Shown here one piece after another: positions 1 through 64,000 of a stretch of 64,000 nucleotides of DNA. Positions within the stretch are counted from its first letter, which is position 1. Every line of letters begins with the position of its first letter. Source of the stretch: Cladophialophora immunda (taxonomy: Eukaryota > Ascomycota > Eurotiomycetes > Chaetothyriales > Herpotrichiellaceae). Under the pieces are notes generated by a model that did no database searches, had not been told where the DNA came from, and saw only the letters and a list, made by a program, of their open reading frames with translations. The DNA lies in NCBI RefSeq assembly GCF_000835495.1, contig NW_015622544.1, forward strand, positions 205,704 through 269,703, in the 5' to 3' direction. The position numbers and the translations under genes are program-made.

Positions 1-536
1 GCAAGTAGCAACTCGCGCTGCACCAAAGCGGCAGACGTATAGTCCAGCACAGCCCATACAGGTACCAAATCCTCTAATTGCCTTCGAGCTTGTTCAACAA
101 CACCATCTTGTCCTTTCAACACGATGGTCATCCGACTCAGGTCCTCTACTTCGGTGTTACACACGACCAGTGAGTCGATGTTGAATCCTCGGGCCGCTAG
201 AATCCCGGACACGCGAGACAGAACACCGGGCTCATTTTGCACGAGGCAGTTCAAAATGTGTTTCTTGGGCGGTGCTTGAGAAGCCACCGGGGTTTCGTAG
301 AGGATAGAGGATACAGCTGCGGCAGCGCCGTACTGTGGAGATGTATCTGAAACCGGGAGTGGAAGAGGTGACCTCCTGTGGAGAGCCTTATATGCCAGAG
401 CTGAAGTTGAATTTGTACTTTTGGCCCGTCTCGAAGCAGGGAGGATGGAATCGAGGAAAGAGGTCCCATTTTGCGCTCCGTGAGTGTGGTTCGCGGCCCT
501 GCAGGCCAGAGATAGGAGATTGCGCCGGCCTGCCAT
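1..536 (-). CDS. ilv6: Acetolactate synthase regulatory (small) subunit, 5' part; runs off the window start
   Basis: Regulatory subunit of mitochondrial acetolactate synthase, which commits pyruvate to valine, leucine and isoleucine synthesis and gives the complex its valine feedback. The minus strand is open without introns from the ATG at 536 to base 1, about 178 codons. The N-terminus (MAGRRNLLSLACRAANHT) is rich in Arg and poor in acidic residues, as in a mitochondrial presequence. From about residue 91 an ACT domain begins (HILNCLVQNEPGVLSRVSGI, then GFNIDSLVVCNTEVEDLSRM), characteristic of the IlvH/Ilv6 family. The second half of the protein lies outside the window. A TGAGTCA element about 95 bp upstream suggests cross-pathway amino acid control. 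The family call is firm from the ACT domain; the start is chosen because it supplies the presequence. Confidence 0.93.
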   Translation of the reverse strand, partial: MAGRRNLLSLACRAANHTHGAQNGTSFLDSILPASRRAKSTNSTSALAYKALHRRSPLPLPVSDTSPQYGAAAAVSSILYETPVASQAPPKKHILNCLVQNEPGVLSRVSGILAARGFNIDSLVVCNTEVEDLSRMTIVLKGQDGVVEQARRQLEDLVPVWAVLDYTSAALVQRELLL

Positions 537-629
537 GATGGCGGCGAGAGAAGGGCGTAGTGAGTGGACAAGCAAACACTACCTCATCAAGGTCAATGGG
601 AATTTGTCTTTGTTGTATGCCTTGCAAGA

Positions 630-636
630 TGAGTCA
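630..636 (-). promoter_or_regulatory. Cpc1/Gcn4-type element (CPRE) upstream of ilv6
   Basis: The plus strand reads ATGAGTCAC at 629-637, that is GTGACTCAT on the gene strand, a full match to the TGACTCA core bound by Gcn4/Cpc1 bZIP activators. It lies about 95 bp upstream of the ilv6 start codon, a usual distance in fungal amino acid biosynthesis genes. Function is inferred from the motif and its position. Confidence 0.6.
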
Positions 637-1320
637 CGATAGTGCAAGGGACAAGCTCCTGCGAACAAAAATTTTGGGATCTGCGCTGGGAGGACTCGCA
701 GACAAGCGATTTCGGAGGCTGCCAAGCTGTGCTAGATTGGGAATATCATTGACGCCGCTTTGTATTTATGAGTGATATGATAGTCACCTCCGTGTGGGTC
801 TCGGGGTGTCATACGAGATACTTGAAAATATATCACGCCGCCCTGAAGGACATCAATCTCTGTTGCCTCCCTCTCCTTCATGACCTCGGCTCCTCTTTCA
901 TCCCCTTTATGCTTCTATATACCTTCGCATAGGCACTAAGGGTTTATGATCTTACTCTGCAGACACGTCAAAGACGCAGTCAGCGCGTGTATTTGGTCGT
1001 GGTCTCCTTCTCCTTCTCCCCAATGCATGACGCTACTTACATACAAGATCTACCTTTCGCTACTGGAACACGTGGGCTGTCAATGTCTCCTTGATTCGTC
1101 TGGGCATGAAGGATCAAAACTCTTTCTTTCATCAAGGACCTGGGGAGCCACAAGCACAACTTCGTCGTCTAAACCAGGTTCCCACGCTCCCATGGAAATT
1201 GTGGATATAAGTATGCCGACAGCGCTCGGACAGACTCAGGTAAGCTACATCACTTGGGAGCAAGCCATAAAGTGCCGCGTGTGAAAATTACTCCTGGAGA
1301 GGTTGTGATCCCTTAACATC
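637..1320. other. Intergenic, divergent promoters of ilv6 and the GH28 gene
   Basis: No convincing coding region; the short open frames here lack family motifs and codon coherence. It must hold the promoters of the two divergently transcribed neighbours. I see no repeats. Confidence 0.6.
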
Positions 1321-2748
1321 ATGTTTCCAAAGTCGTCAATTCTCCTGTGGATAATTGGATTTGGGTCGTTGGCCTTCGGCAGCGGTTCATCAACAATTCA
1401 CTTTCCTCAGGCCGCCACTACTTCCATTTATTCCCCACAAACAACGCTTCCCTACCACAAGAATGCTTCCTATCCGTACCTGGGACAAGCTCCTGCTCAG
1501 GCTGCGTTCCCACTCTCACCAACTCCAAGCGGACCCAAATGTATGGTGACACCCTTGGGGTGGGGGCAGGACGACTCGTCTCAGATTCTTGCTGCCGTTC
1601 AAAGGTGCGGTATCAATGGGACTATTACACTACCAGCTCCATACGTTTATACGATTTCAAGGCGGATGCACATGAACCTCCAGAACTCCCGTCTGGAAAT
1701 CTTTGGTACCCTCTCTTTTACACCAGACCTGACTTATTGGATTGACAATTCCTTCCGCGTTGAGTTTCAGAACCAGTCCACGGGGTGGATCGTTGAGGGC
1801 AACAACTTTGAGATTGATGGAGGAGGCTGGATGCAGGGCGGTGTCAATGGCAATGGACAGGCATGGATGACTCACGCCGCTGGGCATAGCAACCAGTTTG
1901 GCCGCCCTATTGTGATTTCAATCTTCAATTCCTCCAATGTGATTGTAACCAACTTTTCCATACGCCAGCCAATGTTCTGGAGTTTCTGGATTCAAGATTC
2001 CTACAACGTGGAAATCAGCAAGGTGTATATCAATGGTACGAATACAGATCCCTACGGAAATTCTTCCAACTACGAAACCAACATCGACGGTCTCGATTCA
2101 TTGCGAGTTGACCACCTTCTGGTGAGGGATTGGCAATTTCACGGCGGAGATGATTGTCTGGCTCCAAAAGGCAACACAACTAACATGGTGATCAACAACA
2201 TGACTTGCGTTGGGGGAGGGATTGCGTTTGGGTCGATCGGCCAATATGTTGACTCTCCAGACTACATTTTCAATGTGACGGCCACAAACATCTCGGTCTC
2301 GCAAGACATCAATCCACGCACCGGGGGAGCTGCAGTATCTGGCGGAGCTTACTTCAAATCTTGGGTAGGCAAAGAAGAAGGAGAACCTCCACAAGGTGGC
2401 GGCGGCGGCACGGGGAAAGTTTCCAATGTCACTTTCGCAGGACTGACAACTCACAACACGAGCCAAGCAGTCTACATCAACAAATGCTACTTCAAAGTAC
2501 CTGATCAGGCCCACTACTGCGATACCAGTACTCTCGAGTTCGAGAATCTGCTGTTCTCTGACGTGTCTGGAACTGTGAGCAGCAAGGTCGGAGTCGCCTT
2601 GAACTGTTCAGCAGCAGCACCGTGTTCAAATATCGATTTCAAGGACGTGCATTTGACTGATTCGGCCACCAATGCGACTGCCAACGCGACTTGCGTGAAC
2701 GCAAAGAATATTACTGGCTTAACTTGCAATGCTACATTGGCAGTATGA
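1321..2748 (+). CDS. Secreted glycoside hydrolase family 28 (pectinase-type) protein
   Basis: Intronless 475-residue protein with an N-terminal hydrophobic signal sequence (MFPKSSILLWIIGFGSLAFG), many N-glycosylation sites and a right-handed beta-helix body typical of GH28, the polygalacturonase/rhamnogalacturonase family that cleaves pectin outside the cell. Family motifs in order: NIDGLD near residue 254 (NTD motif), GGDDCLAPKGN near 275 with the catalytic Asp pair, GGGIAFGSIGQY near 298 and AYFKSW near 343. In classical endo-polygalacturonases the third motif contains a catalytic His (GHG) and the fourth is RIK; here they are GGG and YFK, so the protein belongs to a divergent exo-acting or rhamnogalacturonan-type branch, or has altered specificity. 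It stands alone, with no other wall-degrading gene beside it. Confidence 0.88.
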   Translation: MFPKSSILLWIIGFGSLAFGSGSSTIHFPQAATTSIYSPQTTLPYHKNASYPYLGQAPAQAAFPLSPTPSGPKCMVTPLGWGQDDSSQILAAVQRCGINGTITLPAPYVYTISRRMHMNLQNSRLEIFGTLSFTPDLTYWIDNSFRVEFQNQSTGWIVEGNNFEIDGGGWMQGGVNGNGQAWMTHAAGHSNQFGRPIVISIFNSSNVIVTNFSIRQPMFWSFWIQDSYNVEISKVYINGTNTDPYGNSSNYETNIDGLDSLRVDHLLVRDWQFHGGDDCLAPKGNTTNMVINNMTCVGGGIAFGSIGQYVDSPDYIFNVTATNISVSQDINPRTGGAAVSGGAYFKSWVGKEEGEPPQGGGGGTGKVSNVTFAGLTTHNTSQAVYINKCYFKVPDQAHYCDTSTLEFENLLFSDVSGTVSSKVGVALNCSAAAPCSNIDFKDVHLTDSATNATANATCVNAKNITGLTCNATLAV

Positions 2749-4710
2749 GTGAGGACTATGAATGCTTAAGGGGACCTGGGCACAGAAAGCCTTGCGTACA
2801 TGTTACCTTCAGACTTGCACCTAAGACCGCCAGTCTAGAGACGCTTGCAAAACAATCAGCGATATGATAAGTTGCTCGGCTATGAAGCTCGTCATGCATT
2901 TTGATTGACCAAGTTATGTTACACCTTAAGAGTGGCCGTAATAATCCCGCTTCTTCTATTACCGGCTCTGCATACGCGATCAAAATTTCCCGCGAATTTG
3001 TCCACCTGGCTTGGGAGCCATGCTCGCAGCTGCGCACTGACAATGAAGGCGTATATCCCTCTCGTCCATCGAATTTGAAGATTGCTGGATAGTAAGGCAA
3101 TTTCCGACACGGTGCTCGCTACTCGCCCGACGTTCTTGAAGGCGCCGGTCACGAGAAAAACAAAATGCGCACCCAGAACGCGAACAAACCTCTCATGCAC
3201 AAAGCCGACACGAGTACGTCCTTGAATACAATGCTTGCCACACCGTGAGCTCCTCAATCCTCCCCCCACGTTCTCACGAAGGACCGAAGCTCTCCAACAA
3301 AAAGAAGTACAGGTTTGGAAGAGAGGAGTGAATGTCCCGAGGAATATGTAATGCTCGCAGCGAACCGCCAAAGCAGCACATACGGAGTACTACTAGGTAC
3401 GAGTATGGAGGTGCCCCATCGTGGAACGCCCCTTAAGTATGGACCTGGCGCTGTTGCCATTGTCACTAGTCCTATGGAACCGGCAAAGCGTCTCGCTAGT
3501 GGCTACGCCTTTACCCAACAGATCAGTCAATTCTACGAGTAGTCATTCCATCAGCAGGGCTATCGAGCGATCGGCAAGAGTCCTTTCGACATTGACCAAC
3601 TTGCAATCTACGAGGACGATTACTCGGAACTTGGAAACCCACCGTTTGCTCTCTATTCTTTTGGACCTGTGTTGAGCCCCCTGCTTATGACGGTCGAACC
3701 AACCAGAAGCCAGTTACTGAGATTGAGAATGAATCCTCCGCGGGACCTGTTGAAGGTTTACCCGCCCAGCGTCTTCTGCTTCAGGGAGTCCTCGGCCTTG
3801 CTCAGGTGTGGGCTGAAATCAGACTGAGAAAGTAGCTGGGCAACAGGAAGCGCCATATGCCGCCATGTCGAGAGTCTAGGCCCTCCGACTTCTCTTACGG
3901 GGGTTGAGCTCATTTTAGCATTCACCTCTCGGCCCTTTCTTGGACTTTCTTGGTCGTCCTGTTTCCGCCAGCTGCGGACTGTCCGCCAACGGCCAGCGGC
4001 CACGCGTTGCTCCCCTGAAATGCAACGAGTGGCCCGGAGATCATTTTGGAGAGTGGCGCTTTGCTTCCTTTGGCCCAGCGGAGTGTTCCGGGTCGAACTT
4101 GGCTGTCAGATATAGCTTGGCGCCGAGATTGCCGTTGCATGCTTTCACGATCTTCGCTATGGCTTGCTGTGCTTGTCATGCATTGCCATTGCTGATCTTA
4201 TCTCATCAACGGGGGACCTCTTTGCCGAAGCACTTCGTCACCGCTGGCTTTGGAAATCCCAAGACGCCGTGTCGGGCCTGGGAGATGTGCGGTGCAGCAC
4301 GCCTTGCTCACGCCCAGCGGCTGAGTCGCCCTTGTTGTTGCTTTCACTAAAAGGCTTGCGTCTCTACCAAGCGCGACGTCGTCCAGTATCTTGCCAGGCG
4401 TTTCAGCAGAGATGAATCAGTATCGAGTACGCTGCTGGAACGAGCCATTACTTGGCGCCTCCGTGTGCCTTCAAGGAGTAGGCTGTGGAAAGCCGGGCTT
4501 CTGGCAATCCTCGCACCAGTGCCCACACCAACGCTGGCGTTGATGGCTACATAAAAGAAAATACTTTCCCCCACATTGAGCGACTCATCAACCCTTCACA
4601 CTCCCTCACATTCGTATCGTCTTTCCTTTATCAGCGCCGCTACCACCGTCTTGCATTTCCTTTCATTCATTTTCGCGACTGATTGTTTCAAGTCGTTTCT
4701 TTGTTTTAGC
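2749..4710. other. Gene-free stretch of about 2 kb
   Basis: Open frames on both strands overlap each other and contain no recognisable domain, so I assign no gene. It contains one copy of the 10-mer TACGGAGTAC at 3381-3390. The 3' half must include the promoter of the carbonic anhydrase gene. Confidence 0.55.
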
Positions 4711-5608
4711 ATGTTGTCGTTGGCTATGATTTCTTCCATTTTCTTCCTTTCCGCTCTTATCTCAACAGCCTGGAGCTGTCCGAAGCATGATAATTACCAC
4801 TCACGTCCACATCTTGGCCGAAGACAAGTGCGAGTCGACAAGGGCCGGGTCCCAAAGGACTGGAACTACGCTCTTTCTGCAGACTGGGCAACTATCAGAC
4901 CTGGTAACCATGTCTTCACCCCTGCACTTTGTCAGCCTTGCTAAAGCTCTTGCAGAGTACTCCCTATGCCAATCTGGCACACATCAATCGCCTATCAACA
5001 TTGCTGAAACAGAACTATCTCAACATCACAAACCTGCCTTTGACGGGTACCTAGAGAACGTTACTATTCCAGGCAACTTCTTCAACTGGGAGTTCGCACC
5101 GGCTTGGACACCTCATCACCCGGAGGGAGAGGTCACCGGACTCCCCAGCATGAAATTTGACGACCAGGAGGTCTTCATGATTGGATGGCACATCCACGCC
5201 CCATCCGAGCACCTTGTCGCCGGCAAGCGGAGCCGCGCGGAAATCCACCTTGTTCATGTCACCGAGGAGGAGCACGAAGCCGCCGTTGTTGGCATTCGAG
5301 TGGCCGTGGGTGACAAGGAATCCGCATTTATCAGGCAACTGGGCCCAATGATCCATTACAATGACACAGCGCAGCTCGAAGGCTTGCCCGTCAATACGCG
5401 CCTTGCCATCGACGAGGTTGGCGGCGTCGAGGAATTCTGGACCTACAAGGGTAGCCTGACGACGCCGCCATGCAGCGAGGGGCTGCGGTGGTTTCTACCC
5501 AAGCAAGAGATGATTGTCAGTGAGCAGCAGATGGTCGAGATCTTGGCTGCTAGTCGGTTCTCCCATCGAGTCGAGCAACAAGTTTGGCTTCACGACGTCA
5601 ACCTGTGA
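4711..5608 (+). CDS. Secreted alpha-class carbonic anhydrase (two exons)
   Basis: Zinc enzyme interconverting CO2 and bicarbonate, predicted extracellular. Exons are 4711-4903 and 4956-5608; the 52-bp intron starts GTAACC, has GCTAA as likely branch site and ends TTGCAG. The joined protein is 281 residues. The ATG at 4711 is preferred because it starts a signal peptide (MLSLAMISSIFFLSALISTA). Alpha-class motifs: SGTHQSPINI near residue 70; zinc ligands His143 and His145 in GWHIHAPSEH and His162 in AEIHLVH; and the substrate-pocket motif LTTPPCSEGLRWF near 233. All three zinc ligands are present, so activity is likely. Secreted alpha enzymes in fungi are linked to pH or CO2 use outside the cell; that role is inference. 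Confidence 0.93.
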
Positions 5609-6340
5609 GTGCGAACATGGTGTGATGTGTATAGGTACCTAGATGCTGGGCAAAGGTGTGCGACCCGGCTTGCTTGGGGATAGAATTGTTGGAAGGTTTT
5701 GCGTTGATAGCACAGCGACCGCGTAGAGTTTCGCTCATTGTCTCTATTCGGTTTTGGCGCTTGGGGATATAAATTCTATCGGGTTCTCCTACAGTCATTA
5801 CCGCAGATTGATGCACTTTGGATAGGATTCCAAAACCACTATGGTCTCAATATGGGAGACTGCTATACTTGCCTGCCCGTTGCTCCGGAGCCTTACAATC
5901 ATCTGACCTTTATCCACTCCATCACCACCACAAAAGAGACGTTCCTCAGATGTCTCCTACCTAAATATGAGACAGCCTTGCGTTGCACGCCCTCAGCCTT
6001 GTCACTGCGCGGCGTGATGAATACTCTGAACTTGATTGGTCAGCCTTGTCCATCCTCCAGAGCCTGATGACGCGCATGAAAGACTCGGACACCGGATGCG
6101 CGACGTGCCGATCTCCAACGTGTCTCGGTGTCTGAACCGTCCAGGTACGACTTCATCCAGGTAAAGCCAGACCAGGGCTCAGGCTCAAGCATTGCAAAGT
6201 GCTTGGAAATCCCGGAGGTGGTAGAAGTCTGCCCATCCGACATCCTCTCAGCACTTTGAGAGCGTCCGATATACTTCTTCCCCCAAGGCAAGAGACAGGA
6301 TCTGCTGAAAGCCATACCTACACACAAGGCGAACCACCAA
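5609..6340. other. Intergenic between carbonic anhydrase and DUF924 genes
   Basis: No supported gene. A 95-codon minus-strand frame at 6040-6327 has no family features and overlaps the likely promoter of the next gene. Confidence 0.5.
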
Positions 6341-6989
6341 ATGAGGGCCGCACTTGATCAGGCCTTTGCAAGGGTACGCCGTCACCCAGCTCCTCTGCCT
6401 CTGCTTCTACGAAGGCACCATCATCATCATCCACATCCACCGCAAGATTCCTATGTTCGCCCATTTGCTGTTTCACGGAGACATGTACATGTGCTAAGCT
6501 GTCGCCGTCGTTCGCCTTGGCCGATAAAGGTCCTTCAGCTGCAATCCGCGTTACAGGGGGTCGTCTCGCCCTTGTTCTATTCCACCAACGCAACCTCTTC
6601 GCCGCAGAAGACAACCGCACAGATCTCCATGGAACACCAGAGCGACATCGCCCGCGTGCTCGACTACTGGTTCCCACCGCCGTCCTCGTCGTCGCCCAGC
6701 AACCCGACGGAGAAGTGGTTCCGACCGCCCCAACCGGAGCTCGTCGACTCCGAGATCCGCGCGCAGTTCTCGTCGCTGGTCGAGCAGGCCCGCAACGACT
6801 CGCTGGACTCGTGGGCGTCAACGCCGCTCGGCTCGCTCGCCCTGATCATTCTCCTCGATCAGTTCCCGCGGAACCTGTACCGGGGCTCGGCGCTGTCGTT
6901 CTCCTCGGACGCAAAGGCCTTAGACCTGTCCGTAGCGTCGGTCGCGCGGGAGTTCGACCGCTCGCCGGACCTGACGCCGCTGATGGCCC

Positions 6990-7021
<32 letters not shown>

Positions 7022-7312
7022 ACCCTTGTCCACCAGGTCGCGGGTATCTCCTTGCTCGAGAACCTCGCCGCGCGGTGCCTGGGCGACTCCGCCTCTTTCG
7101 CGTCGGCGCCGCCCCGCGCGGCCGTGGCCGTCGAGGAGGCCGCCTCTTTCGCGCGGAATTCGTGCGAGTTCGCAAAGGCGCACCGCGACGTTATCTTGCG
7201 CTTCGGCAGGTTCCCCAGTCGGAACCATGCGTTGGGGAGGGAGAGCACTCCCGACGAGGTCGAGTTCTTGCGCCAGAACCCCGGCGGATTCATAGTCTCG
7301 AAGCAAAAGTGA
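6341..7312 (+). CDS. DUF924-family protein, possibly with an N-terminal targeting extension
   Basis: The frame from the ATG at 6629 encodes about 227 residues that match DUF924, a helical, TPR-like family found in bacteria and fungi with no settled biochemical role. Signature stretches are VLDYWFP and KWFRP near the start, LALIILLDQFPRNLYRG, FFYMPLMHAE and the ending RFGRFPSRNHALGRESTPDE. The frame is open to an upstream ATG at 6341, adding 96 residues that include a His-rich run (RRHHHHHPHPP) and an Arg/Ser-rich segment. This could be a mitochondrial presequence or merely 5' UTR; I favour the 6629 start for the core protein. The second half is GC-rich with long shadow frames on the opposite strand. 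It converges with the transporter gene. Confidence 0.8.
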
Positions 7313-7799
7313 GGGATGACACCGAAGAGATCGTAAGCGTGGGAATTGGTGGAATTTCTCCCACCCGAGCATGCAATCAAGGTTTTGGCCCGCTGGAGGG
7401 ATGGATATAGGGTTGTCTCGCTTGACTTTTGATTTTGGAAAATGATGGATCTAGGTGGCTGCGAGACGCCGTTGCGCTCCTGAAGCCCATGCCTTCGCTA
7501 TCTTCGAACGACAGCAGGGCCCCCCATAGCAACGGCTCCTTACTACCCAGCTAACTGGATTTCGAAGCAATCTGGAGACGTGCTTTATAAACAAAAGCAA
7601 AGGTGGGGGATCAATGCGCTGTTGGAAATTGTAGTCTGAGAGCGGAGGATGTGCCCTCGGCGATATATACAAAGCGTATCATTATCAATTATCTGGCTGG
7701 CAACATTCCTCCCATGGCTTGGCCATCTGTCCAGGCAGCCTGTGAAGTTTCTCTTCCATCTTTTACAACATCCAATTTTCTTATCGGGTCCGTGTATTG

Positions 7800-9806
7800 T
7801 CAAACCGAAGCCCCAATCTTGTTCTTGGGCAAAATAGCAAATACAGTCCCCAACACAGCCAGGGAGATGCAAACCACCAACAAAACCCAATCCAGGATTT
7901 TCTCCATCAAACCAATCTCCTTGCCCTCGGAGCTGAAAATCACTAGATAAAAGCTGACGGGCAGGATGATGCAAATGGTAAAACACAATGCCGAGCCCAT
8001 GAGGGCCATAATACTGTCAAAGTCGGGAAACCCGATGGCGATGCCGAGTTGGATGATGTTGGCCAATATACCGATGAGCCCTCGCGCAGCACGGTGTTTG
8101 AGCGATCGTTCACTGTATGCGCGGGCCTTGGGATCCATCTGGCGGAGGTCGATGTAGAACTTTTTGTTGAGCGTGTCCATCACAGGCCGGTTTGAGAGCG
8201 GGATCTTAGTGACAGGGATGATGGCGATCAGAACGACAATGATGACGGATAGGACGTGAGGGTAGGCGGTCGAGCGGAGAATATTGGATGTCACTTCATC
8301 GCGCACCTTGTCGCCGAACATGAGGTATCCTAGCACAGCCATAGACAGATCAAGACCGTAAGTGAAGAAGTAGGTGTACTTCAAAGCGCGCCCGTATTTA
8401 TGAGGATGTCGCATGTCCTTGTAAATAGCCGGGAACACGCTATGGCCACCCCATGGAGCCATAAATAGACCTAGACTGAGCGGAACGGTTCTCCAGTCTT
8501 CGGGAAATGCCCAAGTTTTGGCCACATCTCTCAGAGAACCAGGGGCCCGAGGCTTGATGAGGCCATCTGCAAAGACAATAATGATGATGCCCAGGCAGCA
8601 GAAGATGCCGATGACACTGGTGACACTCAGGGTTTTGAAAGGGACAAAGTTCAACGGAATCAGGCCGAGAGCAATAATGACCTTCCACTCGATCACGGAA
8701 ACATCAGGTATCAGAGAGTTCATACTGTCGGCGAACAGAATGATCAGAGCGACATTGGCAGCAGTCAGCTCCAAGATGAACAAGGCTTCAACAAAATGCC
8801 TGCCCCAAGAATCAAATGCCAGATAAGCGATGTCTCCGTACGTTGTTGACCCGGTGTTCGAATCCAAACATTTGGCCAACAATCTAGCCGTGTATGAGGT
8901 GCCGATGGCGGCGAGAGTCAAGAAGGAGAGACCAAGCACCCATCCAGAGTATCTAATACCCAAGGGCAGGGCCAGGATGCCAACTCCAATCAACACATTC
9001 GTGGAGTTGAAGACAGTCATAGGAACGGTTGACTCGCCTACTATCCGCTCCATGACCTCACCGTCGGGGAGAACCTCCCGTTCAACATGTCGATGAGGTT
9101 CTTCCTTTAATGCCTCCGGCTCCTGCAATGCTCGCCTGCTGGCTTCCTCCTGTTCCATAATGAGGATAGATGCTCGGTGCCGAGCAGTCGCCGTCAACTT
9201 GGAGGAAATACTTCCATAGCTTGTGCCCAACTCATGTGGTAGCAGAGAGCCTGGAGCGAGAGAGCCTGTCGTGGACTTGAAGGTTTGCCGGCTTTCAACA
9301 GGCAAAAGAGATGACTCTTCTGTCGGCTCCTCATTGCCTGGAGCTCGCTCATCCTGCAGGGCGGAGTCATTGTCGGCTCCGAAATCGTAGTTTTGAAGCT
9401 GTTGTCTCAGAAGGGACCTGTTGGGAGCTGCTGTGCTCTGTTCAGGACTGGCCGGAGCTGCTTCTTGATCGGTCTCAGAAAAGCTGACCGAGTTCCTCCG
9501 CACCGGCGTAATCTCACGAAATCCCGCAGCTCTTTGGAACGACCTTGCAAAGTTATCGATACTATTGGGCCCTCCCATCTGCATAAAATGGTCAATTCTC
9601 TTGCCAAAAGAAGATCTCCGCCGTAAGCGTCCGTGCTCTTGGTCTTCCGCATGCAATGGAGGAATATAGTGCGTCGCTGGAGTGGATGAGGAGAGATTGT
9701 TATGCTGCTCGTCTTCGGGCACAGACTCGAGGGAACCGAAGGAAGATGCACGACCACGCTCGTAGGCGTCCCAACTCGTGGGAGCCTGTCTGGATTTTGC
9801 GCTCAT
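7800..9806 (-). CDS. Avt1-like vacuolar amino acid transporter (AAAP/SLC32 type)
   Basis: Intronless 668-residue membrane protein. The first 250 residues are a polar, Ser-rich cytosolic tail with RRSSFGKRIDHF and RRNSVSF, plausible phosphosites. The transporter core begins at STVPMTVFNSTNVLIGVGIL, with ALPLGIRYSGWVLGL, the opening signature of amino acid/auxin permeases, followed by about ten hydrophobic segments, LSLGLFMAPWGGHSVFPAIY and PLSNRPVMDTL. This arrangement (long N-tail, VGAT-like core) matches yeast Avt1, which moves neutral amino acids into the vacuole by proton exchange. Substrate is inferred from the family. The start at 9806 is the only ATG that gives the complete tail. Confidence 0.9.
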   Translation of the reverse strand: MSAKSRQAPTSWDAYERGRASSFGSLESVPEDEQHNNLSSSTPATHYIPPLHAEDQEHGRLRRRSSFGKRIDHFMQMGGPNSIDNFARSFQRAAGFREITPVRRNSVSFSETDQEAAPASPEQSTAAPNRSLLRQQLQNYDFGADNDSALQDERAPGNEEPTEESSLLPVESRQTFKSTTGSLAPGSLLPHELGTSYGSISSKLTATARHRASILIMEQEEASRRALQEPEALKEEPHRHVEREVLPDGEVMERIVGESTVPMTVFNSTNVLIGVGILALPLGIRYSGWVLGLSFLTLAAIGTSYTARLLAKCLDSNTGSTTYGDIAYLAFDSWGRHFVEALFILELTAANVALIILFADSMNSLIPDVSVIEWKVIIALGLIPLNFVPFKTLSVTSVIGIFCCLGIIIIVFADGLIKPRAPGSLRDVAKTWAFPEDWRTVPLSLGLFMAPWGGHSVFPAIYKDMRHPHKYGRALKYTYFFTYGLDLSMAVLGYLMFGDKVRDEVTSNILRSTAYPHVLSVIIVVLIAIIPVTKIPLSNRPVMDTLNKKFYIDLRQMDPKARAYSERSLKHRAARGLIGILANIIQLGIAIGFPDFDSIMALMGSALCFTICIILPVSFYLVIFSSEGKEIGLMEKILDWVLLVVCISLAVLGTVFAILPKNKIGASV

Positions 9807-10600
9807 TGCGAGCAGAACAGAGCAGAGGGAGGATTCAGAGGTGCAGAGATGACGTTAATGGTCTGGATTCACAATCTGTCAGGTCAAAGCATGTCTGATG
9901 AAGCTCATGAGATACACAGTAAACAAATAGACAATCCACAAGATCTCCCCGGCTCAGGAAGATAGTAGTACAAACAATTCTCGAGTCAAGGAATGTTGAA
10001 CCAAAAGGAAAGGGAAAATTTCCTGGGATACTGGAAGGATAGAAATCTACTCCAAATCATGAGCTAGTGGTAGATCATGGAAACATTCATTGTTAACCGA
10101 CGATAACCAGCAGCGGCGAATTCCAAGGAAGCTGTTTCTGATAGCCAGTGGGCAAAGTGGAGTGGAAGCGCAGTTTGGTGGCGGCGGGGAATTTTTGTGC
10201 TTGATAACGGGCGAGGAAGAATGCACGTGACTGTCTTCTGACTGGCGAGCTGGGCATGACTCGCAGCGCCTGGAGAAAACCACCGAGCCACACATTCACT
10301 TGCACGCCGGGGGGGGGGGGGGGCACCTTTACCCAATACAGTGGTGGGCAGGAGTGCCTAAATGACTGCCAGCACAGCACGGCCTAGCCAGCCCACCACC
10401 CACCACCCACTGCCACTCCCACTCGACCAAACGTCTCAAAAAGTATTGACTTATTTCGACGCCACCTTGATTTTCTCACTCGGCATAGACTGTGATTTCA
10501 AACACTCCTTCGCCATTTTCTCCATTTTCCTTACTTCCTACGATTCTGCACCCTCTTCCATCACCAGCAGGCCGTCTCTGCTCGGCTTCCGTCCGCAAAA
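9807..10600. other. Divergent promoter region with a 15-G homopolymer
   Basis: Lies between the transporter (minus) and eRF1 (plus). No gene is supported. It contains an uninterrupted run of 15 G at 10309-10323, followed by C-rich CCACC-type repeats near 10395. Confidence 0.6.
10309..10323 (+). repeat. Homopolymer of 15 G
   Basis: Uninterrupted run of 15 G on the plus strand in the eRF1/transporter spacer. Length may be unstable or inexact. Confidence 0.9.
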
Positions 10601-11963
10601 ATGAGCGCACCTCAACAAAACGAGGCGGAAAAGAACATCGAGATCTGGAAGGTCAAGAAACTCATCAAACGCCTCGAGGCGGCCAGAGGCAATGGAACCT
10701 CCATGATTTCTCTCATTATCCGTAAGTGACACCTCTCAGAACCCTACATCTTCTAGCTCATTGCTGACTCCGTCCGCAGCACCAAAGGATCAAGTCTCCC
10801 GCGCCGCGAAGATGTTGGCTGAAGAATTCGGGACTGCCTCCAACATCAAGTCTCGGGTCAACCGTCTTTCCGTGCTTTCCGCCATCACTTCGACCCAGCA
10901 GCGTCTCAAGCTGTATAACAAGGTTCCCCCAAATGGCTTGGTGGTGTACTGCGGTGAAATCATCACCTCGGAGGGGAAAGAAAGAAAGATCAACATAGAT
11001 TTTGAGCCCTTCAAGCCCATCAATACTTCTCTCTACCTCTGCGACAACAAATTCCACACTGAGGCACTAAGCGAACTTCTCGAGTCTGATCAGAAATTTG
11101 GCTTCATCGTCATGGACGGCAACGGCGCTCTCTTTGGGACCTTGAGTGGAAACACCAGAGAAGTCGTTCATAAATTTTCCGTCGATCTTCCCAAGAAGCA
11201 CGGTCGAGGTGGTCAATCTGCCCTACGTTTCGCCCGTCTCAGAGAGGAAAAGCGTCACAACTACGTGCGAAAAGTCGCAGAGCTGGCTGTTCAAAACTTC
11301 ATCACAAACGACAAGGTCAATGTTGCCGGCATTGTCCTTGCTGGTTCCGCAGATTTCAAAAACGACTTGAACCAGTCCGACATGTTCGATGCGCGACTTC
11401 AATCAAAGGTCATCAAGGTGGTCGACGTTTCCTATGGTGGTGAAAACGGGTTCAATCAAGCTATCGATCTGGCCTCCGAGACCCTTGGCAATGTCAAATT
11501 CATTCAAGAGAAGAAACTGATTGGCAAGTACTTCGAGGAAATCAGTCAAGACAGCGGTCGCGTCTGCTACGGTGTCGAAGACACCTTGAAGGCTCTGGAA
11601 CTTGGTGCGGCCGAAACACTGATCGTTTACGAGAACCTGGACGTCACTCGCTGGGTTCTGAAAGCCTCGGACGGCTCGGAGAGGATTCTGCACACCACCA
11701 AAGCCCAAGAAGCGAATCGAGAACAATTCATGGACAAAGAGACCGGCCAAGAAATGGAAGTTGTGGACCAAGGTTCGTTCCTTGAATGGCTTGCCGAGAA
11801 ATACAAGGACTTTGGCGCCACCCTGGAATTCGTTTCGGACCGCTCCAGCGAGGGCAATCAATTTGTGAAGGGGTTTGGTGGTATTGGCGCCATTTTGCGC
11901 TACAAGGTCAACTTTGAACAGTTGATTGACGCTGACGACGAAGACGAATTCTATGATGATTGA
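10601..11963 (+). CDS. sup45: Eukaryotic peptide chain release factor 1 (eRF1/Sup45)
   Basis: Recognises all three stop codons in the ribosomal A site and triggers release of the nascent chain together with eRF3. Exons are 10601-10721 and 10780-11963; the 58-bp intron starts GTAAGT and ends CGCAG. The joined protein has 434 residues, close to the usual 435-437. All hallmark motifs are present: TASNIKS near residue 59-65, YLCDNKF near 126-132 (stop codon recognition) and the universal GGQ near 184-186 in [27 protein letters not shown]'s first half, which enters the peptidyl transferase centre. The C-terminus is acidic ([11 protein letters not shown]), as expected for the eRF3-binding end. The splice is confirmed by restoration of the conserved SLIIPPKDQVSR. 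Confidence 0.97.
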
Positions 11964-12938
11964 CAATTCAACGACCTCGCTGTAGAGCGCGAGGAGCATC
12001 CATCTCCAGGCCTTGTTCAACAACAACGACCCACCTTTGTTGACGGCAGCTTGACGGCAGCTCCGCGCTCTCCTGAGCGTCCTAGTGACGCGCCCGAGTC
12101 CCATCAGCACCAGCGAGTAGGGACGCATTTGGAAAGTGCGCACAATAATGGCAATCCACAATTTACACGACTGAACAGGTTGGGCACCAAAGACGGTGCC
12201 TTCGCGCGCGCTGAGCGAGCAATGAAGCCGCCAGCAAGGCAGACACTTGACCTACGCCACGGTAAGGCATTTTCTGAGAACCATCCGAGGACTTCGTGGC
12301 ATCTTTCTGACCCAGAACCGATAACAGGACGTTCCAGCCTGCGCAACATGGTCATGGTCTGAGATGACGACGGCATTCAGGCCCAACGGTTCCCGCAGTC
12401 CTCTTGGATACCAAGCACCGGTCGAAAGCCCGACTGAGTTGCAGACATATAGCGGGATCGGATCTGATGTAAGCCCGAGATCACATTCAGCGTTTCAGAT
12501 AGCCGCGTACACCGACAGACAAGCGAGGGTTTTTCTTCACTCTCCCGGAAAGGAGAGTGCGGAAACGGACCAGAGATCCAAGAAGTCCTTTGATCAACTG
12601 CCGATAAAGGAGCTCCAACACACTACGATACTGATTCATTATTTGACTGAGCCAGTCATTCCTTGCACATCAAGCTCAACTTTTGTTTAGTCCTTACCTG
12701 AAGATCGCTCTTAGGCTTCAATTTCGCTGTGTGAGAGGTCGGCGAGTCGCCTGTGCTCATTGTGCGGAGCACAGGGCAATATCCGTGAAGCTCGAGGCAC
12801 TTAGCAGCAAATAACAGTTCTGGGCGACACAGTCTTTGTTCCGTGCAGTCAGATTTAGATAGTCACTCCTTCCACAGACCTGCTCACAATGTTTTGAGGG
12901 CAATTCACTTCAGCCAGATCAGGTTTGCATCATCTCCA
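11964..12938. other. Intergenic between eRF1 and prephenate dehydratase (convergent)
   Basis: About 1 kb of 3' flanking sequence for two convergent genes. Short open frames are present (for example near 12051-12362) but are basic, low-coherence translations without a domain. No repeats or RNA genes seen. Confidence 0.55.
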
Positions 12939-14090
12939 TCAGCCCTTTACTTCGTCTCCTTGCTGGTCTCTAGGCAATCGGTCCACAAATCTCCCCAGAT
13001 ATCTCAAAGTCTCGGTGAACTTGCCCAGCTCTCCGAGCATGTTCATGAGATTGGTTTTGCTTCTGTTGTCCTCGTGTTGATCCGCGTCACTAGCCGTATC
13101 GACGTCCGCAGCTGTACGATTGAGTTGACTGGGGGTGGCCTCCTCACACTCCACAAAGAAAACATATTGCCAGTTCCGCGTCCTGCTGGGCCGGGTGTCG
13201 ATGCTCGTCAGGTTGAAACCGTAATTTTTGAAGACGGCCAATGCATCGGCCAGACTGCCTGGTTGAGAGTGTGGAATGGTGAACGATATGAGGGATTTGT
13301 ATCTCAAATCGTCGACATGGTTACGGTGCAGAAATAACGACGCGTGAAGATCTTCCGACTGTATCTGGTGCCTCCGGTTGCGCACGACGAGGAATCTTGT
13401 CGTGTTCAACCCTGGCTCGTCCTCAATGTTTTCGGCCAGGCAAAGTAGCTTATGCTTCTCACCAGCGAGCTTTGGACTGATCGAAGCACTGATCCCCTCG
13501 GTTGGCTTGGACTTGCTGTTCTGGGTCTGGGCTCGGGATTCACGGGCAACCAGCTGAGCAGCAGCAGAGGTGCTTCCCACGTCGATTCGCTCCGCAAGGT
13601 TGGGAGGGAAATGTTTGGACAAATAACGGTTACACTGACCCCAGACTTGTGGATGGGTGTACAGCGTCCGGATTGCGCGCAGCAACCCCTCTTTGCGTTC
13701 GTCTGACTGTCCAGAGGGTGGTCCGGAAAGCGGTGAGACAAACAAGCAGTGATGCACGGGAAGATAATACTCGGCACAGACCTCCAGGTCAGGGTAGAGA
13801 GTTGGGGAGTGGCCGCACCGAGCCAGCAAGTCAAAGACCTGGACAACCGACCCGTTGGTGCTGTTTTCTATAGGGACAACAGCAAAATCATAGGATATGG
13901 TCTGTTCAGGTGCTTCCTGGGATTGTATCGCCCAGAATATGGCGGAGAAGGAGGGGAGCGGGTGTAAAGAGACGACATGCCCAGACCTCGATGAAGGTTG
14001 GAAGACTTCAATGGCCGCTTGGTGGGAAAACGAGGCTTCGGGGCCCAGGTAGGCGACATTCAGGGTGGTGGCATCGGTACTCTGTGCCAT
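12939..14090 (-). CDS. pha2: Prephenate dehydratase (phenylalanine biosynthesis)
   Basis: Converts prephenate to phenylpyruvate, the committed step to phenylalanine. The intronless frame from the ATG at 14090 (MAQSTDATTLNVAYLGPEASFS) gives 383 residues. The catalytic PDT domain shows AYLGPEASFSHQAA at the start, FAVVPIENSTNGSVVQVFDLL, and DVGSTSAAAQLVA, then LNTTRFLVV containing the conserved TTRF of this family. A regulatory ACT domain follows (KSLISFTIPHSQPGSLADAL, then NLTSIDTRPSR with the ESRP-like motif), the site of phenylalanine feedback in the family. An Asp/Asn-rich insert separates ACT strands near the C-terminus. The frame is open for 77 more codons upstream but that part lacks conservation features, so I start at 14090. 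Confidence 0.92.
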   Translation of the reverse strand: MAQSTDATTLNVAYLGPEASFSHQAAIEVFQPSSRSGHVVSLHPLPSFSAIFWAIQSQEAPEQTISYDFAVVPIENSTNGSVVQVFDLLARCGHSPTLYPDLEVCAEYYLPVHHCLFVSPLSGPPSGQSDERKEGLLRAIRTLYTHPQVWGQCNRYLSKHFPPNLAERIDVGSTSAAAQLVARESRAQTQNSKSKPTEGISASISPKLAGEKHKLLCLAENIEDEPGLNTTRFLVVRNRRHQIQSEDLHASLFLHRNHVDDLRYKSLISFTIPHSQPGSLADALAVFKNYGFNLTSIDTRPSRTRNWQYVFFVECEEATPSQLNRTAADVDTASDADQHEDNRSKTNLMNMLGELGKFTETLRYLGRFVDRLPRDQQGDEVKG

Positions 14091-14782
14091 AGTGAGCCTG
14101 TGAATGTCTCCCTTGGTCAGCCTTGCCGATAGGTGGCAGTGGAGAGGTTGTGAAATAATATAGAGAGTAAATTTATTGCTAGGTACGGGGTGTCCTACAG
14201 CGTATGGAGGTTTGTATTTGTTCGACCAGCACGTGACACGCCTTCCTTGCATAATCGCAGTAGAATGCGCTGCCGTAGAAATGTGTATGATCAAGTACGG
14301 CGAACCATTCGCTCGCGGCATGACGCTGCCACCAATATCTCAATTCGACAACCAAGCACATTTGGAAGAGACTCCTGGCCTTTTCACCCCGTTCCTCATA
14401 CCGGTCAGCCGGTGCCCCTGCACGCTGCTAGAGGTAGACTTGGTGAGATCCATTCCGACGTGGATCTTGTTTGGTATCAATTCCTAACAGAAGATGGCTC
14501 TGCCATTACCCGCCTTTCTCAATTTGATCCCCTCTTAATACCTATCCCCTCGAAAGGTAGGACATGGTATACGCAAATGCGTCCCTGTGCAAGAGACTGC
14601 CAATCCCAGACACTACCAGAGCAATGGATTTGACAAGAATGGAATGCGAGGCTTGTCGTCTACGTCGTGGCAGCTCCTTCTTCTCCTGTACGGCACCGCC
14701 ACCTTCTCTTGCAGCTCACTCTCTTTTGTGGTTGTCCTTCTTTCCTTGATGCTTGCTCTTGACTGCGAGCAACATCAATACT
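14091..14782. other. Divergent promoter region, no gene seen
   Basis: Lies between prephenate dehydratase (minus) and an orphan gene (plus). Small frames here lack ATG-supported, domain-bearing products. A TATA-like sequence (AATATATAGAG) at about 14156-14166 is a possible element of the prephenate dehydratase promoter. Confidence 0.45.
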
Positions 14783-15637
14783 ATGCCTCATAAATCAATC
14801 AGAAGAACTCTAGGTATTACTCCGCAAGACCTATATAGGGAGTATTGGCACCCCGATCGCTACAACCTTCAGCGCGCGAAATGCAAATTCATCAGCAGGC
14901 AGCAGAAGCTTCTGATTTGTGAGCTCCTTGATGACTCCCGGACCTTGTCCTCTCGCACCAAGAGTACCTCGCCACCCGACTCTCCTAAAAGCTGGCTCTC
15001 TTTCTCCTCGATACGACGATTGTTCAAAAGGAGAGCGCGCCACGCCACGTCCCAGAAGGACCACATACAATCTGATGTGACCCTACGGTACAAGATTGTA
15101 GGCAAAATTTACCCAGCCGATAAGTCTACTGGGGTCTTCAAAAACGTACCCTCTGGCCTGATGGCACTCGAGCCTCCGTCTCTATGTCGTTCCGAATTGA
15201 TCCGCGACGTGCAAAACTACCTGCGGCAGCGCCCTCACAGGCAAGACTGGACAATCAGGGGCGCCTTGCCAAAGTCTGGACAAGCGCCTCCAACCACCTG
15301 CGAAGCTGAGACAGTTCAGCCACCGCATTCTCCAAAGCCGGCGACCTCCAACGACTCCTTGCCTCAGGCTTTGCACCCACCCGATGCCCACGATCAGCGC
15401 CGCTACGTTCTCCTCGAGCGCCGTGTCAGGTGTAATTGCGAGGAATCATTCCATCCACGTCACCGTCTACAAGTCACGTACAAGCCAGGGTATATACCTG
15501 ACCCACAGAAGACAGCGGAGGCGAAAAGGAAGGCTGAGAGGGATGCCAGGAGGAGGGATGAAAGGGCAGCTGCTGTGTGCGCCACTGCCGCGGCTACCAC
15601 TTGTGCCGGAGCAGTCGTGTGTGCAGGGGGTTGTTGA
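14783..15637 (+). CDS. Orphan protein with basic middle and Ala/Cys-rich C-terminus
   Basis: Open frame of 284 residues from the ATG at 14783 (MPHKSIRRTLGITPQDLYRE). I do not recognise a family. It is rich in Arg, Lys, Ser and Pro. Residues 75-90 are strongly basic (RRLFKRRARHATSQKD), and the middle contains a coherent stretch (DVTLRYKIVGKIYPADKSTG). The C-terminus has a charged helix (EAKRKAERDARRRDERAAA) followed by an Ala/Cys tail (CATAAATTCAGAVVCAGGC). The codon pattern and length favour a real, lineage-restricted gene, but there is no independent support. The tail could be a lipidated or metal-binding end; that is speculation. Confidence 0.55.
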   Translation: MPHKSIRRTLGITPQDLYREYWHPDRYNLQRAKCKFISRQQKLLICELLDDSRTLSSRTKSTSPPDSPKSWLSFSSIRRLFKRRARHATSQKDHIQSDVTLRYKIVGKIYPADKSTGVFKNVPSGLMALEPPSLCRSELIRDVQNYLRQRPHRQDWTIRGALPKSGQAPPTTCEAETVQPPHSPKPATSNDSLPQALHPPDAHDQRRYVLLERRVRCNCEESFHPRHRLQVTYKPGYIPDPQKTAEAKRKAERDARRRDERAAAVCATAAATTCAGAVVCAGGC

Positions 15638-16039
15638 GTATCACGAAAAGTCAACCTACACCGATTAGCCTTGCGACGGATGAGAAACCGCGGGCCGGCA
15701 TCCTTGTTGAGGGGCCGGGAGTTAAGACTACTTAACGTCGGAGGAATCTGGAAGTGAGCAAGCCAGATGGTTGCCATATACTAGCCTCGACGGAGTGGCT
15801 AGACTCTGTCTTCCCCTCCCTGCCTCGTGATAGGTAGCCTTGGACGCTATTATCCTATTCATACCGCCTCTTCTAGTTCAAGACCATTGGCTCTGTTATT
15901 GTCCCAATCACATTCGCTGGACCATGTGCTCAGTGAATACAAATACAACACAGCATCAGGCTGCTAGGTCATCGAGGTGGGACAGGTCAACCTCATTTTC
16001 CATTGCCAGTCCACTGCGTTCGATGCAAATGCTCCGGCA
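15638..16039. other. Convergent intergenic spacer
   Basis: Short 3' flank between the orphan gene and aminopeptidase P; no gene, repeat or RNA structure seen. Confidence 0.5.
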
Positions 16040-18115
16040 TCAGAACGGAGCAGTCTCCCTCTTTAGCCACCGTGTGGTTCTCTCATCCTTCTCAAAAAAC
16101 CCACTGGTCTTCTCCCATACCTCCCGGTGATACTCGTTCAACCACTGCTTCTCCTCCGGATCCAGCAGACTTGGGTCGATCAATTTCCGACACATGGGCA
16201 CCATGGTTACGTGCTCGAACCCGATCCAGGGCTTATCGCCAAACTTGTGGTTCGTCTTAGCCTCGCGAGCCATGATCATGTTCTCGATGCGGATCCCGAA
16301 GCTGCCGTCCTCGTAGTAGCCTGGTTCGTCGGAGATGACGTTGCCGATGCTCAGAGAGACTTCCGAGTATGCAGCGCGGGTGCCGATGCCGATGGGACCT
16401 TCGTGGACGTTGAGGAAGGAACCCACGCCGTGACCCGTGCCGTGGCGATAGTCGAGCCCCTCGCGCCAGAGATGTTGGCGAGCGAACGCGTCGATGGCGA
16501 ATCCCGTTGTGCCTTTGGGAAAGACAGCCCGGTCCAGCGCTATGACACCTTTAAGCACCAAGGTATACCCCTTGATTTCCATATCCTTCGGAGTCCCGAA
16601 ATGCAATGTCCGCGTGGTGTCAGTGGTCCCGTCGAGATATTGAGCCCCGGAATCACACAAATACACGGCATTGACATCGACTGTCGAGCAATTGCCCCTC
16701 TCGGGTGAGTAGTGTATCACTGCCGCGTTTGGCCCTGTTGCTGAGATGGTGTCAAAGGATAACCCCACAAAATGCTCACCCTTCGACCTAATTGCCTCGA
16801 GCTTATCTGCTGCCTGGACTTCATCAATCCATGATCCAGTGTGTAGCTCATCCTCTAGCCAGGCAAAATATTCAATCAGCGCGGCACCATCGCGGATGTG
16901 ACATTGTCGCATTCCCTCAAGTTCGGTGGGATTCTTGATGGCCTTCGCGTCAGCAATAGGACTTCGAGACTCCTCGACCTTGTCTTCGCCGCCCAAGCCA
17001 AGATAGAGTGCCCAAGACGATTTGTTTGAGAGTAGAAGTTTATTAGAATGGGATTTAGTGACTCCATTAGCTTGAAACTCACTCGCTGCCGTTTCGGCGA
17101 TGCTCGTGAGATCAGTAAAGAGGTCATCGTAAGGTTTGATTTCGACAGTCCCTTCGAGGTGTTCTCGCACTTCCGTCCCTATCTTGGCCGAGTCAATATA
17201 CAGCGTAGCCGAGTTCGGCGTGACCGCTGCATATGAGAAGAAGACAGGGTTGTACGGGATGTCACTGCCACGGAGGTTGAAAAGCCAAGCGACCTCGTCA
17301 AGCATCGACACAATCATCCCCACAGCCTTCTTCTTCTTCAACTCCTTGCGGAGGTCATCAAGTTTCTGTTGATAAGGCTTTCCGGCATACTTGTCAGAGA
17401 GGACAATCACCTTCTCTGCCGGCCTTGGTGGCCTGTCATTCCAGATTTTATCAACGAGGTTGTCCGAAACCCCGACCAGAGTTGCATGTGACTTCTTCTT
17501 CAATGTTTCGCTGAGTTTCCGGGCATCGGTGGCTGTAATCACGGTGGGATCGACGCCGACAGTTTTGCCGCCTTCTGCCTGCTCTGTAGTCCTAATCTCA
17601 GCTCAGTCATGCACATGTCAACGCACATGTGGTTCGCACCATTCCTGCCATGTGGGGACATCTTCCATGCCTTGCTTCAACAACAGCCAGTTTTCATCCA
17701 ACTGTTTAGAAGCCTGGTTGAAGTAGCGACCATCGGTCGACAGAGCTGCCTTCTCGAGGGTAATCACAGCGGTGCCTGCGGACCCAGTGAAGCCAGAGAT
17801 ATATGCCCTCCTTGCATCGCAAGGGGCAATGTATTCGGACTGGTGACTGTCCTCCGATGGTACAATATAGACGTCGAGTTTGTGCTCGCGCATCAGATCG
17901 CGCAACTGCGACAGACGCTTTGTGGTGTCCACCTTTTCCATATCGACGCTTCGTAGCGACCTCGAGAAGGAGAAAGACCGAATCGATTGTGAGGGGGACA
18001 GCGTGGCAGCAGGTATTTGCGGGCGAGGCGACGTGGGACGCAGCAAAGACGGGAGACGAAGGAACGACCAACGCATTGAAAACGAGACACTATCAAAGAA
18101 AGAAATAAAACACAC
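16040..18115 (-). CDS. ampp: Xaa-Pro aminopeptidase P (M24B), two exons, two plausible starts
   Basis: Manganese peptidase that removes the N-terminal residue ahead of proline. Exons on the minus strand are 18115-17640 and 17591-16040; the 48-bp intron (GTGCGA...ATTAG) joins PTWQEW to TTEQAEGGK. Full length is 675 residues from 18115. The internal ATG at 17941 ([17 protein letters not shown]) gives 617 residues, the standard cytosolic length. The extra 58 residues are rich in Arg, Ser and Phe without acids and resemble a mitochondrial presequence. Metal-site motifs are intact: [54 protein letters not shown] and [10 protein letters not shown]. The N-terminal creatinase-like domains precede this. 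Confidence 0.95.
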
Positions 18116-18612
18116 ACACAGCTATCTCAACCCAGCCTATGTGCCGTTGTTCTGCTTGATTCGTCGTTCGCCGCACGCATTGACCAAGGCCCAAAGGGGC
18201 AAGCGTACCGACTTTGTCATTTGCCGGCGAGGCTGTAGCCTCGCGATAGCCTCTTCATCCCTCTGACAAGAGTTTTCAGATGTCACCTTCAAATTACTTA
18301 CCTCCTGGCCAAACTTGGTGTTGATCTAGTGGGCATTTGAGAGGCTATCAATCCTAATACGCCGTGCAATGCCCGCTTCTTTAAATTCCCTGAAGCCGGT
18401 CGTTTTTGCTTAGGCTATATGGCAATCGTATGACCCACTGCAGACCTCTGAGCAAAGCCTGGATCAGCGATCACCCTTTCGCCTCGATCTTTGAAGACTC
18501 CGGCATAGACTACATCCTACTTTCCTGCGCCCAAAGACCGCCTTGGACATTTGGAAATTTTCTCCTCCGGTTGGAGCAGGATGTACTGTTTGATGCCCGT
18601 CTCACAGAGATC
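18116..18612. other. Divergent promoter of aminopeptidase P and karyopherin genes
   Basis: About 500 bp between divergent start codons. The karyopherin reading frame is open back to an ATG at 18430, so part of this spacer could be coding if translation starts there; I judge it 5' UTR. Confidence 0.5.
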
Positions 18613-21600
18613 ATGGAGCAGTTAATAGGTGAACTTTATCAGCCTGCCAATCAATCGTCGCCGGAGCGCATCAACGAGATTCAGAAACAAATCCAACGGC
18701 TCCAGCGCGAGAAGTCAGCATGGCAACTAGCCCTGGACCTCCTCCATCATGGAGAAGCCACCATAAGATTCTATGGTGCTCTGACCCTGACCATCAAGAT
18801 CAATGCCGACTGGTAAGTGTCCGAGACGCTGTCCATTTTCGTGTCACCAAAGCCGCTGAAGCCATGTTAGGGACCATGATGGCCTGGGCAAGGACGAGTA
18901 CATGAGAAAATCTCTGCTTGGAGCGCTAGTGGGCAATTATATACGTTTAGTGAATCTACCAGATTCAAATTTCGTTCTCCAAAAGCTCGGTTCGACTCTT
19001 GTCACCTTTTTTGCGAGGCCGGATTCAGGCTGGAACCTCCCTTTCAGACAGGTATTGGCCTCTTTCCTCAGCAGGAACTATGTCTCTGAAGAGGATTTAC
19101 CGGACATGGATCAATTGTTGGAAGCCTGCAACGACTGCTCCAACAATGAGCTTAAGGGCATGCTCCTGATCGCTACAATTATGGCGGAGGATTTGAGCAG
19201 TCGCTCTGCCAGCTCTCTCGACGAAGGACGACTCAATAACCACGTGGCTGCTAACTCTCTGGACGTATGGCTCCTCTTGAGGTATTGTGTAAAGCGTGGA
19301 ATTGGCCAACAGCAGGCAGAAGCAACGCTGGAGCAAGCACGATCCCAGTCTGAAGACATGCTTCAGCTGGTCATGAAAGCGATCCCCTATTGGGCCAGCA
19401 TGAGCAAATACGCAGAGAGCACCCAAGCGCGACGGAGTGAAGGCATCGCCAGAGACTGCATCGCGACGACAGTCAACTATCTTGAAGAAGAATTCTACAC
19501 AGGCACAGTGCTTCAAATGCTCATCTCCTTGGAGAACTCTTCAGCAAAACTCCTTCGGGAGGCTCTGCCAAACTTCCCCGCTAGCATTGCTAATTCTCCC
19601 AAGGTAAGGGAAATGGTGGATCTCCTTCTTCAGGGCGACTTCGTTTCCGACGGCGTTCTCTATGTCGACCTGCTCGAGTCCATCATGAGCCACATAGACA
19701 TCACCAAACCCGATTTCCTGCACAACCATCGGTATAACGAGGTGGTCCGGACTTTACAACGACTTCTCTCTTGCGACGGGGTGGCCGTCATTGAGGATCC
19801 TGTGTGCCAGATTGTCTTGGAGAAGATTAGTGAAATTGTCGAGGGCTATGCTGACTGGGAAGACATGAATGATCCGGCCCAAGGTTTTCTCAAGGGTTTA
19901 ACGGCCAATGCATGCGAGGCTTGTCTCCTTAAGATCAGAATTCCCCCTGACGAGATGTCCAGCGAGACCCAATCTTGGGACGCTGATGATCGAGCGAAAT
20001 TTCAAGATTTTCGGTACGACGTACAAGACTTTTTCCAGTCGGCCTTTCTAGTCCTTGGGAATGCGTTGATTGAGGAAATAGTCAAGAGCATTCTTGGACA
20101 AGGTACATCCCCGGACTGGAGCACCTTTGAAGCCGGCACCTTCAGTCTTATTGCATTCGCCGACACCATGTCATCCAGCCCAGATACATACGATGTCCTC
20201 ATCACTACGATCCTGGGCAGCCCAGCATGGAGCTATTTCCTTCAGACCGCCGACAATGTTCCAGATCAAGCGTTGCGCACTGCTATTCGATTCATCGCTG
20301 AAAACGTGACATACCTTCACCGGCATCCGGACAGACTGGTCGCAATCCTGAACTTCCTCTTCTCGTCGCTGCACCTGCAAGCATCGACGTCTGCCGCCTC
20401 ACGGGCAATATACAATCTATGCGATTCTCACAGACGGATGCTGAAAGAAGGACTACCTCAGTTCATGGACTCTTTGGCTTCAATAGGAGACATCGGTGAG
20501 ACCGAGCGACATCGGATATACGCCGCTGTCGCGGCCATTATTCAAGCATTACCGGCCGAAGAAGCCAAAGTCGAGCCGCTGTCACGTCTTCTTGCCCCCA
20601 TTGGTCATGCACTGACAACCCTGGACGGCAACAATGTCGACAAAGCCGACATCTTGCGTGGCTGCATCGACATCATGCAGACTCTTGCCTCGATTGGCAA
20701 AGGCCTGCGCTCGCCAGCCGATGTACCGGTGGACTTGGAAGCCTCAAGCACAGGTTCTTCGGACTTTTGGACAAGCGGTCACGGTGCCTCTGTCCAGCAG
20801 AATGTACTCGCCATGTACCACGCTACCATGCAAAAAGTCGGATCCTATGTCGACAATGTATTTGTTGACGCCTGCTGCGACTTCATCAAATCGGGGTTCA
20901 CCGAAGAGCATCCGTCGCCCTTTAAGTTTACAGACTCGATCGGGCTTGAGTTGGTTACACAGTTTATCAATCTCGACAACCCAAGCATCGACAATACAAT
21001 GGCTTGTGCCTCGAGTTTCCTGGCTTCTGTGAGTCCGCAGAATCTTCATGCCAGTGTCAGCGGCCTCGTGTATGCAGTCATTTCCAATCAGCAGCACGTT
21101 CTGTCCAAGTACCAGGAAACAAAGCAACTCCCAGATAATAATTTTCAGTCTAGTTCACTGGATTTTCTGAACCGCTTGCTCAGCAAATGGGCTGCAATGT
21201 GGTTTGATATGCAAGACAGCCAAAACACAGCCGCTGTATCCGTGGAGATGGGCTTGATTGTCATGGCAGACTCTGACACACTTCCGCGCCGTTCAGCAGC
21301 AGGATACTTTGCAGCCTTTGCAGAGGTAAGTGGGCCGGAGAGCGGTTTGGACAGCGAAGCGAATGCACGGCTCAAGGGCATGCTCCTAACGTTTGGGCCG
21401 CGAATCCTCTCACTTGTGCTCCGTCTTCTAGGAGGAGAATGTGCGCGTTCGGAGATCGACAGCCTGACCGAAACCCTCAAGAGATTCGTGCAGAAACAAT
21501 TCATGTTGAGCAAAGCGGTGCTCAGAGAAGCGATCAAGCAGGAATCTGGTGTCATGAGCGATAAGGCCATCAACGCTACAACGCTAGAACAACGCAACCG

Positions 21601-21706
21601 GTTTGTGGCACAGGTTGAGGCCCTACGAGGCGCCAGGAAAACGATTGATGTTGTGAAGGACTTCTGGATTGCCTGTAGGGGAAGCGGATTTGGATATATC
21701 GCTTGA
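18613..21706 (+). CDS. Importin-beta family karyopherin, importin-13/Kap122 (Pdr6)-like
   Basis: Nuclear transport receptor built of HEAT repeats. Exons are 18613-18812 and 18871-21706; the 58-bp intron (GTAAGT...TTAG) joins KINADW to DHDGLGKDEY. The product is 1011 residues, typical for this class. The N-terminus MEQLIGELYQP, the helix EIQKQIQRLQREKSAWQLALDLL and RFYGALTLTIKINADW match the importin-beta N-terminal fold of the importin-13/Kap111/Kap122 group, and the rest is a regular series of amphipathic helices. An in-frame ATG at 18430 would add 61 residues, but they look unlike the family. Cargo cannot be read from sequence. The closest-family label rests on the N-terminal pattern and total length, so a related karyopherin is possible. 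Confidence 0.82.
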
Positions 21707-22065
21707 TCTTAGGCACCCTGAGTAGACGGGGAGTAGAGTCTTGCGATAGTGAGTATCAAGCCGTTGAAATCCAACGAAAGATCCATCTAGGCCGTAAGGA
21801 GGATGGAGGTCCACGAGTACTTGGGGTGTAGTAGTGACAAGCATTATACTTATATAGACGGATGGATGTGGCCCGATTGGAGGAACAAGAAGCGTTGACC
21901 GGGGTCTCCAACTCCCATACAAGTCGCGATTCATCTCACTCCCACTAGCCTCAGCTCCTGGTCGACATTGTTTTGGCTTGAGCCTGTGCTGGCCAACGCC
22001 TCTTTTCCTTTGCATCTCACCAAAGATGCCACTCCGCTGCACCGGCTTCTGCAATTTCCGCCAGT
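21707..22065. other. Tandem intergenic spacer
   Basis: Short spacer holding the karyopherin 3' end and the Sec8 promoter. A TATA-like string (ACTTATATAG) sits near 21849. Nothing else seen. Confidence 0.45.
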
Positions 22066-25000
22066 ATGAGCGGTAACAACCCTTATGCCGTCAACGGCGG
22101 GTATGGGGGACTTCGCCAGTCCAACGACTCTAATCCCTATGCCCCTACGAATGCCGCCAACTCTGTCTCCGGCAGTCGCTACGCGGACCCGTATCTGAAT
22201 CAGCAGAATAACGGTTCCTCTCCATCTGTCAACAGTTTCGGCCCTCAGGAGCGCAGGCGCAGATCAAACCCGTATGACCAGCGCGATCGAGATTCTCCAA
22301 GCCCACTACCCTCAACGCTGTCAGGCGCGGGAGGAGGGAGCATTGCTGGAGGCTATGGGGGAATGCCGCGTGCAAGATATGGGGAGACCGCGGCTCCGTC
22401 GAGAAACGAATATGACCATGGAAGAGCAAGGGACCCCCAAGATTACGAACAGAGGCAGCCCACGCCCTCGTTCCGAGAAAGGGAGAGAGCCTACAACGAG
22501 AGCCAGAGAGCGTACAATGAGAGCAGGAGTCGAGATGGCAGGGAGATGCGAGGACAGATGCCTCCCCCGTCCAACATCCCTTCGAAACCGAGTCAATCCG
22601 GTCTGGGCCAACAAACGCCCACGAATGGTTACAAAGCCCCTCAGAACTACGCCACTCCGGACGCTGCCAACCGACATTACTCTCCGCGACGTCCGGCAAA
22701 GAGCATGGACGAGATTTTGCGTCACATACAGTCAAATTGGAAAGAGATGGAGGGTGACGATTGTGTGCCTGTGAAGATGGCGCTCAGGCTCATGGATCCC
22801 AGCTCATTGGGCCTCGCCGATAAAGAGGGGGACTTCGCCAACACACACGTTGACCTGCAGAAGAGTCTGAAGACTGTGGTCAACGAGCATTATGCTGACT
22901 TCAACAGCGCAGTCGGCACCTATCACAAAATCCAGAACGCCATTCGGGACAGCCAAAGCCGCGTGAGACATCTGAAGCTCGGCTTGATGAACGTAAAGGA
23001 CGGCATGCTGACCACTCGGCCGGAACTGCGGACGCTCGCCGAACAGAGTGGTGAGCTCGACGACATGCTCGTGACGTTGAGCAAAATCGAGTCTTTCAAG
23101 CTCATCCCGGGGAAGCTGGAGGAGAAAATCAGCGAGAAAAAATTCCTCGGGGCCGTCGACATTTTGATGGACAGTCTCAAAAACATTACGAAAAGCGAGT
23201 TCGATGGGATCGGCGCCATCTCCGATCTTCGAAGCTATTTCACCAACCAAGAGAGTACCTTGTTGGATATCCTCATTGAAGAGTTGCACGATCATCTCTA
23301 CCTCAGAAGTCCTTATTGCAAAGACAGGTGGAAAGGGAAGAAAGCCAATGGAGAAGATCGAGACCCAAAGGACAACATGATGGCGGTGGGCGTCAATGCT
23401 TGGGATCGGCCATTCAACCACTACTTGAACAATGTCGACCTCACAACGCCCATGGCGGAAGACCCCACGAAGAACCCCGAAACCGACACTTTCTACTATA
23501 TACACATGATCATTGAGTCACTCAACAAGCTGGGCCAACTTGGGGAGGCAGTGTCGAGAATCGAGCAGAGAATGCCAATCGAGTTATACAAGGTTGCTGA
23601 GAAAACTAACCACGACATAGATGCCAAATATCCGAGTCATCTGAGAGCTCAATTCAACAAAGCAAATCGAAAGACATACACGCTGCAAATGAACGACGCG
23701 AGGGCACAAGTGTTGTCCGACTTCCTGTGGACCTTGTACTCCAAATTCGAGGCCATCGCTGAGAGTCATCGGGTGCTCCACGAAGTGATTGGAGGGATTG
23801 CAACGAGAGAGAAGGCAGCCAAGCCTGACAAGTATACCACCGGCTTCAAAGAACTCTGGAAGCTGTATCAGATGGAGATGCGGTCGATATTGCACGACTA
23901 TTTGGCTACAGACGGCGACCATATGGCCTTACGATCTGGATTGTCTGGCACGGCCAGCACTGACATCTTCGCTCGACCTCAGCGGGACAAGAACAAGAAA
24001 ATGTTTCGGCTTTCAGAAATGGACCAGAAATCAGAGTCGATGAGAGCCGAGGAGGATGAGCTCAACGAGATCCTCAAGAGCTCAGTACCAGGTCTCGTCA
24101 GCAAATCCCGGGCAAGAGATGGGTCTGATATGGTTACAGATCGCACTGGAGAGGATAGCTCTGTGGCGGCTCACAAGTTGTTGATTGAGCCCGGGGTCTT
24201 CAACATGACCATCTTGTTACCTCCGTCCTTGACATTCCTGCAGCGCCTGAAAGATATTGTGCCTTCAACGGCACACATCCCCATGAGCACGTTGACCACA
24301 TTCCTCGACGACTTCCTCATCAATGTTTTCCATCCCCAGCTTGAAGAAGCGGTGACCGAGCTTTGTGCGCAAGCCATGATTGATCTCGAAGCATTCTCCG
24401 ATGACTCGCAATGGTCCAAGCACTCGCCACATCCGATTTTCAAGGGAACAGTGTCTTTCATGGCGCTGATCCGCGCCTTTTCGGAGATGCTGAGCTCGAT
24501 TCCCCAAGACCAAATATTCACTCAACTCATTATCGACCAGCTAGTCACGTATTACGACAAGTGTTATGGCTTCTATAAGGCTTTGGTGAGTCGCGTGGCG
24601 TCTTCAGATCCGGCCCAAAATGGCACCAACACCTTGTCAACCAAAACGGCGGCCTCGCTTGCAGCGTCTGGTGAGGTCCATGACGCCGCGCTAGAGCTGT
24701 TAAACTACGACAAGTCGACCAACAAGGGCGTGTCTCGGTCCAGCCTGATCACTAAAGAGGTGCAGACTCTCCTTTCTGCGACCAAGACAAACCCGCTGTC
24801 AGCCTACGACATTATCTCCGACCCCAAATCAGTCCATCAACTTTCTCTGCTCTACAACAGCATGCAATGGTTAGGCGCCGCTCTGGCGCAAATTCGGCAT
24901 GTCGAGAGTAGTACACATACTGGCCTCTCACATGCAAGAAGTGGTTCGCAGAACAGGAGTGTCCGGCGGTGGACATTGATTACCAGTCTGCGCAGTGGCG

Positions 25001-25881
25001 GTTCCAGTAAATCACCTTCTCATCCTGGCGCCACGGTCCCAGTCTTCTTGCCTCTCACGTCCGAAACTGCCATTCCTTTTGATACGGTTGTGTCCTCTTT
25101 CCGTTCCCTGGCACAGACATGCCTGTTGACGCTACACATCGACGTCCGGTGTGGTATCATTCACCAATTGTCCCGCACGTTGCGCGGGCCCGACAATAAT
25201 AATAGCCCGACCACCTCGCCCGATAACCGAGACTCTGCGGGTGCTCCGCCTCTTGATTCAGGACTTTACCCATACGTCCTATCTTCTCCGCCATCTTCAG
25301 CGTCCCCCTTGATCCTCGAACTCAACAATGACCTCATCGCCTTCGACTCGAACATTGCGTCGTTCCTCGGCACGCGGGAGAGGAATTTCATCCTCAAGGG
25401 TCTATCGCAGCTCGTAGATCGCTATCTCGTTGCCACCGCAGATGTGATTGGAGTGATGAACACCAATGGGGCAGAGCGGGTTCGGATTGATACAATGGTG
25501 GTGCAACAGAATTTGAGAGCCATTCTGGCGAACACAACGGACAAGCGACGGAGCTGGACCAGCGGCAGCAAGGACCAAGCTGGCCTAGGCATTTCAGGCG
25601 CCGACGACTCGGAAGGCGGTGAAGACGACGATGGACTCCTTGTTTCCTCCAGTCGATATTTCGACCTCTTCCTAACCGGGCCCGATTCGATCCTACAGTA
25701 CGTCCGGGACTGCAAGTCCCAAAAGAAGGATGTGGGATACACCTACGATGAACTGCGCACGCTGGTCGAGTTGTGCTTCAGCGCGAAACTGAAGGGCGAG
25801 GACCGGGAGGGGGCCATCAGGGCGAGGAAAGGGTTGCAAGATGCACTATTGGAGCTGGGCGAAGGCATGTGGGATAGTTAA
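22066..25881 (+). CDS. sec8: Exocyst complex subunit Sec8
   Basis: Subunit of the octameric exocyst that tethers secretory vesicles to the plasma membrane, important at hyphal tips. Intronless frame of 1271 residues. The first about 210 residues are a disordered Gly/Asn/Tyr/Arg-rich leader (NPYAVNGG, then RERERAYNESQRAYNESRSR). The conserved Sec8 N-terminal domain starts near 213 with SMDEILRHIQSNWKEMEGDD and continues through HVDLQKSLKTVVNEHYADFN, YHKIQNAIRDSQSRVRHLK and KIESFKLIPGKLEEKISEKK. The rest is long alpha-helical bundles typical of exocyst rods. Near the C-terminus there is an acidic loop (DDSEGGEDDDG). The start at 22066 gives the complete leader. Confidence 0.94.
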   Translation: MSGNNPYAVNGGYGGLRQSNDSNPYAPTNAANSVSGSRYADPYLNQQNNGSSPSVNSFGPQERRRRSNPYDQRDRDSPSPLPSTLSGAGGGSIAGGYGGMPRARYGETAAPSRNEYDHGRARDPQDYEQRQPTPSFRERERAYNESQRAYNESRSRDGREMRGQMPPPSNIPSKPSQSGLGQQTPTNGYKAPQNYATPDAANRHYSPRRPAKSMDEILRHIQSNWKEMEGDDCVPVKMALRLMDPSSLGLADKEGDFANTHVDLQKSLKTVVNEHYADFNSAVGTYHKIQNAIRDSQSRVRHLKLGLMNVKDGMLTTRPELRTLAEQSGELDDMLVTLSKIESFKLIPGKLEEKISEKKFLGAVDILMDSLKNITKSEFDGIGAISDLRSYFTNQESTLLDILIEELHDHLYLRSPYCKDRWKGKKANGEDRDPKDNMMAVGVNAWDRPFNHYLNNVDLTTPMAEDPTKNPETDTFYYIHMIIESLNKLGQLGEAVSRIEQRMPIELYKVAEKTNHDIDAKYPSHLRAQFNKANRKTYTLQMNDARAQVLSDFLWTLYSKFEAIAESHRVLHEVIGGIATREKAAKPDKYTTGFKELWKLYQMEMRSILHDYLATDGDHMALRSGLSGTASTDIFARPQRDKNKKMFRLSEMDQKSESMRAEEDELNEILKSSVPGLVSKSRARDGSDMVTDRTGEDSSVAAHKLLIEPGVFNMTILLPPSLTFLQRLKDIVPSTAHIPMSTLTTFLDDFLINVFHPQLEEAVTELCAQAMIDLEAFSDDSQWSKHSPHPIFKGTVSFMALIRAFSEMLSSIPQDQIFTQLIIDQLVTYYDKCYGFYKALVSRVASSDPAQNGTNTLSTKTAASLAASGEVHDAALELLNYDKSTNKGVSRSSLITKEVQTLLSATKTNPLSAYDIISDPKSVHQLSLLYNSMQWLGAALAQIRHVESSTHTGLSHARSGSQNRSVRRWTLITSLRSGGSSKSPSHPGATVPVFLPLTSETAIPFDTVVSSFRSLAQTCLLTLHIDVRCGIIHQLSRTLRGPDNNNSPTTSPDNRDSAGAPPLDSGLYPYVLSSPPSSASPLILELNNDLIAFDSNIASFLGTRERNFILKGLSQLVDRYLVATADVIGVMNTNGAERVRIDTMVVQQNLRAILANTTDKRRSWTSGSKDQAGLGISGADDSEGGEDDDGLLVSSSRYFDLFLTGPDSILQYVRDCKSQKKDVGYTYDELRTLVELCFSAKLKGEDREGAIRARKGLQDALLELGEGMWDS

Positions 25882-28800
25882 GAGGCCTAGACCTTGGTTG
25901 TTGCTCAAGAGTCTGGCTTGGTGAGGTGTGCATTTTTGGCAGGGTTCGGAGACGATGTTCAAATATATAGCCAGATCTGTCAGGTATCAGGCAGGGTAGA
26001 CAGACCTGTGTGGTCCGCCCTCGAGTAACTTATGGACTACAATTGACGAGAGATGCAAAAGAGGAGGAGCGTGTGAGGGATGATTCCTTTTATATTTTCT
26101 CCTTCCGTTCCTCTTTCCGTCATTCTTCCATCCCCTGGCTACAATCCGTAAGGGAGTCCATGATTTCGTGGGTCGTGATAATAGAATATTCGCCACACAG
26201 GGGTCCCAATTGGTTTCAGTCCCCCGAAGTCGACGGCCCTGTGTTTCAGCTTCTGCTCTCGTTTTAGTTCCTGGATTGTTTTTTGGGGGGGGGGGGGGGG
26301 GGGGGTTCACCCATGCATAGGCTGATGGACTGCGCAAGGAGCACGTCGCAATGACCTGCTCGACGCAAGGGTGGGAGCAGCTACTTAATGATTGAATGAG
26401 TAGGGTCGGACGGAGGGTTAGGAAGAAAGGGAGAGGCGCAGGCAGGTTATTTGGCGAAGCAGGAACATTCCTCCCTGACGGCTACTGCTCGCCACCGGTG
26501 CCATCGTCTTTGGTATAACCGTCCCTTTTGTTCCCTTTGAACATGTGAGGGAGCGGTAGGGCTGTGTGCTTTCTCCTCCTGCAGTCAGCCCTGTATTCTT
26601 TTCCCGCATCCCATCTTATATACCATTACCATGTCGTTTCTCTCTTGAAGTTGGCATTCGTTATATTCCCTGCTTCCCAGTCTCCCTTTTGTTTTTGTTT
26701 TTGTTTTTTTATTTTTGTTTTTTTTAAATTTAGGCCCTGATGTACTTCGACGCGAGTGTTGAACGATTTCGACTCGACCGAAGGGGGAACAATGGGCGAT
26801 GGATATTCATGGACGATACGCCCGAAATGTTTGTCTTCTCTGTTGTATGGTGCAGCATTTGCATCGTCGTGTGCAATTGCGATCAGTGCGAGACGGTCGT
26901 CAAAATGAAGTTTGTTGTAACACGAACAAGTCGGCGCAACCTAGCCAGCCTTTCTTTCCTTTCCATGTGGAGGCATCGAGAACCATGTACCTCCGCATGT
27001 ATCTTAGGATCGAATACCTCTATAACTCCGCCACTCTTGGTGTTGGATAGTAACCGTAGCCTGGTCTAGACGTTCAGCCACCTCGCAAAGTGTGTGAATT
27101 GTGGACGCGGCACGAATTCGAGGAAAGGAATCAGGAGAGGTAGTGGCAAATAGGAAGATGGTCGACTCGGCTGGGATCTCGAAACTGCTTGCTGCATCAG
27201 TGCATTCAGAAAGAAATGTTGTGAAGGTGAGGGCTAAGTCCATGTAGTTCTCGGTGACTTAGAACAGTACACCATGAATGGCAGCCAGTTTCACGCCACG
27301 AACAAAAGGATTGTCGATGAAATAAATTGGCAGTAACCTGGTTTTGTCTTTTTGTCTTTTTGTCTTTTGTTTTTTTTTCTCTTTATTTTCTCGTTACATC
27401 CTTCTGCAGGTATTTTGGTACGGCTAAAGTCGGCTGCCTCGCGGTCCAAGCCAGAATTGCCAGCACAACAGACAGCAAGTCCCCCTACCTGACGGCCTGG
27501 ACTATCCTGCAGGCCTGGGTTCTTCTAGCCTCAAAGAGGATGTGGTACCTTTGTGCTTGGTGCTCAAGTTTCGCAGTCGCACATGTCGCCAATCAAGGTG
27601 CTCAGGACTTAATGTTTGAAAGAAAATATGAATGTAGCAAGGCATCCCGTAGGGCTCGAGTAGCAACGCAACTATTGACCTGGTTGCTTCACAAATCAAT
27701 AACAGATAAAGCTGTGCTTTTTCCGGGTCTGACTCCATCGACCAACGCTTTTGGCTTTCAAAGCGGTCACGACATGACACGAGATGAGGCTGCGCTCCCA
27801 GGCATCGAAAGCCGGGGGTACACCGTTTTGATCTTGGGAAAAGGGAGACCACTGTAGGTTGTCTGCAATGCCCGGGGGCTCGGGGAAGGTCTTCGCGAGA
27901 GAAAGTTGCAAAAGGAGGGATCTGTAAGGGCTTGAGGGTAAGAAGCCAGTGTCTTGAGGCCTATTCGAAGATCGTAGGAGAGAAAGCAAAGATTTTGCAT
28001 TTGGCGATGATCTGACATGGCACGATACCGTGCTGGAGCTTTGAGATGTGGCCGATACTGGAAGTGCTCGCCCTGGAAACTGTCAATATAACTGGAAATG
28101 TCCTGGTACCATTCTCTCGCCCATCGTTAAAACAATACCCCGTAACGGCAGGGCACCAACCACCAAACAGGCCCAAGGCTTAAGTCTCCTGGAAGGACGG
28201 GTCTCTGTCCCGGATTAGACAAGGAGAGGCTGGATAGTGGAGCACATTTGTGATTTCCCAGCCGCGGAAAATGCCACCAGGAGAAAACTTCCGGGCAAGC
28301 TCTGGCAAGACCGATACCTAAGCCAGGGGCCAGCTCGAGCCCAATTTCTGGGCTCGTCCATGCATTGTGGTAGTGTCAAGGCGACAAACTCGCCACACTT
28401 GTGGTTGAATGCGACCTGTAGTGGACTGTGCTGTCCAGCGTGATCGTTCTAAGACCGACTCTATCGACAGGCTCACATGCTCACCGTCCAGTGACCACTG
28501 CCGCCCAGATCTATAGCTCAAGTGGATCGCGCCTGGAGGTTCGCCACTCGCACATAACACTGTGTCTTGACTGTCGGCGATGCCAATGTGGTAGTAAGCA
28601 CAGGTTCCACGCCGCCATGCCAAATCGCAGACAGTGGCATGTTGCCCATGAAGTGTCCCTCATAACTCCGGCCTCTATGCTAACGCTAGCTTCAATGAGC
28701 ATGGGCCATGGCGGTGGGAACAAATTGGGATTCCAGGAGTTGTTTCTCCTCGCAGATTAATTGGAGAACATGACGTGGGATCTCGATGGCGGATTGAAGT

Positions 28801-29491
28801 TCAGGCAATTCTAGCAATGGACTAGAACCCAGCTTTTGCCTCCATGCGCAGTTCTTGTAGATGATTTTTCGGGCGGACTGTGGAGACTGAGCAGGGTCAG
28901 ACAGGGTCGTAGGGAAGGAGAAGGCGATGGAAGAAGAACCGTGGCGGGCACCGAGTACTCGTTGATGATTCCATGATGAGGACGCCAATTGTGTCTTGAG
29001 CCGATTGGACAGTTGGATCTTAGCAGGGCGATGCTGGCCAGGTGCACATCGTGCAGCAGCTTGCCCGTTCCCTCTTTTCCAACCTCACAACCCGACTCTT
29101 GGCCAAGAAGGGTTTCGTCGCCAACTCTCGTCCATGCCACTTCCCTCGACATTTGAACGTATTTTCCAAACGTTTGCTGAGACGATCGGTCTTTTGTGAC
29201 CAAGGCAATTATCTGTTCGAAGAACAATCGAACAAACTGTGGCTGAAACTGTGGCTGAAATAGTGTGGAAAGTCGGGTGGGAAGGATGAGCGGCTTTCCG
29301 CAGTACTGTGGCCGTCAGTTATCGCTTAGAACTATACCTTGACATTTCCGATAACGTAGCCGTCTAACTGCGGTATCTCGCTGTCGGGAACGGCAAGGGT
29401 AACCTGTGCGTTTTGGTCGACAAGACAGTCAAGCCTGCCATCTGAAAACCCTGTCATTTTGACCTAGTGCGGCAACCACCGCGACATCAGG
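25882..29491. other. Gene-poor 3.6-kb stretch with homopolymer tracts
   Basis: No gene supported on either strand. It has an uninterrupted run of 21 G at 26285-26305, a T-rich block (TTTTTG repeats) at about 26690-26730, and CTTTTTGT-type tandem repeats near 27342-27385. A minus-strand frame at 28811-29227 has protein-like composition but no ATG at its start and no recognised domain. Parts may be long UTRs of Sec8 and the Zn2Cys6 gene. Confidence 0.5.
26285..26305 (+). repeat. Homopolymer of 21 G
   Basis: Uninterrupted run of 21 G downstream of Sec8, with a TTTT flank. The true length is uncertain in most sequencing data. Confidence 0.9.
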
Positions 29492-30694
29492 ATGCCGAAC
29501 CGCAAAGAAGCGCAAGATCTTAAGCCTTCACCCAAATCAGGAAGTGGCGAGGCCCCCAAATCACGGGTCAGGATAGGGAGAGCCTGTGATCGCTGCAAGA
29601 TCAAGAAGAGCAAGGTGAATTGACCCCTCGCGGGCAGTCTTTTTGTCGAGGAGCCAGCAGAAAGCACCGTCAGAAGGCTAACTCCCATTGCAGTGCGATG
29701 GCAATACTCCTTGCTCAGCATGTATAGCGAGTGAGAGCATGTGTGAGTATAGCGCACGGAGACGAAGGGAGGCAAGAGACTGGTGAGTGACGCCGATCAC
29801 CGTATCGACTTTCGACGGTCTTGCGGCGAAGGACTTCGCTTTCAGTGTGTGTGCGTCCGCTTTTGCGCTCTGAGTCTGACATCTGATTTCCTCAGGTACT
29901 GGGGTATGCAGGATGTGATCGACGAGGCGCTCCAGAGACTCTACTGGGCATGTCGGGAAGGTCGCGGATTCCCAGGAGTGATTCCAGACGAGAGTGGCGG
30001 TCGAGTATCGACTGACGCGATTCTTCGAGGACTAGGACTGAGTCCTCCACCGGTAGACGATACACGCGTGGCAGCGAGCCGGTCAGATTCGGTCTTGGAC
30101 GTGCAGTCTCATCCTCATCGTCCACAATCATATCGTCCGCCGGATTTCCAGCCATCGGATTTGTCGCGCATCAAAACTACCTCTTCTGCCATGCCACCAC
30201 TGTCAACCACCGTAGAAGCGGCGGCTGATGGCGTAGGTCGAAGAGGAAGACCAGCGTCAGGAATGGAAGTAGATGGTAAAGAGGGGATGTCTGACGGGCT
30301 TCCTGACGGGCTTCCGGATGGGCTTCCGGATGGTCTTGATCACCTATTCCAAGGGAGGATGGACAGTAGGATTGATCCCACAATGCTGCAAGATGGAGAC
30401 TCGGGTATGATGGACGACTCGCAATACCCAGATATAAGTGTCATGAGCTTTGGGGCTGGGGGTCGACCTGGTACTCAGGCTCAGGGCCCGCCCATGCAGC
30501 CTGCGGCCAGTCAGCACCACCTCGACGGTCTACCTCGGGAACAGTACAGATCTGATGAACTGCCAGGGTGGCAAGGACAGGGTCACGACGTTGACGGCAT
30601 GCTTGCTTGGCCAGGTAATATGGCCTCCATATATAGGAGGGCCGGACAGGACAAAAACAGGGCAGGGAATGATCTTGTTGACGGAGAACGATGA
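29492..30694 (+). CDS. Zn(II)2Cys6 transcription factor with DGLP repeats (three exons)
   Basis: Fungal DNA-binding regulator. Exons are 29492-29614, 29695-29783 and 29896-30694; introns of 80 and 112 bp have GTGAAT/GTGAGT donors and GCAG/CTCAG acceptors. The joined product is 336 residues. The binuclear zinc cluster is complete and split by intron 1: RACDRCKIKKSKCDGNTPCS then ACIASESMCEYSARRRREAR, six Cys in C-x2-C-x6-C-x5-C-x2-C-x6-C-like spacing. After this come DWYWGMQDVIDEALQRLYW, then low-complexity Ser/Pro/Asp/Gly sequence. Near 30296-30345 four 12-nt units encode DGLP DGLP DGLP DGLD. There is no fungal-specific middle homology domain, so this is a short factor. Target genes are unknown; the repeat precursor at 34.9 kb is about 4 kb downstream, with Cwc21 between. 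Confidence 0.88.
30296..30345 (+). repeat. Tandem 12-nt repeat encoding DGLP
   Basis: Four near-perfect 12-nt units (GACGGGCTTCCT and variants) inside the Zn2Cys6 gene, read in frame as Asp-Gly-Leu-Pro. Copy number is likely to vary between strains. Confidence 0.8.
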
Positions 30695-31580
30695 GGCTTC
30701 GAGAGGCAGCCTACCGTAACGGGTTGCTTGGGGCGGTCGACATCTTCCGCCTGGCACCGTGGCCCGGACAAGAGACTAAACGAATAAGAGTGATACTGAG
30801 GAGGGGGATGGGGCCAAGGTTAGCATTCGGGGGCGATGTCTGTGAAGTCGCAGAAACAAGTTGCGTCTTTGGAGAATCAAGAACAGAAAGAGAATAAGGA
30901 CAATACAAATGGGCTCGAGACAGATCAAGTATGGAAGTAGCAAGGTTGACTCGATGTCAAAGCGCAGCATTGGTTCAAATTCCGCAGAGGAGGGCTGGAG
31001 GAAGAAGGCTCCGCGCGGCCAAAGACGAGAAACGAAGTCTGTTGAAGAAGTGATGGAGAAGAGGAAGAAAAGGGGCAGCGGTACGGAGGACCTACCGTGG
31101 GCATCACACAATGAAAAGGAACTTAGTAGTCCAAGTAGAGTGGATGGGCAATAGATAGTGCTGAGTGGTGAGTGGTTGACCCGGCGCGATATTCGAAGGA
31201 GATACGGATTCATTTTCCGGGGGGGGGGCTAGGCGAGGAATCACCATGGCGAGGTTTCCAGGCAATCAGAGGGTGGCACCCCCTCCCTTAGAAGCGGGTC
31301 CCTGGCGAGCCCGAGGGCGAGGGCACGGGCGGTGCCTGGGATGCGGGCCCTATGCTTCTAGCTGGGCAACCGACCAAGTACCTCGTACTGGAGGGAGGTA
31401 TGAGAGTGGCAAGCAGTAGAAGCGGAGAAATTATCTCACGAGCAAAATAGTCACGTCACGTGGTCCTTATCGATAACGCAAAAGGTTCTCTCGCCTTCAC
31501 CAGGCCACTGCGCAAGGCCGTTCCTCCACTAACAATCACCCCGTGCTTGAACAGGAATCCAGAAGGTGAACCACCCAAAC
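30695..31580. other. Intergenic between Zn2Cys6 factor and Cwc21
   Basis: No gene supported. It contains a 10-G run at 31219-31228. Purine-rich sequence near 30940-31080 yields Lys/Arg/Glu-rich translations that are compositional, not domain-bearing. Confidence 0.5.
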
Positions 31581-32135
31581 ATGTCGTCCAATGTTGGCCT
31601 CTCCACCCCACGCGGCTCAGGGACTTCAGGCTATGTCCAGCGCAACCTCTCTCTCCTAAAACCTCGCGCTGTCGGGGTCGGCGCCCCCTACAGCCTGGAC
31701 TCCGCCCGGCAACAAGCGCCCAAGACCCGGAAGCCCGACCAGGAAATCTTGAACCATGACCGTCTCCGAGCCATTGAGGTGAAAGTTCTGGAACTGAGGG
31801 AGAAGCTCGAGGATGACGAGCTCGAGGAGGAGCAGATCGACGAAGAGTGCGAGAAGCTGAGAGAACAGCTGACCAAAGAGATGGAACGGGAGAAGAACCG
31901 GGACGGCGGGAGATCAAGAGGTGGCAGTGCCAGGCGGGTGGATGGAAAGGGCCTCAAGAGCTACCAGGTGCACGAACTGGCCGAGGCAAAGGAACAAGAG
32001 AGTGAACGATTACGAAGAGCTCTTGGACTCAAACCTGGTGAAATCCCGCAAGATGACGAACACCCGATGGCGAGACAGGAGAAGAGGAGACGGGAGAGAG
32101 AGGGAGTCCAAGAGAAGACTGAACCTGTGGAGTGA
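31581..32135 (+). CDS. cwc21: Pre-mRNA splicing factor Cwc21
   Basis: Spliceosome component of the NineTeen/activated complex, orthologous to the N-terminus of human SRm300/SRRM2. The frame from the ATG at 31581 gives 184 residues. The opening MSSNVGLSTPRGSGTSGYVQ contains the invariant GL.TPRGSGT.GYVQRN signature that contacts Prp8 and Snu114. The cwf21 domain follows near residues 58-110 (EILNHDRLRAIEVKVLELRE then a long acidic/basic helix). The C-terminus has a charged coiled coil with YQVHELAEAKEQESERLRRA and ends in basic Arg/Glu repeats. There is no intron in the frame. Confidence 0.93.
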   Translation: MSSNVGLSTPRGSGTSGYVQRNLSLLKPRAVGVGAPYSLDSARQQAPKTRKPDQEILNHDRLRAIEVKVLELREKLEDDELEEEQIDEECEKLREQLTKEMEREKNRDGGRSRGGSARRVDGKGLKSYQVHELAEAKEQESERLRRALGLKPGEIPQDDEHPMARQEKRRREREGVQEKTEPVE

Positions 32136-34881
32136 GGTTTTGGGGAACAGGAACCAAAGCACCGACAGCGAGGCCCATATTTCCCCAGTATGTCTCGCTA
32201 ACAGTCGCCTTCCTCAGTAAAGAAGCTCCCAGGGCACAGGCAGAGAAATTGGCGTCACACCCTGTTCACTTCTTATGGGTGTCACTGCCGTCGCTGGTAT
32301 CAGACTAGACACGACCAGAAAGCTGATTCAAGCACCCCTACGGCGAGGCTTCACCAAAGACACAGCTCAATGGTTCGCCAGAGGTTACGGTCTTCCAAAA
32401 TCAAGGGATGGCATCGTCGCCCCTCTCAGACTGCACCACCATCGTGTGGAATACGGGTTTGGCAATGCCGGAATATTCTGGGTTCAGAAGCCGATGTCTA
32501 TGTGATCCTTATGGGATGCGGTCTGCCATGCCAACAAGACGCCTAATACCTGCTCAAGCTTACTAGAACGTCCTTGGTCTCCGCAGTCCTGGACATTCTT
32601 CTCAAACCTGTCACAAAAGAAGCAGGCCCAGTGCCTCGTCATCAATAGATCTACGCCCTCCCTATCCTATGCTTTCCTCTGCCGCTAAAACGGAAGGGTG
32701 GAACTGGTTGGCGAACCAACCAAAAGGAAAAAGGCGGATTACCTCAACAGTCGCCGACGATGTTGTGGCACGGCTTTTTGGGACGATCAAATAGTTCATG
32801 TTTCGGTGTTTCACCAAGCCATCGTGCAAAGATCTCATGTCAAGTGTTTGCGTACATTAGCAACAAAGAGACCTGCATTTTGCGTGCGCGCTAATATGTT
32901 CTCCTCCTGCTCACTGCCACATGTTGTCGGCATATACATATGTCCTTCCCAAAGAAGAGGCGATATCTACCCAACGGACCCTGAGAGCCAGCCCGCGCCG
33001 CAACTCTCTCCCGCCCCATATGAGGCTTGTTTTCCCTTCTCCAGATATGCAGGGGTTGTTATCGCGCCAGTGCAAGGAGCGGGTGCCCGTAAGTCGCCTT
33101 CATCGGGTCAACGTCAGGAATCAGTGCCAGCGCAGCGAGACTCCAAGAACAGTGATTACAATGTTTTGCTCTGCTGAGGTTTCTTTTCTTGTTGCAAGAC
33201 CAATCCCCAGAAGAACCCACCCACCCGATTGCGACTATTCTTGTGTATTGTGTCGCTCAAGTTCCGACCAAGACAAGCAGAGAATCCACCCGTCTATGGC
33301 AACGCCGGCTGGCATATTTCCCGACCACAGCAAGCGCCTTTGCTTGTGCTCAACGGACGCCTTTCCTGCATCCTGCAACCTGCGACTGCCTATGCACCAG
33401 CATCCCGGTTTTCAAACGTTGGGGATTTTGAAGTGCTGGATCAGCCTTGTCACACTCCTCCCAGCTCGCCACGGGCAATTTCTCTTCTCCCCTGTGATAA
33501 GCGTGATGACCGGGCTGACCAGTAGGACAGGCTCCACCGAATTTCCAGGATGCGGCCGTCAAAGCGGTCATTCATCTCCTGAAGGTTAGATTTAGTGACA
33601 GCGCGCAGACTGATGATGAGTGAGTACTGTCGATTGTGTTTCTTCTCCCTGTCTTCTTCTGCGAATTCGGTGATCCCTGCCTGCCACGATCTGTATTGCG
33701 AATCATGTACCGCACTGTTGAATCCGACTGGTAAATGGATGGATGGGTGGACAGCTGAGACTCCGATACTGAGACGGTCGCCTATTGGGCGCTTAAGCAG
33801 TAGCCTTTCGCGAGGCCTGTGAAGCTCCAAACACTTGATGCCCTGAGCACGCGCCAAGGACATGGAGGGGCTCAGCCTTCTGCATTCTGATTGGTTCGCC
33901 TTCACCCTGTTTCATGCATACGGTTCAACACCGAATGATTCGACTGCACGCGTCTTGCACTCAAACATCTTCCATTCATCCGTCAATGTGTCGCGTCAGA
34001 TGGGCGACATCCGAATGAAAATGCTCAAGTCTCTTTTGCCCCTTTGTTTGGCTGTCTGGCACATCTTCCCAACAAGTCTTGCAGTGTTTGCCGAGTTTCC
34101 CCAGTAGAGAGTCGTATGGTGTGGTCAGTCCCTTGTCGAACCCTGGCCGGATGTCCAGATCCAATTTCCCAGAGCCGCCACTACAGGCATTTGTTGAGAA
34201 GACCCTCTCGACGGGTCCACGCCTCATGGTGTTTGTGCGCGTGTGTTTGAAGCCATACCTCAGTGATGGTCGTCGAGTATGTCCAACCGCTCGTGGTTGA
34301 GCAGTCACCCTGTGACAGCCCTGTCTTCTTTGTTCTCTCGGGTCGTGCCGTGTCTCCTTGTGCCACCCTGGGACTTCTATATTGTTGCAACTCGCGCCAT
34401 GCTTAGCAACAAGGTGTGTGGAACACGGTGGTATCACTCGTCCCGACGGCAGTGGCTGACCATACTCCAATGATGTTCCCCAGATCATCTCTACCTTGCC
34501 GTCGATGAAACTTGCGGCGTATCCTCTCCCATGTCTGCTCTTGCCTACTGCCGCTTTGCTAATAGAACCTGGAGTTCTCTTCGGTTTCGACCTTGTGATG
34601 GGCATGTTCAATTGTGTCGCGCGCGTCGAGCCAGGTGGGTGTGGGAGTCGTCAGTGCCTTGACTTTGGGTATCTCGTGTCTCAAAGTATATAGTAGCATC
34701 ATCGTCCTGTGGTCGTATTGCTTCTGATCAGCTTCGACAACCTGCTTCAGCACTCTGCAACCTGAAATCGACAAGCTCGGTCGGATACGTCGTCCGATCA
34801 TTTTTTTCAGCCTACAAAGAAGACTTCAGTCCATCGTCTTGACCAGCCCATTCTTCAAGGGCATTCCATCTCATAAACGAA
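32136..34881. other. Gene-poor 2.7-kb stretch upstream of the repeat precursor
   Basis: Open frames on both strands overlap and show no domains; none is accepted. A TATATA string at 34687-34692 lies about 190 bp upstream of the precursor start codon and may belong to its promoter. Confidence 0.5.
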
Positions 34882-35357
34882 ATGAAGATCATCTCACTGC
34901 TCATTGCCTTCATGGCTGCCGGAGTCATGGCTGCGCCCATCGATCCTCCTGCAGGTGCGTTTTGTTTGTCACCTATGTTTCGGCATTTGTACTGATGTGT
35001 CCAGGACTAATCGACCGCGGCGTGAGCGGTGCAAGCCGAACCCATGGCAGCGGTGACTTCAAAAGAGATGAGCTCGTCGACCGCGGCGTGAGCGGTGCGA
35101 GCCGGACCCATGGCAGCGGTGACTTCAAAAGAGANNNNNNNNNNNNNNNNNNNNNNNNNNNNNNNNNNNNNNNNNNNNNNNNNNNNNNNNNNNNNNNNNN
35201 NNNNNNNNNNNNNNNNNNNNNNNNNNNNNNNNNNCTCGTCGACCGCGGCGTGAGCGGTGCGAGCCGGACCCATGGCAGCGGTGACTTCAAGAGAGATGAG
35301 CTCGTCGACCGCGGCGTGAGTGGTGCGAGCCGGACCCATGGCAGCGGCGATTTCTGA
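34882..35357 (+). CDS. Kex2-processed repeat protein: secreted tandem-repeat peptide precursor (interrupted by assembly gap)
   Basis: Exons are 34882-34954 and 35005-35357; the 50-bp intron starts GTGCGT, has TACTGAT as branch site and ends TCCAG. Exon 1 encodes a signal peptide (MKIISLLIAFMAAGVMA) and a short leader APIDPPAG. Exon 2 is a tandem array: each 66-bp unit encodes DELVDRGVSGASRTHGSGDF followed by Lys-Arg. Copy 1 (35007-35066) starts LIDRG and lacks DE; copy 2 is 35067-35132. After 100 N come a copy at 35235-35294 and the last at 35295-35354, which ends at Phe and the stop without Lys-Arg. Lys-Arg is the Kex2 site of the Golgi, so the product should be several copies of a 20-residue peptide without Cys or Tyr. 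This is the architecture of fungal KEP/RiPP precursors. It is not an alpha-pheromone: there is no Trp/Cys pattern. Function is unknown; true copy number is hidden by the gap. Confidence 0.85.
35007..35354 (+). repeat. 66-bp coding tandem repeat (22 residues per unit)
   Basis: Four visible units that are nearly identical at DNA level (differences such as AAAAGA/AAGAGA and a few third positions). The gap at 35135-35234 sits inside the array, and its flanks are in register with missing TGAG plus a whole number of units. Confidence 0.9.
35135..35234. other. Assembly gap of 100 N
   Basis: Exactly 100 unknown bases, the usual placeholder for a gap of unspecified size. Flanking repeat phase requires 4 + 66n bases (4, 70, 136 ...), so 100 cannot be the true length if units are uniform. 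Confidence 0.97.
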
Positions 35358-35604
35358 TCCAGGTTGATTGAACGATCAACTCAGAGCCGCAAGCTGCTAC
35401 TGCTTATAACCGTGTAGCAAGATTGGAATCAGCTTTCTGGGTGCGTTTGCCCCTAGAGGGAAAGGCGTTCTCAGCCAAACGACTCGCGGAAATGCATGTC
35501 TCTCTCGCGTCAATCCTTGATCTTGATCAGTGGCTAGGTCACGGCTTGGTACTATATTGGTACTATATCTTCTCATCGGGGTTGGATACCGGACTAGGAG
35601 GCTG

Positions 35605-37881
35605 TCATATCCATGAATCAATGATCCCATTCTTAGGCCGCTCTGAAGGTCGGGCTGAAAAGTGGGCGGTGGGCGGTGGAACTATGAATGGCCTCGGCAT
35701 TGGCCTTCTGCTATTGCAGTCGCCCATCTGTATTCGCGGCTCTGGTGGCGATGATTCAAAGTCGTTGAGACTAATGGCGATCCACGAATCTCTTGTTGGC
35801 CTGCGAGGGACTGCGAGCCGGGTACCACCGTTTTCGCAATTGCTTGAGGAACTTAGAATAGAGATTTCTCGATCCTCTGCTGGAAGAGTAGGAGAAGAGA
35901 CTCTGTGGTTGTTGGGTACCAACTCCAAGTTCACTAACTCAAAAGCTCCGAGAGGGTCACTGCGTCGCGATCCCCCAACCTTGCGATTGCATAGTGGCGG
36001 AGTTCTAGGTCTCAGTGGACTTCGGTCGTCAAGCAGATCGTCCTTCGGAGGTTTCGCAAAACACTTGCTGATTGCAGCAGCAGAGATCACCAATGTGCCG
36101 AAGATGATGATCAATATGATGATCAATAAAGTGAACGACTGATAGGCATTTGACTGAACGATCATGTTATTGCAGTACCAAATGTCCTGCTCCTCTGTAG
36201 GTGGGAGTAGGTACTCGAAATGCTGTGGTACAGCAGCGACTGACCCAGTGGCCCATTGAAAGATTGTCCGCTGAAGATGTGCCATGGCGACCGAGTGGTA
36301 ATAAACTAGCTCAGAGGTCCATTGGTCCGGAGGCAAAGCGCTCGACAAGACAGCGCCGCTGGCCCCGACCGCTGTCTTGTTGCTCGCCAACATTGGAGTA
36401 GTGGTCAGCGCGAGGCTTTGAATAATATTCCTCAGGCTTGACTCCGTCACAGCGCGCATCATTCGATCGAAAGTAGCATTTTGATGCGGTGTAAGTAAGG
36501 CATTGAAAGAGGCGACTCTTTGGACTTGGTCGAATCCTAGAAAGTCGGTGCAGTTATTGTCATATGTACAAAAGTTATGTTGCTCCGTGCATGCAAGGGT
36601 GCTAATGGCTAGATCGCGGTAATAGCGGGTTTGAAGATAGGGATATTGGCTGTCGAACGATGCCTCATTGTGCGCGGAGAACCAAGGGTCGTCGACCTTT
36701 TCTAAGTACATTCCGGTGTAGCTGAGGAAAAGTAGATTCAAGTCGGCATCCTTCAGCACCAACTCCTCGATAGGTTGGAAATCGCTGGGGCTTGGTTTTG
36801 AATCAGAAAGGGCGTAGGCCAATTCTACATCCAGCTGGTATGGAAGGGTCACTTGAGCGGTGAAATTGTCGAAGAAGGATGCAAAATTTGAGTAGGCGTA
36901 TGTCCATTCGGTGTCCTTGTAGAGCGAAGGACCGTAATATGCATGAGCCGTGTCTGGTGTAGGCCGAGAATCTGGGCTGCCCACGATTGTGCCATTCCAT
37001 CCCTTGATACGGTCAGTCCCGTCGAGGACGGCGCATGTCGTTCTTCTCCAGTATTTCAGCCTGTCTTTTGGGTCGGCGTTGATACCGAGATCTTCGTGGG
37101 AGTCAATCTCCTCCGTATCTAGGACCTTGACAGGGGAGTCCTTAAGACAAGTTTGCGCTGGAAACGGGCATGTACCAGGTGAAACGGTCCAGTTGAGGCT
37201 TGAAGTCTTGAAGGTATTGCAGGTAGACGACACGCTGGTGACGGGTGAATTAGTGCCGTAGCACTCTTGGGCATATTCAAGACTCTGTTGAACGTCTTTC
37301 CCCGCTTTTGCAACGTACTGGACAACAAGTCCAAAGTTTTCTTCAGTAGAGACATTGTTGTTGTTCACTATCTCGAAATAAGTCTGATTCCAGATCCCGC
37401 AATGTTTACTCCTGGAAAGGGCGGGCCAGGGCCCGTTTGTCGAGCCGGTGCTAATTGCTCGGTTGGAAAAGATTCCGGCTGTCCAGAACAGGATGGCGTA
37501 GATAATGGCGAATACACCAATTGAATAAGAGCGGAGAGAGGGCTTGCCGGTGCTTGTCCGTCGATGTCCCCAGGCCAAACGCAGCATACGGCCTGCAGTC
37601 GTAATGATATCGGAGCCCGCATTTTTCAATACCGCTCGTTGTTTTCGGAGATGTGGAGTGAGCATTTCCGGCTTAGCCGGGGTACAGAACTTGTAGATCA
37701 ACTGTCGCACGATGTTCCACAGCTGTATTCCGCAGATGGTGACAAAAACTGCTAATGAATTGGTCAAGATAGTGGCATGAGTTGGACACAGGGTTAACGT
37801 GAGACCCCATGTCTTGCCCCTTGACCAATCTGTCCAGACTCCTTGGTAAATACTGAAAGCTGGGTCCAGCGGGTCTGCCAT
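35605..37881 (-). CDS. Fungal membrane glycoprotein of unknown function
   Basis: Intronless 758-residue protein converging on the repeat precursor with a 247-bp spacer. Membrane segments are predicted near residues 36-58 (ATILTNSLAVFVTICGIQLW), 119-139 (YSIGVFAIIYAILFWTAGIF) and about 580-605 (SFTLLIIILIIIFGTLVISA). Between the second and third lies a domain of about 440 residues with many Asn-X-Ser/Thr sites and many Cys (for example CPFPAQTCLKDSP, CTEQHNFCTYDNNC), as in an extracellular, disulfide-bonded domain. The C-terminal about 150 residues are a polar cytosolic tail. I recognise this only as a type of large fungal-specific transmembrane protein that is usually left unnamed. It lacks the HxxHC motifs of UstY/DUF3328 enzymes, so it is not a known RiPP-modifying oxidase. 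A receptor or transport role cannot be shown. Confidence 0.8.
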   Translation of the reverse strand: MADPLDPAFSIYQGVWTDWSRGKTWGLTLTLCPTHATILTNSLAVFVTICGIQLWNIVRQLIYKFCTPAKPEMLTPHLRKQRAVLKNAGSDIITTAGRMLRLAWGHRRTSTGKPSLRSYSIGVFAIIYAILFWTAGIFSNRAISTGSTNGPWPALSRSKHCGIWNQTYFEIVNNNNVSTEENFGLVVQYVAKAGKDVQQSLEYAQECYGTNSPVTSVSSTCNTFKTSSLNWTVSPGTCPFPAQTCLKDSPVKVLDTEEIDSHEDLGINADPKDRLKYWRRTTCAVLDGTDRIKGWNGTIVGSPDSRPTPDTAHAYYGPSLYKDTEWTYAYSNFASFFDNFTAQVTLPYQLDVELAYALSDSKPSPSDFQPIEELVLKDADLNLLFLSYTGMYLEKVDDPWFSAHNEASFDSQYPYLQTRYYRDLAISTLACTEQHNFCTYDNNCTDFLGFDQVQRVASFNALLTPHQNATFDRMMRAVTESSLRNIIQSLALTTTPMLASNKTAVGASGAVLSSALPPDQWTSELVYYHSVAMAHLQRTIFQWATGSVAAVPQHFEYLLPPTEEQDIWYCNNMIVQSNAYQSFTLLIIILIIIFGTLVISAAAISKCFAKPPKDDLLDDRSPLRPRTPPLCNRKVGGSRRSDPLGAFELVNLELVPNNHRVSSPTLPAEDREISILSSSSNCENGGTRLAVPRRPTRDSWIAISLNDFESSPPEPRIQMGDCNSRRPMPRPFIVPPPTAHFSARPSERPKNGIIDSWI

Positions 37882-39033
37882 TACAGAGAGATGTTATGGC
37901 AATAGTGAGGATGAAATGGTATTTCCTTTGGGGTAACAGCTCATCAGGGCAAATTCTGGATTAACTGGGTCTGAGGGTACATTTTTCGTATCAAGCACAG
38001 AAAGATACGGAACTTGGACTAACACAATGAAGAGGAAGTCAACGACAAAAAGGACAAAGCCAAATCTTCGCAATGCTTGGTGAGAGAGCTCCCTTCTGGG
38101 TTTTGGCCTACCTCATTCAGCCCTACCGTTCCGGCGATTTGGGAGTTGAAACATCAAGCTCTCTGGGGTCCCGTAGCAGATCTAAAATTGCTCGAGGCGC
38201 AGATCGGAACAAGCGACGTCGGGTTGGTCGAAGGTGTGGTCGAGTGCTCAGCCGACGGACGCAATAGCATGAGGTGGGCGAATAACAGCATCTAGAGATC
38301 AAGCGTGAATACCACGTAAACTGGGGTTCAGCAGTCCCAGCTCAGGAATAGTGGCAGACCTCTGGACCGCACCGTTTCATATCATCATCGGGACCACAGG
38401 TATAGAAGACTAACCGCGCAACAATTGGGGGCCTTGCCTCATGTGCATTGCGGCTCAACATGGTTGGTAAAAAAAAACATCGGGCGAGACGCCAGTGGTG
38501 ATCCAGAAAAAGATACAATTGGCCGCGAAAGAGGTCGCATAAGGCGCCTGCCGTCTCCTGTACTTCCTCGGCGTGAGGGCACCACATGGCAAATATGCCC
38601 AAATTAGTTTGAAATTTGCAGATCGAAGGCTATGAAATCCCCGAGTGGCTTCAAAGTCGCAGAAAATCAGTTTTCCGGGGGTTTGGGCGAGGATACGAGT
38701 GATGCGAGAAAAGGAAGAAGTGTGGTAGAGGGATCAAGGCTGCTGAGAGCGCCAAGCATCACGTGGTCTGGTGGTTCGGCGTGATCACATGACCAGAGAA
38801 GACATTGACACAGCGAGGACAGGCTCTCATGCAGTGTACAGTCCAGCATTCCGGATAGTGCGAAGAGAAGTTGTACATTCTAGCGCATGGCCACTCTTGG
38901 CGCAATTTTGCTGTCTCTTGCATTTACCTCTGTCATGACTGCGAGTGTGACCATATCACGGACGTAGGACCACGACATGGCTACATAGTCTAGTGAAAAC
39001 CAAGCCTCGGCGATGTCAATCCTGGGCTCACGA
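37882..39033. other. Intergenic between membrane glycoprotein and hus1
   Basis: Both flanking genes are on the minus strand, so this holds the glycoprotein promoter and the hus1 3' flank. No gene is supported. Confidence 0.5.
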
Positions 39034-40187
39034 TCAAGCAGAGAAGGAACTAATGTAGTACTTGCGTAGCGTCAGCACCCTCGATATCAGACAAGTGTCT
39101 GCAACTTACCGTAAGACAGGGATCCCCTTCATCGCCGTTTTCATCTGGGGGCAGATAGACATACAGTACCAAGGCTCCTTCATTGATGAAACATGCAATG
39201 ACCTTGGTACAGACTCGGCCGACGCTGAGAATCCTCGACCAATCCTTCGCATCAATCCGAACCCTTGACCATCCTGCTTCGTTCTCTCCATTAGGTCCCC
39301 CCAGCTCCTTCATTCTGGTGGTGGGATGGTCCGTCAAGTCTGGGAAGTGCGCTGGATCGAGCTGGGGATGTGCAAGCCCTGTCCATCGACTTGTAATATT
39401 GAGAGCGTCTGTATTGACCGAGATTTTGAGCGAGCCATGCATATTGGCACTGAGTTCCAGCCGAGGACTGGCGCCGGAAGATGCCTTGGTTGTGGCAATT
39501 GCCAATCGCGTGAAGCGCTCGGATATGGTCTTTACCTGAGTCAGTGGAGGAAGGTAGATATTCACGTCTGGTTCCGGTGTTCGGGGTTGGTGGAGGCTCT
39601 CGACGACTGCCATAGCCAGGACTTTGACGGGGATATCTTGCGTGATGATTGTCTCTCGTTCACCGGATCCACCATTGTTGGCTTCGTGGAACGACAGATC
39701 ATCGGCATCGTCGAAGTCGAACTCCCCGTTGCCGCCCTGACCCCCAAGGGTTGTAGGACGGGCCACAACATTGTTCCCGCTGCTAAAGGCATTGGTCACG
39801 ATGGTCAACGAGAGTATGGGGACATTGTCCTTCTTGGTCAGCCTGATCTGTGTGGAAGTTGCCCCAAGCGCCGACCGGAGGGCTCGCGAAAGGGCTTGAA
39901 TAGGGACTTCAAGGTTGATTGTGTTCTTTGGCGACGCAGACTGGAGGATGTATGTCTCAAAGATCATCTCAGGCCTCAAGACGGACCAGACTTGACTCCC
40001 CTTGTCGGGGATGATGGTGAACTGAACACCATCGTCGTCGAGTCGGCACCAGGCAATCTGGCCCAACGAGGCCAACGAGGCGCAGAATTCTGAGAAGCTA
40101 TTAATGGGACTGAAACGAGAGAGGTGGGCGTAGATGGCGCATACTTGCCAGTAGATTCACATTTTTGATCTGGCTCTTGAAGCGCAT
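39034..40187 (-). CDS. hus1: Hus1-type subunit of the 9-1-1 DNA damage checkpoint clamp (three exons)
   Basis: PCNA-like ring subunit loaded at damaged DNA with Rad9 and Rad1 to activate checkpoint kinase signalling in the nucleus. Exons on the minus strand are 40187-40145, 40089-39110 and 39060-39034; introns of 55 bp (GTATGC...CTCAG) and 49 bp (GTAAGT...CAAG). The first exon encodes MRFKSQIKNVNLLA, the invariant Hus1 start; the last encodes only YYISSFSA and the stop. Joined product is 349 residues. Family features: LASLGQIAWCRLDDDGVQFT, IIPDKGSQVWSVL, TLSLTIVTNA-like strand pairs (seen as ILSLTIVTNAF) and the C-terminal strand ending LTYYISSFSA. An acidic insert (GEFDFDDADDLSF) sits in the middle. 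Both tiny exons are easily missed by automated gene finders. Confidence 0.92.
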
Positions 40188-40885
40188 TGCATTGTTCCTG
40201 GGAGGGACGGACAGAGAAATGTTGACTGACAGTGGTGATGAGTGATGTGAGAGGGAGGGAGAGGCATTCGTTCAATGTTTAGTGAAAGATGAATCGGTTT
40301 AGCTCGAGGAACATGCAAAAGAACACCATTCAAGGCTTCCACGCGCCCCAAGGGAGCGGAAAAGGCGCGTTGATCCGGGTACGCGAACTGACGAGCTGGA
40401 CGCTCATCTCGCCTATCGCAATACAAGACGGGCAGACCCTGGTTAGCGGCCAGGCGGGCATGAACACCATCAGCATCTCGCCCAGGCGGTGCAGACAGAC
40501 AAGGGGCAATTTTCCGGGGGACGTAGTTTGCAGCCTGCAGCCTACAGCTTCGTTGGTGGCGAGCGGGAACCTGTTTCAACCCATTCAGCATCAACATCCT
40601 CTCGTTTCCCGTCCCAATCGCCTCATCATGACGGTCATATCCCTCTGAGCCCCTGCTCTGCCGCTCTTTTAGTCCTCCTACACGACTGCTTTCTCCATCG
40701 CTCTGCACATTATCCTTTGGCCCAGACAGTGTCTCACATGCCCTCACACCACTATCGCTCGTGAGCGGTGTTGGCAGCCGTTTCAGCATGCTGCCAATTG
40801 GTTTCCCAGGAGGCTGGAACTCTTTGAGAAAGAAGCAAGTGTGCTTGCTGGCAAGATAGATCGAGGGCATACATCTCTTGAGAAC
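40188..40885. other. Divergent promoter of hus1 and the Gas2-domain gene
   Basis: Short spacer between divergent genes; no gene supported. A frame at 40289-40648 is not backed by any domain. Confidence 0.5.
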
Positions 40886-43800
40886 ATGGCACCCACAACA
40901 CCCACTGCGCCGCAATTCCCTCGCTTAGATCCTCCCTCGCCATCTCGCTCTCCCTCTCGGTCCCCTCGGCGCAGAGCTCAATTCGCCATTCGAGAGCTCG
41001 ACCCCCTTCTAGGAAATTTGACGCCGGACTCGACTTTGAGGGCACTACAAGCGACAGAGACTATTTCCGGTGGTGCTGCACAAGAAGATGCTCTGACCTC
41101 GAGTATTGCGGATGCAACCCCCGCAGAGCGAGAAATTGGCATAAGAGCCGCTTTTGCCGCCCAGAAACTGCGGGAATGGAAGAATGAATTGTCACAATGG
41201 ACATGGCCGAGCAAGAAAGAGAGGGGATTTGGTCTGGGATTCGTCCCTCCAACAGTTGCAAGCGGCAAGCCCCAAGAGTACCGTGGCTGTTTGCCCGAGT
41301 CCGTGGCGGAAGACTACGAGGCCAGACTAGAGGAGATTAGGGATGACCTCGACAGCCTGGATATCGACGAGATCAAGGACCATGTGCTTGAAGCTCATCT
41401 GCCCGCAACGAGTCCAACAAAGTCTTCTCGACCGGTTGGTCCTCGCTCAAGCTACGGAAGAATGCGCGACTTTACTGCCCTGATCACGGCGACAGTTATC
41501 CAAGCCCTTCCAGACCTTGCCAAGTTGAATATGTTGCTTGACACCTGGGATGTGCGGTTAAGAGTGCTAAGGGACCTTCCGAGGTTTCTCGACGTTATGC
41601 AGTCCACCCAGTCCGAAATTCAGCAAGCCTTTAATGAGATAAGAACCCCAGATTCTGCTCAAACGCTGACTGGCCCGTCTCTGGACGATAAGAAAGTAGC
41701 GCTTGGTGAGCGGGTGTCGGACATGGGGCGTCGCATTGATCGATTTCTCGACATGCTTGAAGGGCGGGAGGATTCGCTCCCACAGGCCTGGATCGATGTA
41801 CTCGAGAAGATCGAGCTCGATTATGCAACCTGGGTGGTCGAGGCAGAGCACCTTGTGCTCAGGAATAAGCTGGCATCAAAATCTAGCAGAGATACGGGGA
41901 CTGAAAATACTGTTGAAAGTCCAGAACATCTGGAATTCTCAAATCCGGAGAGTACATGGCCAGAACCAGACGGACAGCCAGAGGTTGCTCAACCACCTAC
42001 AACAATTGGCGCCTTACCTGAAGCCACGATTTCAGATATTCCTCCATCAGAAAAGGAGGAAGTCAAAACCAAGCGCAGACCTTCACTGAAGCTTGATCTT
42101 GCCGACCAAAAAGGCCACAAACGTGAGGTTTCAAAAGTCTCGGTTGCTGATTCAATGTACTCGACATTCTCAGACATCTCCAACGCGGAGATAATGGACG
42201 CCAGGACCACAAGCGTCCTTCCAAGTCCGAAGATCAGTGTTGTGGAGAGTCCTTTTCCAACGAGCCGCGATGAGATAGCGTGGTTTGGATCACCGTCCGC
42301 AGCCCAGCAACAGATGGCTTTGAAGCCGCCCATGCTCCAAAGAGCGTCAACCGCCTCCATAGAGGTCTTTCCGAAAGACAAATTGAAACAAGTGGTATTA
42401 AGACGGGCTGCCAGCTGGGACATACTTACACAAATGGCTGAGTCGCCTGAGAGTACTCCCACGAGGGCCTTGACGCAGTTGACAGGTGCTGCCGACTCAA
42501 CATCGAAGGCTCCCCCAGCTGGAATGGAAGTACACGAAACTCCATCACCGCCGACTGAAGCTTCGACAGCCAAACTTCCTCTCGTGCCTCTGCCACCTGA
42601 GGTCGGCTCTGTAGATACGCGTTCGAGGCAAGAACTGCCTCTACCAGTCTTACCAAGAAGGTCGAGCAAGCGCAACAGTACAATCGACGGCTCTCCAATA
42701 ACACCAGTCACAAGCAAGGGCAATGAAGAGAGAGTCGAGGGAGAGCATCTCGACACCCTGACGGCTAATATGGGACAATCGCCGAGACGGCCAAAGACGA
42801 GAGAATCGCTTGACGAAAGGATCCAAGACATCCTCACGAGCCTACCTACTAGGATCCGGTTGGCAAAAGATGCCGATGCTCAATCATCATCCACCTCGTC
42901 GACTCGTGCCTCCACACCCACTGCTTCGTTGACGCTATCACCAGCCAAGGCGGATCCGTCAAGTCGCAGAGGCAGCCTCGCTGACCCTGACATTAAACTG
43001 TATCATCTGACACGCTCAGGGCAGGGTCGCGAGGCCCCTCCAGTCAAGCTCTTTGTGCGAACCGTCGGAGATGGGGATCGTGTCATGGTTCGAGTTGGTG
43101 GGGGATGGGCGGATCTGGGAGAATACTTGCGAGAGTATAGTCTTCACCACGGAAGCCGCGCTACTGTCGATGGTCGCCTTGAGGTTGCCAGCTTCCCTGG
43201 GAACGGACCCAGAGACACTATGACATCTGCCAGTGGAACGCCGGCTTCGCAAGGACGGCGAAAATCAAGGTCACCTACCGTAGCCCAAACGGCGTTCGAG
43301 GGCACCCCATCGACTGAGCTTGTTAATCCCAAGACGCGGTCATCAACCCAGAGACATCGCTCCCCCGAGCATCGCAAGAGCAAGGGTGACGGTACATGGA
43401 CACCGCCTCCAGTGCCACCTATCCCCTCATCTTATACCGTTAGCTCTCCTGCATTCACCACGGCCACTGATCATGACACTGGTGCTGTGGCAAGCTTCAT
43501 CGACCCTGACGCAGCATTCTCAGAGGACCAACCTCAACAGCCTCAACCAAATCCAGCGACTGTGTCCTACCCAAGGTACTCAACGATCATCAGCCCAGGC
43601 GGTGTCACGACAACGACGGTTGTGACTCCTCCCACCACAACAAATTATACTCCACTTGGTGCTGCTGGACCCAAAATGAACGTGCGACGTGCAGCTACCT
43701 ACGGGACCACACCCGCCGCTAGTAACGATGCATGGGTTCAGGGGATGGTCGGCAAAGCCAGGGCAGTCAGCGGTGGTGGCGGCAGCTCCACTATTGTTCA

Positions 43801-44092
43801 AGGGCCTAATGGCACCACGACGACCACCACCACCACCACGACGTACACCTCCACGCCTCCTAGCACGGCTCGCCGGGCATCGTCGTATTTCGGTTCCAGC
43901 CCGAGCTCAAATGCGAATTCGAGCCCTGTGACCATTTCCACCAGCCCGAGCACGAGTTCCATTGCCAGTGACGCAAAGACTTCACGGCGGACGAGCCTTA
44001 CCGCGCGATCCAAGGGCAACCGGATGAGCCTAGGGGATATTGGGGGAATCAAGAGGGTGTTTTTGAGGAAAAAGTCTGAGGTGGCGAAGTAG
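40886..44092 (+). CDS. Gas2 (GAR) domain protein, probable microtubule-associated
   Basis: Intronless frame from the ATG at 40886, 1068 residues. The N-terminus has a Ser/Pro/Arg-rich segment (SPSRSPSRSPRRRAQF). Residues about 60-340 are helical (REWKNELSQWTWPSKKERGF, RRIDRFLDMLEG). A long disordered Ser/Thr/Pro region follows, then near residue 705-760 a Gas2-related domain with LYHLTRSGQGREAPPVKLFV and VMVRVGGGWADLGEYLREYS; the GGGW core is the hallmark of this microtubule-binding fold. The C-terminus is Thr/Ser-rich with a Thr run (TTTTTTTTTYTS) and a basic end. In animals GAR domains bind microtubules; a cortical or spindle-positioning role in this fungus is inference. It resembles no better-known fungal family that I can name. 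Confidence 0.82.
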   Translation: MAPTTPTAPQFPRLDPPSPSRSPSRSPRRRAQFAIRELDPLLGNLTPDSTLRALQATETISGGAAQEDALTSSIADATPAEREIGIRAAFAAQKLREWKNELSQWTWPSKKERGFGLGFVPPTVASGKPQEYRGCLPESVAEDYEARLEEIRDDLDSLDIDEIKDHVLEAHLPATSPTKSSRPVGPRSSYGRMRDFTALITATVIQALPDLAKLNMLLDTWDVRLRVLRDLPRFLDVMQSTQSEIQQAFNEIRTPDSAQTLTGPSLDDKKVALGERVSDMGRRIDRFLDMLEGREDSLPQAWIDVLEKIELDYATWVVEAEHLVLRNKLASKSSRDTGTENTVESPEHLEFSNPESTWPEPDGQPEVAQPPTTIGALPEATISDIPPSEKEEVKTKRRPSLKLDLADQKGHKREVSKVSVADSMYSTFSDISNAEIMDARTTSVLPSPKISVVESPFPTSRDEIAWFGSPSAAQQQMALKPPMLQRASTASIEVFPKDKLKQVVLRRAASWDILTQMAESPESTPTRALTQLTGAADSTSKAPPAGMEVHETPSPPTEASTAKLPLVPLPPEVGSVDTRSRQELPLPVLPRRSSKRNSTIDGSPITPVTSKGNEERVEGEHLDTLTANMGQSPRRPKTRESLDERIQDILTSLPTRIRLAKDADAQSSSTSSTRASTPTASLTLSPAKADPSSRRGSLADPDIKLYHLTRSGQGREAPPVKLFVRTVGDGDRVMVRVGGGWADLGEYLREYSLHHGSRATVDGRLEVASFPGNGPRDTMTSASGTPASQGRRKSRSPTVAQTAFEGTPSTELVNPKTRSSTQRHRSPEHRKSKGDGTWTPPPVPPIPSSYTVSSPAFTTATDHDTGAVASFIDPDAAFSEDQPQQPQPNPATVSYPRYSTIISPGGVTTTTVVTPPTTTNYTPLGAAGPKMNVRRAATYGTTPAASNDAWVQGMVGKARAVSGGGGSSTIVQGPNGTTTTTTTTTTYTSTPPSTARRASSYFGSSPSSNANSSPVTISTSPSTSSIASDAKTSRRTSLTARSKGNRMSLGDIGGIKRVFLRKKSEVAK

Positions 44093-44711
44093 CTGATTTC
44101 CAGGCATTTGGGGAGTGATTGGGGTTCGGACGTTGTGTATTTCTGCTCAGATGAGTGCTTCCTCGACCTCCAGGCTTTGGGGAGGTGGCTGCAAAATGGA
44201 TCAAAGGGTATCGGTGCACAGTACATGTCAGCTACACTTCCAGGGAGAAGGCTGCGAGGAGGCAAGGCCTGGGCATTCGGGACAGGGTGCCAATTGGGTT
44301 ATCGGCAGAAAGGGCAAAAGACACCCCATATATGTATATTCCATATATCCACTAATGTTATCTGTAATACCCCTTCCACCATGCACCATCAGACGAGCCC
44401 TGCACTCTCCTTTACGCGTCACTGTCAAATTACCTTGTCCGGTTAACTTTAAAGAATTCATCGGTGCTGAGTAGATGCTCGGGAGAGGCAACGTGAGATG
44501 CAGATGGAGGGCAGGCATAGTCGCTCACTAGTACGAGATACTGTATGAAAAGTTCTTGACTTGCATTAATGGAGGAGACTGAGGTATAGAAGACGAGACA
44601 GAGGTTCTTGGTATGTAGAGTGATTTGATGGCCTAATGATACATAGCCCAGGCCTGATGCGAAGGGGTCAACCAGCTTCAGCCTGCGACGACTCCAGATG
44701 ATGCCCACTGC
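44093..44711. other. Convergent intergenic spacer
   Basis: 3' flanks of the Gas2-domain gene and the small three-exon gene. AT-rich stretch (ATATATGTATATTCCATATATCC) is near 44330-44352. No gene is supported. Confidence 0.45.
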
Positions 44712-45049
44712 TCATTTCTTGGGCTGGACCTTGTACTTGGTCAGTCATTCCACGCACAGCCTCAACAAAGGTATCGAAGCACTTGGATCACTTACATTGT
44801 GCTCTGGATTTGAGGGCTGGGTGCTCCCGGGCTGAGTTGGCGCTGGTGGCTTGAATTTCTCGGCTCTTCACGAGCTTTGTCAGCATCCTGTCCTGCTAGA
44901 GGGGTGGGGGTCGCTATTCTCGAGTCTCCGTGATCTCCAGAGAGCTGATTCTCCCTGGTGTAGTGGATGACGGGCACCTACTCCTTGCGGCGAATGTAGT
45001 CATCTTCGAGGGCCTTCTCGCGCTCTTTGAATTTTGGCACACCCTCCAT
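44712..45049 (-). CDS. Small three-exon gene, 53-residue protein with an IF1-like motif
   Basis: Reconstructed by splicing on the minus strand: 45049-44982, 44865-44796 and 44735-44712, with introns of 116 bp (GTAGGT...GAAG) and 60 bp (GTAAGT...CAAG). The 53-residue product begins MEGVPKFKEREKALEDDYIR, continues RKEAEKFKPPAPTQPG, and ends NPEHNYKVQPKK. The frame is continuous across both junctions and the N-terminal half forms a charged amphipathic helix. The pattern F-K-x-R-E-K-A-x-E-D-x-Y-x-R-x-K-E resembles the inhibitory helix of mitochondrial F1-ATPase inhibitors, but there is no presequence and the C-terminal half is Pro-rich, so the match is suggestive only. Other acceptors in intron 1 keep different frames open; the one chosen is the only one consistent with exon 3 ending at a natural stop. 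Confidence 0.6.
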
Positions 45050-45841
45050 GGTCGATTGCGAGTTGCTTGATCTCAGGTGGTTTGTGGATTGGCAGTAGTC
45101 GATCGGTCGGCAAATGTTGGAAGACGGGGAAGGATTATTAGTGTTCTATATAATTACCTCGTGATGTTTGTAGATGGAAGGCTGCCACGTTAGCGGGTGA
45201 CGTCAAATGCCCAACATGACCCCAGGAAGAAAAGTGGAGAATATCTCAGAGCGGCTACTTCGATGCCGGTTTCGTACAACGGCGATCAGGGATAATCGAT
45301 ATTGTTACGAGGCAGCAAGTCCGTCTGACAAAAAGAGGGTTCCCTTAATAGTGGTTGCGCTGGCGTGTTTGCTCCGAGATACTAGTCATTTGCAAAGATA
45401 TGTTCTCTGTTATTATACACCGCGATACCCCTATGCTCATTTGACGATATCAGCTAGTTGATCTGGCGGCTACCTAGTCGTTATCTCGAGAATGCGTCAG
45501 ACCGTGCCATTTTTACTTCCAGATGCTTGCCGGTTGCACTGCACGGAGCATAGTGTATACTACGGAGTACACCACTGTCACAGCCTGCCTACCTCGCCAA
45601 TGAACGGACTTTGCATTAACACTTGGGTTTTACATGGGGTCGGCGACATGGAGGTTCAAATGGTCAATCTTCCCTCCGTACACAACGATGTACGAAAATG
45701 TGCCTCTGGAGAAATAAAGACCAGTAAAGTGGTGGGGTTGGCTTCTGCCAAGCGGTAAGCGAGTCCAATCATTGCAAGAATTTGCGTCCCCGAGAGCGTT
45801 CAAGATATATTTTATAACTGCCAAATCTTGACATAATTCCA
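45050..45841. other. Intergenic with one TACGGAGTAC motif
   Basis: No gene supported. TACGGAGTAC occurs at 45561-45570. Confidence 0.45.
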
Positions 45842-45980
45842 GCGTTGGTGGTGTAATGGTAACATTGGAGCCTTCCATACGCATAGGCGAGCTCTAGCCC
45901 CGGGTTCGATGTAAGTTCAATCTCTCTGTAGGCAGTTGAAAAGAAGTTAATCTAACCGCACTATCAGTCCCGGCTGACGC
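45842..45980 (+). tRNA. tRNA-Gly (TCC) with a canonical 12-nt intron and a second 57-bp insert in the T-loop
   Basis: Acceptor 5' strand GCGTTGG (45842-45848), D stem GTGT/ACAT, D loop AATGGTA, anticodon stem GGAGC/GCTCT, anticodon TCC at 45874-45876. A normal tRNA intron TACGCATAGGCG (45878-45889) follows position 37. Variable loop AGCC, T stem CCGGG (45900-45904), T loop TTCGAT. Then 45911-45967 is an insert, and the gene resumes with T, CCCGG (45969-45973) and CTGACGC (45974-45980), which pairs with the 5' acceptor strand (two wobble pairs). Without the insert the T stem is perfect and the mature tRNA is 70 nt before CCA. The insert splits the B box (GGTTCGAT^TCC). A Pol III terminator, TTTTTT at 45994-45999, follows. 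It is either a functional doubly interrupted tRNA gene or one inactivated by an insertion. Confidence 0.88.
45911..45967 (+). other. Spliceosomal-intron-like insert within the tRNA gene
   Basis: 57 bp beginning GTAAGT, with CTAAC at 45952-45956 as a textbook fungal branch site whose A is 12 nt from the end, and finishing TATCAG. Length, donor, branch and acceptor all match the protein-gene introns of this window. tRNA introns normally lie at 37/38 and are removed by the tRNA splicing endonuclease; this position and these signals are unlike that class. Confidence 0.8.
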
Positions 45981-45993
45981 AGGCAAATCGTTG

Positions 45994-46017
45994 TTTTTTC
46001 CTTTGGTTTTTTTTTTT
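45994..46017 (+). terminator. RNA polymerase III T-run terminators after the tRNA
   Basis: TTTTTT at 45994-45999, 13 bp after the end of the acceptor stem, and a second run of 11 T at 46007-46017. Position and length fit Pol III termination. Confidence 0.7.
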
Positions 46018-46104
46018 CCCCAGTGGAGCCCTCCCCTTTGTTCCACGCCAAGCATAGTATACACGTGATCTAACAGTTCCTATCTCGCATTTACCAAGTA
46101 CGGA

Positions 46105-46529
46105 GTACTCTTGACAGAGCTGTTAGATTGTCTGATGACAGGCAACTTCTATTCCCTTACCAGTCTGACGCTTGAGAACTCGGTCAACCTCGAAGGCAAC
46201 CTCCTGCAGTTCCTCGCACGGCATAGGTACACTCTAACAGAAGTAAGTCTGAAGAGTATGTGGGTGCTTCCTCGACTCCTGGAGACCCAAGCCAACTGCG
46301 ACTCAAACCCTTGGTGGTGATGTTGAGAATGTTCATCTCACTAAACGACTTGACCGAACTGGAAAAGGTGGAACTCCGTGGCACCTTCGCGACGGCATCT
46401 CAAGACACGCTTTCCATGGGACCATGGCTACGGATGGACATGCATGAAAGAGTGTGCGAAGAAATAGCGGAGGGTGATTCAGTGGTACCTGAAGGATCTC
46501 TCCTCCACGGCCTCGAAGAATATATCTGA
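46105..46529 (+). pseudogene. Remnant of an F-box/LRR-like gene, frameshifted
   Basis: Two adjoining frames read as one broken protein. The first (to about 46253) gives FYSLTSLTLENSVNLEGNLL then QFLARHRYTLTEVSLKSM, with Leu spacing like the repeat part of fungal F-box-type proteins. The coherent text then continues in another frame as VVMLRMFISLNDLTELEKVE and LRGTFATASQDTLSMGPWL, ending at 46529. The phrase 'L..FL.RH..TL.EVSL' followed by 'L..L..V.L.GTF' is common in such proteins. There is no start codon with an F-box upstream, so the N-terminal part is missing. An intron near 46243 (GTAAGT) could explain the frame change instead; even so the gene is truncated. Confidence 0.5.
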
Positions 46530-47181
46530 CCGTCGTGCTCTTTCAACTGCCTACGGAAGGAGGGTTTGAGCCTTAGCATGAAATGACGTTGTCTTCCCCC
46601 GTGCAGCTCGCAGCTCGCAGCATCCGAATTCCTCTCCAGGTTGTCCTGGCACATTCTTGAGGACATATTTCTGTTTCTCCTCCCAGCATCTCCCGCATTT
46701 GAAAAGCTCTTCTCAGCTGCATATTTGATCTTTTGACCTCCAGCAATCTGCCATCACCCACTCCTCCCCACGCGAAAGATCAAATCTCCAGCGGCTCGGC
46801 ACATTAGCAAATTCATACTCAGTTATCTAACAGCAGCGCAATCGTACTTTTTGGCTATTGAGGGCGAGTATCTTTTTTTGTGCGTGCTCTCTGCAGTCGT
46901 CTCTACTCCCAGAATGTTGCGGGATACGAATTTAAATGGACCAACATGTGCTCATCAGATCTCGTACCGAGTGTGTTCGGTCTGAAGCCAAAATCCCCAC
47001 ATCGAAAGCGCCATGATATTGTCTTCCATCACTATGTATTCACGCTTAGCAATTTGAGACGAGCGGTTTGGGAAATCCACAAGAACTGCCACTATTACTG
47101 GTAATGCGGCGCTCTATAACTGCTGTATAATGCGCTTATACTGCACAATCCACGGATGTTGAACAATCCAACTCCTCAGAC
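46530..47181. other. Intergenic, no gene seen
   Basis: AT-rich spacer with no supported gene between the F-box-like remnant and the SnoaL-like gene. Confidence 0.45.
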
Positions 47182-47994
47182 ATGTCGCGCGGCGGTTCTC
47201 CGGAATGGTTTCCCGACGTCTCCCCTTGCCATAAACCACCTCCCGATCCTGAGACGGCGGCGGCGCATATAATCTCCCCGATGTCAGGTCTGTGGAATAG
47301 CGCACACCAAGGTATGCTCCTCCACCCAAGCTTGAATGGACAAAGATTGAACCCCGACGGGCCTATTTCATCCATCTCGACGAATCCGCGGAAAATCAAA
47401 GACGTACCAAGAGCTGTACACGAGGCTCCAAAACAAAGAAGCAGAATGGCCGTCTCCGCCGACACCTTCCAAGCCATCTCGCGGAAAAAGGCCCTCTACG
47501 GCCGCCTGGTCGACACCAAGCGATTTGACCAATTCGCCCTGGTGGCGCTCCCGGAATGCTCGTTCGACTTCCTCGACACCGACGGCAAGCCTCTCGCCCG
47601 AGACGGCGTGGTCTTCACCTTCTCCTCTCGCGACGCCTTCACGTCCCACCTGGGCGTTTTCCTGGCCAAGGTGCAATCGCTGCACATGTTCGGGCCGGGC
47701 GACCTGAGATACCTGACGCCGGAGGAGGACGAGGTCGAGGCGATCTGGTCCATGGAGGACCAGCTCATCTGGCGGGAGGCCAGGCCCCCGTTCCAGATGA
47801 GGGGCGGTGGATACTATCACGAAACGTGGGCGTTGAAGAATGGAGAGTGGTTGCTCAAATCCTTGCGTCTGGAGAGGACCTATACCAAGGTAAACAAACG
47901 TTCAACAAGAGCTCTAGTTGTCAACGAGATAGATCCTTCGTTTACTGACATTCCCCCTAAACAGGTCACGGCTTTGACCGAATTGAAGCTTTGA
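47182..47994 (+). CDS. SnoaL/NTF2-like domain protein
   Basis: The NTF2-like core starts at the internal ATG 47446 (MAVSADTFQAISRKKALYGR) and matches the SnoaL-like group: RFDQFALVALPECSFDFLD, then HMFGPGDLRYL, EAIWSMEDQLIW, GGGYYHETWALKNGEWLLKS and LRLERTYTK. The fold forms a small pocket in polyketide cyclases, dehydratases and proteins of unknown role; no substrate can be named. The frame is open from an ATG at 47182, adding 88 residues of Pro-rich, low-coherence sequence; I think 47446 is the more likely start. A likely intron at 47890-47964 (GTAAAC, TACTGAC branch, AACAG) joins YTK to VTALTELKL. It is 75 nt without a stop, so retention also yields a protein 25 residues longer. Confidence 0.78.
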   Translation: MSRGGSPEWFPDVSPCHKPPPDPETAAAHIISPMSGLWNSAHQGMLLHPSLNGQRLNPDGPISSISTNPRKIKDVPRAVHEAPKQRSRMAVSADTFQAISRKKALYGRLVDTKRFDQFALVALPECSFDFLDTDGKPLARDGVVFTFSSRDAFTSHLGVFLAKVQSLHMFGPGDLRYLTPEEDEVEAIWSMEDQLIWREARPPFQMRGGGYYHETWALKNGEWLLKSLRLERTYTKVNKRSTRALVVNEIDPSFTDIPPKQVTALTELKL

Positions 47995-48539
47995 TAACCC
48001 ACGTCCAAAGCAACAGAGATGATCCAAAGGTGATGCTCTGCGCAGGGGAGATACACGATGAATGGAGGAGGGCTTCTACGGACCAACCAAGCTGCCCACT
48101 GCGCTAGCGTTCCGGTCCCTGACTCCAGAGACACCACGTTTCAAGCCCGTAGTTACTGATAGACGTTTGCACGAGGGCACCTCAATCCTTCTTGTACTTG
48201 GAAGGGATGTGGAAAAAGAGATGTGAGTTGGATATTGATCGAACAGAGAGTCGCCCAACCAGGCTGAACCCACCACAGGGCCTCTACAACAATTGGCTCA
48301 CGGGTGTTGATGCCCTACTCCATAAGTCGTAAAGGGAAGGAAGCTCTTGCATTACATTGCATTTGACCCGATCACGAACGTCTAATTAACCCTCACACCG
48401 GCAACCGTCCAGCCGGGGTAGATAGCTCTGTCTAATATCCTGTCATCTAATGGTGGTCCCGGCAGTAACCTCTCAGAGAGTTTTAGAGTCGCCAGCCAGC
48501 AAAGGGGCGAAAGGCAGCAGAGGCAGCAAAGCATAAGTG
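47995..48539. other. Convergent intergenic spacer
   Basis: 3' flanks of the SnoaL-like gene and the oxidoreductase gene. Nothing else seen. Confidence 0.45.
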
Positions 48540-49826
48540 TCACTGATGTTTCTGTGCAAACTGCTGGTGTACCCATTTCTTGTAGACCTTCATCTGCCGA
48601 GACTCGATGGCCCGCATGATCAACAGCCCCAGCACAGGCCAGACACCCTTCCACGGCCGCCACCGCCAGCCTCGCCCGATCATGTGGAAGCTCACCTGGA
48701 CACTCGACGTCTTGGCCGCGGCCGCCAGGGGCTTTGGCAGGATCCTGCTACGTGACAGGACCGGCGCAGGGTCTTCACCACGGGCCCAGCGGTTGGGCAA
48801 GTCGGGGACCAGTCCCATTGCTGTCCCCACGCCCGCGATGAGCCGGGCGCCCGCCCCGACGACCTCTTCCATGACGGCTTTGCGGGAGATCCCCCCGGTG
48901 ACCATGACGGGTATCGCGGCAATCTCCTTGAGCCGCTCGGCAACCTCGAGGAAGTATGCTTCGCGGTTGGCGGTGCCAGAGGTCTTTTCGGTCGGTGCAA
49001 CGCCAGTGGCCATGACCGGTGATTCATAGCTGCCGCCGGAAATCTCGAGCAGATCAAGCTGGTGGTTGTTCAACTGCCTCGCCACCCAGAACAGGTCGTC
49101 CACTTCGAAGCCGCCCCTCTGGAAGTCGGCCGAGTTGATCTTGACGCCGACGCCGAACCTTGACGAGACTTTGGCACGGACCGACCTGACCACCTCGAAC
49201 AAGAGCCGAGCGCGATTCTCGAGAGACCCTCCCCATCGGTCGGTCCGCTTGTTCGAGAGGGGGGACAGGAATTGCGAGATGAGGTAGCCGTGAGCAGCGT
49301 GGATCTCGATGCCGTCGGCGCCCAACGCTTCGGCCTTCTGGGCTGCCCACGTGAAGCGGGCGATGACATCGTGGAGCTGTGCTTCGGTCATGGCGATCGG
49401 CGTTTCGAACATGTTGCTGAAGGATCCCATGTCCAGTCTGATTGCCGAGGGCGCATAGACAGGGAGCTCCGCGCCCTTTCGGACCTGTCTCCCAGGATGG
49501 TTGAGCTGGAGCCAGAACTGCGCGCCTCCGCCGCGTGTCACCTGGATCCACTCGCGCCAGCGACTCTCATCCAGGGGACCGACATCTGGTGCGAGAAGCA
49601 CGTCGCCCGGACACGACATGGCGGTGGGATCGATCATGATGTTTCCGCTCAATATCAAGCCAGCACCGCCCTGGCCCCAGGTGGTGTAAAGTCTCAACAG
49701 CCCTGGAGACGGTTGGCAGTGTCTTTGGACATCGGACATCTTCTCTTCCATGGCTGCTTTGCCGATCCGGTTCTTGAGCCACGTTCCGTTGGGCAAGAGC
49801 AACGGTTCAAAAGCCGCTGAGTCCAT
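48540..49826 (-). CDS. NADH:flavin oxidoreductase, Old Yellow Enzyme family
   Basis: Intronless 428-residue FMN enzyme with a TIM-barrel fold. Features: FEPLLLPNGTWLKNRIGKAA near the start, GGAGLILSGNIMID, FWLQLNHPGRQ (the conserved QL.H.GR FMN/substrate segment), GADGIEIHAAHGYLISQFLS with the His-Ala-Ala-His-Gly pattern, then SNKRTDRWGGSLENRARLL, which is diagnostic, and IPVMVTGGISRKA. GAGARLIAGVGTAMGLVPDL closes the barrel. The C-terminal about 70 residues are basic and Trp-rich and lie outside the barrel. The family reduces activated alkenes such as enones using NAD(P)H; the natural substrate here is unknown. Moderately GC-rich coding with long shadow frames on the opposite strand. Confidence 0.93.
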   Translation of the reverse strand: MDSAAFEPLLLPNGTWLKNRIGKAAMEEKMSDVQRHCQPSPGLLRLYTTWGQGGAGLILSGNIMIDPTAMSCPGDVLLAPDVGPLDESRWREWIQVTRGGGAQFWLQLNHPGRQVRKGAELPVYAPSAIRLDMGSFSNMFETPIAMTEAQLHDVIARFTWAAQKAEALGADGIEIHAAHGYLISQFLSPLSNKRTDRWGGSLENRARLLFEVVRSVRAKVSSRFGVGVKINSADFQRGGFEVDDLFWVARQLNNHQLDLLEISGGSYESPVMATGVAPTEKTSGTANREAYFLEVAERLKEIAAIPVMVTGGISRKAVMEEVVGAGARLIAGVGTAMGLVPDLPNRWARGEDPAPVLSRSRILPKPLAAAAKTSSVQVSFHMIGRGWRWRPWKGVWPVLGLLIMRAIESRQMKVYKKWVHQQFAQKHQ

Positions 49827-51521
49827 CGAGCTGTGAAAGGCCTTGGCTCGCTTGAAAAGAAAGAATGGCTAACTGAGAACGACTGGTAGATCCAGTGTAC
49901 CAACCCCGGAAGCAAGTCTATGTGGTTTACCTGCTTCACATTGGTCTGGCATCATTGGTTTAGAAACAAGGTTCATGTCCAAAAGCCATGTCAATATGAT
50001 ATCTCAAGATGCTTGGAGTCGACGGGGGGCCATTTGTCCGACCGGGACATTGTTAGTCCTGTGTCTCTTTAGAACCTCGGTATTTCATTCACAGCGTGTG
50101 AACGCGCATGCAATGACCGATGAGTTTGTGACAGGACAAATACCGAGAGGGTCTGGAAAGGGGGCTCGCTGATATCAGTCGGTCAACACTTATTCGTAGG
50201 CGGGCCACCATACCCGTCAGTCCATCTCGCCTTTCGGCGTTGGCGGGAATCAATTCCTCATCAATAGAGCTGGCTGACAGATGTAGACGAGGCTGTTGCG
50301 ACCATCTCTGATAGCTGGAGCCATTAGTCCAATGAGTGCTGAAGATTTCTTGCTGGCAGTGTGACCTGATCCGTTTCCTTTTCCCCATGTGACTGCATGC
50401 GTTGTGGGGTTAGCTTGGTTGACGCAATCGATTTGTCTCAGTACCGCTTGAATCTAAGGCGGGACGCGGTCTCTTCGGCGGTAGTGAGATATGAGGCCGA
50501 TGTGGTTTTGTCAGTCTGAAGAAGGGCAGTGGGAGTGGCATGAATCGATATTGCCAATGATACTAATCCGGCACTAGGTTTGAGCTAATATACCACTTAG
50601 AGAAATGTCTAGCCTGTTTAAGAATAGTGTTTGTAGTCCCGCCATTTCCTGTATCAAATTCCTCCCGCGCCGCAAGCTTTATGGCTCTGAATACTACCTC
50701 TACCTCGACTACTCCTCAGACCTACAGAAATCTTGAAGAACAAATAAATACCCCGGCCAAAATCTATAGCTCAAAATCGTTCGCGACATGATACAAAAGT
50801 TTATTCGAGTCTCAATCAAATCATCCATATGCCCCTTTCGGATGCGGGCTAACTTCACTCCGGTTACCCATCTCAGACGTCACATCGCCGCTCAGAGAAT
50901 TGGCGGGACCTCATGCGGGACACCAAGGATACGGTAGTGGCAGGTCTTGCTGAAGGCCGGGCGGGCTTGTGGCAATATTCCTGTAGGCTGACATGCTTGA
51001 CGCTTGGCTGTCGTATTGGGCAATGGGCCCAATGCAAAAGCACCCGCGACCCGTCTCTATAAACGACAGTCACCTCTGAACGTAAAGGCCATAGCAAATA
51101 CCAGAGGCAGTACCTTTTGCTTGTGATATGTCTTGCCAGAATCGATAATTTCTAGAGATGATGATGCACTCGCATCCGTGAGAAGTACCTGGCTGATCGT
51201 GACCGAGCGCAATCAGTCGTCCGCGGTTCATAGTGGTATGCGAACGTGCCATACACAAGGATCTGTATGGAACAAGGTGAAAATATACGCCAGTCAAGTT
51301 TATCTGCCCTGTAAAGCTTCCATCCCAGCCATTCTATTTCCCTATGGCCGTTGTGATATGTGCCCCGCCATCCTCCTCGAAATCCCTTCAATCGAAGATC
51401 ATGTCATCTCAAAATCACTTTTAAACGACACCTGACGCCCAATGCAAGGAATAAACCCCCAGCCTCCGGCAACCTCCTCTTCGAATGAAGCATCCTCCAG
51501 AAACAAGAAAAGGCTCTGTGC
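49827..51521. other. Gene-free stretch of about 1.7 kb
   Basis: No frame has a domain or codon coherence. A 36-codon ATG frame at 50681-50791 is too short to call. The region separates two minus-strand genes, so it should include the oxidoreductase promoter and the Nhx1 3' flank. Confidence 0.5.
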
Positions 51522-53900
51522 TCATGAAGGAGGTGGCCCCTTACCTTGCCCCTGATGCTGGTCCAATAACAGATGCGGCTTGATAAAATCCTCATCCAAC
51601 TGGCGGAACCAAGCAGTGTGGTCCGCCGTTGCTCCCCGTAATAGATTCCTTATCGAACTGCTTGCTCCCGCCAGCGGCGTCGAAGCTCTTTCTGGCTGGG
51701 TAGCTGCTGTGCCCATATCTCCCTGGTCTGCCCCTAAGGGATCACCATCTCCGTTGTTGAGGATAATATCAGGAGCAGAGCGAATGCGAGTGTCGTGAGC
51801 TCCAGGTGGCAGCGACAAAGGAGACTGTTTTCTGCGCGGTGCGGCGGGAGGGAGGTCGAGCTCTGCGGCATCTTCGTCGTCATCGGACGTGGAGCCGCTG
51901 GTGCTACCATTGCCAGACAGCAATTTTCCTTGCTGAGCGGCAATTTCGCGGTCACGCTGAGAGATCGCCGAGTTTTTGCGCTGGCCTCCGGCGTGAAGTG
52001 GGGGAGATCGGCCGTTGCTACTGCTGTAGCCTCTGTCGTTGCGAGCATGTGAGGCTGAGCCATTTGCTTTTCCTTCGCGACTGTTGCCCACGTAGTCAAG
52101 GCCAATAGCCGAGGGCCGGGGATTGTGGCCGAAGCCAGTGCCAGATCGCTTGTAGTATGTACCACCGTTGGCGGTCTCAATATCGAATTCATCGTCCGAG
52201 TCGATCTCCTCGACCACGCCCGTGCGGATGCCCAGAATCTCTAGCATACGGGCCGTTGTCCCGCCGAAAATGATGACGGTCAACACCACCACGACAAGCA
52301 CAGTTGCACGGAGTGCGGGACCTTCGTTGCCTTGTAACCCAGCGGCCAAGGCCACACCGACGGCACCCCGTAGGCCGGCCCAGAACAACATGACCTGATA
52401 GTGCCACGGAAGTTCTTCTGCCACGTCGCGACCACGACGTTTGGCTCGAAGTCGGATGATATAATTGATCGCCTTGGAAAGTGGGAACACGGCCAGCCAC
52501 CGTGCGCCACAGATGCCGACTACGGTAACGAGGATAAACAGCGGTTTGAAAACCAAATCGGTCTCCGTAAATAGCGTAAGTCCAAGGTAGATGAATATGA
52601 AGTTCTCCGACAGCTGGGCAGTGATCTGAAAGACGAATTTCGTGGTAAGTTGCGTCCTTCGGGACATGTTGTAGTATGCGTAATGTTTGAGGGTGATGCC
52701 GCAGAATAAGAGCGACACAATGCCTGGTGACTGGAGTCAGTGTGCTGTAAGAAGTCAGAGGCTTGGGTGAGATGGTACATACCAGACATGTGAACGCCAT
52801 TGGAGAAAAAGTAGCTTGCATATGCGATCAGAACGATGAGACAGCTCTCTATCTTTGGAAACCTGCGCACAAGCGTATACTTCAGAGCGAGCGCAGTCCC
52901 GATGCCCACAACCACCCCAATCACCAAGCTCGTGAAGAAGACGAGTAAGAAGATGCCAATGGCCTCGAACAGGCTGATGATGTTCAAATTCCCAGCAGCT
53001 CCCTCCCTGTATCGCTGGGCAGTCTCGAACAGGACGATGGCAATGGCATCATTGAGGATGGATTCGCCAAAGATGACCGTATAAAGTTTGGGTTCGACCT
53101 TGTATAGGTTGAAGATAGCCAGTATAGTGACGGGGTCGGTGGCGGAGAGGGTTGCGCCAACGGAGATGGCTTCAACCCAGGTAATGGTTAAGCCATCGAA
53201 GGGGATTCGTGTCCACAGCCAGAGTATCAGGCCCAAAGAGACAGCGGAAATGAAGGTGCCGGCGAATGCAAAGGTCAAGATCGTGCCGATATTGCGGAAG
53301 AAGTTTGCCTATGAACCTTTTAGTTGATGTCCACAGTGGGCGTGGATCCAGTCTCTTCGCAAGGCAGCCTACCTGATGTAATTCGTAGCCCGATGCCAGA
53401 ATAATGGGGGGAAGAAGGAGGTTGAAGAAGAACTGGTAATCGAAACTGACGGTGTCTTGGATCGCGGTGCCGGGTGTGATGCGTATGACCAGTCCCACGA
53501 CCATGCCTGGACACTGCGGTCAGCGGTGAAGAAACGTGTCTAGCAATCAGCGAGTACCAGCAAATATAGATATGACGGTTTCATGGACGGCCTGTATTCT
53601 CTTCTGCTGCAAAATATAGCTCGTAAACAGCGCCGCAATAAGCAACATGATCAGAATGAAGAGTGCCCATGACGAAAAGATCTCTTTCTGGCCAGCTTCG
53701 GGAGGGTCTGTCGCGAGCATCAATCAGTGAGGAACCGAAAGGGAATCGGGAGCGGCGAAGCGCATGCAGCGTACCGTCTGGATCGACGTCTTCAACCTGG
53801 CGACCTGTGTCCTGAGAATCAGCGTCATGGTCTCGCAGAGCGGGCGAGGGGTTGCGGTACGGAGAAGATTCAACGTCGCGCCCACCAGCGTTGACGCCAT
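51522..53900 (-). CDS. nhx1: Endosomal/vacuolar Na+/H+ exchanger, Nhx1 type (five exons; N-terminus unresolved)
   Basis: Proton-coupled cation exchanger of the CPA1 family, controlling late-endosome pH and salt storage. Minus-strand exons are 53900-53775, 53707-53558, 53506-53373, 53308-52783 and 52723-51522, with introns of 67, 51, 64 and 59 bp. Motifs: IFSSWALFILIMLLIAALF (first membrane segment), RIQAVHETVISIFAGM, FFFNLLLPPIILASGYEL (amiloride-type site), SVGATLSATDPVT, FGESILNDAIAIVLF with the ion-binding Asn-Asp pair, HMSGIVSLLFCGITLKHYAY, and WAGLRGAVGVALA. A cytosolic tail of about 220 residues ends with WFRQLDEDFIKPHLLL. Problem: the acidic linker before segment 1 (RQVEDVDPDD) is in a frame without an ATG, while the signal-like start at 53900 (MASTLVGATLNLLRTATPRP) is in another frame. 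Either exon 1 contains an indel or the first splice is different from my model. Confidence 0.88.
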
Positions 53901-54777
53901 GTTGGCGCAGAGGTCAAACTAGGTATCATTCGAGAGGGGGCAGCGAGGGCGCAAGCATGGCAGGACGAGCGGCAGAGTGTGCAATGATGGCAGATCAGGA
54001 GTGACAAGAGACCATGTACGGACAACCAGGTGAGAAGTGTAGGCTGCGGCGTATGTGGTTGGAAGTTTGGAGGTTTGGAGACAACAGGCGCAGCGCAAGT
54101 GGATGCGATGTAGAGTGTCTTTACCCTGGCCTCTCTCTCCTCACTTGTACACGTATGGACGAATTACGGACAAAGAGGACAGAGTATTGGACCAACTCCT
54201 CCTCTTCCTCCGCTTCCTCCTCCTCCTACTACGATGGAGCACCTGTTCATGCTTCCCGCTCGCCTCGTCCTCTCCACACGCTCCTTGTCCCCCTCTACCA
54301 TTGGCGGATTCTCCTCCAGATGTATTCATCCAGCCGTGGGTGCCGTCCTCGCCGACTCCTTAGTGATCGCCGTACCCCTTTTTGCGCACCCATCGATGCC
54401 TCCCAGCGTACTCGGTACTCGGTACGCCCCAGTCCCCTGAGGCAGACTCGAGGCGGCATAAAAGAATGGAGGCTCAAGAATATCCGTTGTACAAGCAATA
54501 CTAGTAATCTCACAGCTATACGGAGTACCCGGTACTGAATCTCCTGAGCGAACAAAAAGCCCTTTCTCACGCTACCTCTCTTCTCTCTCCCTCTCTCTCT
54601 TCCATTCCAAAGCCATGCAATCCATGACCGTCCAAATCCACCCTGATGTTTAGAAACCATAGATTGGATGATACGGCCACTCCCTTTGTCCAGATGCAAG
54701 CCCTGATGCAATCCACCCCATGACCGCTTTCCTCGTCTTCAATTTATCTCGTTATGGTACAATAACACATCCATCTA
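53901..54777. other. Intergenic upstream of nhx1
   Basis: No gene supported. A CTCCTCC-type pyrimidine run lies at about 54196-54231 and TACGGAGTAC at 54519-54528; direct GTACTCGGTACTCGGTACG repeats are near 54409-54427. Confidence 0.5.
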
Positions 54778-57700
54778 TCATTCCGCTCCGCTCGCTGCTC
54801 CACTTGTAGTGCCATTCGTCGCAATCCCATTACTGCCGGAGCCCAATGTCAGTCTCAACTTTGTCCCGCCGGCTGGTGCCACGGATCCTCGGGGCGTTCC
54901 CGCACTTGACCCTGCTGCTGTGGAATCACCGTCCGGAAACCCTCTCTCTCCGAGGATGGGGTTTTCTGCAATCTGCTTGGCTACCATCTCATTGCAGTGA
55001 TTCTGTCACAGGTTGTTAGTCACACATTTCAGATCAGATGGGGATGGAAGCCTTACCTCGATGGCAATTGCATCATTATACAGCATGCTGCCGTCCTCAT
55101 TGTACGTCTTGGCGTTCTTTGCCAGCAGCGCAATGTCGTTTTGGAGGTCCCTGAGGCTGGTATATTGGTGGCTGTTGATACGTTTCTCAATCATGTCCAT
55201 AGCGATGGGTTCAGTGATGAAGCTGTAGTAATCCGGATACACTTTCTTCGGTGGCAGCTCCAGGAACGGTCCAATGATCAGTCTTGTTGGCGGTTCGTCA
55301 TCGCTCTCATCTTCGGACTGCTGCTCCGAATCCGAGTCCGGCACTTCGAGAGCCTTGATGGATGCAAACACAGCTTTGAGAGCCTTTTGTAAGGCAGATC
55401 GCTCCGAACTGCTCAGCGCGTCGATGGCAGGCTTGTTGGGTTGCTTCCCTCTCTTACGCTTGGCGGCTGGTGTCTCCTCCTCAATCTCCTCAGCCTTGCG
55501 CTTCTGGCCCGCTGACTTCCGTCCCGGGCCCTTTTTCTTTGGAGGAGGCTCCTCTTCAGAACTTTCGCGTTCTGGCTCAGGTGACGATGCGACACCCGCG
55601 GCTTCTCGCTCACGTTTGAGCTTGTTGCTGCGTCTCTTCTCGATCCGTGCTTGTTTGCGTTTGGCCGCCTCACCAATTGAATCGTCCGAATCATCAACAG
55701 CGGCAAGCCATTGCTCTTCAGTAAGACCGTCGTCATATTTGACTTGCGTTTTGACACGGGCACCGCGACCAGTGTACTCTTCGACCTCTTCTTGAACCGG
55801 ATTGTCTTCGGCCACGTAAATGTCAGGGAGCTCGCTTTCTTCCATCAAACGTGCGAGCGGTCGGCCGGGTCCATATTGGTCGGTTTCTTCACGTTCCTTA
55901 TCCATCTTTTTGAACAGTACCAACTCATCTTCTGTGCGAGCCATGATCTCGTTCAGGTCGTCATCGTCCATCTCCTCTTGATCGCCCACTTGTTCGGCGG
56001 CTTCTGCAGCTTCGAGCAAGGTCTTTAGGAATGCCTCTCGCTCCTCGTTGGTGGACTTGTTGTCAAATTTACCAGCCTGAATGACCTTGCCGTCCATGTC
56101 AAGCTTGAATTGAGCGCGTTCCAGAATTTTCTCCTCCACTGAATTCGAGCTGATGAGACGCAGGATGCGCACTTCATTCTTCTGTCCGATACGGTGAGCA
56201 CGGTCCTGGGCCTGCAAGTCCTGGTGAGGGTTCCAGTCTGAGTCATAGATAATGACAGTATCTGCTGTCTGGAGATTCAGGCCTAGACCGCCTGCACGCG
56301 TCGAAAGAAGAAAGCAGAAGTATGGTGATCCTGGTTCATTGAACACCCGCAACAGTTCAGATCGATCTTCAGCCTTTGTGGCACCGTCAAGTCGGAGGTA
56401 TTGTATGCCTCGGTACCGCAAGAAGTCCTCCATGATGTTCATGATCTGAGTCATCTGGAAGAACATCAATACACGATGACCTGTGGCGTAGAACTTGGGC
56501 AGGATCCTGTCGAGAAGCTCAAATTTACCAGCTGTTCGCCAGATCGAGTCGTTCGTCCCCCTGCCAGGGTTCATCTGGTCTTCCACAGGTTCAAAGACAT
56601 AAGGATGGTTACACAGTTTCCTCAGCTGCATCAACATGTTGCTGAGACCGCGCATGCTGGTCTTACCGCCCTTGCCGTCGGCCACAGCCAGTCGATTGTG
56701 CGTCATCAACTGCATATAAAGCTTGGTCTGAAGAGCTGAGAAGCGACACTTGACAACCCGCTCTTGCTTGTCAGGAAGGTCCTTCTCCACGTCTTTCTTG
56801 AGACGACGGAGCAAGAAAGGCCGCAGAACCTTGTGCAGACGGCGAATAATCAGAAGCTGCTCTTCCTCGCTCAACTCCATCTTGTCTTGCCCGCCAGTGT
56901 TGGCAAAAGGAGTGTTGAACCATTCGTCGAAAGATTTGACTGATTTGAAGATCGTCGGCAAAACGAAATTGAGAAGGGCCCACAATTCGGGCAGGTTGTT
57001 TTGCAGGGGGGTACCAGTCAAGATCAGTCGGTATCTCGTTGTGTAATATTGAGTGATGGTACTGCTCAGCTTCGACTGGGCATTCTTCATTCGGTGGCCT
57101 TCGTCGACGATCATGTGTACCCATTTGATCTTGCTCAAGATAGGGCGGTCCTTGATGATATATTCGTACGTGGTGAGTAAGACCTGAAAATTACCCTGTC
57201 GAATCCTCATTTGTTGCTGTTTCCTGCTATTCGGCGGGCCTTTGTACACGATGCGACTCACAGAGGGAGCCCATTTCTCAAACTCCAGATTCCAGTTGGT
57301 GAGCGTGCTTAGAGGCACAATAACCAGGAATGGACCGGTTTGGCGCTTCTTCTCGATCAAATAAGTGATCAAGCTGATTGTTTGAATGGTCTTTCCCAAG
57401 CCCATTTCGTCGGCCAAGATACCGTTCAGGTTGTTGTTGAATAGGGAGATCATCCACTGCAAGCCTTTGAGCTGGTATTCTTTCAAAGTGCCTCCGACGA
57501 GGATCGAAGGCTGGGCGTTGACCTCTTCTTTAATTCGATGAGCGACGGCATAGTAATCCACCTTGCCACGTCCTTCCTCATCTTCCGAGTCGCCCTCGTC
57601 TTCTTCCTCTTCATCCGTGTACTTGTCTTCGCCCCATTTCTCTGCCGCACTTCTTTGCTGTTGTCTGACAGAGGCAGCTAGTTGCTTCAAGAAACCATCG

Positions 57701-59218
57701 GTCTGTTTGAGAAGATGTGTAATACGAGAATCTTTGGCTTGGCCAAGAAGCTTCAGGTATGTCTCTTCATCGTTTGCCTTCAATGCTTGCAAACGTTGCT
57801 TCGCAGTTCGTTCGATGCGCTTCTGTTCTTCACGCTCCATATGTTGATGATGAGTGACCATCATCCGACCAAGCTTCTGAATACGCGAGCGGTGACTGAT
57901 GGCACTGTTCTTGATATCTTGGGCGTGAGCGACAATGGACTGCAAATGATTCGTTTGTCGAGTCTTTTCCTTGTTCTCTCTAGCGTCGCGTTGCTGTTTC
58001 TCGAGTTTCTCAGTGATGCGAGCTTCACGAAGTGACTGTTTCTTCATCCGACGATGCATTGATCGGTTAGCGGTCATTGCAAGATTGTCGTAGTAGAAAA
58101 GCTCTTGCTGGATTTCGCGGCGGAAGTCTCGCTGTTTCTGGAGCAGACATAGCTTTTTATACTCGATTAGTGCTTTGAGCTTAAGAGAGTCGTCAGCAGT
58201 GGGATCGACGGATTTACTAGTGTCCCAAGATGCGATGTTGACAGGAAGTGCTGCCAACTCAGCCTTTCGGGCTTGGATGCGGTTGTACAGCAGCCGTTCT
58301 TGCTCCTCTCGAACTTGATCAGAGTCAAGGCCAATGGGCAGGATGCTTGGAATCTTTTGTCGTTTGGGGCGCTGTGAATGATCTGAGAAGCTAATCGCCT
58401 TGAAGAGAAGTTCGTAAGGCGACTGATAGGTTTCGAAGAAAGATTTAACTCGAGCAACCTCGGTCGAAGCACCATCCTCCTTCGCTTCGCCAGCGGCATC
58501 TGCCACCTTATCCCCAGAGGGAGTGCTGTCCGTAGGTGTAGCAGTCTGTGGCTTTAGGGAAGGGAATAGTTGTTGCTGTATTCTGGGGTGCAAAGGTTGA
58601 TTCTTGGAAAGTGTCTTGAAAGCAAAAATCTGGGTTCTCAATAAATTCAGCTGTTCCGCTGTGAAGCTGCCATTTGTCTGAGCTGTAGCCCGCTGTGCCT
58701 GTGCTGCAACAGCTTGTGTTGAGTTTGGTCCAGTTGCGCTCGGCGTGGAGGAAGTGGCCCCGTTGATTACCGTGCCTGCTGAATCTTGTTGACCATTGCT
58801 AGTTCCATTTGTTGTCGGAGTATTGGCATTTCCATTAACTTGTAGTCCGGGATGTTGGTTCAATGGCGGTTGCGGTTGATGTTGGGGTTTTTGGGCAGCC
58901 TGCAGTTGCTGAGCCTGGAGTTGTGCCTGCTTTTGCGCCTGCAATTTGCGGTAGTTTTGCTGCTGTTGTACAGCAGTGAGGAATCGATATGCCTTCAAGT
59001 ACTCAGGATCGTTTTCGGGGACATTTTGGGCCTTCATGCGCTGGAATTTCTGTTGCGCTTGTTAGCAGTCGATTATAGTGCATGGTTATTTGGGGTTGGA
59101 AGGCCATTTTGCGAAGCCTACATACCTGATAAACTTCCTGCACTTGGGCTTGGGACAGGTTGGGTGGGAGTGAGGGAACATTGGCCTGCATCGCAGGCGC
59201 GGACTGAACAGAAGTCAT
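54778..59218 (-). CDS. snf21: SWI/SNF-RSC family chromatin remodeling ATPase with bromodomain (Sth1/Snf21 type), three exons
   Basis: DNA translocase that slides or ejects nucleosomes as the motor of the RSC or SWI/SNF complex. Minus-strand exons: 59218-59126 (31 codons), 59049-55057 and 55002-54778; introns of 75 bp (GTATGT...AACAG) and 54 bp (GTAAGG...GACAG). Joined length is 1436 residues. In order: Gln-rich start, QLQ-like segment (EQLNLLRTQIFAFKTL), HSA helix (RDFRREIQQELFYYDNLAMT), SNF2 N-lobe with DEMGLGKTIQ (Walker A) and VDEGHRMKN (DEGH box), helicase C-lobe with STRAGGLGLNLQTADTVI and DRAHRIGQ, SnAC region, acidic/basic linker, then a C-terminal bromodomain (YPDYYSFITEPIAMDMIEKR, KTYNEDGSMLYNDA) completed in the last exon by NHCNEMVAKQI. 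Domain order and length favour Sth1/Snf21 over Snf2, whose N-terminus is much longer; this choice is inference. Confidence 0.94.
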
Positions 59219-60047
59219 GGTGACTTCTCAGCCGGCCCAGGAATTCCGCAAAGTCAAGCAGCTGCAGGTCAAGGCGAACGCTGTAAGTCCTGTCTGAGCA
59301 TCTAATCAGGACGGGTGGCGTTGCTGTCGGTCCTCAGCGGAAGCACAGGACTGGCGCAGCCTCGTGAAGGTGGATGGACGTGGGCGCAGATGGCAGATGG
59401 GAGGGACCCGTGGTGTAGCAGTCCTGGGTGAGGCGAGGTAGGGCGGTTGAGGTGAGGGTGCCTGATTAAAGAGGGGACGAAGAGTCGGCCACCGGGTTCG
59501 GGCGCACTCCTCAAGCGGTGCTGCGAGTTACCAGAGTTCAGTTGAGATGAAAAGAGATGGATGCGACGCGTTGAATGATGATTTTCCCGGCCGAGGGGCC
59601 TTCACGTCTTGGGGGGGAGCGTAACGGAGAACAGATGTGACCCCAAACGAGGTCTGCAAGTAGTAGTTTGCCAAGCGGGCGGCAAACCTTGGTCTTTTCA
59701 TAAAGTCACGTGTCACTGGTCTATCACGTGATATTCCAACGACGCGTCCTCAAAATATACTTTCTTGTCGACCGGGCGGAGATATCTTCAGCAGGTCTAC
59801 GAAGTACAAGCATACAGTTTCGGAATATTTGCGCGGAGTACGGTCCCGAAGCAAATGGCCAAAGATTGATATGCTTGCAAATTCAATCAGTTTATACGTC
59901 ATACAACGCCGCTGTGATGCATTCTCAGCTGGGCCTGGCTCTAGTAGTCACTCTCTGGGCAAGGAAACCTGTCTCGCCCCCGGATCCAGCGCCTGACGCC
60001 GTCTATCAATCCAAACAGCCTTCGTAATCCCCTGCGTACACGATACT
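59219..60047. other. Intergenic, promoter of the remodeler gene
   Basis: Both neighbours are on the minus strand. No gene seen; CACGTG occurs near 59707 and 59725. Confidence 0.45.
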
Positions 60048-61447
60048 TTATGTGAGAACAGTTCTCTTTGCTGGTACAGGAGGAGGGGGTGGCTTCTTTG
60101 AACGTGACGGTGGGGGTGGAGGCGGAACAGCACTCTTCTTGCCGCTCAGAAGATTCACTGATTCGCTGCCATGGGAAGTTGCTGGGGATACAGATTGATC
60201 CCCGTAGCCGCGGTCGGAGCCACTGTTTGTGTACGAGCCCGATTCATCGGCAAAGACATCCTGTTCATCTACGCTTCGCAGCTGCGATCGCGCCGTTCGA
60301 ATCATCAGAGAATCGCTGGGAATGCGTGCAATCCCAGGCCGGGTGGCGGGGGACAGATCCCGAACTGCATGGGAGTCGTTGAACGTGGTAGCTCTGGCAT
60401 AATTCGGGCGGGCTGGCGAATATTCAAGAGTAGGCTGGTCAGCAAAACGGCCGCCCCGATTCGACTTGATAGTCGGGCGCACTTCGATCACTGCTGGCTC
60501 CTCCGCCGGCTCACTTGTCTGAGTGTATGACCGAACGGTGTTTGATCTTGATCGAGGATTGGGACGGCCACTACGACCTGACAGCTGGGCTCTGCGCAGT
60601 ATGTGTTAGATGGGATCTCGCCTTGAGGGGAGCAAATGCCTACCTGGCAGGCCACTGGCTCTTAAGTTGGAGGAGTGCTTCTCTGCATTGGTCATGGTAT
60701 GCTAGTTCAGCGTCAAGGAATGCTGCAAGATCGGCCACGCTCTCGGGGTCGGAGTCGCGAATTTCCTCCATTCTTCGCTGAACATCGTCGGCCGACTCCT
60801 CGTATTTGGCCTTCTGAGTCCGCAGCTCCTCCTCGACGCGGAAATCCTCTTTCTTGGCCTTCTGCATCTTGGCTAGAGAAGTATCATAAGCCAGTCGGCG
60901 CGTCTCAAGTCGTTTGCGAGCGGCCTGGTATTCCTTCAGTTGGACCAGAGACCTCTCGAGAGACTCTAGCCAGGAAGTGGTGGCATTTGTGATGTAGGTT
61001 TCCTGTGTGCGTGCCATCCGTTCCTGGGTTCGACCAAACACTTTGAAGGGTTAGCACGCGATTTTCCTTGTGCAGAGGGCATACCCACTATTGAGACATT
61101 GACCATATTCTGAATCTGTCTCAAAGTCTTCACCATGAGAGATCATGGTCCCGCCCATGTAAGCGATCGGAAGGGTTTTCTCCTTGCCCTCCACCTCGGA
61201 CCGTTTGGAGATGGCTTTGATATAGGCATTCATAGATCGCTGCATTTTTTCGAGACCTGCACAGTGTAGCGATCAGCGCCTGTTCTGCCTGCGATCGTTC
61301 AGCACGAGGGTGATACGCACCCTCCTGGCGGAGGCCCATCTCCACCTCCAGAGCCTTGAAATCGTCGGATACATTGGTCTTGACTTCACCCCCCATGCGC
61401 TCTCCTGCCCATTGCTTGAAACGATCGAGTTTCTTGTTGACATTCAT
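60048..61447 (-). CDS. BAR-domain protein with Pro-rich C-terminus (four exons)
   Basis: Predicted membrane-curvature adaptor of endocytosis or actin patches. Minus-strand exons: 61447-61321, 61256-61089, 61040-60644 and 60591-60048; introns of 64, 48 and 52 bp. Joined length is 411 residues. The N-terminus MNVNKKLDRFKQWAGERMGG matches the endophilin-like start of fungal BAR proteins, followed by LEKMQRSMNAYIKAISKRSE, PIAYMGGTMISHGEDFE and a long helix (LERSLVQLKEYQAARKRLET, ELAYHDQCREALLQLKSQWP) forming the crescent dimer. The C-terminal about 190 residues are disordered and end with VPPPPPPSRSKKPPPPPVPA, ligands for SH3 domains; the protein has no SH3 domain of its own. All three junctions preserve frame and helix continuity. 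Confidence 0.88.
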
Positions 61448-62811
61448 GACTGAGGACGGTCGATGACAATGCCCGTTGGCGGGTGTGGGAGAGAGCGAGA
61501 GGAGATTATAAGAGAGTGCTGATGTTGGGATCGATAAGGGAAGGTGCTATGTTACGCTGTCTGCGGCGATGGTGAGCAACGGAGGGATCGGATCGGACAG
61601 CGTAGTGATTCTAGTCTCGCAATTGGAATGCTGATCAAGGGCTGCGGGAAGATGAGCAAGGGATAGAAGCAAAGTCCGGCGAGCAGCGTGAATGAGGTCA
61701 GAATATAGAGGGAGAATAAACGATTGTCTGCGCTGACGGCGTGGAACAAGAACTGGATCAGGAATCAGGCCTAACGAGGCGGCCCTGGGGACGATGGATG
61801 CTGGATGATGAATTAAATCCCTGCTGTCCGTCGCGGAGGTCTCGTCTCGGTGCCAATTAATGTTGCAGCGACGCGCAAACATGCGTTCAGTCTGATTGAG
61901 TTTCGGAACCCCTTCAGACTTCGAGGTCCACGAGGTCCACTGCGAGAGTTGATGGACGCCAGAGAAGCCAGAGGCCCAGAGCAGCCCAGAGCCACTGGTT
62001 GCCAACAGCGGCCCCTGACTTCAAACTCTTCTGCGGGGGATTCGCCAGCAGCTCCAGCGGTGCCTGAGGGTGCCCAGTGACAGCTCGTGTCCCTCTGAAA
62101 CAATGCGCCACCAACTGAAATTCATCGCTTGGCTTATCTACGAGTAGCTACAAGTCCGTGTCCGCTCTGCTGCCAAAATGGCGCAGGGACAAAAAGAAGC
62201 CATGGTCGACTTTGACTGGGCACAATTGTGGCATAATTTTCCTGGCCTCTACCACTACGATACTTACCGCCAGTACCGAGCGCTCGTATGTCCCCGGCCG
62301 TTTCTCGTCGCCGAACCCCGTAAGCATTATTACCATGCATATGGCCGCCATGTAAGCATGGACGTCTGAGTTGCATATGGGTGTTCTCGTGACACCTTTT
62401 CTTTTGGGAAGAAAAGGGGGGATTTCCAACATTGACACGCCACAAGATTCGCGGTCTACGGCTGAGGACTTCTACAACAAAGAAAAAAAGGGGGTGATCG
62501 ACTTTGTCATATAATCGGTTTCGGTCACTGTGAGGTTCTGGAGATGACGGCAATCTCCCTTGCTCGCGCCCTGCAGAATCTTCTCATCGTCTCAATCCGA
62601 TCTTCATTGCGGAAATGGCGACCGCAACCCCAGGCTATCTAGCTTCAACTAGCACCTGTTCAATGACAATGCATCTATTAGCATTTTTCCGGACGTCGGA
62701 GCTTTGAACCCTTTTCCACTTCCGTGTTGTGTGCTGGTGTCGCAAATGCCGTAAAAGAGCCGTAACACAGTCCACGCCGTTTTCTGGAAGTCCCCCGTAC
62801 AAACATCACAT
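61448..62811. other. Intergenic of about 1.4 kb
   Basis: Promoter of the BAR gene (minus) and 3' flank of the uL2 gene (minus). A 63-codon plus-strand frame at 62178-62369 starts in a good context (CCAAAATGGCG) but matches nothing I know. No repeats seen. Confidence 0.5.
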
Positions 62812-63810
62812 CTACTCCTTGGTCTTCTGGGTACCACGTAGCAAACCAGTCCTCCGGGCAGCAATAAGACCGGCTTTTTGACCTTGGGCCGCGTACCGCG
62901 AAATGGTCGAGGCCTTGCCGATGTGCTGATGGTTACCACCACCGTGGGGATGGTCAACGGGGTTCATGGCAACACCACGAGTCTTGGGCCAGGAGTTGCG
63001 CTTGACGGCGAACTTGTGCTTTGCGCGGGAAGCCTCTGTACCCTCTTGTTAGCTCCTTCCGACTGTCAGATAGGCAATGGCCATGCACATACTGAGCATA
63101 GGCTTGTCGGTACGTCCGCCACCAGCGACGATACCGATCATGCCTCGAGCAGAACTGAGAACAACTTTCTTTGCACCACTGGGGAGCTTGACCCTGGTCT
63201 TGCCCTCATCTGGGTTGTGTCCAATCACAGTCACATAGTTGCCCGAAGTTCGTCCCAAAGCGCCTCGGTCACCGGTCTTCTCTTCCACGTTCGAAACCAC
63301 TGTTCCTTCGGGGACTGCGCCCAAGGGGAGGATGTTGCCAATGTTCAATGCTGCATTCTTGCCGGCGTAGATGAATTCTGATGTCCCCAAGCAGTCAGCC
63401 GTTGCATCAATTTATGAGTCCTAAGACGAAGAATAACGCCGCAGCGAACACCTACGGCCAGTAAAAAGTCCCTCGTTGGCAATGAAGGTTTCGGTCTTGA
63501 GGCCATATTTGTAGGGCGAGCGGAACTGGACACGCGCGAGCGGTGCACCTCGACCTGGATCATGGATGATTTCAGACACTACGCCGCGAATGTATCCATG
63601 ACGCTCCGAATAATCGAGCTGTCGAAACTTGGCAGCTCCTTTTCTCAACCTGGTATGACTGGCTGTTGCGAGGCGTCAGTACAGGGACAAAAACCAATTG
63701 TGCAGAGTTTGTGAGCGCAAAGCAGAGATTCCGGCTGCGGTGTAGACGAGGAGGTACTGACTGAAGATGGATCCGCGCCCTTTGCGCTGGTTCCGAATGA
63801 CTCTACCCAT
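62812..63810 (-). CDS. rpl2: 60S ribosomal protein uL2 (Rpl2/L8), four exons
   Basis: Large-subunit protein near the peptidyl transferase centre. Minus-strand exons: 63810-63762, 63662-63456, 63377-63093 and 63035-62812; introns of 99, 77 and 57 bp, all GT...AG. Joined length is 254 residues, the standard eukaryotic size. The sequence is textbook: [105 protein letters not shown], then [20 protein letters not shown] with the conserved His-rich loop, and [14 protein letters not shown] at the end. The donor at 63455 (GTAGGT), not the one 4 nt later, restores TGQF. Introns near the start codon are usual for ribosomal protein genes. Confidence 0.97.
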
Positions 63811-64000
63811 GATGGCGTAGAGATTGGAGGTAGTTGTCGACCGAACGTGGTTGTTGAAAGTTCGAGGTGAAGGTGGACGTGCGCAGGTTTCGTTTGTGTG
63901 CGCCTCAGCAAAAATCTTGGCACGGCGTGAGTAGTGGTACGGCGACGCAAAGAATCACAGTGACGCAGGTATGCCTCTAGTACTATTATGGACTAGCAAG

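Follow-up and report, generated by a model that had tools for sequence, protein, structure and literature searches.

The tRNA-Gly(TCC) gene in a 64,000-nt stretch of the Cladophialophora immunda genome (the window hereafter; it lies on contig C4, and the genome has 42.2 Mb) carries a 57-nt insert in its T loop, which we read, with a probability of about 0.8, as a U2-type spliceosomal intron in a working gene and as one of many such introns in the tRNA genes of this genome. This reading was drawn from the DNA sequence. A protein encoded in the window shares 98% identity, across 91% of its length, with one from C. immunda. The interruption of tRNA genes is real and is larger than the single Gly case: the anatomy of the genes, the fit of their junctions, the recurrence in 14 genes and one natural intron-less copy are all seen in the DNA. 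The features of the Gly locus are as follows.

45806..45817, plus strand: TATA-like element TATATTTTATAA, putative function, starting 36 nt upstream of the gene
45842..45981, plus strand: unspliced tRNA-Gly(TCC) gene, 140 bp (ARAGORN and junction analysis)
45842..45877, plus strand: exon 1, with the acceptor 5' strand, the D arm, the anticodon stem 5' strand and the loop to position 37; anticodon TCC
45878..45889, plus strand: ordinary 37/38 intron, 12 nt
45890..45910, plus strand: exon 2, with position 38, the anticodon stem 3' strand, the variable loop, the T stem 5' strand and the T loop to position 59
45911..45967, plus strand: T-loop spliceosomal-type intron at 59/60, 57 nt, GTAAGT...CAG
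45952..45956, plus strand: CTAAC branch-point-like site, A at 45955
45968..45981, plus strand: exon 3, with T loop position 60, the T stem 3' strand, the acceptor 3' strand and the discriminator A
45994..45999, plus strand: T6 run, likely Pol III terminator
46007-46017, plus strand: T11 run downstream of the T6 run

The preliminary description had proposed a 12-nt intron at 37/38 together with a 57-nt T-loop insert at 59/60 bearing GTAAGT, CTAAC and CAG. The junction analysis bore out both introns, and the three signals are present; the gene end was moved from 45980 to 45981 to take in the discriminator A. Removal of the insert restored the full Gly(TCC) cloverleaf, with 7/7 acceptor pairs and 5/5 T-stem pairs; restored T and acceptor stems had also been proposed. 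Among the deletions of at least 15 nt that we tried in the 3' part of the gene, five brought back a TTCRA loop together with full pairing of the T stem (5/5) and the acceptor (7/7). Each of the five was 57 nt long, and their positions differed by no more than 2 nt. One of them is the GT..AG register, which gives the T loop TTCGATT. The A box and the T6 run are present in the gene, and the B box is complete only after splicing.

ARAGORN showed no tRNA in the whole window or in the unspliced Gly gene alone, and returned Gly(tcc) with a 12-nt intron when 45911-45967 was removed. The Rfam scan of the window gave no tRNA and matched nothing. Folding of the unspliced Gly RNA predicted no cloverleaf, and its stability was not above that of shuffles (z = 0.39). 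Four copies of the 9-mer TACGGAGTA are present in the window, always on the plus strand (3381, 45561, 46099, and 54519), and two of them flank the tRNA-Gly gene within about 300 bp.

We found 19 GT-AG inserts in 14 tRNA genes on seven contigs (sites by hand numbering):

Gly(TCC): insert at 59/60
Glu(TTC): insert at 43/44; Rfam match
Glu(CTC): insert at 15/16
Arg(TCT): insert at 46/47; Rfam match
His(GTG): inserts at 52/53 and 61/62, which enclose a 9-nt exon; gene spans 223 nt
Asp(GTC), locus L046: insert at 24/25, 53 nt
Pro(AGG): inserts at 3/4 and 32/33
Pro(TGG): insert at 53/54
Lys(TTT): inserts at 26/27 and 58/59
Ala(AGC): insert at 7/8
Leu(CAG): inserts at 9/10 and 29/30
Ser(GCT): inserts at 24/25 and in the variable arm
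Ser(GCT)-like, decayed (L127, C6:438775-439070): insert at 57/58
Ile(TAT): insert at 3/4; Rfam match, noticed only through its unpaired acceptor stem

The inserts occupy 17 sites ranging from 3/4 to 61/62, with 3/4 and 24/25 used twice, and none of the 19 lies at 37/38. The first 12 interrupted genes were 137-240 bp long. Only 3 nt of tRNA sequence precede the first intron in Pro(AGG) and Ile(TAT).

The Rfam tRNA family gave 23 matches on the genome, from 63 scored of 935 candidates, and 22 of these were read (all except C5:1266434-1266520). GT-AG inserts were present in three of the 22, Glu(TTC), Arg(TCT), and Ile(TAT). Ten more interrupted genes besides Gly came from D-arm patterns, short stretches read and a splice-aware scan; His(GTG), for example, was reached with the D-arm pattern TGGTGTAATGGTNANCA, which is one base off the Gly D loop. 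Together with the 21 tRNA genes read without an insert (19 Rfam matches, Asp in L070 and Leu in L120), this sample is neither random nor complete, so 14/35 is not a genome frequency. A T-loop/donor pattern had 83 matches, and the only tRNA among the 10 loci read (nine plus the window's own) was the window gene. A B-box pattern was useless for counting, with 342 genome matches versus 341 in the reversed control.

The two interrupted Glu genes, Glu(CTC) at C7:3602206-3602410 and Glu(TTC) at C7:3603014-3603150, are neighbours on one strand, with less than 1 kb between them, and their insert sites differ. The interrupted Pro(TGG) gene lies in L068 (C5, about 274.6 kb, minus strand), about 100 nt from an unrelated pattern match, and this chance discovery hints at more hidden tRNA genes in the genome. 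We also noted a tRNA-like T arm at C2:6127154-6127171. Another locus (L061, C3:2775576-2775587, minus strand) starts exactly as both tRNA-Asp genes do (TCCTCGATGGTCTAGTGGTCA) and then diverges; it is perhaps a tRNA-Asp fragment.

All 19 inserts start with GT and end with AG, a feature by which the junctions were partly picked. Every insert contained a YTRAY motif whose A stands 11-15 nt before the insert's end, and in 15/19 the motif was CTAAC. The inserts were 49-63 nt long with a mean of 54.1 nt; the protein-gene introns compared were only two (L037 and L039), at about 50 and 61 nt by eye. A similar intron rule fitted 5 of the 1,918,110 window segments of 49-63 nt on both strands, and the Gly intron also fits it. 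In contrast, GT..AG was found in none of the 12 introns at 37/38 of the first 12 interrupted genes. Introns at 37/38 are common and vary greatly in length (L009, L010, L012, L041, and others): that of Arg(TCT) has 8 nt, that of His(GTG) 44 nt and, by ARAGORN, that of Ser(TGA) more than 50 nt. The sequence TTTT, a possible Pol III stop, occurred inside two of the 19 introns, those of Ile and Pro(TGG). The first 16 introns were free of it (shuffle P = 0.027), a signal that became weaker when these two genes joined the set.

The tests of junctions, similarity and ARAGORN calls covered 12 genes with 16 introns, and the tallies for all 14 genes and 19 introns were made separately. tRNA-Asp(GTC) has two genes with the same exon sequence. 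L046 carries a 53-nt GT..AG insert, the edges of which have no room to slide, and L070 lacks it; with this intron-less copy for comparison, GT..AG follows without being assumed. Sliding of the junction was impossible in 5/16 cases and possible by 1-3 nt in the other 11, so GT..AG there is one of several registers. Arg(TCT) without its insert has the variable loop and T-arm start AGGTTGTGGGTTCGAGTCCCA, as in the uninterrupted Arg(CCT). When one intron was removed from Pro(AGG) the acceptor failed to pair; the missing GCG was found ahead of a donor whose intron has CTGAC and CAG, and joining it gave 7/7. The acceptor of Ile(TAT) was likewise paired once the upstream bases before the donor were joined. 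After removal of the inserts, the acceptor was 7/7 in 13 of the 14 genes (Ala(AGC) had 6/7) and the T stem was 5/5 in 13 of the 14 (the decayed Ser had 4/5). This Ser(GCT)-like gene, L127, has a shortened D stem and one T-stem mismatch; it is probably a decaying copy, so some interrupted genes can die.

ARAGORN gave the right isotype and anticodon for one of the 12 unspliced genes (Glu(CTC), with the intron misplaced) and for 9/12 after removal of the GT-AG inserts alone. Arg and Leu were still misread after removal, and the decayed Ser was not found. The splice-aware scan, which used single and paired splicings on the window and 132 partly overlapping loci, tested 320 candidate splicings, of which 21 gave a tRNA call spanning the junction; these calls come from 11 distinct genes. 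The isotype was wrong for Arg and Ile, and Pro(AGG) and Ser(GCT) were also miscalled in some of their single splicings. The scan missed the decayed Ser as well as Leu(CAG) and Glu(CTC), the loci of the last two having been covered in pieces. The reversed-sequence control, with single splicings only, gave no tRNA across a junction in 313 candidates, and random deletions gave tRNA calls in 9/5914, several of them at the edges of ordinary tRNAs.

A run of at least five T was present no more than 27 nt downstream in all 13 genes with a readable 3' flank (Ile and Pro(TGG) by eye; Glu(CTC) is outside this count). The B box is broken by the split T loop or T stem in Gly and Pro(TGG), and in Gly this interruption could weaken transcription. 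In Lys a strict B box is absent even after splicing, and in the unspliced His gene it is rebuilt by bases at the intron ends. TATA elements lie 34-36 nt upstream of Gly, Pro(TGG) and Lys. They were found at 6/12 interrupted genes, plus Pro(TGG), compared with 5/21 uninterrupted genes, an excess that is suggestive only, with less than 40 nt of upstream sequence for 4 of the 33 genes compared.

We searched for a second Gly(TCC) gene in several ways. The genome DNA search with the 139-bp Gly gene as query matched the gene itself only. A T-arm search of the genome allowing up to three mismatches found no arm within one mismatch of the spliced Gly(TCC) T arm; 30 matches had two or three mismatches, and a divergent second gene may have been missed. 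No second Gly(TCC) was seen among 33 A-box matches, most of them read over the first 60 nt only. The 35 tRNA-like genes read included a single gene each for Gly(TCC), His(GTG), Glu(TTC) and Glu(CTC). A BLAST-like search with the joined Gly exons (query one base off at position 38) returned the Gly gene only; this search missed Glu(TTC), which shares a 17-mer with the query, and therefore says little on copy number.

The strongest competitor, though an unlikely one, is that these are dead or dying tRNA copies, broken by the introns while intact genes elsewhere supply the tRNAs. The decayed and intron-bearing L127 fits this explanation, as do the second, intron-less Asp(GTC) gene and the incompleteness of the tRNA census. 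However, acceptors and T stems pair fully after removal in 13 of the 14 genes each, the splice signals are intact in all 19 inserts, and the 35 genes read held no second copy for four of the isoacceptors. The T-arm search likewise spoke against an intact second Gly(TCC) as the source. The preliminary description had left two branches, a precursor in need of both splicing machineries and a single dead or introner-like insertion. The sequence evidence supports the former. A single recent insertion did not hold up, with 14 genes carrying such introns. An introner-like element was also considered and rejected: the 16 inserts compared included no near-identical copies and were no more alike than shuffles (best pair score 24 versus 24-27 in the shuffled controls), and the whole-gene search found only the gene itself. 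These 16 inserts are not mutual copies, and so not a fresh burst of one element.

It is very improbable that the inserts are ectopic bulge-helix-bulge introns of the archaeal and algal type, cut out by the tRNA endonuclease. Such introns do exist in tRNA genes (PMC3978253, in excerpt), and the earlier statement that known tRNA introns sit at 37/38 was too strong in view of those in Cyanidioschyzon and the Guillardia nucleomorph described there. Under a simple rule, however, the Gly junction had 2/4 central pairs and a four-pair central helix in the expected position was possible at 1/16 junctions only (Arg, mostly G-U), which speaks against removal by the endonuclease, as does the presence of GT..AG and a branch site in every insert against the lack of GT..AG in the 12 introns at 37/38 examined. 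Minimal group I introns, like the putative 63-75-nt introns from rRNA genes of Phialophora, a relative of this fungus (PMC3160393, in excerpt), come close in size but scarcely deserve belief, given the spliceosomal 5', branch and 3' signals of all the tRNA inserts. Equally negligible is an origin in chance matches or in an assembly artefact. The set GTAAGT..CTAAC..AG had one match in the window versus a shuffle mean of 0.35, and 22/100 shuffles had at least one match; the motif set alone is not rare, so the weight lies on the cloverleaf fit and on the 18 further inserts of the same kind in the genome. Against chance stand the calls across junctions (21/320, compared with 0/313 reversed and 9/5914 random deletions), and against an artefact the spread of the inserts over seven contigs and the unlikeness of the 16 compared.

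The spliceosomal reading of the inserts is well supported by their sequence. The whole set is best read as the outcome of repeated insertion of ordinary spliceosomal introns into Pol III tRNA genes, whose precursors would need the spliceosome before the tRNA endonuclease. We infer Pol III transcription, spliceosomal removal, the order of the steps and use in translation. Pol III would make a pre-tRNA ending in the downstream T run, perhaps aided by the upstream TATA element, the B box being interrupted. The spliceosome would then take the GT-AG introns out in the nucleus while the precursor is still unfolded, and the cloverleaf would form only after their removal. End-processing and modification would follow, and finally the tRNA endonuclease and ligase would remove the 37/38 intron. 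The folded body of the tRNA is the reference from which the tRNA endonuclease measures, and the unspliced Gly RNA is not predicted to form a cloverleaf; the spliceosome should therefore act first and the 37/38 intron leave last.

No report of spliceosomal introns in tRNA genes was met in the open literature searched, which leaves out most subscription papers and all bioRxiv preprints. The nearest precedents are the introns of U6 RNA and rDNA, known here from excerpts of the papers. The Schizosaccharomyces pombe U6 snRNA gene has an mRNA-type intron (Tani and Ohshima 1989, 1991, cited in PMC8917221), which is likewise a spliceosomal intron in a short Pol III transcript and is removed by the spliceosome (PMC8917221). 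That case concerns one snRNA gene with no second splicing machinery, whereas at least 14 tRNA genes with up to two such introns each are concerned here. The rDNA of ascomycetes and lichen fungi has spliceosomal introns (Bhattacharya et al. 2000, cited in PMC8527467), and yeast removes rDNA spliceosomal introns from the Pol I transcript (PMC8527467). Here too a fungal gene for a structural RNA holds ectopic spliceosomal introns, but the RNA is rRNA made by Pol I and not tRNA probably made by Pol III.

In Cyanidioschyzon, the Guillardia nucleomorph and archaea, ectopic tRNA introns also lie outside 37/38, including in the D and T loops (PMC3978253, PMC8450103). In contrast to the inserts found here, their removal is put down to the tRNA endonuclease cutting at bulge-helix-bulge motifs, although many Guillardia introns have no defined motif, and the excerpts of these papers mention no GT-AG introns (PMC3978253, PMC8450103). 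Fungal introner-like elements resemble the inserts here in the gain of many spliceosomal introns (PMC4457414, in excerpt). For another C. immunda strain, 52 tRNAs, 28 of them spliced, were listed with standard tools, and the excerpt names no such introns (PMC5595782). Strand-specific RNA-seq exists for C. immunda CBS 110551 (PMC5595782). In the excerpt on Exophiala dermatitidis, the Trp-tRNA was not found and the intron coordinates of the His-tRNA span 96 nt, ambiguously those of the intron or of the gene, compared with 223 nt for the His gene here (PMC4463862).

Introners are mutual copies, which the 16 inserts compared here are not. The tRNA endonuclease has been regarded as the enzyme for nuclear tRNA introns, and Pol II transcripts as the main place of spliceosomal introns. 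Our results suggest, from sequence, that the mRNA splicing machinery is needed to make tRNAs in C. immunda. In this fungus, and perhaps in its relatives, it is likely that a large part of the nuclear tRNA set is made only by way of the spliceosome, that spliceosomal introns have come to occupy almost any position as they spread through Pol III tRNA genes, that two unrelated splicing machineries act on one precursor in a fixed order, and that translation capacity is tied to the spliceosome. If this is true, the spliceosome is able to process short Pol III transcripts in large number, from genes of 137-240 bp (12 measured), and copes with a 9-nt internal exon, as in His, and with 3 nt before the first intron, as in Pro(AGG) and Ile(TAT). 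Real tRNA genes would be missed by standard tRNA finders in such genomes. The inserts would also be a record of intron gain free of reading-frame constraint, and tRNA supply would depend on the spliceosome.
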